From NCBI GenBank assembly GCA_039707465.1, contig CM077646.1, positions 75,602,715 to 75,666,714 on the forward strand: a stretch of DNA of 64,000 nt, read 5' to 3'. The notes beneath the pieces are model-generated. The model was not told where the DNA came from. It was given only the letters and a program-made list of their open reading frames with translations, and made no database searches. Within the stretch, counting starts at the first letter, position 1. The number at the start of each line of letters is the position of its first letter. A program made the position numbers and the translations under genes. Shown in pieces: positions 1 through 64,000 of this stretch. The stretch is from Rhabdophis nuchalis (lineage: Eukaryota; Chordata; Lepidosauria; Squamata; Natricidae).

Positions 1-629
1 ATTGCTCCAATATTGTTAAAGACTATTCAAAATCAGATTTAGCTTTGATACTGATAGCTGCCCAAAAAGGAATGCCATTAATTGCAGAGTCAAAGAAGTA
101 AAAAAAATAAAAAAATCAAATTAAATTCAAAGAGAAACTGAACTTCCTTATTATACCCAGTGATAAGTTATTACAGTAATATTAGATTGTCATGCATCAC
201 AGGTAAGCAAATGTGAAATCAACTATATATTTTCTTCCTAAAAAGTGAAGAGTTAAGCCAATGTATTAGCACACCTATTTCCTTCCAATATTCCTACACT
301 CTATGTTGAAATAAAATCTCTTCCAGTTTTAGTTGTTTAACTTTTTAATTCAACACTGTTTAAATCACTTTTCAGCTTGAAATAAGAAAGAAAGAAAACA
401 GTATTACTGCTTATAAAACTAACAGTTTAAAATATATTCCTAAAATAGGTAGAAGAAACAAGCCTGCCAATATATAAGCCTTTCAGATCATTTACTATGC
501 AGTATTTAGATTTGTTTGAATTATTAAATATTTAAATTATTAAATATTTACCAGTTAAGCTGCCTTGAAATAAAAACTGAGTAATTTATAGCAAATCCTA
601 TATTATGCTCCTAATTTATTTGAAAACAG
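1..629. other. DNAH12 intron, left edge
   Basis: AT-rich sequence upstream of the first recognisable DNAH12 exon. I see no exon, repeat family or RNA gene in it. The window opens inside an intron, because the exon at 630 starts in phase 0 in the middle of the protein. Confidence 0.6.
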
Positions 630-780
630 ATTACACCAGCTATAACAACCTTTGTGACTGATAAACTTGGAAAGAAATTTGTTGAGCCACCTCCTTTTGA
701 TCTAACAAAAAGTTACTTAGATTCAAATTCTTCAATCCCTTTAATCTTTGTGCTGTCTCCTGGAGCAGATCCTATGGCAA
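630..780 (+). CDS. DNAH12: DNAH12 coding exon
   Basis: Acceptor aaaacag ends at 629 and donor gtaagt begins at 781. It reads from phase 0 (ITPAITTFVTDKLGKK) to LSPGADPMA and ends in phase 1. The split codon is completed to Ser by the next exon. This is the start of the conserved region of the last AAA+ module. Confidence 0.93.
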
Positions 781-873
781 GTAAGTTCACTCATTATACT
801 TGGGGTTTTTTTCCTTACAAAAGCTTCTTGTTAGTTTGGGTATTTTTTATATGAAGTTGCTGAATATCAATAG

Positions 874-1560
874 TCATTGCAAAACATAATTTATATCTAT
901 TAAATTAATAATTAGTCTGTGCCAAGACTCCTTCAGAGCCGCACTTTTCTTTTCTTTTAGAAGGTTCTTGTATTGTGCTTTCAGCTGCTTTAAGTAGTGA
1001 GTGTGATCCTCAGAAGGGGCCTTTTTACTTTTCCTGTACTCCATATTATATGTCCTTTTTAATTGCACGCAGTCTCGATCGAACCATTTTTTAGTCTTTG
1101 AAACCATCCTTATGGGGTGAATTGGTGATCTGTTCCTGAGCACTGAGTTCAAATTTAAAATTAAGGTTTCAAAAGTCTCTAAATAAAGTCCTCCACACTT
1201 GTCCCTTAGTAGAGAAGTGTGAAGCTCTATTGTTTCAGGGGCTATCATCCATTTGGCCACTTTGTTGGCGTTTTTCTCATTCCATGTAATTTTAACCTGA
1301 TTATTTTGCTTCTCTAAACTGGGGAGGTAGGCTGAGCTTGCCCTTAGAGATTGGTGCAGTGCGAGGGTAAGGAGTAATGAATTATGATCACTTTCCAATC
1401 GTGAATCTATCTCCATCTTCGGTAAGAAATTCAGAAGTTCATAAGATATTATCCAGTAATCTATCGTGGATTTTCTTCCTGCTCCCCAATAAGTGTATTC
1501 TGCTGGATAGTCACCCCAAGGGGACCCATTAAGGATACAAAGATCTAAACGTACAGTCAT
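874..1560 (-). pseudogene. Non-LTR retrotransposon endonuclease and linker fragment
   Basis: A 228-codon open frame on the minus strand. The N-terminal part shows the end of an APE-type endonuclease fold: ILNGSPWGDYPAEYTYWG, then STIDYWIISYELL and an SDHNSLLLTL motif, with the SDH as the catalytic His region. It continues into the basic linker found before the reverse transcriptase (KKWFDRDCVQLKRTY). The frame stops before any reverse transcriptase motif, so this is a truncated LINE relic in a DNAH12 intron. The clade is uncertain. It does not look like the L2 copies elsewhere in the window, and 228 codons without a stop is long for a relic. Confidence 0.6.
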
Positions 1561-1849
1561 TTGTCTGGTTTCTCTTCAGATCGTATAAATCTTTTGCCTT
1601 TTTTTCTATTATGTGTTACTGATGCATTAGCCAGGGCAAGAGAAGTGGAATGCAATAAACCTCTGAAGGCACTTGATAATGATCAGACACCCTGCTCTAC
1701 AAGCAATATTTGTCAGGATATCTATGTTAAGTTGAGCAGCTTTAATATAGTCGAAACTTGCCTGAACCAGAATCTGGGCAAGAATAGGTCAAACCTTTAC
1801 CATCTCTCATTTGGATTACTTTAATTTGTTGCACCTATGACTGCCTTAA

Positions 1850-2400
1850 AGTTAATTTGAAACTACAACTGATGGAAAATGCAGCTGCTCACCTACAGAC
1901 CAGTAAAGTCTGCTACAGCACTATAACATTAGCTTCCATGGGTTGCATTGGCTACCAGTGGGTTTCTGAGCCCAATTTAAGAAGCTATTTTTTCACCTAT
2001 AAAGCTCTTTATGACTTGGGTATTCTACATCAGCAGTTCCTAATCTTTTTGGCACCAGGGAAGACAATTTTTCCATGGATCCAGGGGAGGCAGATGGTTT
2101 CAGTTTCACTCACTTACCCACCATTCATCTCCATCTATGTGACTCAGTTCCTAACAGGCCACAGTATCCATCTGTGGCCTAGGATTTAGGAATCCCTGTT
2201 GTACATCTTTGAGACTGCCTGCTTCAGGCTGAATCTGCAAGCCAAGAGAGATGCTGCAGATTCTTTCCAAGAAAATGTTAAAGGGGAAGAAATCCAAAAG
2301 CAGAGTTTCTTTGTTCTATCCTCTCACTCTGGAATAGCTTTCTCTCAGAGGTTAGCTTTTCCCTCATTATCTTCTTGAAAAATAAGAACAGTACTTGTCA
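1850..2400 (+). mobile_element. Decayed CR1/L2-type LINE 3' coding remnant
   Basis: Fragments such as LQLMENAAAHL, followed by FFTYKALYDLG, resemble the [11 protein letters not shown] / FKSLHG region near the C-terminus of CR1/L2 ORF2. Similar coding remnants (QAKRDAADSFQEN) resume after a hAT insertion at 2031-2198. It is strongly diverged, and the boundaries are approximate. Confidence 0.45.
2031..2198 (+). mobile_element. Old hAT-type MITE (caggggtcccca family)
   Basis: The left end cagcagttcctaatc and the right end ggaatccctg are degenerate versions of the termini caggggtcccca / tggggacccctg. Internal words such as ggcaccaggga also match. Flanking 8-mers ttctacat (2023-2030) and ttgtacat (2199-2206) differ at one base, as expected for an old hAT target duplication. 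Confidence 0.65.
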
Positions 2401-2713
2401 TGAGCTAAGTTTCAGATATTATGAGCAGAAGTAGTGCTAGGATATAATACACATAATACAATAATAATGTAATTATTTTTTTTGATGATATAAGCGTCTA
2501 GGTATTTCCAAAATTATGAACATGCAATTATTTGTGTCTTGGTGTATATATTGTCCCATATTAATATATTCATATCCCATACCTACAAATGAAATGTAGA
2601 TATTTATCAAATCTAATTTGGTAAACAAAATGACATGACTTACAAATAGTTTTAGATGTGTGATTTATAATTATTTTCAGACCAATATTAATGTATTACT
2701 GTTTTCGTGCCAG

Positions 2714-2967
2714 GTCTTTTAAAATTTGCAAATGACAAAAATATGATTGGAAGTAAATTTCAGTCCATCTCTTTGGGACAAGGGCAAGGACCAATAGCAA
2801 CAAAAATGATTAGAGAAGGAATGGAGGAAGGGACCTGGGTTTGTTTACAAAACTGCCATCTTGCTGTTTCCTGGATGCCAATGCTGGAGAAAATCTGTGA
2901 AGAGTTTAACAGTGAAACTTGCCATTCCTCTTTCAGACTCTGGCTGACTAGTTATCCATCACCCAAG
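2714..2967 (+). CDS. DNAH12: DNAH12 coding exon
   Basis: Acceptor tgccag ends at 2713; donor gtattt follows 2967. It encodes [37 protein letters not shown] and [10 protein letters not shown]. The QNCHLA and LTSYPSP segments are highly conserved in dynein heavy chains. It ends in phase 0. Confidence 0.95.
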
Positions 2968-3243
2968 GTATTTCAAATGTACCTGAATCTTTATGAAAAA
3001 ATTGTTTTCTATAATAAATAAATCTTTCATAGCTGCCGTGAGATAGCTCCAAAGATGTTCTTTGCGATCCATCATGACTTTAATAAACAAAGCTTTCATA
3101 TTTAATATTTATTTATTATTAAGTTTATTTGCTGTCCATTTTGTGATTTGAGGTGACCTTAAGCTGCTTAAATGTGAAAAAATGTGCAAATTTGAAAAAT
3201 ATAAATATACTCCTGCTTTTTATTTAGAGAAGGAAAGATTAAG

Positions 3244-3541
3244 TAAAGGTAAAGTTCCCCTCGCACATATGTGCTAGTCGTTCCTGACTCTAGGGGGCTT
3301 AGCCATGTTCATGTGGCCAGCATGACTAAACACCAAAGGCGCATGAAGTGCTGTTACCTTCCCACCAAAAGTGGTTCCTTTTTTTCCATTTTATGTGCTT
3401 TTGAACTGCTAGGTTGGCAGAAGCTGGGACAAGTAACAGCAAGTCACTCCTTTATATGGCGCTAGGGATTCAAACCGCTTAACTGCCAACCTTTCTGATC
3501 GACAAGCTCAGCTTCTTAGCCACTGAGCCACCGCATCCAAG
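3244..3541 (-). mobile_element. Sauria-type tRNA-derived SINE
   Basis: On the minus strand the element starts with a tRNA-like head: an A box tggctcagtgg (complement of 3520-3530) and a B-box-like ggtttgaatccc (complement of 3465-3476). It ends in the characteristic ggggaactttaccttta tail. Imperfect flanking repeats aaggaaagattaag and aaggaattattag support retroposition. Sauria SINEs use RTE/BovB LINE machinery. Confidence 0.85.
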
Positions 3542-3686
3542 GAATTATTAGATGAAGTTATTTACCTCAGTGGTATCTACTAATTGTCCAGACAATGCTG
3601 GTTACTGTGATAAATTCTGGCCATTAGGACCCAAGCACAGCCAAAGCTCTATTTTACCTAAATCATGTGGATGCTATTCTTTACAG

Positions 3687-3911
3687 CAGGGGTAGTCAAC
3701 CTTTTTATACTTAACGCCCACTTTTGTATCTCTGTTAGTAGTAACATTTTCTAACCGCCCACCGGTTCTACAGTAATGGTGATTTATAAAGTAGGGAAGT
3801 CAATTAAATTAAAAAAAGGAAAGTGCTTCAGTATTGGGCAAAACCCCTACCGCCCACCATGAAAGCTGGAATGCCCACTCGTGGGCGTAGGGACCAGGTT
3901 GACTACCATTG
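3687..3911 (+). mobile_element. Short hAT-type MITE (caggggtagtcaacc family)
   Basis: The 225-bp element begins caggggtagtcaacc and ends ggttgactaccattg, giving near-perfect terminal inverted repeats. The 8-bp flanks ctttacag (3679-3686) and ctttacaa (3912-3919) differ at one base. It has no coding capacity, so it is non-autonomous. Confidence 0.8.
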
Positions 3912-4519
3912 CTTTACAAGCTAGATTTTTTAAATGTAAAGATTACCTTAATATCCAATACACCCTTACTCATTTCCCACCAACCAGGAAGGTCACATGC
4001 TCTATTAGCACAGCTAGTGTACTCCATAAAAAAAAAATCTTTAGAGAAGTGCAATAGTTAATTCAAGTCAAATGCTACTACTTATCTTTAAAACCCTAAA
4101 TAATTTGGCTACAGGAGTCCTGAAGGTGGTTCTTGCTATATATTTTGGATGGCTCTAAGACTGAGGAAAAGTATTAGATTTATTGTGTATGAAATTGGCT
4201 GTCTGGTACTCCTGAGTCAATTAACACTGAAATTGTTATTAATCTAATTCTCAAGATTAATATATTGATGTTGTACACAATAAAAAAATAGCTGTACTGA
4301 AGGGCAGTAAATGAATTATATATGATTTTTTAAAATAAATCAGAAGAAAACACTATTGAACCTCATGACTTGATTGTTAGATTGATTCATTGATTGATGT
4401 AAGGATGCAAAAAACACCAGGCACAATATTTTAAAAAGGTAGTGTATACCGAATAATTTAAAAGAACATATAAAAAGAGAACTGTACTTAGTAAAGTTAA
4501 CCATGCTTGCATTCCCTAG

Positions 4520-4660
4520 TTTCCAGTCACCATTCTTCAGAATGGTGTGAAGATGACAAATGAGCCTCCTACGGGCCTCCGCCTTAATTTACTTCAGTCT
4601 TTCCTCTCTGACCCGATTTCTGATTCAGACTTTTTTGTTGGGTGTCCTGGAAAGGAGCAG
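4520..4660 (+). CDS. DNAH12: DNAH12 coding exon
   Basis: Acceptor ccctag ends at 4519; donor gtaact starts at 4661. It encodes 47 residues, [17 protein letters not shown] to GKEQ, directly continuing SYPSPK of the previous exon. Phase 0 at both ends. Confidence 0.93.
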
Positions 4661-5293
4661 GTAACTTTCTTCATAAAAATTGGTAAAGAAATCATTAATT
4701 AGCAAAAGTACACAGTTTTGCTTGCCAAATATTAAAGTGTAGCTTTAAAGTATGAAAGTATGGTCTTCTATATAAAGATTTGTGTAGACGATTTGTATTC
4801 TTTGACATTTTTATAAAATTTCTACTGCACATACTTGTTGATATCTCTCTGTCTTGTTATCTTTTTTTCCTCTGCCACAATTTCAACAGTTTTTTTATCC
4901 ATTAGCTCCATAGTCCTACAAAATGGTAACTCTTATTATTTCACTGTTAACTTCAAGGAGGCTAAGTTCTCCATCCTTGTACAATAAAGGAGACTCTTTC
5001 ATCCAATCAATGTATTAAAATAAATGCTCTATGAAGGCTGCTTAGCCGAACAGCAATTAGACAAGTGGCAAACCTCTGAAAGGATGCAGAGTAATATAAA
5101 ATTTTGGTCCTGAATAAAATGTACTGCTGGGAAAAGGCAACTCATTGGACTTAGTGAAAATATCATTGTATGGCCAAAACAACTTTTGAATGTTATTATC
5201 AGCCAAAAGTTTTGTAGATGCATAATTTTTCAGTTGTGTTTGCCTGGCCTTATTTCCATCTGGGTTAACTGAGTGTTTTTTCCCCCCTAAAAG

Positions 5294-5431
5294 AGATGGG
5301 AGAAGCTGCTGTTTGGAGTTTGCTTTTTTCATGCCCTAGTACAGGAGAGAAAAAAATTTGGACCTCTGGGATGGAATATTCCTTATGGATTTAATGAATC
5401 CGACTTGCGAATCAGTGTCAGACAATTGCAG
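5294..5431 (+). CDS. DNAH12: DNAH12 coding exon
   Basis: Acceptor ctaaaag ends at 5293; donor gtaaac starts at 5432. It encodes 46 residues with the dynein signature [19 protein letters not shown] followed by [13 protein letters not shown]. Phase 0 at both ends. Confidence 0.94.
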
Positions 5432-5649
5432 GTAAACCTCTTCATTGTTTCTTCCAAAATCTACCCAAGATTTTGTAACAAAAAGTTCATAAGCTGATTC
5501 CATTCTAAATTCATACTTGAGTAGACCCTAGTACTAAGAAACTCAGATATATCAGTCTGTATTTCATGTCTAATATTTCCTTACCAACAAAAGAAGCTAA
5601 AAAAAACCCTAGTAAACTTGTTTGAAGCATGAACTGTTCTGTTTGACCT

Positions 5650-6110
5650 AGTTACCTACGGGATCGCATCCTACCCCATACATCCCTGCGGCCGATTCGC
5701 TCCCACAGAGAGGGACTTCTCCGGGTGCCGTCCACTAGGCAATGCCAGTGGGCGACGCCCAGGGGAAGGGCCTTCTCTGTGGTTGGCCCAACCATCTGGA
5801 ACGACCTACCCCCTGAACTCAGAACGACCATGGACCTCCGTTCTTTCCGCCAGAAACTCAAGACTTACTTTTTTCAACAGGCCGGCCTGGCCTAATTCTA
5901 CCTAGCCTTTAGCCTGACAACAAATTGTTTTAATTGGTTTTTAAGGGTAATAGTTTTAATTTATTGTAAAGTTTTAGCACAGGGTTAATAATTTAATTTG
6001 ATGTTAAATTTTGTATATTGTCATGTTTATTTATGCTTTTTTAATTTCCTGTGCACCGCCCTGAGTCCCTTTTTGGGAAAGGGAGCGGTATATAAGTTTA
6101 AATATAACTC
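5650..6110 (+). mobile_element. L2 LINE 3'-end fragment
   Basis: It carries the C-terminal end of L2 ORF2 (words matching [11 protein letters not shown] and [11 protein letters not shown] of the copies at 12353 and 47812, with stops). The L2 3' UTR follows, ending in the gcgccgccctgagtcc-like hairpin and ggtatataa. It is diverged from the young copies. It sits in the DNAH12 intron between exons 5294 and 6324. Confidence 0.8.
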
Positions 6111-6323
6111 AAAAAACTCAAACTGTTAAATATATTAATATTAATGTGACTTTTCCATGTTTCTTTGATGTTCTTTGAAGTGAGCATTTCAGAACCCTGC
6201 TAGGAAAAACAGTCCAGTCTTGAAATATTGATACGCTTTTAATAGATCAAAACATTTAGAGAAGTTTAGAGAACACCTGAATATTGTTGTTCTCCACTCT
6301 TGAGTACTTTGTTTACATTTCAG

Positions 6324-6557
6324 CTATTTATAAATGAATATGAACACATCCCATTTGAAGCAATAACTTACCTTACGGGTGAGTGCAACTATGGAGGAAG
6401 AGTGACAGATGACTGGGACAGACGTCTACTACTGACCATGCTTGCTGACTTTTACAATACAGATATAGTGGAGTATTCAAATTATAGGTTTTCTCCCAGT
6501 GGCAACTATTACGCTCCCCCAAGGGGCTCTTATGATGATTACATTGAATTTATTAAG
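6324..6557 (+). CDS. DNAH12: DNAH12 coding exon
   Basis: Acceptor catttcag ends at 6323; donor gtatga starts at 6558. It encodes 78 residues including LTGECNYGGRVTDDWDRR, one of the best conserved C-terminal dynein motifs, and ends DDYIEFIK. Phase 0 at both ends. Confidence 0.96.
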
Positions 6558-6764
6558 GTATGATTTTACGTACAGGGTTCTTGTTTTTAAAAAGTGTTTT
6601 GCAAGCTAAATTCATCTTGAGCGCATTTCTATCTTTAGATACCTTTAATATATTATCTTTTTACTTTATAAAAAGCCACGCGTTGCTGTGTCCCAGTCTG
6701 GTAAAATGGCCAACCAATCTGTGTGTAGATCTACACCTGCACACATACACACAACCACCATATA

Positions 6765-7267
6765 ACCCCCAACCTACCTACCTACTGTATTTCCCCCTCT
6801 CTATCCCTCTACCTACCTACCTACTGTATTTCTCCCTCTCTCTCTATTCCTCTACCTACCTACCTACCTACTGTATTTCTCACTATCTATCTATACACCT
6901 ACCTACCTACCTACCTACGGTATTTCTCCCTCTCTGTCTATCCCTCTACTTACCTACCTACTGTATTTCTTGCTTTCTCCCTCTACCTACCTACCTACCT
7001 ACCTACCTACCTACCTACCTACCTACCTACCTACTGTATTTCTCCCTCTCTATCTATCCCCCTATCTACCTACCTGCCTACCTACTGTATTTCTCCCTAT
7101 CTATCTATCTATCCCCTACCTACCTACCTACCTACCTACCTACTATATTTCTTCCTTTCTCCCTCTACCTACCTACCTACCTACTGTATTTCTCCATCTC
7201 TATCTTTCCCCCTACCTACCTACCTTATTTCTCCCTCTCTATCTATCCCTCTATCTACCTACCTACC
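6765..7267 (+). repeat. Minisatellite of ctac and tctc/tatc blocks
   Basis: A higher-order array. Runs of (ctac)n alternate with an actgtatttctccctctct block and short (tatc)n runs, repeated about ten times with units of roughly 35-75 bases. The translated frames (YLPTYLP...) are artefacts. The same actgtatttctccctctc block reappears at 8415-8440 on the far side of the CR1/hAT block, so that block appears to have been inserted into the array. Confidence 0.85.
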
Positions 7268-8415
7268 GTAATACAATAGCAGAGTTGGAAGGGACCTTGG
7301 AGGTCATCTAGTCCAACTCCCTGCCTAGGCTCTCTCTGTCTGTCTCTCTGTGTGCAAGTCTCTCCCTCCCCCCCACCGAAGCAGCAGAAAGCCCAGCATG
7401 TCAGCGAGCCAGGAGCGGGCGGGCGGGTGCGGGGAGGACCGAAGGCTGCGGCTCCCTAAGCGCCGCCCAGTCCGTCCGGGCGCCGCACGCCCACCTCCCT
7501 CCCAGCCCGTGTGCCGGGCAGCCCTGGAAAGTGCCCCTCGGTGCTCTCTGTGGGCGGCTGTTGCTGCTGCTGCTGCTCCCGAGTCCTGCGACACGCAGTT
7601 CTCGCCGTCCGAGGTCGCCCGGCAGGCGCATCGGGCAGGACAGCCGGGCTGCTCGGACAGCGAGGGCAGAACAAGAAGCAATGGGTGGAAACTAATCAAG
7701 GAGAGAAGCAACTTAGAACTGTGGAGAAATTTCCTGACAGTGAGAACAATTAACCAGTGGAACAGCTTGCCTCCAGAAATTGTGAAGTTGTGAATGCCCC
7801 AACACTGCAAGTCTTCAAGAAGATGTTGGATAGCCATTTATCTGAAATGGTATAGGGTAGTGGTCGGCAAACCGCGGCTCGCGAGCCAGGAGTGGCTCTT
7901 TGGCCCCTCGAGTGTGGCTCTTCCTCCACCCAGCCATGGGCAGACTCTGGGAGCCGCACGCCCACCTTCCTCCTCCCCCAGCGAGCGGGCGCAGGGAGGA
8001 CCGAAGGCTGCGGCTCCCTAAGCGCTGTCTCTATCTACCTACCTACTGTAATACAATAATACAATAGCAGAGTTGGAAGGGGACCTTGGAGGTCATCTAG
8101 TCCAACCCCCTGCCTAGGCAGGAAGCCCTATACCATTTCAAACAAATGGCTATCCAACATCTTCTTAAAGACTTGCAGTGTTGGAGCATTCACAACTTCT
8201 GGAGGCAACTTCTGTTCCACTGGTTAATTGTTCTCACTGTCAGGAAATTTCTCCACAGTTCTAAGTTGCTTCTCTCCTTGATTAGTTTCCACCCATTGCT
8301 TCTTGTTCTGCCCTCAGGTGCTTTGGAGAATAGCTTGACTTCCTCTTCTTTGTGGCACCCCTGAGATATTGGAAGGCTGCTATCCTGTCTCCCCTAGTCC
8401 CTCTTTTATTAAACT
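7268..8415. repeat. Rearranged CR1 / GC-rich hAT block with a palindrome
   Basis: CR1 3'-end sequence appears three times: antisense at 7268-7330, sense at 7663-7853 and antisense at 8051-8415. The sense and last antisense copies share private variants (ctgtggagaaa, cagtgagaac), so they form a near-perfect inverted repeat. GC-rich segments at about 7393-7490 and 7978-8022 repeat each other directly (gaggaccgaaggctgcggct). The start of the last antisense copy also repeats the first one directly. The block looks like a local fold-back duplication. Confidence 0.7.
7859..8025 (+). mobile_element. hAT-like fragment (agtggtcggcaaaccgcggctc end)
   Basis: It starts agtggtcggcaaaccgcggc and continues tcgcgagccaggagtggctc. 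That resembles the 5' end of a vertebrate hAT family whose terminus reads cagnggtcggcaaac. The matching right terminus is not evident because the segment runs into the repeated GC-rich block. Partial copy. Confidence 0.5.
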
Positions 8416-8439
8416 GTATTTCTCCCTCTCTCTCTCTCT

Positions 8440-8756
8440 ATGGGCCACCTGGGAGTTTGCTATCTCAGTGCCTTCTTTTGGCCCTTTTAGGCCTCCGTAC
8501 AGTGTTCCTGAGGAAATGACTGTTGGAAATGCCTGGTGGGCGGGGCTACAGGGAGGTGAAAACCTGATCAGTGGGTACATTTTACATGTGTGTACCTTGC
8601 ACACGATACACATGTGCTAGGCACAAAATGAGTAGGTATTCTATTATCGGAAGTCCTTAGCAACATTGTGTCAAAATTTGAGGCAGATCGGTTCAGTAGT
8701 TTTTGAGATTAGTGGATTCGTACAAACTATTTTACATTTTTATTTATATAGATAGT
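8440..8756 (+). repeat. Unclassified interspersed repeat 3' part
   Basis: It ends with gaggcagatcggttcagtag, tttttgagattagtgg and a tatatagatag terminus, a pattern I associate with multi-copy squamate repeats. The word cacgcgttgctgtg near 6678 may be its 5' end, which would make the minisatellite and CR1 block internal. I cannot assign a family. Confidence 0.35.
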
Positions 8757-8981
8757 GCCAAATGAAATCCAAATTTTAAAAAATATACAATGTTCAGCAT
8801 GCTGAATGCTGGTATAGCATTGGTTTAAGTGTAAAAAAAAAATTCTTTATGCTAGAAGAAGAATTCCTGCTGATTATTTGCAGAGCTATTCAATTCTCAG
8901 GTGATCTGCCAGATGGTTAAATTAATTGATTAGATTAGGATTTCCTCAGTCCTACATAATTAATTTTGTCTTATTATCTAG

Positions 8982-9170
8982 AATCTTCCTATTAGTCAGC
9001 AACCAGAAGTGTTTGGACTGCATGATAATGTAGATATATCAAAGGATCTTCAACAAACAAAAATCATTTTTGAATCTCTTCTGCTGACACAAGGAGGAAG
9101 CAATCAAGGAGGGTCTAAAAGTGGTGGTGACAGCACTTTATATGAAATTGCAGATGACATCCTTAACAAG
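8982..9170 (+). CDS. DNAH12: DNAH12 coding exon
   Basis: Acceptor ttatctag ends at 8981; donor gtaata starts at 9171. It encodes 63 residues, NLPISQQPEVFGLHDNVDIS to DDILNK. It includes a Gly/Ser-rich stretch (GGSNQGGSKSGGDS) at a point where family members vary in length. Phase 0 at both ends. Confidence 0.93.
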
Positions 9171-9457
9171 GTAATATGAACAAGGTAGTATAGTATGTAA
9201 ATTATAATATAACTGCTTCAGAATTATTTTTCTGATGTTAGCCTAATTTGGTCTAATCTAATCTATATTGTTTAAAGCAGGGGTCCCCACCCTTTTTTGC
9301 ACCAGGGACCGGTTTCATTTTAAAGAAAACTCTGCGAACCGGCTGAGTGGCTCAGCAGTGATGTGACTGGGTGGGCGTGGCCAATTTGGAAAATGTGAAA
9401 CTCACTTAACAATGGTCTTGGTTAGCAACCAAACTTTTGGGCTCAATTGTGGTCATA

Positions 9458-9905
9458 AGTTCTCTCTCTCTCTCTCTTTCTTTTTCTTTCTGTCCTTCTG
9501 TCTTTCTTTCTTTCTTTCTCTGTCTCTTTCTTTCCTTCCCTCTTTCTTTCTGTTTCTCTCTCTATTTCTTTCTTTCTCTCTTTATTTTTTTCTCTTTCTC
9601 TCCCTCTTTCTCTCCCTCTTTCTCTCTCTTTCTCATTTTTCTTTCTTTCCTTCTTTCTCTCTCTCTTTATTTCTTTCTCTTTCTCCCTTTCTCTTTCCCT
9701 CTTTCTCTCTCCCTCTCTTTCTTTCTCTTTCTGTCTCTTTTTCTTTCTTTCCCTCTCTTTCTCTTTCTCTCTTTCTTTTTCTCTTTCTTTCCTTTGTCTC
9801 TTTCTCTTTTTCTCTGTCTGTCTTTTTTTCTCTCTCTCTCCCACTTTCTTTTTCTTTCTTTCTCTTTCTCTCTTTTTCTTTCTGTCTCTCTCTCCTTCGT
9901 CTGCC
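9458..9905 (+). repeat. Polypyrimidine (tttc/tctc)n tract
   Basis: About 450 bases of almost pure C and T on the + strand, interrupted by isolated G. Long translated frames here on both strands are low-complexity artefacts. The tract is internal to the hAT element at 9278-10601. Confidence 0.95.
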
Positions 9906-9915
9906 CATCTCTGTC

Positions 9916-9918
<3 letters not shown>

Positions 9919-9958
<40 letters not shown>
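9919..9958 (+). repeat. (GT)n microsatellite
   Basis: About 20 gt units. A second (GT)n run of about 14 units lies at 10025-10053. Both are inside the hAT element. Confidence 0.95.
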
Positions 9959-9959
<1 letters not shown>

Positions 9960-10020
9960 TCGCATTCAGGCACTTAATCACTCATTCTGTGCCTCTGTCT
10001 ATCTTTCTCTCCCTCCCTCC

Positions 10021-10056
<36 letters not shown>

Positions 10057-10609
10057 CACTCTCTCTGATTCCCTCCCACCCTGTCTCTCTCTGTGTCTAT
10101 GCCTCTCTCTTTCGGTCTGTCGTCGTCCCGATCCCCCCACCACCACGGAGACTCCTCAGCCCGGCTCGACTCGTTCACTAGCCTTAGCCTGCCCCGCCTG
10201 GGCGGCCGCTGCCGCGCTTGGTCCCTCGTGCGCTCGGTCAGGCTCCTTCCAGGAGCTAAGAAGGCTCCGTGGGGTGGGGGTGGGGGGGAGGAACCTCTGC
10301 AGGCTCTGGAAGAAGACGAGTGGGTGGCATGCCGGTTGGGGAAGCTCTGGGGGGGCAGGGAGGAAGGGAATCCGCGGGCGGTAGAGAGGGCTGTTGCTGC
10401 GGCGTGCAGGAGTCCCACCGTCGACAAAGGTGGAGGAAAAGGGGCACCCCAATCGCGCGAAAAGCCCTGCCTGCGCTCTCCCGCGTGCTCTGCCCAGGGG
10501 GCTGCCCTCTCCTCCCTCCTCCTCTTCTCCGGCCCTGCGGCCCGGCTCCTATTCAGCCACGGACCGGCACCAGTCCGCGGCCCGGGGGTTGGGGACCCCT
10601 GGTTTAAAG

Positions 10610-11776
10610 TTCTCAGTTATTAAAATACAAAAAGCTCATACTGACAAAAGAAGATGCATATTGTGAAAGCTGTAACTTTCCCAGTTGCAACATGTTGTGA
10701 ACATTAGACCATCAGAAACAATAAATGAAGAAAAAATGTTTTGGAATTAAAGTGCTGCAGAAAATTGTTAAGAACACCATGAATTGGTCATTTAATAGAT
10801 AAAGCAAGGCTAGATTGTTCCCTTGAAATCCAAGTAATGAAGCTAGAACTTAGGACTTGTACACATAATGCAAAATCATCAGAGCATGATACTTGAAAAA
10901 AAATCAAAAAGAGGCAAAAATAAGTTATCAGAAGATAGATTGAGTGGCATTATCCCTGACACCAGAAGAAGCTTACAAAAACCCATCAAAGTTACTGACA
11001 TACAATTCTGGAGAAGAAATGTTTTTCCAGATCCCCACAAATGTCAAAAGCAACTGAACAATAAAAAACTTTACAGACTAGATTTTACAGAGGAGGAGGT
11101 AAAGATCCAAAGCCCGGAATAATAGAATTTAGTGCAACTTTATAAGCATTAAAAAAAAACCAAATATGTTTGCAAGAAACCAGATGTGGGGCAATTGACA
11201 ACGTGTATCATATTGGCATCATTCAAAAGAAGCAATTACTGTGCATTGCATCAAAATGCATTCCATTTTGATGTCATTGTGGCTTCTATAAGCTGCCCAT
11301 TATTAAAATTAGGGGAGGTTATAAAAAAGGGAGGATATAGATAAACAAAAACATCCAAAGAAGTAAGCAATCACAGAGTATCAAATAGAATGAATGCATT
11401 TTGGTCTAACTAAATTAACTATAGTTACAAATTGCCTGATTAAATAAAATCTGGGATTTCAGCACATGTGTGGAGTACGCTATAGAGAGAAATGATTGAC
11501 AGTGATAATCTGAGCTGTTTATTTCTGTCAGGTCTTTTTCATTCCATGACATATTATCATCCCAATTTTACACAATGTGGAGTCTATTGCATTAATTAAG
11601 CAAATATTATATGCTCCATTTTTGATGGTTCTACCCAACTATGTAATAAATCACCTGGAAGTTGAACCTACATACCTAATTACATAGTGACTGATAAAGA
11701 CACTAATTCTCAGCAGTTATGCCTGCATTAAAAAGATTATAGCTACTTTTGGAAACAATCTAATTCTAAATTATCT
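10610..11776. other. DNAH12 intron, nothing recognised
   Basis: AT-rich intron between the hAT element and the L1-derived element. An 84-codon open frame at 10868-11122 has a lysine-rich sequence with no family I recognise. I do not call a gene. Confidence 0.5.
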
Positions 11777-12026
11777 CAATTTAGACTTCTTTTTTTATAT
11801 TGAAAAAGTTTTATTGGTTTTTACAAATTTTTTAAGGTAGGGTAGGGGTAGGGTAAAATACAAAAATATTTTGAGAACTTTCACGTCGAGGTCGTCGGTC
11901 CCCCCGGGGCTACATAATAAGACATTGATAATACATTTTCCAATAATACTGCAATTCTAAATTCTATGCTGGCAATCGTGTACAAACATCCAGATAAAAA
12001 TTATACTGTATTAATAAAAAGGAAAG

Positions 12027-12352
12027 TCATTTTTTAGACCTAAGTCTCTTGGCAATTGTATCTTCTTGTTCTCCTTCCTGGCCCCCAGCGGGCGGGGCCG
12101 TGGCCCCCTCCGTCCCCCCTGGATCTTCCCCCAGGATAGAGGAATGTTTTTTAAGAAAGGCTTTCGCCTCAACAACTGTTTTAATCCTTACTCTTCCTTC
12201 ATCCCAGAACACCAACATCCCTTCTGGCATCGCCCACTTAAACCAAATCCCGTGGTTAAATAATTTTTTAGATAAGAAGGAATACTTCCTCCTCACCTCT
12301 CTAATCATTTTTGGGCTCTGTTTCAAGATGGCGACTTCCTTTTGTTGGTAAA
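12027..12352 (-). pseudogene. L1 ORF1 C-terminal domain part
   Basis: It continues the ORF1 reading frame of 16924-17449 exactly across the L2 insertion (…RPLV then YQQKEVAIL). It shows the typical L1 C-terminal domain: REVRRKYSFLSKKLFNHGI, then a beta-hairpin region with MLVFWDEGR and AKAFLKKHSS. It ends KRLRSKK with a stop at 12027. After it comes only the short 3' UTR, not ORF2. Confidence 0.8.
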
Positions 12353-13717
12353 GGAAGTCGGGTTTTGCGCGTGCGCGAGGAATGGCGCTGGCTTTTGAAT
12401 GCGGGAGCTCCCGGTAGGCTTTGGATGGCCTGGGAGGACGCTGCCGACCCTCTGTGACCAGCTTTGAGGGTCGGCCCAGCAAGTGAGACAGCCCGCCGTC
12501 ACATCGGGTGAGTTTGATGTTGAAGGGTGTGACGGCGGAGGTGGGAGAGCTTGGCGAGTTTGGGCGAGCGGCGTGGAGCGGAGCGGCCTGAAGCGGCCTG
12601 AGCGGCCTGAAGCGGCTGGCGTGGCTTTGGAGCGCGGCCCTTGGAGCGTGGCCCTGAAGCGGCCCCGAAGCGGCCTCGTAGCTCGCCCTGCAGTCCAGTG
12701 GAGAGACTGCGGTGAGCGACGGAAGACCTGAGGCCATGGGGGGTCGCGGCAAGTGGCGGTAAGCGGCAGGGGAGGCTTGGAACGGCCGGACGAGTGGCGA
12801 GTGGCAGAGCGACTCGGAATCGGCCTGGAACGTTGGCGGTGGCGTTGCCCCGGCGCGGCTGCGCTGAGCGGCTGAAGATCTGCGGCGGAGAGGCTACGGT
12901 GAGCGATGGCGAGCAGCGAGGAGGCCTGGAACGGAACGGCGTTGGCGCGGTCCCATCGTGGCCCTGGCGCGGCCGCGCAGCCCGGTAGAAGATCTCTGTT
13001 GAGTGGCGGGGAGCGGTTGGGCGGCCTGAAATGGCCCCGGCACCGGCGTTTGTCCCGGCACGGGCCGGAGTGGAACCAAGCCGACAGCTGGAGAGGAGCC
13101 TGGAGTGGTGTGCCAGAGACAGAGATATGGACTCATGGAGGGCTTTTGGACCATTCTCCCTCCTTATGAACAACTAGGCACAAATCCACTAACTTTTACC
13201 ATCTATGCGTACTATGATTCATCTTTATGCCCCCCCTCCCTTCCCCCTGGAAAAGATCTCTCCATCCCATGTGTTTTTAAATATCTTTCCTACCCGTCCG
13301 TCCTGTATATATTTTCGATCTGCACTGTCGCCACTTTAGTCGGGCTTGCTGTTGTATAATTTTATGCATTTTACCATCTTAAGCATGTTTACCATCTTTA
13401 GCGTTCCTCCTTTTATAGCCAGTGTGGCCTGGGAATGCTAGCGTATTCAAGGTTAGACCTTCTTTGCCTGCGGGAGTCTCCCCTCTCGCAGGCCTGGCCC
13501 CCGGGTCTAACACGGGCCCACCTCGAGGATGGATTGATTGATCCAGAGAGGTGGGCGCAGCGCAAACTTAGGGGGTTTTTAAACAAATTTTTAATTCGGC
13601 TTTTAAGGGGTTCTGGGGCGGGGGGAGGGCTCATTCAGTCAGGGGGGGGTCAAGATATAGGGCCGGCTGGCGGAAGTAGGATAAAGGAGGGGTCCATTAG
13701 GGAGGGGGGATTGGGGG
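12353..13717 (+). promoter_or_regulatory. L2 5' UTR with short GC-rich tandem repeats
   Basis: Very GC- and CpG-rich, opening ggaagtcgggttttgcgcgt. It contains tandem words such as gcggcctga repeated around 12580-12670, and similar motifs (gagcggc, gcggtgagcg) later. I see no convincing ORF1 in it. It may act as the element's promoter, which is inferred from position. Part of it could be a second nested insertion, since only the region from about 13740 on has a sister copy in the window. Confidence 0.5.
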
Positions 13718-16711
13718 TTGTCTCTTTTGAGGGCCATTCGATTGGTCTTGGGGAGGGGCAGGGGCGGTGGGAGGCAGGATGTCCATCGTGGGTTGGAGGC
13801 TCGTGGTCGCTGGTTACGAGCGGTCGCTTGCCCCAACCCCCTGTACTCCACTCGTGGGCTAGGCGGTCAGGGATTACAGAGCCGGCGGCCCAGGCTGATG
13901 TTCTGCAACGCCAGGTTCGTGGTGAACAAAGCCCCCCTCATAAATGACCTTGTGTCAGAGGGGGACCCGGACCTGGTGGGAATTACGGAAACCTGGTTGG
14001 GCCCCGAGGGGGGTTTACCCCTCGTGGAAATGTGCCCACCAGGCTACCGTGCATTTCATCGGCCTAGGGCCCTAGGCAGGGGTGGGGGGGTGGCGGTTAT
14101 TGTTAAGGAAAGTCTGGAGCCGAAGGAGACCACTGTGCCTCAGACGACCGGCTGTGAGTCCCTCTTCGTGAAATGGGGCCTAGGGAGGCAGTTGGGCTTG
14201 CTGCTTGTATACCTGGCTCCCCGCTATGTAACAGCAGCCCTGCCCGAGCTACTCGAGGTGATCGCCGCGATGGCGGTGGAGACCCCCAGACTTATAGTCA
14301 TGGGGGACTTTAACCTGCCATCGGCGGGCGAAACATCCGAGGTAGCTCGGGAGTTCATGGCTTCCATGACGGCCATGGACCTGACCCAAGTAGTTCAGGG
14401 CCCCACTCACGAGGGAGGACACACGCTGGATCTGATTTTTGTCTCTGGACACTGGATTAGTGATCTCGGAACAGGGGATTTAGTCATCTTACCCTTGTCA
14501 TGGACAGATCACTCTCTCCTTCGGATAGACTTTCCAACCGTCACACCTCACCGCGGGGAGGCGGAACCGGAAACACCTAGTTGGTTCCGCCCCAGGCGCC
14601 TGATGGACCCGGAAAGGTTCCAGAGGGAGCTTGGGCCAGTACCTGTATCCCTGCCCCGCGGCTCGACTGAGGACCTAGTGGCCGCGTGGTATAGTGCGGC
14701 CACGGGGGCCTTGGACCGAGTCGCGCCCTTGCGGCCTCTCATGCGGCGTCGAGTCACCCAGGCTCCTTGGTTTACCGAGGAGCTTCGGGAGATGAAACGC
14801 CGCAAGAGACGCCTAGAGAGTAGGTGGAGATCTTCTCGATCCGAAGCTGACCGAACACTAGTGAGAGACCATATTAGGACTTACTTAGTGGCGCTAAGAG
14901 TGGCCAAACGTGAGTATTGTGCCACCCTTATCGCGTCCGCGGAAAACCGCCCTGCCGCCCTGTTTGGGGTGACCCGCTCCCTCCTTCATTTGAGGCCGCG
15001 GGAAGCCCCTCTGCAGGGTCGAGCAGAGGAATTTGGAGTATTTCTGCAGGACAAAATCACTCAGATTCGGAACGAGTTGCCCTCCACTAGTGGCCCAGTC
15101 GGGGCGTCCGGTGCTGGTCTTGAGATAACACCTTGGGAGGAGTTCGACTTTGTTACTACCGAGGATATGGACAGGTTGCGGAGGAACCTTAGAGCCACCA
15201 CATGTTTATTGGACCCGTGCCCCTCCTGGCTTGTACTGGCATCCTGGGAGGTGACACGAGGCTGGCTCCAGGGCATTGTGAATTCATCTCTGAGTGAGGG
15301 GTACTTGCCCACCGTTTTGAAAGAGGCGGTGGTGAGGCCCCTCCTCAAGAAGCCATCCCTGGACCCGGCTTTATTAGAGAGCTATCGTCCCGTCTCCAAC
15401 CTTCACTTTTTAGTGAAGGTTGTTGAGAGTGTGGTGGCTCAACAGTTTCCCTGACATCTGGAGGAAGTTGATTATCTAGACCCGCGCCAGTCCGGCTTCC
15501 GGCCCGGTCACAGCACCGAGACGGCATTGGTCGCGTTGGTTGATGATCTCTGGAGGGCACGGGATAGAGGTTGTTCCTCTATCCTTGTCCTATTAGACCT
15601 CTCGGCGGCTTTTGATACCATCGACCATGGTATCTTATTGCACCGATTGGGGGGGTTGGGGTTGGGAGGCACCGTTCTACGGTGGTTCTCATCCTACCTC
15701 TCTGGTCGGTCGCAATGGGTGTTGGCAGGAGGGCAGAGGTCGTCCCCGAGGCCCCTCATATGTGGGGTTCCTCAGGGGTCGGTCCTCTCTCCCCTTCTGT
15801 TCAACACCTATATGAAGCCGCTGGGCGAGATCATCCGTGGTTTTGGGGTGGAATACCATCTGTACGCTGATGACACTCAGTTGTACATATCCACCCCAAA
15901 CCACCCCAACGATGCCGTCGAAGTGCTGTCCCGGTGTCTAGAGGCCGTACGGATCTGGATGGGTAGTAACAAACTCAAGCTCAACCCGTCCAAGACCGGG
16001 TGGCTGTGGTTTCCGGCACCCCGGTTCAGCCAGTTAAGTCCAACACTGGCCATTGGGGGCGAACAACTGGCCCCCGTGGAGAGGGCGCGCAACTTGGGTG
16101 TCCTCCTGGATTCCCGGCTGTCCATGGAGGACCATGTGGCGGCCGTGGCCAGGGGGGCGTTCTATCAGGTACGCCTGATACGCCAGTTGCGCCCCTTACT
16201 GGACCGGGGAGCCCTTCGCACAGTCACTCAAGCGCTTGTGACATCCCGGCTGGATTACTGCAACGCTCTCTACATGGGGCTCCCCTTGAGGTGCACTCGA
16301 AGGCTACAGTTAGTACAGAATGCGGCCGCGCGGGTGATTATGGGTGCCTCAAGGCAAACCCAAGTAACACCTCTCCTGCGCGAGCTGCACTGGCTGCCTG
16401 TGGCCTTTCGAGTGCGCTTCAAGGTGTTGACAACCATCTTTAAATCGCTCCATGGCTCGGGGCCTAGCTATATACGAGACCGCCTCCTGCCCCATACATC
16501 CCTTCGTCCGATCCGCTCCCACAGAGAGGGCCTTCTCCGGGTGCCGTCGACGGGGCAATGCCGGTTGGCGACACCCAGGGGAAGGGCCTTCTCTGTGGCG
16601 GGCCCGGCCCTCTGGAATGACCTACCCCCCGACCTTCGCACTATCTCGGACCTCCGTCTCTTCCGCCAACGTCTGAAGACGTATTTATTTCAACAAGCCG
16701 GCCTAGGATAG
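13718..16711 (+). pseudogene. L2 ORF2, endonuclease and reverse transcriptase, one stop
   Basis: The ORF2 polyprotein is one reading frame broken by a single TGA at 15452-15454. The APE endonuclease shows NARFVVNKAPLI, ITETWLG, MGDFNLPSAG, DLIFVSG and SDHSLLRIDF (TDHSLL). The reverse transcriptase shows [25 protein letters not shown] and the catalytic YADDTQLYI. The C-terminal part has [11 protein letters not shown] and [12 protein letters not shown] and ends QQAGLG. The first in-frame ATG is near 13894, so the true start is unclear. The sister copy reads CGA (Arg) at the stop position. Confidence 0.88.
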
Positions 16712-16923
16712 CCCCCTGTTCCTGACTTTTTTTAAAAAAATAAATAAATTATAATTTGGGAAGGTTTTTAACATGGGTTTTAGCACGGGTTAATCTAATT
16801 TAATATATTTTAAATTGATATTTATTGTATTTTTGTGGTTTTAATAATGCCTGTGCGCCGCCCTGGGTCCTAACAAGGAGAAGGGCGGGGTATAAATTTA
16901 ATAAAATAAATAAAATAAATAAA

Positions 16924-17449
16924 CTAAAGGCCTGTCTTTTTGCGCCTTCAAAATTCCCTCCCTGGTCGACCTTCTAACAAATTTAATATGTATCTCTCTG
17001 GGTACTTCATTTAACCTGGCATATGTTGAATTAATTTTATAGACTAGGTCAATGTCCCCCCTGATCTCCTCTTTAGGTTTATGTAAATAGTCTGCTAAAA
17101 TTGTACTCATGAGATCAGGAAGGCATTCACCAGTTTCCTCCAAAATATTCTGAAATCTTAAAAATTATGACATTCTTTCAAAATCCATCCTAGACATATG
17201 ACCAGACAAATCTGCAATTTCAGTGTTGACATTTTTAAGTTCTCCCTTCGCCCCAGCCAACCCCACTTCCAGATCTTCGGTCTTCTGCGTGTTCTCCATC
17301 AAATTTTTTTGTGTTTCCAAAAGTTCAAGTTTAGAGCTACACTGGTCTCTCCTCATCGCTTTAATTTCCAGCACCAAGGAGTTTAATGCTTCCTCCATCG
17401 CCGTCATTCTTTGTTCCAGTCCCGAATTCTCTGGTTGTTTTGAAGCCAT
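16924..17449 (-). pseudogene. L1 ORF1 N-terminal part (coiled coil and RRM)
   Basis: Nucleic-acid chaperone of L1 retrotransposition, here split by the L2. It starts MASKQPENSGLEQRMTAMEE, and residues about 10-90 form a heptad-rich coiled coil. One in-frame TAA lies at 17167-17165. The frame then continues with LRFQNILEETGE, the entry to the L1 RRM, and VPREIHIKFVRRSTREGILK. The frame is intact up to the L2 junction at RPLV. Without the stop and the insertion it would be about 283 residues, normal for a short L1 ORF1. Confidence 0.8.
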
Positions 17450-18324
17450 GATAACCTATTATAATCAGTGCCACTAAAATGGCGTTTTTTTGGGTGCGGC
17501 TGCTGGAACCAGTCAGGAGAAAAAAGTTCAGCTCAGAGTTGTAACCAGCTGTAGAGCCCAGAGAAGAAACAGTTCCACAGTCAATTGTTAAAAAAAGAGA
17601 AGGTATTCCAGGGAAGGAACCAGTTATTCCCAAAAAAAAATTTCCATTAGTAAAGAGACAGTCCAAATTACAAAGAAATGTTGGTGATTTTCCATAAAAA
17701 AATAGTCATTCAGGAACAAAGAGGAGCCATCTTCCACCGCCCAGCCAGGCAGCCAGCAGGAGAGAGTAAAAAAAGAAATTGTTTCAATAAAGCCGGACTT
17801 AGATACATTGTATAGAAACAAGCTGCAAATCACTTTCACTCGTTCCGCAAAAGTCCGGATGAGAAATATCCACTTCCTCGCAACGAGGAGCCATTTCTAA
17901 ACGCCGCTGTTATAAATCCGAGTGGTTTTTTAACAAACACCCCCCTCCACGTCTCTTCCAGTCCAAGCCGCCAGCAAAAAAAAGTTTTAAAGTCACTTAC
18001 TCTCCGCCCTGCATCTCAAGCCCCGGCAAAGCCATCCGACCTGAGCGCTCCGTTCTTTCCGAATCCTTTATTTACTGCCGTCCTCCGTTGGCGAAGGGAA
18101 CCAAACCCCCCACAGCATGTCTTCTTCCACCTGGACCGAAGACAAGGACCGTTCCTCTAGCTGCCGCCAGCAGAACCAATCCAGGCAAGCCAGCCCTACG
18201 GAAGGTCCCCCCCAAAAAGAAAAAAGGGGGGGCACCTCGCCCCGTTAGGGGCAGGAAAAAGAGCAAAACGGCGGACGAACCCCAAGGTTCATCCGTCGCC
18301 GCCAGAAGCCGGAACAGGAAGCCC
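17450..18324 (-). promoter_or_regulatory. 5' UTR of the HAL1-like element
   Basis: 875 bases upstream of the ORF1 start, GC-rich at the 5' end. It runs from the 15-base target duplication to the ATG at 17449-17447. L1 5' UTRs normally hold an internal Pol II promoter. I infer that role from position only and see no specific factor site. Confidence 0.45.
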
Positions 18325-18339
18325 CAATTTAGACTTCTT

Positions 18340-19025
18340 AACAAAATGCTTGGCAGATTCTTTAGGGGGCGCTATAATGCCATGTTAAAAAATAAATGAT
18401 TTTCACATTTACCCAACTTGAATCTTATTCAGAGATGTGGAAATATATAAAAGTGCACTAGGTATTTATAATGTATTCAATAAATATATCTCATTTATTA
18501 ATATATAAATATGTATTCAATAATAAATGTTATTGCAGTAGGGACATATTTGCTGTAACTTGAATATGAACAACAGTTGAACTTCAGCACCAAATTCCAT
18601 CATACTCAAATAAATAAAACGCAACTCAAACAGAATGAAAGAAATCAATAACTTCTTTGTATGAGACAAAAAAGCTATCACTTGTACAGATATGAATTAT
18701 GAAATTGTAATCTGGTTTGTAGACTTCATTCACAACAATGTAGTAAAAAAAAATTCCCTTAATTTTAATTTAATGGAAAAAAAAGAAATGAAAATAATTT
18801 CATGTGATTTCATCAAAAGATATATAATCTCCTTAAATAATCTTCTCATTCTCTTATTGAAATAATATGTGCTATGTAGAATTTGTGTAGTAGCAGTTGG
18901 AATTTTGCAATAGGAATTTGAATTCTTTGTATTTGCCTTATCTTAATTTATTATTATTATATAAATACATTCATAAAACAAATGTACATTTGTCAGAATT
19001 AAAATAAGTATATCAACCTTTCTAG
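18340..19025. other. DNAH12 intron, nothing recognised
   Basis: AT-rich intron between the L1-derived element and the next DNAH12 exon. I see no gene or known repeat. Confidence 0.5.
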
Positions 19026-19129
19026 CTTCCAAAAGATTATGATATTGAGGCAGCACTTATTAAATATCCAGTGAAATATGAAGAAAGTATGAATACTGTT
19101 CTGGTGCAAGAAATGGAACGTTTTAACAA
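19026..19129 (+). CDS. DNAH12: DNAH12 coding exon
   Basis: Acceptor tttctag ends at 19025; donor gtaagg starts at 19130. It encodes [15 protein letters not shown] and [13 protein letters not shown] and ends two bases into a codon. The preceding intron is the large repeat-filled one. Confidence 0.93.
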
Positions 19130-19377
19130 GTAAGGGCTTTGTTTTCTTCATTTTTTACATGTTACATTTAATTTTCCAGATGTACACATGGGTTATATAC
19201 TAAATCTCCTAATCCTACAGTAGAAACTGTTAAATTAAAAATACGTTTTAAAGCTGTCATAACTATACTTTTTTTAGAGAATAGAGAAGTACAGTATAAT
19301 CATTTGTACATGTAATTATTTGTAGGTTATTTAAAATTTGCAACTTGAATTATGTGTCTACATTTTTGTACATTTAG

Positions 19378-19582
19378 TTTAATAAGAACCATACGCACAA
19401 CTTTGGTAAATTTGAAGAAAGCGATTAAAGGATTGGTTGTGATGGATTCGGAATTAGAGGCCCTTTGCGCCAGTCTTCTTATTGGAAAAGTTGCAGAAAA
19501 CTGGGCTAAACGTTCATACCCAAGTCTGAAACCACTGGGAAGCTATATTCTAGATTTTCTAGCTAGACTGAAATTCTTACAG
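19378..19582 (+). CDS. DNAH12: DNAH12 coding exon
   Basis: Acceptor catttag ends at 19377; donor gtaaaa starts at 19583. Its first base completes an Asn codon, giving RFNN. It continues [30 protein letters not shown] and [10 protein letters not shown]. Ends in phase 0. Confidence 0.94.
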
Positions 19583-19714
19583 GTAAAAGAACAAGCATAT
19601 AATTAATCATTTTATTATTCTGAAATAATTTGCTATGGTTATTAATAATTTGCCAATAGCTTTAAAAAAAAAAAAGGTTCTAAACCAAGATTATTCCTCT
19701 ATTTCTTTTCCAAG

Positions 19715-19852
19715 GATTGGTATGACTTTGGAAAACCATGTGTGTTTTGGCTCTCAGGATTCTTTTTCACACAAGCATTTTTAACTGGAGCGATGCAAAA
19801 TTATGCCAGGAAGTACACTATTCCTATTGATCTCCTGGGATATGAGTTTCAG
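19715..19852 (+). CDS. DNAH12: DNAH12 coding exon
   Basis: Acceptor ttccaag ends at 19714; donor gtaaaa starts at 19853. It encodes 46 residues, [20 protein letters not shown] through [13 protein letters not shown], the core of the dynein C-terminal domain. Confidence 0.95.
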
Positions 19853-20423
19853 GTAAAATTAGATGGCAAAGACTGAATTTTACAGATTACATAGAAATTT
19901 GCAAAGTCTCCGAATTGTATCAATAGATAACTCTGTTAATTCATATTCATGTACTTATTTTGCTTCCTCAGTCTTTCAAGATAGATGAAGGCAGGAAACA
20001 GATACTACAATAAGTACTAGCATCCTACTTTATTGTCATCATAACAGAATATTTCAAAGCTAAGAGAAATAAGACAGGCCAATCTTGATTGCCTTTTACT
20101 CCATCCTGTCTTTCCAGGGCAAACTAATCTTTTTGTAATAGCTGCTGCATACTGTATTTAAATACTCAAAAAGCCTTGGAGAAGATACGCAACATCTATT
20201 TGGAAAACATAAATGTAGCCTGGAAAAACAGGAAGAAGTGAGAAATAAACTGTGCAGGAAATCAAACAGCTCAGTTCCTCTTAGAGGGATAAAGTTGCAT
20301 ATAGGTGGACCACAAACACACAGGCAAACAGGTGCCAAGGTTGTAGTGGAGAATTTGATGTAGCTTTTTATGTTCTGCTCAGTCATTTAAACAATTTAAA
20401 GTTCGTTACCTTCCCAGATATTG

Positions 20424-20560
20424 GTAGTCCTTGCTTAATGATCCTAACTGGGATCAGAATTTTGGTCATGTAGTGATTAGGCAAAACACCAAGTGACTAT
20501 GGTTTAGCAACGGCAGCTCCAGTAATCCAGGTTATTGTCATATTAAGCCAGGACCACACC
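20424..20560 (+). repeat. tagtccttgcttaatgac-type interspersed repeat
   Basis: It contains ggtagtccttgcttaatgat, then gggatcagaattttggtca and tagtgattaggcaa. The pattern recurs in better-kept form at 42272-42300 and as a related element at 44021-44395. Probably the degraded 5' part of a DNA transposon family; boundaries approximate. The rest of the intron (19853-21397) shows nothing I recognise. Confidence 0.4.
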
Positions 20561-21397
20561 TTTGTTGGGCCAAGAGCTCAGCCTTCTGTTGCCATGTTTT
20601 GCTCACTCTGCTTCAAATTCCCTCACCTGCCTACTGTATCTTCCCCACCATCTCCGCATTACTGGCTACCCTGGACTCTACCACCCCTGCCACTCTGCCC
20701 TCTGGCATCTGGCGCCCAAGTGGACAATCTCTCATTTTCTTCTTGACTAGAGAGCTTTCATTGGGTGGTACAGAGTGCCATCTGTCAGCTTTTGCCTCTT
20801 GGCCATCTCTGTGCTTCAGAGACATCTAGTTTGCCATTTTCCTCAGCTGGAACTCTCCCATTTTAATAGCAATCTAACTTAATTAGTGAGGACCTGGGAG
20901 GCAATTAGGACACAGTTCATTGTTATATATGTGCAGGTCCTTTGATCCAAAGTGGGAATGGAGTTTTGAACTCAACATAAGCATGTTTGCTTCATGTTAC
21001 AGAAGCTTGCTAGAGAAACCATGAGTTTTCCATTCCCATTTTGATTAGCAAGCATTTGGGATGTACCTCATCAAAGGCATTGATGAGTTTTTTAGAGACC
21101 TGGAAACAAGCAAAATAAAAATACCTGAGCCATGTCAGAAGAAACACTCTTTCTGCTTTGGATTTCCTGCTATTCATTATTAATTTATCCATCTACACTC
21201 AACAGAAATCAAACTCTGGATGGAACAAAAAGGAAGTTTAAAGGAGAGTAATCTCCAAATACAGTACTTCCTCTGTTCATATTGGAAAAGCTATTACTAA
21301 AATTATATTTCATTGCTAAAAAGATCACCATATTTCCAATCTGAAATGAACAAAAGATTGTAACAGAGCAATAATTTATTGTTTTTATTTTGGTCAG

Positions 21398-21489
21398 GTT
21401 ATTCCACGGGATACTTCGAGTACTGCGCCAGAAGATGGTGTTTACATCAATGGGCTATTTTTAGATGGAGCTCGCTGGGATAGACCAAA
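21398..21489 (+). CDS. DNAH12: DNAH12 coding exon
   Basis: Acceptor tggtcag ends at 21397; donor gttagt starts at 21490. It encodes VIPRDTSSTAPEDGVYINGL and FLDGARWDRP and ends two bases into a Lys codon. Confidence 0.92.
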
Positions 21490-22215
21490 GTTAGTAGTAA
21501 AGATGTATGGCATATACAGTATTAAAACTGCTTCTCCATCTTTCATTGAATACACATATTCAATGTATTTTTGTAATTTGACATCTTACATTCCCTTTTC
21601 TTAGCAAAATCAATAGGAGTAAAAGCAGGGTCATCACACTGAGATGCCAAATGCTAGATAACCACCAACTGGCATGATGCAGAAAACCTGACCTATTTGC
21701 TGTCAGCTGTGGTGACCTGGGTGGTTTCAACAGAGATACAGCACTCGAAAAGAGGGATGCATTAAATTGTTTTATAAGAGTCATGAGATGTAATATATAC
21801 TATAGATTTAAAGGCAAATTTCTCTTTCAAAATATGGAAATAGTAAATTTTCCAAATGATACTTGGGTATGTAGACTTCTTTACTAGTTCACAACTAATA
21901 TGAAGACATTCTTCTATACTCCCATCTTCTAACATCTGAATGTCCTCTAACTGGGATCATCTGCCTATTAATATTTGCTCAGATCATTTCCCTCCACTGA
22001 ATTGAATAGGAAGTGGCATTCACTAATAACTTCACAAACATAACCACTCTATGCTGAAGCAATAATCTTTAATTTATGGTGGAAGATCAAATTTATGATG
22101 GCTGCAGTAGCTATAGTTTTCTTCTTTTTCTAAATATGTAATGCTGCATAAAGCTTCATTCTTTTTAACTGTACTATGTTAGTTTTCCACAATTGTTGGT
22201 TTCTTTTTTCACCAG

Positions 22216-22283
22216 AGGGCTCCTAGGTGAACAACATCCCAAAATTCTCTTTGATACGATGCCCATTATTTGGATAAAACCAG
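22216..22283 (+). CDS. DNAH12: DNAH12 coding exon
   Basis: Acceptor ttcaccag ends at 22215; donor gtaagt starts at 22284. It encodes GLLGEQHPKILFDTMPIIWI then KP, with split codons at both ends that match the flanking exons. Confidence 0.93.
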
Positions 22284-22579
22284 GTAAGTAAATTTTTGAC
22301 CAATAATTATTTCAAAATGTCCAATCCATATCTCTTGCAACAAATTAGTGGATTCGATTCCTTAATGTTAGATTACCAATTACTTTACAAGGTTTAAGTT
22401 AAATAGTAAGCTGTCCTAGCTGTTTCCTTTCAAGTTGTTCACATCAGAACTCTTATATTTTATATCTAGATGTTAGCCATAATAAAGAAACATCATTATA
22501 GCTAGCATCCAGGTATAATACAATCAATGGTATTGTTGCCAGCATAGCAAACTATATTTCTATATACATCTATATATAA

Positions 22580-22830
22580 TGGTACCCTGGTACTCAACTG
22601 CTTTGAAACTCATTGAATTTGGATCTCAACATATTTTGATGTGAAAATTTTGTCCCAGTTCTCATTGTTTGTTTGGTAGTCAATGCACAAGGTAGTCAGT
22701 GCATCAATGTCGGCTGCCTTGTAACCCACTACATTATTCCTTATGAGGAAAATTTGTTTGGTACTATCGTTTTTGGTAGTCATCGTGCTTCCTGGAACCA
22801 ATTAACAAAAAGTATCAAGGAACCACTGTA
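22580..22830 (+). mobile_element. Unclassified MITE-like repeat with terminal inverted words
   Basis: It starts ggtaccctggtactcaactg and ends agtatcaaggaaccactgta. The two ends are imperfect inverted complements (ggtaccctggtact against agtatcaaggaacc). Inside are gaaactcattgaatttggatc and cttgtaacccactac stretches. No coding capacity. It lies in the last DNAH12 intron. Confidence 0.45.
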
Positions 22831-23433
22831 TATTTTCATTTTCCTTCCCACTAAAAGTTTCCTATATGCCAACTGGGAAAAATAAGAACCAACTGTTATC
22901 TCTTATGTGGTATTGAGATATGTTTCTAGCAGAAGCAGTTTTATAGCATTGATAGTTCTGCACCATTTCATTGTCTTTCACATAGATCACCTGGAGCTCT
23001 TGATCCAGGGTGATCGGGTGGTAGAAGCTGCTTTAGTGCAGCCGCCTTTGTGCAGGTGACCAGTGTTGTGGTGGTGGTGATAGCTGACTGGTGTCATGGC
23101 TATGATGGGAGATGGACAGGAATATCATATATATGTGTGTGACTCCAAATACTCATTGTTGCAGCTTAAGTGTTTCATATGAGTGATCAATTGGAGAACC
23201 CCTGGATATGTACTAAATCTGTCAATTGTTGTAAATTAGCTTTTTTATGTACTTACTATATGTAACTATTTAAAAAGGTTTCATTATGGTCTTTGAGTAT
23301 CAAATGCAAACAATTAATTGGCAGGGCTGTTGGGTCCTACTTTTAAATGTTAATATGTCATTTATGGCCTCATAGTCTTTCACTATACATTTGAAACTTG
23401 CTGTTTACATTACCGTAATATATTGCATGCAAG

Positions 23434-23739
23434 GGGGCAATGGCTCAGTGGTGAAGATACTGAGCCTGTCAGCTAAAAAGCTGACTCACTCGAGCTATGC
23501 AGCAGGGTGAGCTCCTGTTACTTATCCCAGCTCCTGCCAACCTAGCATTTCAAAAGCATGCAAGTGCAAGTAGTGGATAAATAGGTACCACTTTGGTAGA
23601 AAGGGAACAACATTCCTTCAGCCTCATGCTGGCCACATGACTACAGAAATATCTTCAGACAACTGGCTCTCTTGGCTAAGAAACTGAGATGAGCACCGCC
23701 CCATAGAGTCACACACGACTGGACAGGGGAAACCTTAAC
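23434..23739 (+). mobile_element. Sauria-type tRNA-derived SINE
   Basis: It starts ggggcaatggctcagtgg (A box) with a degraded B box. The Sauria body follows (ctcctgccaacctagcattt, ataggtaccactttgg, ggccacatgac) and ends cgactggacaggggaaacctt. It is flanked by atattgcatgcaag (23420-23433) and atattgcatgtaag (23740-23753), a 14-base target duplication with one mismatch. Confidence 0.88.
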
Positions 23740-24175
23740 ATATTGCATGTAAGGTCATTGGCTATTACAAGAAATCTCTCTTATAACATGACATCAAGAT
23801 TCTAGACAAGGATTCATTGATATTTATCATTTTAAACAAACCTCAAATTTCAAATGACCGCATGACTGACATTAATTTTTTAAATACTAGTTAATGTATT
23901 GCTTTGACATCTAAATCCCTAAATCCCTTCGGACCAGATATTTCCTCCCATAAAAATCAATCCAATCTCAGATGTTCTTCAGAAGGCATTATATTCATTG
24001 AAGGCATTTAATAATTAAAATTCATCCTTTTTGGTGGTGCCGGTTAATTCAGTCTGTATCTCTGGAAGTGCTCAAATAGCACTGCTATTGAACTTTAGAC
24101 ACTAAATTCACTAAATTCTAAATTCACACTAAATTCACACACTGAATTTAGACACTAAATTCACTAAATTCTCTG

Positions 24176-24604
24176 CACTAAAGAGTGCAGAGAAGAGCAA
24201 CCAAGATGATTAGGGAACTGGAGACTAAAACATATGAAGAACGGCTGCAGGAGCTGGGTATGTCTAGTTTGATGAAGAGAAGGACCAGGGGAGACATGAT
24301 AGCAGTGTTCCGATATCTCAGAGGGTGCCACAAAGAAGAGGGAGTCAAACTATTCTCCAAGGCACCTGAGGGCAGGACAAGAAGCAATGGGTGGAAACTA
24401 ATCAAGGAGAGAAGCAACTTAGAACTAAGGAGAAATTTCCTGACAGTTAGAACAATTAACCTCTGGAACAGCTTGCCTCCAGAAGTTGTGAATGCCCCAA
24501 CCCTGCAAGTCTTTAAGAAGATGTTAGATAGCCATTTGTCTGAAATGGTTCCTGCCCACGCAGGGGGTTGGACTCCAACTCTGCTATTGTATTGTATTGT
24601 ATTA
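24176..24604 (+). mobile_element. CR1 LINE 3' end
   Basis: It carries the C-terminal coding end of CR1 ORF2 ([36 protein letters not shown], then NLWNSLPPEVVNAPTL) and a tail of tattg repeats. It is 5' truncated. It lies just upstream of the last DNAH12 exon. Short direct repeats of actaaattcac precede it at about 24095-24175. Confidence 0.85.
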
Positions 24605-24954
24605 AATCAAGGCATTTTCCCACCTTTTTATGTTAGTATTTGAACTTAAACAGTTTTTAACTATAATGTTATTTTGTTCTCAAGTTGCTGCTGTCAAAGA
24701 GGGATGTTTTAAACATGAAAACAATGTAAAGGAATGCCATCATACTCAAAACTGAGATGTTAGAGAAAAGTATAAGAATCCATAAGGTTCCACTTTTAAT
24801 TGCCCACCTCAAGAGATGTAATGTGTGTGGTTGTTGTTTTCCTTCAGTTTTACTCCATCGTGCTGCAGTGCAGTTTGTAAGCATTCCGTATTTTTATTTC
24901 ATTTTATTGATTTTATTCTCAGTTATTTCACCTTAGATAATTTTTCCCTTGCAG

Positions 24955-25145
24955 CCAAAACAACAGAAATCAAGAAATCAAATGCATATGTGTGTCCCCT
25001 GTACAAGACAAGTGAACGCAAAGGAGTCCTTTCAACAACTGGGCATTCAACTAACTTTGTCATTGCAATGAAGTTGTTAACTGACCAGCCAGTCCAGCAT
25101 TGGATCAAGCGAGGAGTTGCTCTGCTTTGTCAGCTGGATGACTAA
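24955..25145 (+). CDS. DNAH12: DNAH12 last coding exon
   Basis: Acceptor cccttgcag ends at 24954. It encodes [30 protein letters not shown] and [15 protein letters not shown], with TAA at 25143-25145. This is the normal dynein C-terminus, so the 3' end of the gene is complete. Confidence 0.96.
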
Positions 25146-25258
25146 TTATACAGAACTCAAACCAAATGAGCCTAATTATACTCCATATTCATATCTTTCC
25201 CTAGAACTTTCTAAATATTTTGATCATTTAGACTTTCAAATTGGTAACAATATTTTAC

Positions 25259-25383
25259 AATAAACTGAACCCATCCTTGTTTATTGATGTTTTTTCTTCT
25301 GTTCTTTTGTAAGAAAAGTGTTTACTATGCAAAATATCTTATTTAGTCCATCATAATTCATTTTGAAGTTGTTGAAAAATAAA
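25259..25383 (+). terminator. DNAH12 candidate polyadenylation signals
   Basis: AATAAA occurs at 25259-25264 and again at 25378-25383, 114 and 233 bases after the stop. GT- and T-rich sequence follows the second one. Either could end the DNAH12 transcript. Confidence 0.6.
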
Positions 25384-25608
25384 TTTCCTTTTGCTCAAAA
25401 ATGTTGTTGCTTCCTTTCAACTCTTAACATTTGAATATCTAAAACGTTTGATTTAGTTTGTGTTGATTTCTGCTTTCTAGACAACTCTTCTGATTTTTTG
25501 GAGAGAGAGAGATTGTAGAAGGTGGATTAGATTAAAACTGATAACCCTTCATCTCACATCCTCAGTGGACCATTCTTTTGCAGCCATGTTTCCTCATCTT
25601 TTGTGTGT

Positions 25609-26340
<732 letters not shown>

Positions 26341-26636
26341 GTGGATGGCACGTATTTTTACCCCAGAAGAGCTGGAATTAGTCCTTGATCATATTGTGGA
26401 AGAGTTGTTGTGATAGCATAATCAATAATATGTGTTGTATATTGAGACATCATTACAATCTAAAGCTAGTAGGCATCAGAGAAAAACCAAGAAGTCAATT
26501 TTTATTTATGGACTGTTTTAGCACAGTAGTCTTGTTTTTGCAACATGCTTAACTGGAGTGCAAGGGCAGAGTAGAACTATTTAATGGAAAATAAACTTGT
26601 CCTTCCAAGTTCTGTGATTAAGAGAATATCCTAGAG

Positions 26637-26940
26637 CAGGGGTCCCCAACCTTTTTTGCACCAGGGACCAGTTTCATTTTAAAGAAAATTCTGCGGACTG
26701 GCTGGCGTAGAGGAGGAGCGGGGGGGGAGGGGGAACAGGCAGTGCATGTGCACGCGGAGGGGAGTCGGCTCACTCAGCCCTCTAGGGCCTCCAACGGCAT
26801 GAACGGCCGCGCCTGCGCTCTCCCGCATCCGGTGTGCACTCTGCCCAGGGGTCTGCTCCCTCCTCCTCCTCTCTGGCCCTGTGGCCCGGTTGCTATCAAG
26901 CCACGGACTCGCACCGGTTCACGGACCGGGGGTTGGGCTG
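26637..26940 (+). mobile_element. hAT-type MITE (caggggtcccca family)
   Basis: It starts caggggtccccaaccttttt, with a GC-rich middle. The 3' part reads ggcccggttgctatcaagcc and ends ggggttgggctg, where a few terminal bases are lost. The flanks tcctagag (26629-26636) and ccctagag (26941-26948) match at seven of eight bases. It is the short relative of 9278-10601. Confidence 0.82.
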
Positions 26941-28687
26941 CCCTAGAGGTTCTCTGCAAAATTGGTGTTTTCTTAGCAGTTCTTTTTTGACTCAAGTGCA
27001 CCTCCTATTTATATAGTAATGGCTGCTAGTACCAAAGATGTACAACTAGTTTCCAAAGTTTTGGTCAATTTTAATAAAGAATAATACCTGGATTCTGTTG
27101 TTGCAAATAGGCTTTTTGGTTTCTGATGTGATGTGCATTTGATATTTGCCAACATTCGAGCTGAACTCTCTCCTCAAAATCAGTTCAAATGCAATCCTCT
27201 ACAGTGCAATCTTCTATATACTGTGAAGCAGTATATGAGTCTAAGTCTATTGCTAAGAGTAAACATTGACTTCAGGGCTCATAATGAATAAATCAATGTT
27301 CTTCATGTTTTTCTATATATGACTAGTTAGCTGGTACTGAATAATGTCCCAGGTTCTTGCTGCTGCTTTAATTATATGCCGTGTATTTAGGAATTTTCCT
27401 GAAATGAATTAAATTTTCCTAACAGTTAATACTGTCTGATTTTTAAATGCCTGTTCTTTGGACACTTTTGTTATTCATTTGCTGACCCTCATTTAATCCA
27501 TATGTCTTGTCTGCAAGAGAGAATGTCTTACAGTCAGATATTTATAGTGAGTTATTAATGGCTGCAATGATGCAATGAGCCCAGGATCATTTTTCAATAC
27601 ATCAAACATCACATTTTGGTTTTGACACTTGCTTAGAGTGAGCAGTCTGTTTTTCAAATGTGGGAGAAAGGTGAGGAAAATGTGTGTTGTCATTATGAAA
27701 AGTCAGTTCTCCCAAAGCTTAGCTTCCTAAGCTATTTCTATATAATAAAAGTTAAATGTCGGCATTTCTGGAATGTTGTTTTTTACTATTCCAGGAGTAA
27801 CACAAGTGTGTGTGTGTGTGTGTGTTTGCATTTGCATGTTTTGCTTTTTATGTGTAAGCATTTCAAAGACAAAAGGCATTTTGTGATTTTCCTGTGTCCT
27901 ATAAACTTTGCTTAATAATTTTTAACACTTTTTCAATATGTATGCATGTATTTATGCATTTATTTTGATGCAGCCAAATGAAAATATATTTCAATGCCAT
28001 TGATTTTAATGGGGGGAAATAATTGAAAGCAATGCCAGTTAAAATGCTCCACTTTGGCTTAATTCTGCCACTAAATCAGTCATTATGGTATAAGCCATGT
28101 TTAATGTACAACAGAGAGTGTTTCCTGAACAGTAAGAGACTATTAAATCAAATGCTAGTGGTTTTTTTTTTTACAAGGAAACATCCGCATTGCAAATGAT
28201 ATTCCATGTTTGTTAATAAAATCCAGATGTTCTGCATCTCTTTCCATTTAGTCTAAGCAGCTTTCAGCTGAACGGTTTTTAATGTACATGACCCAGCACT
28301 TTTTTCACAAATACAGCAAATATAAGCAAAGTGAGAAAGGGCATTGCAAAAGAGATCTCAGTAGGAACATGTTGGTGGGGGCAATAAAGATAGGAGAACG
28401 AAGCATGAGGAAGAATTGAGCCCTTGAACTCTGTGTTCCTTGGCTCAGAAAGAGAAGCAGAAACAAGCCAAATTGATAACCTGGTCTGCCTAGTGTGATC
28501 CTGATGGTTTTGGTGTCTGTCAAGTTAATGCTCAAAAATAGATTGGGAGAGGACAATTAAGAAGTTTATCGTTATATATTTCTATGTCTCTAGCTACTGA
28601 TATTTCTAGAAGATGCAACATAACATTTAACCCCACCTCATTCTGTAATTTAAGATATGTGGTTTTAACCTGTATGATACTACAAAA

Positions 28688-28794
28688 ATGCATGATGAGG
28701 AAGCCGAGGATGACATCTCTATGCAGCTTGTCATTCAGCAAAGCCTGCATGACATACCCGGGAGCAAGAGGGTGACTACAGCAAAGAGTGACAG
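28688..28794 (+). CDS. ASB14: ASB14 first coding exon
   Basis: The ATG at 28688 is the first in-frame Met after a TAA at 28646. It encodes MHDEEAEDDISMQLVIQQSL then HDIP and ends two bases into a codon; donor gtgtgt. The acidic start and QLVIQQSLHDI match the ASB14 N-terminus as I remember it. A possible acceptor (aatttaag, ending at 28654) suggests an upstream non-coding exon. Confidence 0.85.
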
Positions 28795-29805
28795 GTGTGT
28801 CCTGCCTTTGATATATTGTTTCTAGCGTCTGTTAAAACGCTTCTTGGAACAGAAACTCTGTAATTTTTGAAATAGGGGGTTTCACAGAATGCTGTGCAAC
28901 TGTTCACAGAATATTGTTACAGGCATGGGATTTCCATATTTTGTATGTTTATGTGATGATTTTTGTATCTTTAGGATGACACATATTTTTATTTATAAAT
29001 ATGGCTAGTACCCATTTAATATGAAAAATATCCCCCCAAGAAAGATTGACACAAATGTATAAATTATAAAGTGCCTATTTTATTTTATTTTCCATTATAA
29101 TGCCAATTACGTTTTAACTGTGTGTTCCGTTTTTGTTTTTAATGTTTTATTAAAGCAAAGTATTCCACTGTTTCCCTCTAAAGAAGGGCCGGCAGTAGTT
29201 TTACAGTTGTGGATAAACTTCATACTCTGGTAGCCAAGATCTATATGACGAATGACAATGAAGTGACTGATGATTTTATCAGAGGGACAGGCTGTTATTT
29301 TCCTTTTTTAATTTTAATTTTAAATTTCTTTTTATTGGCAAATAAGTTCATTATCCTGTTATATTCTCAGTTTGTAGGGGGGAGGATAAATACCAACAAT
29401 GTGCCACTCCTATTTTTGGACATCCTGTCACCATAATTTGGCAGATTGATCTCTGGTGGCTCTAGGGACTGCAGTAAATAAGGCACAGGGGAGGCCATGA
29501 ACTGCTTCTTGCCCATCTTTTGTCTATGGAGCTATTTTTTTAGTTGAATAAACAGAGTTACTAAATGCTGTTTTCCTAAGGATTACCATATTTAATTACA
29601 GTGAGGGAAAGGTAGGCATTCCCCCATCCTTTCAGATAATTTCTATCATCCAGTCCCCAATGCCTTATTCTAAAATATTGTGAACTCTTAATCAGTAGAA
29701 AATGTCAATTTTCCTGCTTCATTTTCTCCCACAGGGATAAATTCCTGTGACTTCACTTTCTTCACAATTTAGTAACCCCTGGAACAGGAGGACCCAACTT
29801 AAATA

Positions 29806-30615
29806 CAATACAATACAATACAATACAATAGCAGAGTTGGAAGGGACCTTGGAGGTCATCTAGTCCAACCCCGCTGCTCAAGCAGGAGACCCTATACCGT
29901 GTCAGACAAATGGTTTTCCAGTCTCTTCTTAAAAACACATCCAGGGTTGGGGCATTCACAACTTCTGGAGGCAAGCTGTTCCAGAGGTTAATTGTTCTGA
30001 CTTGTCAGGAAATTTCTCCTTAGTTCTAAGTTGCTTCTCTCCTTGATTAGTTTCCACCCATTGCTTCTTATCCTGCCCCCAGGTGCCTTGGAGAATAGTT
30101 TGACTCCCTCTTCTTTGTGGCACCCTCTGAGATATCGGAACACTGCTATCATGTCTCCCCTGGTCGTTCTCTTCATCAAACTAGACATACCCAGCTCCTG
30201 CAGCCGTTCTTCATATGTTTTAGTCTCCACTCCCCTAATCATCTTGGTTGCTCTTCTCTGCACTCTTTCCAGAGTCTCCACGTCTTTTCTACATCGTGGC
30301 GACCAAAACTGTATGCAGTATTCCAAGTGTGGCCTTACCAAGGCACTATACAGTGGCATTAACACTTCACGTGATCTAGATTCTATCCCTCTGTTTATGC
30401 AGCCTAGAACTGTGTTGGCTTTTTTGGCAGCTGCTGCACACTGCTGGCTCATATGTAAATGGTTGTCCACTAAGATTCCTAGATCCCTCTCACAGTTGCT
30501 ACTATTGAGCAAGGTACCACCTATACTGTACCTGTGCATTTTGTGTTTTTTTTTTGCCTAAATGTAGAACCTTACTTTTTTCACAATTGAATTTCATTTC
30601 AACTTGTTCCAGGCC
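29806..30615 (-). mobile_element. CR1 LINE, 3' half of ORF2 region
   Basis: On the minus strand it encodes [55 protein letters not shown] and [18 protein letters not shown], with a frameshift near 29990. The 3' tail is caata repeats, seen as (aatac)n at 29806-29830. It lies in ASB14 intron 1. Confidence 0.88.
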
Positions 30616-31152
30616 AAGGTCCCCATGGTGGCTACTTTCCAAAAGCCACGATTGAAGGGAAATCTTACCTACAACTAGGGGGTTGGATATTTTGGCTTGA
30701 CCATAGCATTCAGGTTGGACACACCTTGAATCAAATTCTCTATAGCCCAGAGAAAGAAGTCACATTAATAGATCCCACTAAACTTCCAAATAAGTGGGTT
30801 TTGGCATGTTAGTCAGATACAACCACCATGCGGATACAAAAAAATAAAAATAAAAAGCACGAGGGAGTGACATTTCTACTCTGGTAGCAGTTAAAAGTGC
30901 AGGCAACTGTCACGACATGTAAACTCAGGTCAAAGAGTTTGGTAAGCTATTCTCAATTCCAGAATACCCCAGAAGTTTATTCACCAGGTGTATAGGATCT
31001 GTTTTTATTACATGAAACACCAGTACATTAAATATACATATTAAATATTTTCTCTTTTTTTCACCATTTTTTGCAGATTTAAATTCAGGGTGATATGAGA
31101 ATATTTCTGGCTTATTTGACTTTTTTTTAATGCTATTGCATTCTGTTTGCAG

Positions 31153-31212
31153 CTTTTGTTTTGCAACAAATCCAGATTACAGAAAGATCATCACTGCCAT
31201 TCGGACAGTTAA
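31153..31212 (+). CDS. ASB14: ASB14 coding exon 2
   Basis: Acceptor ctgtttgcag ends at 31152. It encodes SFCFATNPDYRKIITAIRTV, aligning with the SADYKKIVETIEKV region of the human protein. The 3' border is ambiguous. Donor gtaata at 31213 gives phase 2. An alternative donor gttaag at 31208 would give phase 0. Confidence 0.75.
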   Translation, partial: LLFCNKSRLQKDHHCHSDS

Positions 31213-31405
31213 GTAATAAATTCAATTTTCTTGGGAATTTATAAAAATACACAAATGATCTCAATTAGTTGATTTCAACTCTCATGTGCGGAGGAATTAA
31301 ATGTACCACCTCCAGGGGTGAGGCAGCCTTTTATTATTGTAACAAGACTTTGTTACTTATTACTCAAACATAGTGGTCTTTGAGTTTCAAGAGCATAAAT
31401 TGTAG

Positions 31406-31557
31406 ATCTGTCATACTCATAATAGGTGAAGAAGAGTCTTTACTTCCGTTGATGAGGAATGGATCTGCTTTTCAGGAAGTAGATGCCCAAGGCTGGCTTC
31501 CTCTTCATGAAGCAGCAGTACAACCAAACAAGAATATTCTAGAAATTACTTTGAAAG
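31406..31557 (+). CDS. ASB14: ASB14 coding exon 3 (5' border uncertain)
   Basis: It encodes GEEESLLPLMRNGSAF, DAQGWLPLHEAAVQPNK and ILEITLK, the first ankyrin repeat, then donor gtaacg. The most natural-looking acceptor (aatag ending 31425) does not fit the phase left by either exon 2 donor. The acceptor attgtag ending 31405 does fit the 31213 donor but adds SVILII, which I do not recognise in the family. The exon body is secure; the start is not. Confidence 0.7.
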
Positions 31558-31640
31558 GTAACGTCCCTTTGAGGACTATGTGTGGTTCTCGTCAATTTCA
31601 TATATTAACTTATCAATTCAAATAAAACTCTCTCTTTCAG

Positions 31641-31799
31641 CCTCACACCCTACTGTCTGGCAACAGACCAACCTGAAAGGAGAAACTCCTCTGTTTCTAG
31701 CTGTGGACAAATGTCTTGTGAAAAATGTCAACGTTCTGCTAATCAATGGGTTTGATCCTGATTCTAAGAATGAAGAAGAAGATTCTGCTTTAGTTATTG
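31641..31799 (+). CDS. ASB14: ASB14 coding exon 4
   Basis: Acceptor ctctttcag ends at 31640; donor gtaaac starts at 31800. It encodes VWQQTNLKGETPLFLAVDKC and VNVLLINGFDPDSKN, an ankyrin repeat. Split codons on both sides match the neighbours. Confidence 0.92.
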
Positions 31800-32218
31800 G
31801 TAAACCAAATTGTACTGTTTGTCTGACAATAATTAAACATCCCCAGTTATAAAATAGTGATAGCTTGCATTGATTGAAAGTGGTTTTTAATGCCAAATTT
31901 AAGGATATAGCTGCCTACATCAGAAGGTATTTTCTGCCTAGTGATTCATACTCCCAAAAAAGACAATTGTTCTAAATGTGAATGGAGAACAGCACTGTAA
32001 AATGTTTATCTCTTCTTTTTTCAAACACTGAAGAACAGATTTATTTTGAAGTTTAGCTCTTCATTTTGCTATGTGATGCTTTTAATCATACACAAGCGAA
32101 ATTTGAGACTGCTAAACAAAAATTCAGTCTGATATGCTCGGTGGAGATTGAGTAGTTTAATAGCTGAGAGTTAATGAAATTGTCAAATCCCGCTCTTTTG
32201 TATTTTAATATTTTACAG

Positions 32219-32464
32219 CAATTAAACATGAATCATATGAAATTGCTTCCTTATTGATACAATTTGGTGCCAATACCAATCTACAGTGTATCAACAAAAG
32301 GACAGCTTTACATGAGGCAGCCAGATTAGGCTTGAAAGATATGGTGGAATTACTGCTTTGGTCCAAAGCAGATCCAGATCCACGAAGTTCATATGGGCTC
32401 ACCCCTCTAGCGTTGGCAGCACAAAATGGGCATACAGAAATTCTGGAACTCCTACTGCGTAAAG
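32219..32464 (+). CDS. ASB14: ASB14 coding exon 5
   Basis: Acceptor attttacag ends at 32218; donor gtgaga starts at 32465. It encodes [55 protein letters not shown] and LLRKG, about two and a half ankyrin repeats. Confidence 0.95.
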
Positions 32465-32504
32465 GTGAGATGTTCTGTATAAATCCTTCAGAGTTAAATG
32501 TACT

Positions 32505-32602
32505 GGATAGTCTTCCAACTCTGCTATTGTATTTTATTGTATTGTATTGTATTGTATTGTATTGTATTGTATTCTATTCTATTCTATTCTATTCTATTCT
32601 AA
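32505..32602 (+). repeat. (attgt)n / (attct)n microsatellite on a CR1 tail
   Basis: It starts cttccaactctgctattgta, the very end of a CR1 3' UTR, then runs into attgt and attct pentanucleotides. It begins only about 40 bases after the ASB14 exon 5 donor. Confidence 0.85.
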
Positions 32603-32677
32603 TAATTTTATGCTGACATAAACTAATGACATAAACACCATATTATTTCTGATTTATTATTGCTGTTTTCACAATAG

Positions 32678-32849
32678 GTGCCAACATCCTTTCCCAAGCA
32701 TCAGATTCTGCATCTATATTATTTGAGGCTGCTGGAGGAGGAAACCCAGATTCCATCTCTCTCCTACTAGAATATGGAGCTGATGCCAATGTACCAAAGC
32801 AATCCGGACATCTTCCTATCCATAGAGCTGCTTATAGAGGTCATTTCTT
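32678..32849 (+). CDS. ASB14: ASB14 coding exon 6
   Basis: Acceptor ttcacaatag ends at 32677; donor gtgagt starts at 32850. It encodes [40 protein letters not shown] and GHF, ankyrin repeats. Ends two bases into a codon. Confidence 0.94.
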
Positions 32850-32885
32850 GTGAGTTAGAATACACTGACTCCATTTATGGAACTG

Positions 32886-33672
32886 GGGGAGGGGGGGAGA
32901 AGGAGGGAGAGTAATCTATTCTACTTTGTGGTTTATCATATCTCTGATGAGAGAAACGTTTCTTTACTGTTTGTGAGATTCTGAGTTACTAGGTAGAAAA
33001 GTCTTCATCTTCAAAAACTATATAGAAAAAGCTTGTAGCTTTCTATGCACCATTCAGCTGCTGACATTGTCCTTTCTACACATCTGTGAAAGGACGTCTA
33101 TTATCTTCTGCATTTCACTGTCCTAGTCCTGTGACACAAAAACATTTGTAGAAGTTAGGCCAATTCATTGCGGGGGAGGGGGTGTTGTTGTATCTGTTTA
33201 ACATCTTTACAAGTCACATATCTTCTTCATGTTTTATGTGAGTATGAATATTCTGTTGGTATTAGAACAGTCTTCCAAAGCTAAGCTTTTGTATATATAG
33301 AAGAATATAGACCCGAATAGACTGGATCAACACCATTTTGTTTCTTTTGGACTGCCCTTACTGTCGCACCTTTAAGGAATTTATTCTTCTTTATAAAATT
33401 ACTTGAAATAATCAGCTTGCATTTGTCTCTCTCCCTTTCTTCTCCCATTTATTATTTTCTGAGATTTTTAAAGATTTCCCCCCCCCCCCCACTGAAATCC
33501 TTGTCTTTTTATATGCATTTTACTAAATGTCTAAAAAGTTGATAGTTGACGGAAACTCTTCTCACAGAAGCTTGCAACTCTTGCCTTTTTATGGTGATCT
33601 CATTGCCTTTTCTGGAAGGAAGCCCTGAGGTATGTCTGAAGGGTTTGAAAGAATGTTTATCTTTATCTTATT
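32886..33672. other. ASB14 intron 6, low-complexity patches only
   Basis: It has short G-rich (32884-32912) and poly-C (33479-33490) patches. I see no gene or transposon here. Confidence 0.5.
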
Positions 33673-33677
33673 GCTAG

Positions 33678-34221
33678 GGCTTTACAGATTTTTATTCCAG
33701 TCACAGATATCAGTGCCATAAAGGAGAGTGGAATCAGCCCACTTCACTCGGCAGCAGCAGGAGGACATTCTCAGTGTCTTGAATTTCTACTCAAATCTGG
33801 GTTTGAGGCTAATTTTATGTTGCATCGAAGAATTCAGAAAAACTACGATGATGAGAGAAGGTCAGCCCTGTATTTTGCAGTCTCTAATGGGGATATTGAG
33901 TCTGCTCATTTACTCCTGGATGCCGGAGCCCTACCAAATCAAGACCCTGTTAATTGCCTCCAAGTGGCCTTGAGAATGGGCAACTATGAACTCATCAGTC
34001 TCCTGCTTCGCCATGGAGCCAACGTGAATTACTTTTGTAGAGTCAATACAACCCATTTTCCATCGGCCCTGCAGTACACACTGAAAGATGAAGTCCTGTT
34101 AAGAATGTTGCTGAATTATGGATACAATGTTTCCCGCTGTTTTGATTGTCCTCATGGAGACAGCAAGCATTCCAAATACTTATTTGACGGGTGGACCTCA
34201 ACTGTTATCAAAGACACAATG
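33678..34221 (+). CDS. ASB14: ASB14 coding exon 7
   Basis: Acceptor attgctag ends at 33677; donor gtaagt starts at 34222. The largest exon encodes [60 protein letters not shown] and [20 protein letters not shown], the last ankyrin repeats. It ends [11 protein letters not shown] in phase 0. Confidence 0.96.
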
Positions 34222-34540
34222 GTAAGTACTTCCTGGGGGAGATTAATTCTTCCTTTATATGCTGATTGGTACTTATAAATTGCTCAGTGGGATTTGTTTG
34301 GTTTTCAAAACGGAAAAGGATCATAATCTTTAAACATGCATCAAGCAGAGACAGTCTATAGAATAAATGGCAAGTGTTCAATTATTTCAGAGGTGTCTGC
34401 TTGGTATTTTTGTGAAATTGTATTAGATGTATGGTTATTTTGCTTCATTTTGCTGCTGATTTAGCTGGGATGCATCAGGCATTTTATAATATAAGGCATT
34501 CAATGCTGTGTGCTCATGTTCTTATTTCTTTTTTTCTTAG

Positions 34541-34694
34541 TTCTGTGAAGTGATTACATTGTCATGGTTAAAGCACCTGTCTGGGAAGGTAGTGCGAGTG
34601 ATGCTAGACTATGTAGATCATATTAGAATATGCTCTAAACTTCAAGATACCCTTCGAGAACAAAAACTGTGGCCAGAAATCAATGCAATTTTGT
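34541..34694 (+). CDS. ASB14: ASB14 coding exon 8
   Basis: Acceptor tttttcttag ends at 34540; donor gtaagt starts at 34695. It encodes [34 protein letters not shown] and WPEINAIL, the conserved linker between the ankyrin repeats and the SOCS box. Confidence 0.95.
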
Positions 34695-35788
34695 GTAAGT
34701 GTCAAAATTATCAGCAGATATTATAAAATGTAAAGATAATTGACACAATGCACTCTAATTTTCAAATTGATGGATCCATTCTTTATCAAGTCAATCACAT
34801 ATATATATTTTCCATAATATGTTCCTGACATGATCTTTCAGGTCTTCCAACATTGCACTCCCTGCCAGTATAACTGAGTGTATCTACCTTGCATAATTTT
34901 CAAATTAGTAGCTGTATTATTTGGTATTTTTACTACTATTAGTAAATAGTAGTAAACTATTTTTACTACTCTATGGTTAGAATAAACCAAAAGGTTCCAA
35001 TTTGATAAATGTAATTCAAAACAATGGTTTAAGAAATACTTTCAACATTGTATTGTTGGAAGAAATATTCTTTTGGGTTCAGTTCCAAGTGGGGAAAAAG
35101 ATACTGGAAACATGGCGACTGCTTAGAAAGATGGCTTAATGGTGGACAGGACCACATGGCTTGAGTTCCTGAGCAGAAAAGGGGGATCATATGTTTCAAG
35201 AGGTTGGGTGAAGAAGAAAATAGGGTTGCGATGCTGAAAGTCCTTGGTTTTATGCCCTCTCTGGTCTTAGATATTGAGCTTGTATTCTGTTTGGTTGTCA
35301 GACTCCCATGGGGCCATGCAAGGGCAACTCTATAGGCTGTATTTTGAGTCTAAATTTGGTTGACTTGCTGGCTGATATAATTTTCCCAGGTGTCTTGTGG
35401 TGAGTTTCTGTAGAAAGCTAATCCTACATTTGTTATGTAGCAAATGGAGGCTTGACAAAGGTGGAGGCTATTAAGAGTGAGTCTTTTCCTGCCTACAAAC
35501 ATGTTTTTTCATTTCTTATCCAGGGAAATATAATATTTCCCAGGAAATTTCATTTTTCTAGAAGGGTGGGTTTTAAGTTCCTACAGTACTGTATTTTGAC
35601 AGTCAGAATCTCCCCATTACTAAATATGACTGGATTTTTTTTTACCTCATTGAATAATAATCTACTGATAATAATCTGATACACAACATAAATAATCTTT
35701 ACATAGAGCAATCCCTTTAATTACTACTTATTAGTGATTAGTAAGTAGTACTTTCTTCTTTGCCTCCTCAGCACTGAAAGCGCTAAGG

Positions 35789-35963
35789 CAGTGGTTCTCA
35801 ACCTTCCCAATGCCGCAACCCTTTAATACAGTTCCTCATGTTGTGGTGACCCCCAACCATAAAATTGGTGTCAAAAGTATGTTTTCCGATGGTCTTAGGC
35901 GACCCCTGTGAAAGGGTCGTTCGACCCCCAAAGGAGTCCCGATCCACGGGTTGAGAACCACTG
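35789..35963 (+). mobile_element. SPIN-like hAT MITE with perfect TSD
   Basis: It starts cagtggttctcaacc and ends ggttgagaaccactg, a perfect 15-bp terminal inverted repeat. It has the words ttgtggtgacccccaacca, gttttccgatggtcttaggc and gaaagggtcgttcgaccccc, which I associate with the SPIN family. The flanks cgctaagg at 35781-35788 and 35964-35971 are identical. At 175 bases it has no coding capacity. It lies in the last ASB14 intron. Confidence 0.88.
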
Positions 35964-36632
35964 CGCTAAGGCATAGAATAAAGTAGTATCTTATAAAATA
36001 TCTTCTAGATCTATTTTCCTCATATAATTTTATCATTGCAATTACCAGTTAAAACAATTTAAAACTTGTCACATTGAATAAAGACTACTTTGGGGACAAA
36101 TACTATCCTATGATGGATGAAGATCCCATATTAAATGTATTATAACATACCAATCAGACTTGTATCCACTTTCTGGATGTAGGTACTTGTGGCAGGAGTT
36201 AACTCATGCTTTATTCCAAGGGCCTTCCTTAAATCTTCAGCACTGTACCAGTGTCAAAACTCAACTCCTCCGGGCTCACAACAATCAATCAAAGAAATTA
36301 TAATAAAATCAATAAAAGATAAGCATCAAAGCTTAGAAGTGCAATGAAGTAAGGAGTCTCATTCTCCCTTGTCAAAAGCCTATGTGAAGACAAGACCTTC
36401 ACAGCCCTGCTAAACAACAGTAGAGTTTGGGGAGCAGGGCGTGTCAGAGTCCAGGTCAGAGCACAACTGAGCAGCTTTATCCATCAGATTGTCTCAATAA
36501 TCCTCACAGTGAACCAAGAGATATTGAGGGCCTCTCCCTACCCAATAGGGACCAGGTTAATAATCCGAACAGGAAGATAATCTGATTATTCCCTTTCCAT
36601 GGTTCCTGTCACTTTTACCTCTTAATCCAGTT

Positions 36633-37643
36633 CAGGGTGGATTTGATTTAAATCAAGTTGATTTAAATCACGATTTAAATCATGATTTAAATCACTAGTA
36701 AAAAAGCTTGATTTAAATCATAGTTTTCTACATAAAGACTAATTCTTGCTGGTATAACTTATAATATGCAAGTAGATGAAGATTTTTAGAATAACAACTT
36801 TTCATATTAGTTTTTTTATCCCCAGTTTAATAGGTTCATCATTCATATTTGGACAACTTTTCTGTTGTACTTAGGAAGGAGAAAAATAATCATTACCTTA
36901 ATAATAACAATTTAAATAGATTTATTCAACTGAAACAATAACATTACAGCATGTTATTTGCTTAAACAAACATCCATGTTTGTTAACTAATTTGACTAAA
37001 AAAAATATATATATTTTAAGAAACTTAGACTTTCATTTTGTAGTACTGCTTGTCTGCTTGCCCCTTCCTCCTCACACTTAGTTTCAATTTCTTCTTGTGC
37101 AGATCTATTCCACTCCAAACAATCAGAAAAATATTGTTTCTATTCTATTCACTGAACTTCTTGAAATTTAGCACTGAACGGGGTTGATTCTGTATTCATA
37201 AATTTGTAGAAGTTAGGGTTAAGGTCTTTTTTTCAACTCTGTTCATGTTATAACATTTTTGCTGTGAAGAAGAGGCACGTGATCTCTGCTGAGTCAAATT
37301 CAGTTTTGAATACTGCAAAAGTAAACCAAGCATCTGTGATAATATCTTGTAGGCAGAGAAACTGCCCAATAATCTTACAAAAACCTCTGGAAGAGCATGA
37401 CATTGTGAATGGATTAATGGAATTTATTTACCAAAAAAATTAAAAATACAGCCTTATTCTACATAATTAAAAAACTAATCCTTATTTCATGATGGAATAA
37501 CCTTTGGATGGTAATATATTTTCCTCAAAAAGCATTTTATATAAAAAAATCCAATTTAAATCAAAAAAATCCAATTTAAATTTTTAAAAAATCCAATTTT
37601 TTTGATTTTTTTAAAAAAAAATCATTGATTTTTATTCACCCTG
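36633..37643 (+). mobile_element. hAT-like 1.0-kb non-autonomous element with perfect TSD
   Basis: It starts cagggtggatttgatttaaa and ends tgatttttattcaccctg. The termini are imperfect inverted repeats. The subterminal regions are rich in gatttaaatc words that can form hairpins. The flanks atccagtt at 36625-36632 and 37644-37651 are identical, as for hAT. I see no transposase frame. It inserted about 70 bases before the last ASB14 exon. Confidence 0.85.
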
Positions 37644-37722
37644 ATCCAGTTCTTTCTTACGAGTTAGAAACACATGTAAGCGTGGATAATTCATATTACA
37701 AAACCTATTATTTTATTTTCAG

Positions 37723-37901
37723 CGAACACACGTCCTTTGCAACATCTTTGCCGTCTGAGAATCCGAAAATGCTTAGGACGTTTACGTCTGCGCTGTCCTG
37801 TCTTCCTGACATTTCTGCCATTACCAAACCGCTTGAAAGAATATATCCTCTATAAGGAGTATGACCTCTATGGACAAGGACATCTAAAAGGAATCTACTA
37901 A
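37723..37901 (+). CDS. ASB14: ASB14 last coding exon, SOCS box
   Basis: Acceptor tattttcag ends at 37722. It encodes [40 protein letters not shown] and the tail GQGHLKGIY, with TAA at 37899-37901. The LxxLCRxxIR / LPLP pattern is the Elongin C and Cullin 5 box. Confidence 0.95.
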
Positions 37902-39234
37902 GTCAAATGCATAAAAGTGCAGTTGGAAGATATCCTATATATAAATGAACAAAATATATTAAAGCATGTTTAAAATAGAATCCTAGTTGGTACAAGTATG
38001 TCTGCTTGCTTTATACTACAGTACAAAAAAGTACTTTGATGAACAGTTAATGTAACAAAACACTATCAAACCTCAATGCAGATCTGATTTATCACATTAT
38101 TTGCATAGATATATGAACTAACCATGTTAATTTGAAATATCTAACACCGCACAGATGTAGCTTATGTAACACTCAAATGATGTGCTCCCAGAGCTGACGT
38201 CCACAAACTTTGTGATACCCTATCTTCTGATTTCAATGGACACCTCAATTGGTCTGGGGAAAAGGGATTCCCTACAATATAGATTCTATCAGTGGAGGGG
38301 GTTCTCCTCGCAACCTTTCATATTCTCACAAGATCCACTGCAATTATTTTTCCAACTTAGCTGTAAATATTGCAAGTAGTTTCATAAGAATAGCAAGAGT
38401 TAAATACAACAGCGTGCCCTTTGCTCATAGGTACCCATATGGACTGAAATAACTGCATGCTGTTTTAACACATAACATTTTCAAGAAGTACAAGCAGGGC
38501 ATAACTACACTGCCTAATCTTGACTTTTTCTTTACAAACACTGTTGAATATTCCCTTTAGAAGGAAAACAATTTGCAAGATTAAGAGATGTTAATTGGCA
38601 CAAGAAAAGTAGGTCATGTATACACTTATGGAAGGTCTTTAGGTTTGGTACTTGTATTTTTAAGCAAGACTTGTGTATGTCTTAAAAATTATATTTATGG
38701 CAACTTTTAAAATCTGGCTTTCGAAATGAAGTGTAGTCTTAGATTTTGTATGTGAGATCCCTTAACAGACTAGGTTTCTATCCACATTCTTAAGATGCAA
38801 TTTAAAATCCTGTAATATGCCTTTTTTATTCCAAGTTTATTTATTGCAACTTCAAAAACATTATCTTTTACAACCCAAAAGGTTTTCTTTGAAAAGCAGT
38901 ATTGTAAATGAAGTATTTCAAAAATAACTGAGCTCTTGCCATGTACCTTTTACATTACAAGTGCAATGAAAATGGTATATCCTTGTCTTGGGTACTGCCT
39001 ACACCTATTGTATATATTTTTAATTTATTTGAAATAGAAACAAAATATTTGAAATATTGTATTATGTATTATGTCACAAGTATCACTTCATCTTGCCTAA
39101 GAAACTGCAACCACTAGTTATATATACAATATTTACAGATCTAATTTTCACAGAACATAAAATTCTTCTTCTATATTCTAATCAAATAAAAATAGGACAC
39201 CAGCTGTTAGTTTTGCTTTATTAAGTACAATAAA
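37902..39234 (+). other. Probable ASB14 3' UTR
   Basis: AT-rich sequence after the ASB14 stop. AATAAA at 39185-39190 and 39229-39234 are possible polyadenylation signals. The true end cannot be fixed from sequence alone. Confidence 0.4.
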
Positions 39235-41996
39235 TGAATCTCTTATTATATGGATATTCTTCCATTACTGATAAATTTAAAATGCATTTCACAAAGATAT
39301 TTTGAAATATGTTTCCAATATATGATGTGCTTTGAAGAACAAAAGAACAAATGCTAAATATTTACATAAATATTGTAGAAAAGCATCCTCTAAAATTGAC
39401 TGGATTTCGCTGAAATCTTTCCCAAATTGTTTTATTAGTATCAAGATTTTACTTTGCAACTGACAATATCGAGCAGACAATCACTAAATATTAATACAAA
39501 TATTAAGAGAAATTAAGAGTTTTAATTAACTTTCAATTTAAAAACCACAGTCACTGAAACAAGACTAAATCCTTACTTTCTGATTAATTCACTGTATTAT
39601 AAAAACCACCCAAATTTCTTGTTCAAACCTCTTGATTTGTTTACAGATATCATTATGAAACATTATTTTCTCAGTTACATGATGGATGATTAGTCTACAC
39701 CATGTCATGACCTCTGACTGCCTGACTATCCATGAATGAATTAGAAAAACATTATGCTACAGGGGAGGAAAACGTTTTGTTCAAGCAGAAATGTGCTTAG
39801 TTAGCCCATGTATTTGTTGAAAGAAAGTAATAGTGATTTGTTTCATGAAAACAAAAGAAAAATAAACAGGGTAATAATTTTGTTGATATATCAAATAGCA
39901 ATCCTGGTTTTTTTTAATCAATCCTATAAAATTAGGTGAATGTCTCTGTCTTACAATACATGCAAAATATGTTTCTATAGTTCATCAGAGATTATCTTAT
40001 TCAAAGAAATATAGCAATTTTGACTTGAATGTTGTCCTTAGAAATATGATTCAGTACAGAAGGCAACTTAGAAAATACACTTGTCCAGCAACAGAACACA
40101 ACTGTCAAGTTCACTTGTGCCTTTTGTATGCAAAAGCAAATTTCACTCAGTTCTGTGGAGTTTACTTTCAGAAGAACGAGAACAAAACTGCTGACTCCAA
40201 GGCCTATCTGCTGGCTCCAAGCAATAAACCAATCAGACAGCCAAATTATACTTTTTTTTCCTATCCAGAGAACATTCCCGCTAGAAAATCTAATATGGGA
40301 ATTAGAGCTACTGAATACAATCCATACAAGTTGGATTTTGTAACTGCAAATGGGTACATTCGAACTCCAGAGCAGAAGCCTGTGAACTGTTTTATAATAA
40401 AGATCATTTGGTATTATTCACATTATAATACATCTTTACAGAGAATATACACACTATCAGTTTAAAATGAACTAGTGATTTACTTTAATTTTATGATTTC
40501 ATACTATTATGTGGCTTAACATAGCTGTAAACTGTGGATAAACAATTGCAACACACATTGCCAAGTTTGAGTGAGGTTGCATGAAATAGAATTGAACATA
40601 TGATTTGCATATCTGCAATTTTATACTCAAGTTAAAACATAAGGAAAGCTTTCAAAAACTGGCAGGAGACTTCTCAGTGAGCAATCACAGCTCCTCTTTT
40701 ATTTCTTGGGTCTCCAAGCATCTTCTACTCCCTTGCAATTAGGAGCAAAGAACAAACATCCCTACTTGATCTCAAAAGATTTTCCAGTCCAGGTTAATTG
40801 GCCATCAACAGTTTTTTCTCCAAAGTCTGGGATCTACCTCCAATTTCCATACAATTTCTTCTTGCACATTTCAATATAAGAGAGGATACACGTACAGTGG
40901 TATACTCGTACTGGAATGAAAAATCACTCCATGCTACATTTTTCATGAATCAATAAGCTGATATAGAATTACAAGTACCTGCCTGATTTTTCTCAGATAT
41001 AGCAAATATGTGCAATTTGTATTTATATCTATCACATGTGGATTTAGGTAAATATGACAACAGGTGCTAGAAAAATTGTCTGACAGATTTTCCATGCAAC
41101 TGTTTCTATCACCAACATAATCTCAAACTTTTTCTAATGAGAAGACACTTACAAAACTTGATTCCAATAATCATGGCAATTCTGTTAGAAGTGTATGCAC
41201 TTTATTCTCATCTAGACATTTTAAAATCAATTTGTATAATGTTACAAATATACACGGTGCATTGACACTCCAAAGTACTTTCCAGTGTTTGGTTGAATGT
41301 CTCTGCCACCCTCCATAAAAGTGCTCTATGGATACAGAGGAGAAGCCAAGATCACTACCAGCCAGTACAATTTCAAGTAAAAATAATATTCTCATATTTC
41401 ATCTTAAAACAATATTGGAGTGACACTGATTTCCTTGAACTCATACACTCTAGACACAAGCACATGCCTATCAAAAGCATTAATTAAAAGTTATCAGGCT
41501 GCTTCCATTATTGACCCAGCCATTTTTAGGAATCAAAATTGGCTTTTTGTTCAGAGGCTTAGGATCCTTTGAAGACTAATATGACTCAATTGTTATGAGA
41601 TCAAATGTTAGTATTTAAAAGTAGAACAACTTTTTTTATTTTACTGCAGGAGACTAAAACAATTAACCTCTCTGAAAAGAAACGGAAGATAAAGATTTTC
41701 TATCTACTTCTTAAGTTACACAAATTACTTTCTAAGTCACCAGAACAGCTAGGTAATTGAAAGAGAATAAGTTCTGTAATATCCAAATCTGCTACAGCCA
41801 TGAACATTTCACTACGTTTCTTTATGGTATGAGAACAAAAATCCATATTTACACTTAGCCATTTAAGAAAGGTCAACCTTAATGAGTGAGAGTACAGAGT
41901 TGGATCATGTAAAATAAATTTACACGATTTGTTTTGTAAATTTACATTTCAATTTATCATTTCAGACAAGGTTCAAAGGCTTGTCCTGAAGGTGCT
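39235..41996 (-). other. Convergent 3' region of ASB14 and APPL1
   Basis: It includes the likely APPL1 3' UTR on the minus strand. AATAAA on that strand occurs at 41635-41640 and 41201-41206 (as tttatt on +). A 146-codon open frame at 40025-40465 (+) has no recognisable domain and is not called as a gene. No known repeat is evident. Confidence 0.4.
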
Positions 41997-42146
41997 TCAT
42001 GCATCAGATTCTTGCTTCTTTTTTCCATCTTCACCCAAATCACTGTCTTCTGATGGGCTATTGCTAAGAACTACAAACTGTCCTTCACCAACACTCTGGT
42101 TGGATCGACTAGAAGCAGCAATTAATCGACTTTGCTCTTCTAAATC
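41997..42146 (-). CDS. APPL1: APPL1 last coding exon
   Basis: Acceptor ttttccag. It encodes DLEEQSRLIAASSRSNQSVG, EGQFVVLSNSPSEDSDLGED and the tail ESDA, with TGA at 41999-41997. The human tail also ends in Glu/Ser-rich sequence plus Ala. Confidence 0.95.
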   Translation of the reverse strand, partial: DLEEQSRLIAASSRSNQSVGEGQFVVLSNSPSEDSDLGEDGKKKQESDA

Positions 42147-42265
42147 CTGGAAAAAAATACATTTACTGATTTATGTATAAAACTATGTGAATATTGTGTT
42201 AAATAGTAAATAATAAAGATATCATTATTGGCAACTATTTATTGTAGCCAGTAAGTCACACACTA

Positions 42266-42300
42266 GAAGTAGTCCTTGTTTAGTGACCACAATTGGCTAG
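42266..42300 (+). repeat. tagtccttgtttagtgac-type repeat fragment
   Basis: The word gtagtccttgtttagtgacc followed by acaattgg matches the start of the family seen at 20424. The rest of the copy is too diverged to bound. Confidence 0.35.
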
Positions 42301-42934
42301 GAAAGGATTGCAAGAGAATAAATAGACACAAATTGGAAATATAAATAGACAGCAATGTGCTTGTGCTGGCAGCTATGAGAGTATTATGCAAACAGCCCAA
42401 TGTACTCCCCTTCTTACTCTCTTGTAATCCATTCTTCTCTAACCTGTCCACTTTGCAAGCAGAGGAAAAAAAGAAAAACAACATGTCAGGCACAGGACAA
42501 TGTATACTGCAATGGGGATCATGTGACTGAGGGACAGCACTGATGTTAACTTTGAACAAGACATGGTAAGCAATGACCAGCACCTCCATTAAAAATAAAT
42601 TACCAAGATTCATCCACCTGAACATCAAACTTTATATATACTTCAATCATTCGGCAATGTTCAAGAATAAACTCTTGTGAAGAATATGATTCATGCTAAG
42701 TGATACTTCTGGTGCAGTATTCAGTTTCCAACTTGTGAGTCACAAGTCTCCTGGCCACCCAAAGTAGGCCACTGCTTGTCAGGTTCTAGCAACTAGTAAT
42801 GTTGTAATACCTCCAATGTTATCCATGTACAAATATCTGCTTTAATCTAAAACCAATCAATATCAGTATTGTGAGGAAAAGTAATTCTCATGTTTATTAA
42901 ATAAAAAGGCTATTTTGAAAGCTCAAATGCATAC

Positions 42935-43024
42935 CTTTTCAATTTGTTTCTGTTTATTGAGCTCTTTCTGCTGTTTTTCCTTTTCTCTTTCTATTTCTTT
43001 CTGCTTTTCTGATGATTTTCGATC
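42935..43024 (-). CDS. APPL1: APPL1 coding exon, basic coiled coil
   Basis: Acceptor attcag, donor gtatgc. It encodes DRKSSEKQKEIEREKEKQQK and ELNKQKQIEK, a highly charged helix. Phase 0 at both ends. Confidence 0.94.
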
Positions 43025-43491
43025 CTGAATTTTTTTTAAAAGAACACGCCAAATACCAAAAAGTAACATTATTTTCACAGAATGGATTACTACTTTGTTT
43101 TGCCTGAAAAATTACCTGAATATAGATTTCCAAGCATTTTTAACAAAATATTCTTACTGCTTTTCAAAGAAAAGTGTTAAAAATCTTGGCTTTCACATAT
43201 AAGTATATCACCTCAGTAATACAATAGGAAAATGAACTACACAGTAATTTAATTAAATATTAAAAGACCAGGTTGCTTACATAATTGTATCTCCAAATAG
43301 TAATTTGTGTATTCATAAAACACTCAGTCACTGTATGATTCTGCTTCTCAATTATATCTGATTAGAACAGACCTGTGTCTGCTAAAGAAATGAAGAAATG
43401 CAGAGGCATCTTCTTAAAAAATATACTAGGATAGGAAAAAGACCCTCCTTCTCCTCAAATCCCGCTAAACAATGTTGAAGCCTAACATAGC

Positions 43492-43682
43492 CTCCGCTTG
43501 GACAAATATTAGACAGTTTTAAATGGGGGATTTTAATTTGGTTTTAGCGCAGGTTTTGTCATTTAATAGGTTTTTAAAAATTATATTTGGTGCTATTTTG
43601 TATGTTGTTTTAAATTCCTGTGCGCCGCCCTGGGTCCTCTCGGAGAAGGGCGGGATATAAATTGAATAAAAAAAAAAAAAAA
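43492..43682 (+). mobile_element. L2 LINE 3' UTR fragment
   Basis: It ends with tgtgcgccgccctgggtcct, then gagaagggcgggatataaat and an A-rich tail, the same 3' hairpin and tail as the long L2 copies. Only the 3' UTR is left. APPL1 intron. Confidence 0.8.
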
Positions 43683-44020
43683 TGAAGGGTAGTTCCCGTG
43701 TGCCCAGACCTTCCTCACAGAAATATACAATGATCACTTCAAGAATCAGAATTACAGCTACCTATCCTTCTGCTTTAACGTTACACTTTATTTTTACATA
43801 TTTTGCAAGCTTTGCAAAATATGTATAAATAAAGTCAACAAACATCTAAAAGAAACTGGAGAACAACTCCCCCCCCCCACACACACACATTTGGCACATA
43901 CAGATTTATCGAGTCTCATATAAAAAAGGAGCAACATTTCCAAGAGATTTTATTTCCTGATTTGGACAATAAAGCAACATTCTTTTAAGGATTAAGAAGA
44001 ATGTAGGTTGTGTGTATAAT

Positions 44021-44395
44021 ACAGATAGTCCTCGACTTACACAATTGAGCCCAAAACTTCAATTGCTATGCGAGACAGCTGTTAAATGAGTTTTGCCTCA
44101 TTTTACAACCTTTCCTTATTACAATTGTCAAGTGAATCACAGCAGCTTTTAAGTTAGCAACAAGATTGTTAAGTGAATCTGGCTTTTCCATTGATTTTGC
44201 TTGTCAGGTTATCAATGGTGATCACATGACCCTGACACACTGCGACCGTCATTAATACGAACCAGTTGCCAAGCATTTGAAGTTTGATCATGTGACCTCA
44301 ATAGGATGCTGCAGCAGTTATATGAATAATGGTCATAAGTCACTTTTTTCAGTGCGACTGCAATTTCAAACAGTCACTAAGTGCCTGTATATTCT
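44021..44395 (+). mobile_element. MITE-like repeat, agtcctcgacttac family
   Basis: It starts agatagtcctcgacttacac and contains gttaagtgaatctggctttt, gatcacatgaccctgac and tggtcataagtcacttttt words. In this family I would expect a right end complementary to the start (gtaagtcgaggactac). It is degraded here. No coding capacity. Confidence 0.5.
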
Positions 44396-44934
44396 TAAGG
44401 TCAAGACAGATAAATATTTAAGAATAAAAAAAATATTTTTGTGATCTTCTTTTAAGAATTAAGGGAGATTTGCCTACTCTCTGGTTTTGCTTTCATTTGC
44501 AGAAAGCTTAGCCAAATTATTTGCTTGCCAATATCTATTTGGCACCCCTCGATTGGAACTGCTTGTGAGTTGCAAGGCACTGGTTGATAGTTTATTTGTG
44601 AGAATAGATATTAGGTGAGAGAATTCTGCAGTGGAGTGTTTAGACGTGTTTTTTAAAATTTCACTGATTATCAACAGAGAGATTAGCAACATATTCAAGT
44701 ACTTAATATCATCACACCTTTTTTTTAGAGATGGTGATGCATCAACAATAATTAAATAATTACTCTAAAAACAGAAATGTTTTTTTTATTATTTCAAAGT
44801 TGAACAGGATTTGAAGCTGGACACTGAAATTTCACCAATTTGGGCAGACGTCAGGAGATATTGCAAGTGATACTGAACTATATCCTCATTTGATATAAAT
44901 AACCTCTACATTTTATTCCAAGTTAAAGTCTTAC

Positions 44935-44985
44935 CAATTCAGCATGCAATGCAATCTGTTTTGCAAGTCCCACGGAATCACAAAT
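44935..44985 (-). CDS. APPL1: APPL1 coding exon, end of PTB
   Basis: Acceptor catttag, donor gtaaga. It encodes ICDSVGLAKQIALHAEL, the C-terminal PTB helix. Phase 0 at both ends. Confidence 0.94.
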
Positions 44986-45344
44986 CTAAATGAAGAAACA
45001 AATAGCTATTAGAATCACTAAAAAAATGGGTTCATCTTCAAGGAGAGTAAATCTTCAATTTAACAGACTATTTGAGGGAGGCTTGTCTGTTAAAACCAAA
45101 GACAAATGAAAATTTTCAAACATTGAACTGCTATTAAAAGTATTCTGACAATTATAGGTGCAGTGTATCCCACACTGAAGAAAAACTGTAGCTGAGAGTC
45201 ACCAGAGGCTGAGGATCAGAGCCTGGAAGCATTAGAGCCTGTGTTGATCCAGGAGCCAGAGGAACTCCCAGAGACAACAAAGGTGAACTGTGAACCAGGG
45301 AAATCTGGTGTGTGGAATCTCAAGCCTGCTAAACTAAAGGTTTA

Positions 45345-47000
45345 ACTGAACATAATTACAAAGAATGAACAAATTGGTCTTGAGTCTGTCATCTGGGAAG
45401 AGTTCGATCCTGTGACTCCTGAGGACATGGACAGGATGCTGGGGCGGCTGAATGCCACCACATGTTTATTGGCCCCCTGTCCCTCCTGGTTGGTACTGGC
45501 CTCCCAGGAGGTGACACGAGGCTGGCTCCAGGGAATTGTCAATGCTTCTTTGAGTGAGGGGTTTCTGCCGGCCGCCTTGAAAGAGGCGGTGGTGAGGCCC
45601 CTCCTCAAGAAGCCCTCCCTGGATCCAGCTGTGTTGGCCAACTACCGTCCTGTCTCCAACCTTCGTTTTCTTGCGAAGGTTGTTGAAAGTGTGATGGCGC
45701 GACAGCTCCCTCAGCACCTGGAGGAAACTGTCTATTTGGACTCGCGCCACTCTGGCTTCCGGCCTGGGTACAGCACAGAGACGTCATTGGTCGCGTTGGT
45801 GGATGATCTCTGGAGGGCTCGGGATAGGGGTTGCTCCTCTATCCTGGTCCTGTTAGATCTCTCAGCAGCTTTTGATACCATCGACCATGGTATCATGTTG
45901 CACCGGCTGGAGGGGTTGGGGGGCACCGTTTTACAGGGGTTGGGTGAGATGATCCGTGGTTTCGGGGTAGAGTTCCATCAGTATGCTGATGATACTCAGC
46001 TGTACATCTCTACCCCGGGCCACCCCAACGATGCCGTGGAAGTGATGTCCCGGTGTCTGGAGGCCGTGTGAGTCTGGATGGGGAGAAACAGGCTCCGACT
46101 CAACCCGTCCAAGACCGAGTGGCTGTGGCTTCTGGCGTCACGATATAGCCAGCTGGTGCCATCGCTGGCTATTGGGGGCGAATCATTGGTCCCTACAGAG
46201 AGGGCTCGCAACTTGGGTGTCCTCCTGGACTCTCGGCTGTCCCTAGAAGACCATATGACAGCTGTAGCCAGGGGGGCTTTTTATCAGTTGCGTCCCTTTC
46301 TGGATCGTGACACTTTACGCACGGTCACTCAAGCCCTCGTCATTTCCCGTTTGGACTACTGCAACGTCTCTAAATGGGGCTTCCCTTGAGGTGCACCAGA
46401 GACTCCAGTTAGTCCAGAATGCGGCCGCGTGGAGGAGTCTGGGAGTGTCTAGATGCTCCTGCGTGACACCTCTCCTGCGCAAGATGCACTGGCTGCCTGT
46501 GGCTTTCCGGGTGCGCTTCAAGATATTAGTAACCATCTTCAAAGCGCTCCATGGCAAGGGACCTGGCTATCTGCAAGACCGCCTCCTGCTACCAAACATC
46601 TCCCACCGACCAGTCCGCTCCCACAGGGAGGGCCTCCTCAGGGTGCCGTCGGCCAGGCAATGCTGGCTGGCAACCCCCAGGGGGAGAGCCTTCTCTGTGT
46701 CAGCTCCTGCCCTCTGGAATGACTTACCCCCTGACCTACGGACAACCACGGACCTGCACCAGTTCCGTCGGTCCTTAAAGACCTATCTGTTTCGTGCAGC
46801 CGCCCTGGCGTAGTTTTTTAAATTGCTCTAGTTTTTAAATTGGTTTTAGTAAGGGTTTTTTAACTGGATTTAGATCAGGCCAATCCATTTAATATATTTT
46901 TAATTGTATTTTAATTGTATTTTATGCTCTATCTTATTGTTCTTATTATTGCCTGTACACCACCCTGAGTCCCGCAAGGGAGCAGGGCGGTCTAAAAATT
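45345..47000 (+). mobile_element. Older L2 LINE copy with reverse transcriptase deletion
   Basis: 5' truncated. Coding starts within ORF2 (LNATTCLLAPCPSWLVLASQ), with the RT motif [12 protein letters not shown] kept. It then jumps from GGTVLQ to LGEMIRGFG, so about 130 bases including the [13 protein letters not shown] motif are missing. A stop at 46069-46071 and a frameshift near 46375 follow. It ends with the 3' hairpin gagtcccgcaagggagcagg and a short atctaa-repeat tail. It is more diverged than the copies at 12353 and 47812. Confidence 0.85.
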
Positions 47001-47323
47001 TAATAAATCTAAATCTAAATCTAAAAGAACTGGGGAGTTCTTGCTGCTCCCTGGTTGTGAGAAGACATTTTATTACCCAACTAGGTAACTGACACTGATG
47101 ATGTTACTAAATATCTGCAAGCAAATAAGTAGAGAGCACCAAGAACTCCAGAGGTTCTTTGTAAGCTGCTTCCTGCTAATTCCACCTGCATGTTTATACA
47201 AAACCATCTCTTGGGTGGGGTGGAGTGGGGTGTTCTCCTTAAATGGATTTTCATATCCCTGATTTTCTCAGCTTTGGAATAGTTTAAAATACAAGAACGT
47301 TAACTGAAGCATAATGCATGTAC

Positions 47324-47470
47324 CTTTTCCCCTTCGTTATTTGATTCAAATATGTAGCAGACTGAAGTTGGTCTACCATCTGCTCTTCCTGCTGACGTAT
47401 GAAGAACAAATCCAAAAAGACGCTTGTTCTCCTGGTGTGTGGCATACAAAATTATATTTGGCAAAGGAAA
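47324..47470 (-). CDS. APPL1: APPL1 coding exon, PTB domain
   Basis: Acceptor tggacag, donor gtacat. It encodes FPLPNIILYATHQENKRLFG, FVLHTSAGRADGRPTS and VCYIFESNNEGEK. The L2 copy at 47812-50985 fills most of the intron before it. Confidence 0.96.
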
Positions 47471-47811
47471 CTGTCCAGAGAGGAAAAGAATTGTCACTGA
47501 ATAACAGCAGTAAATGAAATTGCAGAAATATACTTTTGGATTATTAAAGTAAAAGCCAAAATAATTCATATTTATATTTCAGAAGAAGGTCGTTCTGACT
47601 CACCCTACTGACTTCTCAGCAAAGACCAGCTCTAATGCTAGTGCATTCTCAAAAGCTTTCAAATTAAGTTAGGCTTTCACAACTATTAGCAGGAATTCCT
47701 TACATATTTTTTCTAATTTACAGGCTAGAGCACCCACTTTTATAATATGTAGTTTCACGATAACTGAAATACTGTTTGGGGAACTGGATAACCTATAATT
47801 TTCTGTCGACT

Positions 47812-50800
47812 GGTCTTGGGGAGGGGCAGGGGCGGTGGGAGACAGGATGTCCATCGCGGGTTGGGGACGCGCGGTCGCTGGCTAAAAGCGGTCGCCTGCC
47901 CCAACCCCCTGTGCTCCACTCGTGGGCTAGGCGGTCAGGGACTACAGAGCCGGGGCCCTAGGCTGATGTTCTGCAACGCCAGGTCCGTGGTGAACAAAGC
48001 CCCCCTCATTAATGACCTTGTGTCAGAGGGGGACCCGGACCTGGTGGGAATCACGGAAACCTGGTTGGGACCCGAGGGGGGTTTACCCCTCGTGGAAATG
48101 TGCCCACCAGGCTACCGTGCATTTCATCGGCCTAGGCCCCTTGGCAGGGGTGGGGGGGTGGCGGTTATTGTTAAGGAAAGTCTGGAGCCGAAGGAGACCA
48201 CTGTGCCTCAGACGACCGGCTCTGAGTCCCTCTTTGTGAAGTGGGGCCTAGGGAGGCAGTTGGGCTTGCTGATTGTATACCTGGCTCCCCGCTATGTAAC
48301 AGCAGCCCTGCCCGAGCTACTCGAGGTGATCGCCGCGATGGCGGTGGAGACCCCCAGACTTATAGTCATGGGGGACTTTAACCTGCCATCGGCGGGCGAA
48401 ACATCCGAGGCAGCTCGGGAGTTCATGGCTTCCATGACGGCCATGGACCTGACCCAAGTAGTTCAGGGCCCCACTCACGAGGGAGGACACACGCTGGATC
48501 TGATTTTTGTCTCTGGACACTGGATTAGTGATCTCGGAACAGGGGATTTAGTCATCTTACCCTTGTCATGGACAGATCACTCTCTCCTTCGGATAGACTT
48601 TCCAACCGTCACACCCCACCGCGGGGAGGCGGAACCGGAAACACCAAGTTCGTTCCGCCCCAGGCGCCTGATGGACCCGGAAAGGTTCCAGAAGGAGCTT
48701 GGGCCAGTACCTGTATCCCTGCCCCGCGGCTCGACTGAGGACCTAGTGGCCGCATGGTATAGTGCGGCCACGGGGGCCTTGGACCGAGTCGCGCCCTTGC
48801 GGCCTCTCATGCGGCGTCGAGTCACCCAGGCTCCTTGGTTTACCGAGGAGCTTCGGGAGATGAAACGCCGCAAGAGACGCCTAGAGAGTAGGTGGAGATC
48901 TTCTCGATCCGAAGCTGACCGAACACTAGTGAGAGACCATATTAGGACTTACTTAGTGGCGCTAAGAGTGGCCAAACGTGAGTATTGTGCCACCCTTATC
49001 GCGTCCGTGGAAAACCGCCCTGCCGCCCTGTTTGGGGTGACCCGCTCCCTCCTTCATCTGAGGCCGCGGGAAGCCCCTTTGCAGGGTCGAGCAGAGGAAT
49101 TTGAAGTTTTCCTGCAGGACAAAATCACTCAGATTCGGAACGAGTTGCCCTCCACTGAAAGTGACCCAGTCGAGGTGTCCGGTGCTGGTCTTGAGATTAC
49201 ACCTTGGGAGGAGTTTGACTTTGTCACTACCGAGGATATGGACAGGTTATGGAGGAACCTTAGAGCCACCACATGTTTATTGGACCCGTGCCCCTCCTGG
49301 CTTGTACTGGCATCCTGGGAGGTGACACGAGGCTGGCTCCAGGGTATTGTGAATTCATCTCTGAGTGAGGGGTTCTTGCCTACCGTCTTGAAAGAGGCGG
49401 TGGTGAGGCCCCTCCTCAAGAAACCATCCCTGGACCCGGCTTTATTAGAGAACTATCGTCCCGTCTCCAACCTTCACTTTTTAGTGAAGGTTGTTGAGAG
49501 TGTGGTGGCCCAACAGTTCCCTCGACACCTGGAGGAAGTTGATTATCTAGACCCGCGCCAGTCCGGCTTCCGGTCCGGTCACAGTACCAAGACGGCATTG
49601 GTCGCGTTGGTGGATGATCTCTGGAGGGCTCGGGATAGAGGTTGCTCCTCTATCCTGGTCCTGTTAGACCTCTCAGCGGCTTTTGATACCATCGACCATG
49701 GTATCTTATTGCACCGATTGGGGGGGTTGGGGCTGAGAGGCACCGTTTTACGGTGATTCTCGTCCTACCTCTCTGGTCGGTCACAATGGGTGTTGGCAGG
49801 AAGGCAGAGGTCGGCCCCGAGGCCCCTCACATGTGGGGTTCCTCAGGGGTCGGTCCTCTCGCCACTTCTGTTCAACACCTAGTTGAAGCCACTGGGCGAG
49901 ATCATCCGTGGTTTTGGGGTGGAGTACCATTTGTACGCTGATGATACTCAGCTGTACATATCCACCCCAAACCACTCCAACGATGCCGTCGAGGTGCTGT
50001 CCCGGTGTTTGGAGGCCATACGGGTCTGGATGGGTAGTAACAAACTCAAACTCAACCCGTCCAAGACCGAGTGGCTGTGGTTTCCGGCACCCCGGTTTAG
50101 CCAGATAAATCCAACACTGGCCATTGGGGGCGAACATCTTGCCCCCGTGGAGAGGGCGCGCAACTTGGGCGTCCTCCTGGATTCCCGGCTGTCCATGGAG
50201 GACCATGTGGCGGCCGTGGCCAGGGGGGCGTTCTATCAGGTTCGCCTGATACACCAGTTGCGCCCCTTACTAGACCGGGGGGCCCTTCGCACAGTCACTC
50301 AAGCGCTCGTGACATCTCGGCTGGATTACTGTAACTCTCTCTACATGGGGCTTCCCTTGAGGTGCACTCGAAAGCTACAGTTAGTGCAGAATGCGGCCGC
50401 GCGGGTGGTTATGGGTGCCTCAAGGCAAGCCCACGTAACACCTCTCCTGCGCGAGCTGCACTGGCTGCCTGAGGCCTTTCGAGTGCACTTCAAGGTGTTG
50501 ACCACCATCTTTAAATCGCTCCATGGCTCGGGGCCTAGCTATATACGAGACCGCTTCCTGCCCCATACATCCCTTCGTCCGGTCCGCTCCCACAGAGCGG
50601 GCCTAATCCGGGTGCCGTCGGCTGGGCAATGCCGGCTGGCGACACCCAGGGGAAGAGCCTTCTCTGTGGCGGGCCCGGCCCTCTGGAATGACCTACCCCC
50701 CGACCTTCGCACTACCTCGGACCTCCGCCTCTTCCGCCAACGTCTTAAGACGTACTTATTCCAACAAGCCGGCCTAGGATAGCCCCCCGCTTCTGACTTT

Positions 50801-50985
50801 TAAATATAAATTATAATTTGGTTACGGTTTTAATAACGGGTTTTAGCACGGGTGAATTAATTTAATATATTTTTAATTGATGTATATTGTATTTATGGTT
50901 TTATATAATGTCTGTGCGCCGCCCTGGGTCCTAACAAGGAGAAGGGCGGGGTATAAATTTAATAAAATAAATAAAATAAATAAAT
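47812..50985 (+). mobile_element. Young L2 LINE copy, 5' truncated
   Basis: Nearly identical by eye to 13740-16919. It starts at ggtcttggggaggggcaggg, lacks the long GC-rich leader, and ends in the same 3' hairpin and aataaataaaataaat tail. It lies in the APPL1 intron between exons 47324-47470 and 51073-51109, in the opposite orientation to the gene. Confidence 0.92.
47816..50782 (+). pseudogene. L2 ORF2 of the young copy, two stops
   Basis: One frame throughout, with a TGA at 49754-49756 (TGG in the other copy) and a TAG at 49880-49882 (TAT in the other copy). Endonuclease motifs NARSVVNKAPLI, ITETWLG, GDFNLPSAG and TDHSLL are intact. Reverse transcriptase motifs [12 protein letters not shown] and YADDTQLYI are present, and it ends QQAGLG. 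The position that is TGA in the first copy (15452) is an intact Arg codon here. Confidence 0.9.
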
Positions 50986-51072
50986 AAGGACAATAAATAG
51001 AAAATAAACATGGATGAAACTGAACAGTAACTGGGTTGTTGATGGTTAGCTACTTTGATTTTAACAACTTAC

Positions 51073-51109
51073 CCTGAGTCTTGTAACTTGTGTTTGTGGA
51101 TCAATTAAC
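51073..51109 (-). CDS. APPL1: APPL1 coding exon, PTB domain
   Basis: A 37-base exon. Acceptor tttctag, donor gtaagt. It encodes LIDPQTQVTRLR in the PTB domain. Its first base completes the Lys codon of the previous exon. Confidence 0.92.
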
Positions 51110-51205
51110 CTAGAAAGAAAAATTTCAGAAATGTATGGATTTTTTAAAAAGACCAAAATGTATTAAGTGTTTGACAATGTTGCTTTAGAAAAAGAATATA
51201 CTTAC

Positions 51206-51380
51206 TTTAAATAATCACACGTAACTAACAAATGTGATTCTGTCATTCTGAAAATGTTATGTATAGCTCGAGCTGCTAGTATTTGACGCATTGTTTCATA
51301 AACAACATCAGGACTTTCATATGACTTCACTTCCATAGATCCAAGGAATCTTATAATAAATAGCTGATGAAGGATAGAAT
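51206..51380 (-). CDS. APPL1: APPL1 coding exon, PTB domain
   Basis: Acceptor ctctag, donor gtaagt. It encodes DSILHQLFIIRFLGSMEVKS, DVVYETMRQILAARAIHNIF and RMTESHLLVTCDYL, the first strands and helix of the PTB domain. Confidence 0.96.
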
Positions 51381-51514
51381 CTAGAGCAAGAGCATAAAAA
51401 TATATAGTTTGAATAACTTTTAAAGTAAAGCTTTAGCTTTGGCTTTACAAAATATTAGCTATGTATATATCTTGTATATCAATATCCAGTAAAGTAAGTT
51501 ATTCATTTAATTTA

Positions 51515-51770
51515 ATATAGCTATCTGCTCTAGCTTACTCTGGGCAGCTTTCAAAATATAATACTAATTTAAAACAAAATAACAATCATTAAAATAGAAC
51601 ACCACAATCACAACCCCCCAAACACATTAATCTTTGGCCTGGGACTAAAGCCAGGTTTTAAGGACTTTATGAACTACAGAAAAGAGGGCAACATCCATAT
51701 CTCTGGAGCAATGCTGTTCCAGAGAGTGGGGGCCATGACAGAGAAGGCACGCTTCCTAAAGTCTTTCATA
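51515..51770 (-). mobile_element. Decayed L2 remnant
   Basis: The + strand reading LFQRVGAMTEKARF matches the antisense translation of the LWNDLPPD / [10 protein letters not shown] region of the L2 copies. The word ctctgggcagctttcaaaat resembles the reversed 3' end of an L2. Diverged; boundaries approximate. Confidence 0.5.
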
Positions 51771-52616
51771 ATTTATTTCTTTAAAAATGCAATGTATATA
51801 AGCGTTGATGAATGTCTATGGAGATTCTCAGTCATCCAAGCCAGGGTTGTCCCAAAGGTGCTCTTGAAAAAAAGCACCTTTGGGACATAAGATCTGCTAG
51901 CTTTGTCACAACATTTAGTTACCCTTAGTTTTGACTGAGAAGAATTATTTTGTTCAATCAACATTAAAGTTAACTAAACTGGAAGCATTTTTGTGAAATG
52001 GTGGCTTGATAAAACTAGTCAAGGAAGGATAATGTATGATTTTACAATATAATTTAAAGACTTTTACGTTAAACAAGTGTAACAACAAAGATTTGAAAAC
52101 TCTTCTTCCATTTCTTCTTAAGCTTACTCTATAATGTAAGTTACATTTTGGTCATATCTTTCTTTTCCTTGATTATTGCAAAGTTCTTTCACTGAAGTAT
52201 TTTCTTGCACTTTAACTGATATCTACTTAGTACTATAAAATCTATTCAATGCAATATTTAAAACTGAATAAATTTTCACAAGATAGACCAACAATTCATT
52301 AATGCAATTCAATACAGAAAGAAATTTATGAACTATTATTAGAGGTAATTTAAATAGAATACAGAGAAGAAAATTTCCTCTTAATCTGAAGTAAGAAACT
52401 CAAGATAAGGTTTATTTATTATACATATTCTATATGACAAGTGCCCTTGTTTTATTATACAGAAACATTTTCCTGTGTATCTTCTTTAATCATTTCATTC
52501 TACTCAGGCTCCTAGCCAAATTATCAAAATATTATTTTAAATTATCAATCTGTTCTCAACAATATGCAATACTACTCAATGTATTTTACATTTACTTTAA
52601 AGCTTTGATCTCTTAC

Positions 52617-52666
52617 CTTCTGTTTCTGATTTGGTTCCACCAGACTCTCCAAAAGGATTTGTACGT
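52617..52666 (-). CDS. APPL1: APPL1 coding exon, linker
   Basis: Acceptor tgacag, donor gtaaga. A 50-base exon encoding RTNPFGESGGTKSETE with split codons on both sides. Confidence 0.92.
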
Positions 52667-52669
52667 CTG

Positions 52670-55140
52670 TCAAAAAAAAGGGTATCAAAGTAATGTCTAC
52701 AAGAATTGCATGCTACATTAAAAGCAACAATAAGACTGAATGGTTGCCCAGGAAGTTCACATACACCAGTGAATTTTCATTATTTCAGAAAAATTTGAGA
52801 TATCTTTTATAAAGAACTATATTTTAACAGGAAACTCTATAAACTACCTATTACAAAATAACATGTTCTGTAATATTGTTTGGAAAGTTATTTAATTGTA
52901 TCTGCTTCTGAAAATATAATAGTACAAAGTTACTGAAACTCGTTAAAACCAAATCACTTTAAGAGAAATTGCATTGATGTTAATATATTAAAATTATTGA
53001 CATATGAAAAGTTAGTTTTCTGAAAGCACTGGTGAGATATTAATCATAATCAAGAGAAATATAGCTATGCTTAGCTCTCGGCAGAGCCATTATTACTCTT
53101 TACATTACACTTGTGAAAATTTTCTAGGCTTCCAATATGTAAGCAAAGAAAAGCTTTATCAAAACATTTTTCAAATGAAGAACTTAAGATGATCCATAAA
53201 AAACAAAAGGTCGCAATAGTATTTTTTAAAAAAATATTTAATTTGATATTTTCACAATGTAAATCTTTCATAAAATCATGATATTGCACTAGAAGCTCTC
53301 TAAGGGATTGAATGCAGGATTGAACAATACCCTTGTAATGTGCCCATCTAATCTTACATGTCTCCAGCATAAAACGGTCACCTCTCTCACAAGGCAGCCT
53401 GTCCCATTTGCAGATACTTTTGGGGATCGATGTGATCAGAATTATTACAGCTGGTATTTGGAGAGAACATTAATTGAGATACAGAGGAAGAGAACTGTGA
53501 ACTGTGGGTGCTTAATGGCAGAAAGAGAGGTGAACCCTGGTTGGCAAGAGAGTATGGCTACAACACAAGAAGAAAGTAAAGATGAAGAGAAGCATGGCTG
53601 GGGAAGTAATGTTCATGGCTGGGGAAGTAAAGTTCAAGGAATGCAGAAGAGGAATATGATGCCTGAGGTGAAAAAGATAGATAGTAAAATGGAATAGGAG
53701 AATAGGAAGAGAGTTTCAAAAAACTGACCTTGGAGGACAAGGAGTCATGGGTGCTTATTGATTGGATAGCTTTGGTTTAATAGACTGAATGACTGGCGAC
53801 AACCTCATCACCACCAAAATTGAGAGAAGGTATGGTATTGCCAGGGGCAGAAGACACAAATTGCCTATTATAGTGTAAAGCCCTTTCTCTCTTGCGTTTT
53901 CATGACCATCGGATTCAAGTGGATTTTTGCCTGCCCAGAAGTAATTAAAGAAAAAAGACTTGGAAACAAGTCTTCTGGGGTAGACGTCTCCTAATCCTGG
54001 AATCACTTGCCCTCCAAAATTAAAATGGCCCTTTCCCTTTTGATGTTCGGGAAAGCAGTGCAAAATGTATTTTTCCAGCAAGTCTTCAGGACAGAAGGAA
54101 TTAATATGTGAACAGGAATAATCTGTTTTGAATTAGATTTCTCCTTACAACAAACTTTCATTAGGAATAACTGGGGTTAATTAATTGGAAAGTTTCTAGT
54201 CATTTTTCACTATACCAAAGACTTGCCTTAACATTACAATTAAGTATTCACTGGTCCCTAGAATTTAGGGCCTCCTGACTACTTTACTGAGGAACAAACA
54301 CTGTGTACTCAATTGCTAAATGATAATTGTAAAATATATTGATGCAAAATGGAAGCTCCAGTGAGATAGAGAAGGGACATAAAAAGAACTGTGGACAATG
54401 GACAATTTATCTTCCCTAGAGATATTACTCTAGAAGCCTAGATAATTTTCACTCACCTTTTTTTAGCTTAGGAAGAAAGCCATCAGAATGCCTTCACCAC
54501 CTGGGTTGCCACATTTCTCTTGAGTTTCCAAGAGGAAATACCCAAGTTGCTGGGGCAGGCAAGCAAGCAATAGGAAAGGAAAATATACTTTTTTAAAAAC
54601 AAAAAAAACAAAAACAAAAACTGAAGAATGCTCAACAGGGCGAAATAAGTCTGCTACAAGAAATAAAACATAGAATCTTAAGCAACATAAACATTTCCTA
54701 ACTCAGCAAGATTTTAATTTTTTTGTTTTAATGATCAGCTCATGCAGGTCTAAAAATCCAAGTATCCAAGTATCTCAAAGGATTAATCTAATAAAACACA
54801 GACAACCTGATTCCACCCTTATATCCCTTATATCCAGAAACATTTTAACATCAAATAATGCCCATCAGTTTTCACTTTTAATTAGACATCTGATTAAGTC
54901 TGAAGTCTTTGGCTAAAATCTCTAGTTAAAAGCAAACTCTGCTTAGGCACAATTGTTAAAACTGGTTAAAGGGAATAAGAGCAACTTAAATTTATGCAAG
55001 GCTTTGAGGGTCCTAAATGAAAGTGAGGGCTCTATCCATAATCAAGGTTAAAGCATGATGAATATTATTCTACATAGGATATCAACAGAGGTGTAAAATA
55101 TTGAGTGAGATTTATTTCTTGTATTTCATTTTATTAATTC
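52670..55140. other. APPL1 intron, no recognised element
   Basis: AT-rich. A 129-codon open frame at 53308-53697 contains a short duplicated HGWGS(N/K)V unit but no known domain. I do not call it a gene. A-rich patches lie near 54595-54620. Confidence 0.5.
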
Positions 55141-55144
55141 TCAC

Positions 55145-55327
55145 CTGCCTGACTGGCCTGGAGTTTTTATTTGACCAGGCTGGTCTTCACTTACTGGAGA
55201 AATAATATCAAATTGTATAGGCGTATCAGGTGCAACAATCGAGTCCAAGGAAAGTGCGGACAATGACGTCGAATCAGATCCCAAAGATCCAGTGCTACTT
55301 GTACGATTTGTGGGAGGCCGAGACTGT
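55145..55327 (-). CDS. APPL1: APPL1 coding exon, Ser/Thr-rich linker
   Basis: Acceptor tttttttag, donor gtgaga. It encodes QSRPPTNRTSSTGSLGSDST, SLSALSLDSIVAPDTPIQFD and IISPVSEDQPGQIK. The region holds known phosphorylation-rich sequence in mammals. The phase fits both neighbours. Confidence 0.95.
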
Positions 55328-55329
55328 CT

Positions 55330-56865
55330 AAAAAAAGCAAGAAAAGTAGGAAACATCTTAACCATCTTGACTATTTCTTGCATTTCAGCAGAGAAGAACT
55401 GATCCAATTCAAAAGTCAAAGATTTTCTTACAAATAACGAAAGGTAAACTTTTATCCAAACAATAGAATAGTATCAACTAAATAATTTGACGACAAATGC
55501 CTTGTTGAGAGCAACCATGAAACAGAACATACTATGAAATACACCTAAAAGGAGATGCTAACAAACTGAACATTTGAGGTCATCAAAATGATCAACTAAA
55601 TCTAGCAGAAATATTTAAAGGCAGCAGCAACAACATTTCTCAAATGAATATAAATGCAAAATAAAACTTCATTTTTTATTGTTGATTTATAATTTTTATT
55701 TTATAGTTTCTGATGGTTGTGGCTTGAGAAAAATAACTTATGTAGGACAAATAAGCTAGCTATTACTGTCATTTTAAATTTCAAACTTTAATGAGACAAA
55801 AACTAGAAAAAGCAAACAAGTGCCTAATTAAGGATCAATGATTCCTCTGAGATTATTAAAATGAAATAGTAGGAAAAACTGAGCCAGATAAGTTACAAAT
55901 AGAAACTGAATGATATATAGCTGAAACCAGAGGTTACAAGAGCTGTGTCAATAGTAAAGTCATGATTACTGTTCTTTTCTATAGTATTTACTAATGATCA
56001 AATGATGTACAACTATTTTGCCCATACATATAATAATCAAAGAATCATAACATATCACAGATTTCAGATTTAAAATGCTATGGCAGAAACCAGGAAACAA
56101 AGTAACAACTGTACATTTTAATAGCAACTATACAAATTTTAGGATTTATTAATAATTTTTTAAGAAGTCCAGCAGATCAACTTTATTCAAGCTTTCACAC
56201 AAACCTGAAAAGAGATGTTGTTTTAAATCACATTAACTCCAATGGGTGGATTCTTTAAAGTAGCAACAGTATTCTATTTAAGCTTGATAGATTTGGGGAA
56301 GGGTTTTTTTTTTTTTTGCTGCTTTAATGAATGGCAAAGAAGTATTATGCTTAATAAGGTTCAAATTGATCTTCCAAAAATTTTTTGAAGTAGGAACAGC
56401 TTCAATACATATTACTAAGAAAAAGATATCGGATACAAGATGCTATTCTAGAGGCATACCACACTACGAATGAATTACAAAAACGTACAATATGGCATTT
56501 GGAAGAATCAATGTTAACAGCACATGAATGGTGAACAACTGCTTAACTTCTAAGGTATAGCTCGTATTAAAAGGTACAGAATATTCTGTCTGATTCAAAG
56601 AGACTTTAAATGTAAAGCATGCTGAATAAATTATCTAATCATCAGTACTAAAATTAAATTACTACTCAGATAAATTTTAGAAGATGTTGCTAATTTGTAA
56701 TCTGTCCATAAATGATAGTATATCTTTAGATTTTTTAAATAATTAAATTTAAGAGGATATACATTCCAGTTGCAGTTTCATTACAAAATTTAAATAGTCA
56801 TATTTTGCAGTAGCCTTCAGTGAATCTCAGAACATGCTCTATTAAAAAATATTTTACAAAATCTA
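55330..56865. other. APPL1 intron, nothing recognised
   Basis: AT-rich intron with one T run near 56305-56320. I see no gene, RNA or repeat family. Confidence 0.5.
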
Positions 56866-56869
56866 TTTT

Positions 56870-58870
56870 ACAGGGGAACCCTATACCAGGTTCTTGGAAG
56901 GATGCCTACATTTCTTTAATACCCCAAGTTGAACTCGACTAAACTTCTGTGAAGAACTACAGGCCAATGTCTCTCCTTCATCATGACTACAAACTTTTTA
57001 CATCTATTTGAGATGAAAGATTTTAAAAGGTTTTACAGGATTATATACATGAAGACCAGTGTGTGGTTTCTTACCTAAAAAATAACTAAAAGATAATATA
57101 AGAGTAATATTTAATATAATTGAATATTTATAACGTAGAGGCAAACAGGTTCTTGCATTAATCTATCTGTATGCAGGACAAGTTTTTAACAATTTGAACT
57201 GGGCCTTTATGTTTACAGTGGTGGAAAAGATGGATTTTGGATTGGGCCTGTGATTTTGGATACAGGACACTCCAAAAATTTTGAATCATGATGATCGGAG
57301 ACTTTACAAAACCACCTGAAATCCAAAAGGGAACACGACGGGGATGTCCTTTATCTTCATTATTATTTATTCTAGTGTTGGAACTGTTAAATAGAAATAT
57401 TGGACAGGGTAACAGAGCAAAAGGATTATAAATTAAAATGGAAATTACAAATTACGTGCATTTGCTGATGACTTGGTATTGATTGTGCAAGACCCACTAG
57501 ACAATGAACCCATTGAACATGTTATGAGGAAAATTAAAATGTTTGGAGAAATGGCAGGTTTAAGAATAAATAAATCAAAGACAACAATACTGAATAAGAA
57601 CAGAAAGGTTGAAGATAAGAAGAAATTGGAATTTAAAACTTTTTAAAGTTGTGAAAAAGGTACAATATTTGAGAGTGTTTCTTGCTGAAGAAAATTCTAA
57701 ACTTTACAAAAATAATCACGGTAAAATATGGAAAGATATAAAATTGGATTTAAATAGATGGCAAAATTAGATTTGTCATTAATGAGAAGAATTTTAGTAA
57801 TTAAAATGAATGTACTACCTAGAATTTTATTTTTATTTCAGACTATACCTTTATTGATTAGCGATTCCACTTTCAAACAGTGTCAGAACGATGTATCTAA
57901 ATTTACTTAGCAAAATAAAAAAGCAAGAATTAAATATAAGCTGCTACAAGATTCTAAAGAGAGAGATCTGGATTTGTTGGATCTTACATTATATTAATGA
58001 TGCCTGTTGTCTGGTATGGTTAAAAGACAGGATAACTTAAAAAAATTCAAGGCTGTTAGACCTCAAAGGTTTTGATTTGAGATTTAGGTGGCATGCCTAT
58101 CTATTGTATGACAAATATATAGGATGCCACTCAAGATGAATCTAGAAGACAAATATGTAGTGTATGGTACAATGGGTCAAAATATTTGGGGTAATATAAT
58201 GCTAGATAAATGGGAGAATGTATGGATGACGGAACTATAATTCACATTAAATTATAGTTTGAAAGAAAGCTTTAATAAAATGATTTATCGTTGGTATTTG
58301 ACCCCAAATAGATTAGTGAAAATATATAAAGGAATTTCTAATAATTTCTGGAAATGTTGTCAGAGTCCAGGTTCATTTTATCATATGTAGTGGTCTTATA
58401 AATATTTAAAAACATACTGCAAAAACATATCAATGGCAATGCTAAAAATATTTAAGATATAAATATTGTTGAAACCTGAAGCTTTTCTTTTATAGGTATG
58501 ATGGACAAGTCAATTGAGAAACAATTTGGGGTGCTATTCCTTCACATGGTGATGGCTCCAAGGATTATACTTGCCAAACATTGGAAAGAAAAAGAGATGC
58601 TGACTGTTAAAGTATGGATTTTGAAACTGACTGAATTTGCAGAGATGGCAAAATTAATTGCTTTGATGACAGATCATGGACTAGACACCTTTCTAAGAGA
58701 CTGGAAACAATTTGTGGACTTTCTACATGCTAAATATAATAACAGATGGTTAACAGAAGGATTTGAAGATTAGTATAATGTTTAGCTCAACTTGTTGACT
58801 GCTTTTTTTCTTCTTCTTTTATATATATATGTGTGTGTGTGTTACATTTTTGAGCTGATCAAAAAACATA
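56870..58870 (+). mobile_element. L1 LINE ORF2 remnant, 5' truncated
   Basis: It starts in the reverse transcriptase (a PGSWKDAYISLI-like stretch and a NYRPMSLL-like stretch). It continues with KPPEIQKGTRRGCPLSSLLF and an FADDLVLIV-type catalytic motif (about 57455-57480). It ends with the ORF2 C-terminal region (AKHWKEKEMLTVKVWILKL, 58498-58773). Many frameshifts and stops. It is antisense to APPL1. It is not close to the ORF1-only element, which has no ORF2 to compare. Confidence 0.82.
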
Positions 58871-58910
58871 TAACAAACATATTTAAAAAAAATTACACAA
58901 CGGAATTCTT

Positions 58911-59360
58911 GGCTTTCTGTCTAGATGGTCTCTGGTGATGAGCCGAAAGGCAGAAAAGGAAAAGCAGTGTGCTTCCTCCCTTAATTGGGGCCTTAACAGG
59001 GTGTTGTGGAAACAATTATATATATGAGAGAATATTTTCACAGCTCCTGTTATGAGGCCCCTTTAAGGGAGGAGACAAGCTGTCCTCCTCTGCCTTTCGA
59101 CTCAACCCAGAGATCATCTAGACAGAGAGCCAATGAGATTACTGCTGTGTGAAATTTTTTAGATATGTGTTAGATTTTTAAGGGCTGATTTAATAAATAA
59201 GAGACCAGGATGGATCCATTTCGGGCATATCCAGCCTGATATGCTGGAAAGTGCCGGTTCAAATTTCACACAGCAGTAATCTCATTGGCTCTCTGACTAG
59301 ATGATCTCTGGGTTGAGTCGAAAGGCAGAAAAGGAGGACAGCTTGTCTTCTCCTCTTTAT
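58911..59360. repeat. Three-arm inverted/direct repeat
   Basis: A unit of about 95 bases (ggctctctgtctagatgatc, tctgggttgagtcgaaaggc) occurs three times: + at about 58911-59000, inverted at about 59048-59159, and + at about 59260-59356. The last two arms are almost exact complements including aatttcacacagcagtaatc, with a 100-base spacer. They could form a long hairpin. The family is not recognised. Confidence 0.75.
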
Positions 59361-59433
59361 GATAAAACAATAAATTTCAAAAAAATATTTAACAAAATAT
59401 AAAACGTGTCTTTTCTGCTGTTTGATGACTTAC

Positions 59434-59525
59434 ATAATTGGCCTCATGCTTTCATGTCTCTGCTGGAAGGAAGGTGAGGGAGTGACAGCCTCTAAAGCTG
59501 ACTGATTTACACGGGCAGCAATTTC
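59434..59525 (-). CDS. APPL1: APPL1 coding exon, PH-PTB linker
   Basis: Acceptor aatatag, donor gtaagt. It encodes EIAARVNQSALEAVTPSPSF and QQRHESMRPI. The end differs from the human AAG-containing linker as I remember it and is about one residue shorter. Confidence 0.93.
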
Positions 59526-60389
59526 CTATATTGTTAGAAGAAAAACAATTTTTTTTTCATTTAATTAGATCTAAAAATAAATGAATATATGAAGATCTTT
59601 AGTAAGCACTGCAACAAATTGAGCAGACATACTGAAGTGATATTTTTGTTAGAAATATGAATTTATATATTAACAGCGGTTAATCATTTTTATTGAGGAA
59701 CACTGCTAAGCATACAGTCTGGACCAAAATCAATTATTAGGAGTCTTTGGGCAATGTAACTTAAATTTTCTATGTTCATCTGCCATGCAGAAGGGGCACT
59801 GCAGGTAAAAATTGACCCTCCTCTAAGCAAGTCTTTATACCCAAAATCATTCTCCATCCAAATTGGAGCAAGGCCTTTAATGCCAATGGAAGCTTTCCCA
59901 ACCAAAAATGTAACCATGTAAACAGTGATTTCCATCCAAGAAAGAAAGAGGAAGTAGTGGGAAAAGACAGACAAGAAAGTTGGGAATGAAAGGAAAATGA
60001 TCTAAAGTCATATGCACGTGTACAAGAAACAAAAGAAACAACATATATACAACTGTATATTTTACATGAGATACAAACTCAGGATTGAAAAACTATAATA
60101 AAATAATAAAATAAAATCCCATCTTCCATCGACTCAGTCTTTATTTCTTCTTTCCCTTTCTCAATTACTACATTCTCTGTAGTGCAATCTTTTGGCTCCA
60201 TTAAAATGCAAATGCAGAATTAACACCAATTTTTCTCTCAATCTGCATAAACAAGAAATTTTAATCTCAATATTTATTTCAATATTCCAATGTGCTCCGT
60301 CTGGAATGAAGCGTTTCCTCAAATTTAAATATAAACTTCACATCTAACAGCATTTCATTTTTTATATTAAAAGAGTACAATCACATTAC

Positions 60390-60446
60390 CTCTGGGTTTT
60401 CGCTGAGGTAAATCTGTTTAGAAATATTGTTTATTGTGCATATCCA
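60390..60446 (-). CDS. APPL1: APPL1 coding exon, PH C-terminal helix
   Basis: Acceptor tttccag, donor gtaatg. It encodes WICTINNISKQIYLSENPE, the C-terminal alpha helix of the PH domain. Confidence 0.95.
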
Positions 60447-61369
60447 CTGGAAAAAAAGTTTAAAATATAGTTAAGTATTTTTTGCTCATTATATACTTTG
60501 TATTTCTAGATTATTGTTAAGAGATTAAAAATATAGTAAATGCTTTAGTCTGGTAAGAAGAATAACTTTTATCCTTGGAAATTAACAAAAATAGGTGTCA
60601 GGTTATGATTTTTTTAGATAAGTAAATCTCACCTTGCCCTTAGCCTGTAACTTTCCAATAACAAATAATAAAAATATACTTGACATGTTAACAATCTTTG
60701 CATGCACAGACTAAGTTAACAATAAGATATTTACAATTAGTTTCCAAACTACAGAGCAGGACAGAGGAAACTTGTGACTTTTGAGATGATGTTAAATTCC
60801 ATGTTTCATGCAATTAATTATATTTGCTGGGCCTGTTGCAAGTTGTGGTTCTACAATTTTTGGAACTGATAATTTCTTCAACACTACCACAGAAGCGAAA
60901 GAAAAGTCCATGCATTTTGTTTAAAAAAATCATCTTTAAATAAAGTTTCCATCTGTCTAGCTGAATTTTTCCTCTTGATTTTTTTAAATGATTCCAATAA
61001 TAGAAGTGAAAAACCACAGACTTGCTAAATGTGAAATATATCCACAAAATATGCAGTTTTAATACTAAACCAGTAATGTGGCACATTTGAAATTCTGTTC
61101 TCTGCATTGGTTACTCATCATGGAGAGCAGGAGGTTTCAAAACTTTTTTAAACTGCCTTGTTACAGCTAATGACAAGGTGAGAACTTTCCACTCTACCTT
61201 TCTTTTGGCTTGAAAGCTGGCACAGTTTTCCACTATTGAGGATTCTCAATTTCATGATAAAGAAAGGCTTTCATTAATTAGACAGATTTGTCAGGTTTGG
61301 GAAATTTTACTCCTTAAAGCCTCCCAAAACATTTACTAGTTTCAATAATCATTCTGTTAAAAATCTTAC

Positions 61370-61412
61370 TTCTTCGTAATCTTTTCTGCTCTCAGCTTGC
61401 AAAATTGAAGAC
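61370..61412 (-). CDS. APPL1: APPL1 coding exon, PH domain
   Basis: Acceptor caacag, donor gtaaga. A 43-base exon encoding SSILQAESRKDYEE, the end of the PH core. Its first base completes the Lys codon of the preceding exon. Confidence 0.93.
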
Positions 61413-62197
61413 CTGTTGGACCAGGAAATAAAAGAAACAAACTGAATTATATTTCTTAAACAAAACAAGGAAAAGAAATGTTCATCAAGTTGTTGGCTTC
61501 AATTTGTTGATACATGCAATTCTTTACACACTATATCATTTGTACCTTGTCAAATCTCAAACAGAAACCCCCTGATGGACATTGCCCACCTATATTTATC
61601 TTTGCATTGTGGAACTCAGCATATTTCATTTGAGCAATGTTCTAGGGGCAATTATCCATTGATATACCTCAAAGAGAATTTATGTTATCTGAGCTTGTCT
61701 TCTGTTAACCTCGCTCAGTAAAAACCAGTAAGACTGCACAGAATGAGAGGAAGGTATCCCTACTGCGTTTTAGGCTGAGAGGAAAACAGGCAATCAGAAA
61801 GAAAAAGCTGGCAGACAAATTTCCCCTTTAACAAGGATTGAAAATACCCGTAACATTTTAGAAAGAAAACAAGTAGCCTGTAGACAGGATTACACGTGAA
61901 AATCTAAATACAGAATCGCCTTCAGTGAGATGGACGGCATAGGAGTTTGACAAATAAATAAAATGATAAAAAATAAGCAAAATATATTTAAATTGCAGGA
62001 TCGAGTTCTGATTAAATAAGTTGATTTAAACTAATAGAAACTTGTCTTATACCTGCCAAGTTTTCAATCTGGGAAAGACAAGGATTTATTCATCCTTCTC
62101 TCCTACCTTTCACGAAAAACTGAAGGGTTGCAGGAAATACTTTCTAATTGCTTCTCCCTTACTAAAAACATATGTAAGAAATGGTAAGAATACAAAC

Positions 62198-62386
62198 TTT
62201 TTGCCATCAAAAGATGTTATTTGAAAGCAGTATTTTCTGTCTTCACAATCCACAGCCATTACCGAACAATTGTCTATATCCATTACAAGCCCTCCAGCAA
62301 CTTCACCTCTTCCTTGGCTCATTAGGTTTCCACCCTGTGTGAAGTAAAACTGTCTGTCCCAACTGGAAGACACCAGTCCTGTTTTA
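62198..62386 (-). CDS. APPL1: APPL1 coding exon, PH domain
   Basis: Acceptor ttcag before 62386 and donor gtttgt after 62198. It encodes KTGLVSSSWDRQFYFTQGGN, LMSQGRGEVAGGLVMDIDNC, SVMAVDCEDRKYCFQITSFD and GK. The unusual gtttgt donor still keeps the phase (AA, then G from the next exon). Confidence 0.95.
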
Positions 62387-62583
62387 CTGAAGTAAGAAAA
62401 AAGAAAAACTGACTTAGTCCAACCTAGCAGCATCAAATCTCTAATGAAAAAAATTATAAGCTTTGGAGTGGAGATAGTTTCATATAATTGAATGCAGTTA
62501 TGCATAGATTATTTTGGTTCAGCAAGAAATACCAAGAGAGAATATAAAAAAGTACTTAACTAAATTTCTCAACATGCTGTTTT

Positions 62584-62662
62584 ATGAGCAAATACTACCA
62601 GTATTGCTCTCTCTCTCTCCATGTTTGTGTATGTGCGCACAAAGACTCACACACACACACAC
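62584..62662 (+). repeat. Short (CT)n and (CA)n microsatellites
   Basis: gctctctctctctcc near 62606-62620 and acacacacacacac near 62648-62661. They lie in the APPL1 intron between exons 62198-62386 and 63886-64000. Confidence 0.85.
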
Positions 62663-62664
62663 AA

Positions 62665-63885
62665 AGACTCCTTGTTTTGGGCTTTAACACATGTACTCAA
62701 ACCACAAGAAACAGTGTTTACATTCATACAGCAAAGATGTAACTTTCATACAGCTCTTCCTGGATGTTCAAAGATACAAATATACTTGCCAGATGGTGCA
62801 AAAATACTTATGAAAGCATATTAAAAGTATGGGTAAAAATTATATTATGTCTGCTATTTCCATCACCAATCATTTCAAAAATGAAATATTGTAATGCAAA
62901 AATATTTTGGGCCAGGATTCAAAAAATTGTCAGATCCATCAGCTTCGTCTTGACACCTTGCTGGCATCCTGCCATCAACGGCCTAGGGTGAAGAGATGGG
63001 GACAAATGGGCCATAAACCTGTGTGTATCTATTGTGGTAAATAGTGAGGGGGGGGTATGACAGCTGAGGAAGAGCAGATCTACATGGAACCAGTTCATGC
63101 CAGACAACTTCAAGGCTGTTTACCCTGAGTGTGGAAAGTTACCAGCCCAAACACCTCAGTGTTCCCAATACATCTCAGTGACATCACATTGGCCTGACTT
63201 GGACTGGTCATGGTGGGGAAGGGTAGGGAATGAAAGAAGCATTTTTGTGTTGTGTGGGAAACTCAGATTCCCTCTGACTTTACTGTAACCAGCATCTCTT
63301 ATTAAAAGTACCTTCCACTTTAATCAAATGGAGTCCAGGAATCAGACTGGGGCAGGTCTGACAATAATATCACAGGCAAACAAATTTTATTTTTTAGTGC
63401 TACATTATTTAGTATGTCCTGCTGACCTTAAGCTCACTTGTGGAATTGTTGTGAAGATGAAAGCTCAGAGATCACTAGTGCTCCTTTGAGCTTTGGGGAG
63501 GCAAGAACAAACAAATAAGTCATTGCAATCGAGAGACAGATGCAATCCACTTTTAAAGCTGCACCCTTTTTTAAAGAGAAGCTGTTACAACAAAAATAAC
63601 AAATGAAGGAGCAGCTGTTCTCCCAGGTGTATATATCACTTCCAAGGTTTCTAGCCAAACTACCCTGAGACAAGTTAAATTATAATATATTGTGGCATGA
63701 AACATCATAAACAAGATCATGGATTTAATGACAAATCTGTAGTGTATGCTGCTTGGTACTGGACATTATTTTAAATCTTAAAAACTATTAACAACTACTA
63801 ATTATTTTTATTTACCACACAGTAATCAAAGCCCATGTAATTTATAACCCAGGCTATATTATATGTATCTGAAATTGGTTCTTAC
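62665..63885. other. APPL1 intron, nothing recognised
   Basis: No exon, RNA gene or repeat family that I can name. Small open frames are short and lack domains. Confidence 0.5.
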
Positions 63886-64000
63886 TTTCTTGCATTTAGA
63901 TAACCAGCCTTGCGAGTAAGGTTTCTTTGGACCAAAAATTTTGTAGTATCAGGATCTGGTAAATAAAGTGGATCACTGGCTATTTCCAAATCTTCTATAG
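63886..64000 (-). CDS. APPL1: APPL1 coding exon (5' border at or beyond window edge)
   Basis: It encodes EDLEIASDPLYLPDPDTTKF and LVQRNLTRKAGYLNAR, the lead-in to the PH domain; donor gtaaga follows at 63885. A possible acceptor (ctatag) lies at the extreme edge (63995-64000), so the exon either starts near 63994 or continues outside. Confidence 0.9.

Follow-up and report, generated by a model that had tools for sequence, protein, structure and literature searches.

In the window, that is, the whole stretch of 64,000 nucleotides of Rhabdophis nuchalis DNA analysed here, a minus-strand unit at 11792-18324 is made up of a 5' UTR, an ORF1 and a 3' UTR and is interrupted by a nested L2-type LINE. 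An L1-type ORF1 that runs into a 3' UTR with no ORF2 in between raises the question of whether this locus holds a privately deleted L1 or one copy of a family that exists as ORF1 alone. Such an ORF1-only life-style has so far been described mainly from mammals. The passages on HAL1 in PMC5322556 portray the mammalian elements as carrying ORF1 alone, ending in poly(A), flanked by target duplications and dependent on L1 reverse transcriptase and endonuclease, and quote nearly 2,100 copies for human. According to the lines on HAL1 in PMC5753468, these elements arose several times in mammals; the section on mammals of PMC8535693 gives HAL1 as active in rat, and PMC4161310, where it touches on the subject, holds that L1 likely serves HAL1s. 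A half-L1 in a squamate was not found in the titles and abstract openings of the open literature searched, and an entry in Repbase or Dfam, which lie outside that search, is possible. The terms HAL1 and ORF1 do not occur in a squamate survey of over 60 species (PMC6050309), and in PMC8535693, which contains both 'half-L1' and 'squamate', the mention of HAL1 concerns rat.

Layout of the interrupted element

The two ends of the unit are marked by the exact 15-mer CAATTTAGACTTCTT, which lies at 11777-11791 on the element's 3' side and at 18325-18339 on its 5' side, in agreement with the perfect 15-bp target duplication first noted. These are its sole matches in the window at up to two mismatches; in a shuffle control, 9 of 100 shuffles contained at least two such matches (mean 0.48). 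Taken alone, the repeat is modest evidence; its position on either side of a unit that belongs to a repeat family is strong evidence. The sense-strand cut site of this copy is TT|AAGA, the kind of site that is cut by the L1 endonuclease.

The proposed minus-strand order of 5' UTR, ORF1 and 3' UTR agrees with the coordinates determined here. The 5' UTR is 875 nt long (17450-18324), and 24 of the 39 other copies fetched from the genome start within its nt 1-7, at 93-98% nucleotide identity. ORF1 starts with a coiled-coil-like N-terminal part at 17168-17449, which was placed through the reading frame, a domain scan and the fetched copies, and its RRM part at 16924-17164 was placed by comparison with the fetched copies and the homologue P0001 described below. 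The single in-frame stop of this copy separates the two at 17165-17167 (17167-17165 as read on the minus strand), where it had been reported once the nested L2 was set aside. The 3' part of ORF1 (12027-12352), comprising the C-terminal domain and the basic tail ...TIAKRLRSKK, is 97-99% identical at the nucleotide level to most fetched copies. The 3' UTR (11792-12026), 235 nt long with AATAAA, a short A tail and the terminus AATAAAACTTTTTCAATATA, is present in 39 of the 39 other fetched copies; it falls 28 nt short of the 263 nt typical of most copies, and 27 nt of this difference form one gap. A stretch at 11833-11857 is rich in C when read in the sense direction (ACCCTACCCCTACCCTACC), with its opposite strand G-rich and telomere-like, and recurs at the same place in other copies of family A and, shorter, of subfamily B.

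The LINE nested within ORF1 occupies about 12353-16923 on the plus strand, with edges uncertain by a few bases. It yields matches to PF03372 (7.7e-15) and PF00078 (3.2e-30), with one in-frame stop separating the endonuclease part and the reverse transcriptase (RT) part, and we take it to be an L2. A clear long duplication was looked for at its flanks, given edges placed to within a few bases, and none was found. No L1 ORF2 was seen in the window unit when five frames were scanned, and endonuclease and RT domains were confined to the L2 frames, which upholds the earlier claim that ORF2 is absent. A second LINE copy at 47806-50984 of the window is 95% identical to the nested one, and further pieces of this type lie at 5647-6124, 43528-43680 and 45375-47007. 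Elsewhere in the window, long low-complexity tracts that are open in several frames were observed at 6557-7279 and 9367-10384, and an exon-like open frame with ankyrin-like repeats at 33649-34278, perhaps an ASB gene.

A multi-copy family with its own insertion marks

The 3' UTR was used as the query against the 1.918 Gb assembly, which gave 3,308 candidates; the best 40 were scored and the 39 besides the window copy were fetched. In all 39 of these best-scoring copies the same ORF1 end precedes the 3' UTR, which is about 263 nt long in most of them. There are some exceptions in detail around the junction: L024 has a repeat of about 70 nt from the end of ORF1 between ORF1 and the 3' UTR, the 3' UTR of L046 lacks its first 26 nt, and those of L045 and L047 contain an insertion. 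Several of the 39 copies are 5'-truncated, the extreme being L020 with 35 nt of ORF1 left. A 30-mer that takes 26 nt from the end of ORF1 and 4 nt from the 3' UTR was then counted across the genome with up to two mismatches allowed, resulting in 2,649 + 2,679 = 5,328 places compared with 0 for the reversed control. Since this 30-mer counts ORF1 ends and not the junction, 20 further places with an exact match were read, and in all 20 ORF1 runs into the same 3' UTR. Altogether, 59 of the 59 other copies read (39 + 20) share the junction and none has ORF2 after ORF1, in two draws that were both anchored in this part of the element, at the end of ORF1 or in the 3' UTR; the pattern behind the 20 copies includes 4 nt of the 3' UTR. 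The snake genome holds thousands of copies of this ORF1-only element. RAG1 agrees with a snake host, and with the squamate named at the outset: a 1068-aa RAG1 frame of the assembly shows 97% identity to the cluster named Pantherophis guttatus, 95% to Crotalus adamanteus and no more than 85% to the listed lizards, which points to a snake that is probably an advanced one. As a separate observation, the ORF1-end pattern occurs at G000:C8:53538546, 53546215 and 53553884, at a spacing of 7,669 bp, with another at 53533112; the evenly spaced copies look as if the element had been duplicated in tandem along with its surroundings.

Target duplications were examined by script in a set of 38 copies that excludes L045 and the window copy, with a threshold of at least 13 nt and at most one mismatch. 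Flanking duplications were detected in 32 of 38 copies, versus 0 of 114 mismatched flank pairs, while in the other 6 no duplication of at least 13 nt was detected. Together with the common junction, this bears out the suggestion that the structure might be multi-copy. A strict cut site, T(T/C)|AA(A/G)A, fits 18 of the 32 duplicated copies and does not fit 14. At the other end, the 39 fetched copies terminate in CAATAAAACTTTTTCAATA or a near variant followed by A's, and the exact 17-mer terminus is present in 17 of the 20 further copies.

Divergence from the column majority, measured over ORF1 and the 3' UTR outside CpG, is 0.2-1.8% in 30 of the 39 copies, the remaining 9 having been dropped as they are all 5'-truncated within ORF1 and were force-aligned over flanking DNA. 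An intact ORF1 of 283-284 codons that reaches its normal end is retained in 7 of 39 (L018, L019, L024, L034, L039, L042 and L044). Because the 39 copies are those that score best against the window's own 3' UTR, youth and intactness are biased upward in this set, which represents the young end of the family.

Other ORF1 copies, with 73-85% nucleotide identity, were found in L013, L015, L016 and L045. L045 holds a complete subfamily-B unit of about 1,984 bp with a 5' UTR, an open ORF1 of 282 amino acids and a 3' UTR, inserted in a family-A copy, within its 3' UTR; a duplication of about 18-20 nt accompanies the insertion, and the copy in L015 is similar to this unit. Group C, the third, consists of the copies in L016 and L013; ORF1 of L016 is followed about 260 nt further on by a terminus of this kind, and in L013 the family-A copy cuts the 3' UTR short. 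Two further subfamilies therefore share the ORF1-only layout, each with its own diverged UTRs that have like 5' and 3' ends, and the ORF1-only state predates their split. With the ORF1 of L019 as the reference (Nei-Gojobori, stops and gapped codons excluded), dN/dS was 0.256 for L045, 0.28 for L015, 0.151 for L016 and 0.204 for L013, at dS of 0.42-1.39. Since a single copy also carries changes from neutral decay that followed its insertion, the true dN/dS between subfamilies is probably lower than these values. Among five young copies dN/dS ranged from 0.17 to 1.29 on 1-6 synonymous changes and is uninformative. The low values between subfamilies indicate constraint on ORF1 during the time in which the layout consisted of ORF1 alone. 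The lineage had been conjectured to be ancient, and two further ORF1-only subfamilies at synonymous distances of 0.42-1.39 support that.

The ORF1 protein and the resident L1 elements

In the Pfam search ORF1 gave no match above the cut-off and no direct match to PF02994, and single ORF1 pieces compared with Pfam and PDB returned nothing convincing; the tie to L1 comes only from relatives and a profile. A read-through query against a protein library of 5.8 billion entries, under word and length limits, recovered only P0001 (78%) and P0002 (66%). P0001 is a homologue of 199 amino acids on a 793-bp ENA contig with 78-79% amino acid identity to the window copy; P0002 comes from a 583-bp ENA contig, and both group with subfamily B, not with family A. 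They could represent the lineage in another animal or in the same one. A profile search added 8 L1-type proteins at 28-33% identity, with snakes among the sources. No ORF1 relative was found in prokaryote genome contigs or viral contigs.

Profile A3, whose six rows are five from ORF1-only copies and a single one from a resident L1 ORF1, matches human LINE-1 ORF1p chains, namely 2ldy (E 4.9e-6), 2ykp, 2yko and 2w7a. A structure model of P0001 (pLDDT 74.8) gave human LINE-1 ORF1p for all of its top 12 fold matches, with TM-scores of 0.38-0.61 by query length and 17-22% identity; 8 of the 10 alignment rows behind this model are L1 ORF1s and the model leans on them, and an earlier model built from two sequences was too poor for use. 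As modelled, the ORF1 protein resembles human LINE-1 ORF1p, with an RRM followed by a C-terminal domain. The P0001 model and profile A3, whose alignments both contain L1 ORF1s, thus agree with the original assignment of an L1-type ORF1 carrying these two domains. In L1 ORF1 proteins the N-terminal part is a trimerising coiled coil; here the scan for it gave weak below-cut-off matches only, some of them to coiled-coil families.

To look at autonomous elements in the same genome, an RT query was taken from L011 and 150 of 47,473 candidates were scored. The choice of query confines the RT matches to a single L1 group, and 7 of the 150 scored matches sit in open frames of 1,332 codons. Three L1 RT matches with equal open-frame length lie about 32.2 kb apart, at G000:C4:185032981, 185065208 and 185097448, and are probably a tandem array. 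The group, represented by L011, L060 and L061, is filed as L1-type by the name of the relative P0009, by its RT domain and by PF02994 at 14.3 bits, against a cut-off of 22.4. L060 and L061 each have a 1332-codon open frame holding ORF2, in L060 behind a frameshifted ORF1 and in L061 in a 5'-truncated copy. The resident ORF1s align with the ORF1-only protein over the RRM and C-terminal domain, at 26-32% identity (tblastn, 11 loci). In a tree with 13 resident and other L1 ORF1s, including snake ones, the ORF1-only proteins formed one clade (100/100), and the branches joining it to the others measure 2.1 and 1.2 changes per site, a length that may be misleading.

L060 has a TT|AAAA target and shares with the ORF1-only family the 17-nt terminus AATAAAACTTTTTCAAT directly before its poly(A), and in L061 the longest shared terminal stretch, likewise directly before poly(A), is 12 nt. 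Seventeen matches in fixed register have a chance of about 3e-10, and against ORF2 the longest stretch matched by this 3' UTR is 10 nt. The shared end surrounds the poly(A) signal and could be convergent. Beyond this 3' terminus, blastn of the family UTRs and ORF1 against 14 resident-L1 loci (L048-L061) revealed no similarity; the sole other nucleotide match was in L048, which itself contains an ORF1-only copy. Between the 5' UTRs of L019 and L060, no run of identical bases exceeds 9 nt. A match of the UTRs to a resident autonomous L1, which had been considered at the outset, was thus lacking in the group examined, except for the last 12-17 nt before poly(A).

Origin, mobilization and meaning of the family

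The resident L1 group is like the ORF1-only family in its RRM and C-terminal alignment and, for L060, in the 3' terminus with poly(A) and in the target, and it differs in that L060 and L061 carry ORF2 and that the UTR sequence before the terminus is unrelated at blastn level. There is also a likeness to HAL1: in the snake family, too, ORF1 is present and ORF2 absent in a repeated unit (59/59 copies read), with a poly(A) tail, target duplications (32/38 vs 0/114) and many copies. It differs from HAL1 in its snake host, in an ORF1 that forms its own clade apart from the L1 ORF1s compared, and in UTRs whose common sequence with the examined resident L1 group is limited to the final 12-17 nt. HeT-A of Drosophila likewise has a gag-like ORF only, with RT supplied in trans, whereas it is a telomeric element of the Jockey clade. 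The snake family works like a HAL1; we did not file it as a HAL1 in the strict sense because descent by loss of ORF2 was not seen in the single resident L1 group that served to test it.

Only one copy lies in the window, which would fit a private loss of ORF2 from an ordinary full-length L1 at this locus; the junction common to 59 of 59 other copies refutes this reading, leaving it a negligible probability. The poly(A) tails, duplications and L1-type sites would look alike if the copies were processed pseudogenes, spread by L1, that stem from an ORF1 gene domesticated by the host, comparable to mammalian L1TD1. We regard such an origin as very improbable, since intact ORF1s are kept in dispersed copies, the UTRs, alike at their 5' and 3' ends, have diverged from one subfamily to another, and one whole subfamily-B unit is nested in a family-A copy; parallel subfamilies would not be expected from the processed pseudogenes of one gene.

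A more serious alternative is that a full-length sister L1, with this type of ORF1 and an ORF2, exists or did so recently, and that the ORF1-only copies are its internal-deletion derivatives and hence strict HAL1s. The several origins of HAL1 reported in the pertinent lines of PMC5753468 and the L1-like 3' terminus speak for it, but ORF2 followed ORF1 in 0 of the 59 copies read, ORF1 identity is only 26-32% in the resident L1 group examined, and the two further subfamilies are also ORF1-only, so that the state is older than their split. We consider this origin unlikely; the chance it keeps is owed to how the copies were sampled and to a survey that covered a single L1 group.

Taken together, the window unit is probably a broken copy of a long-lived, recently active, high-copy ORF1-only L1 lineage that is mobilized in trans by a resident L1. 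Mobilization in trans by L1 is suggested by the L1-type target sites and by the 3' terminus shared with the resident L1. RNA would start at the element's own 5' UTR, and ORF1p translated from this RNA may coat it in cis. The RNA could then be taken up in trans by the ORF2p of a resident autonomous L1, which would cut sites such as T(T/C)|AAAA or AAGA and prime on the poly(A), and the shared terminus AATAAAACTTTTTCAAT is a likely contact point with the L1 machinery. With more reserve, we lean slightly towards a fuller reading, in which the family would be an ancient snake clade of ORF1-only L1 parasites that has passed through several subfamilies, its ORF1p acting on its own RNA under purifying selection and its 17-nt shared 3' end gripping the L1 machinery, and not a recent deletion product of an L1.

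The question at stake is why a LINE parasite that needs a borrowed ORF2p retains ORF1. Because young copies with intact ORF1 share the genome with resident L1s that have a long open frame for ORF2, the cis-preference of ORF1p and the recognition of the 3' end are directly testable in this snake. These results extend the half-L1 life-style outside mammals and suggest that it can persist through several subfamilies.
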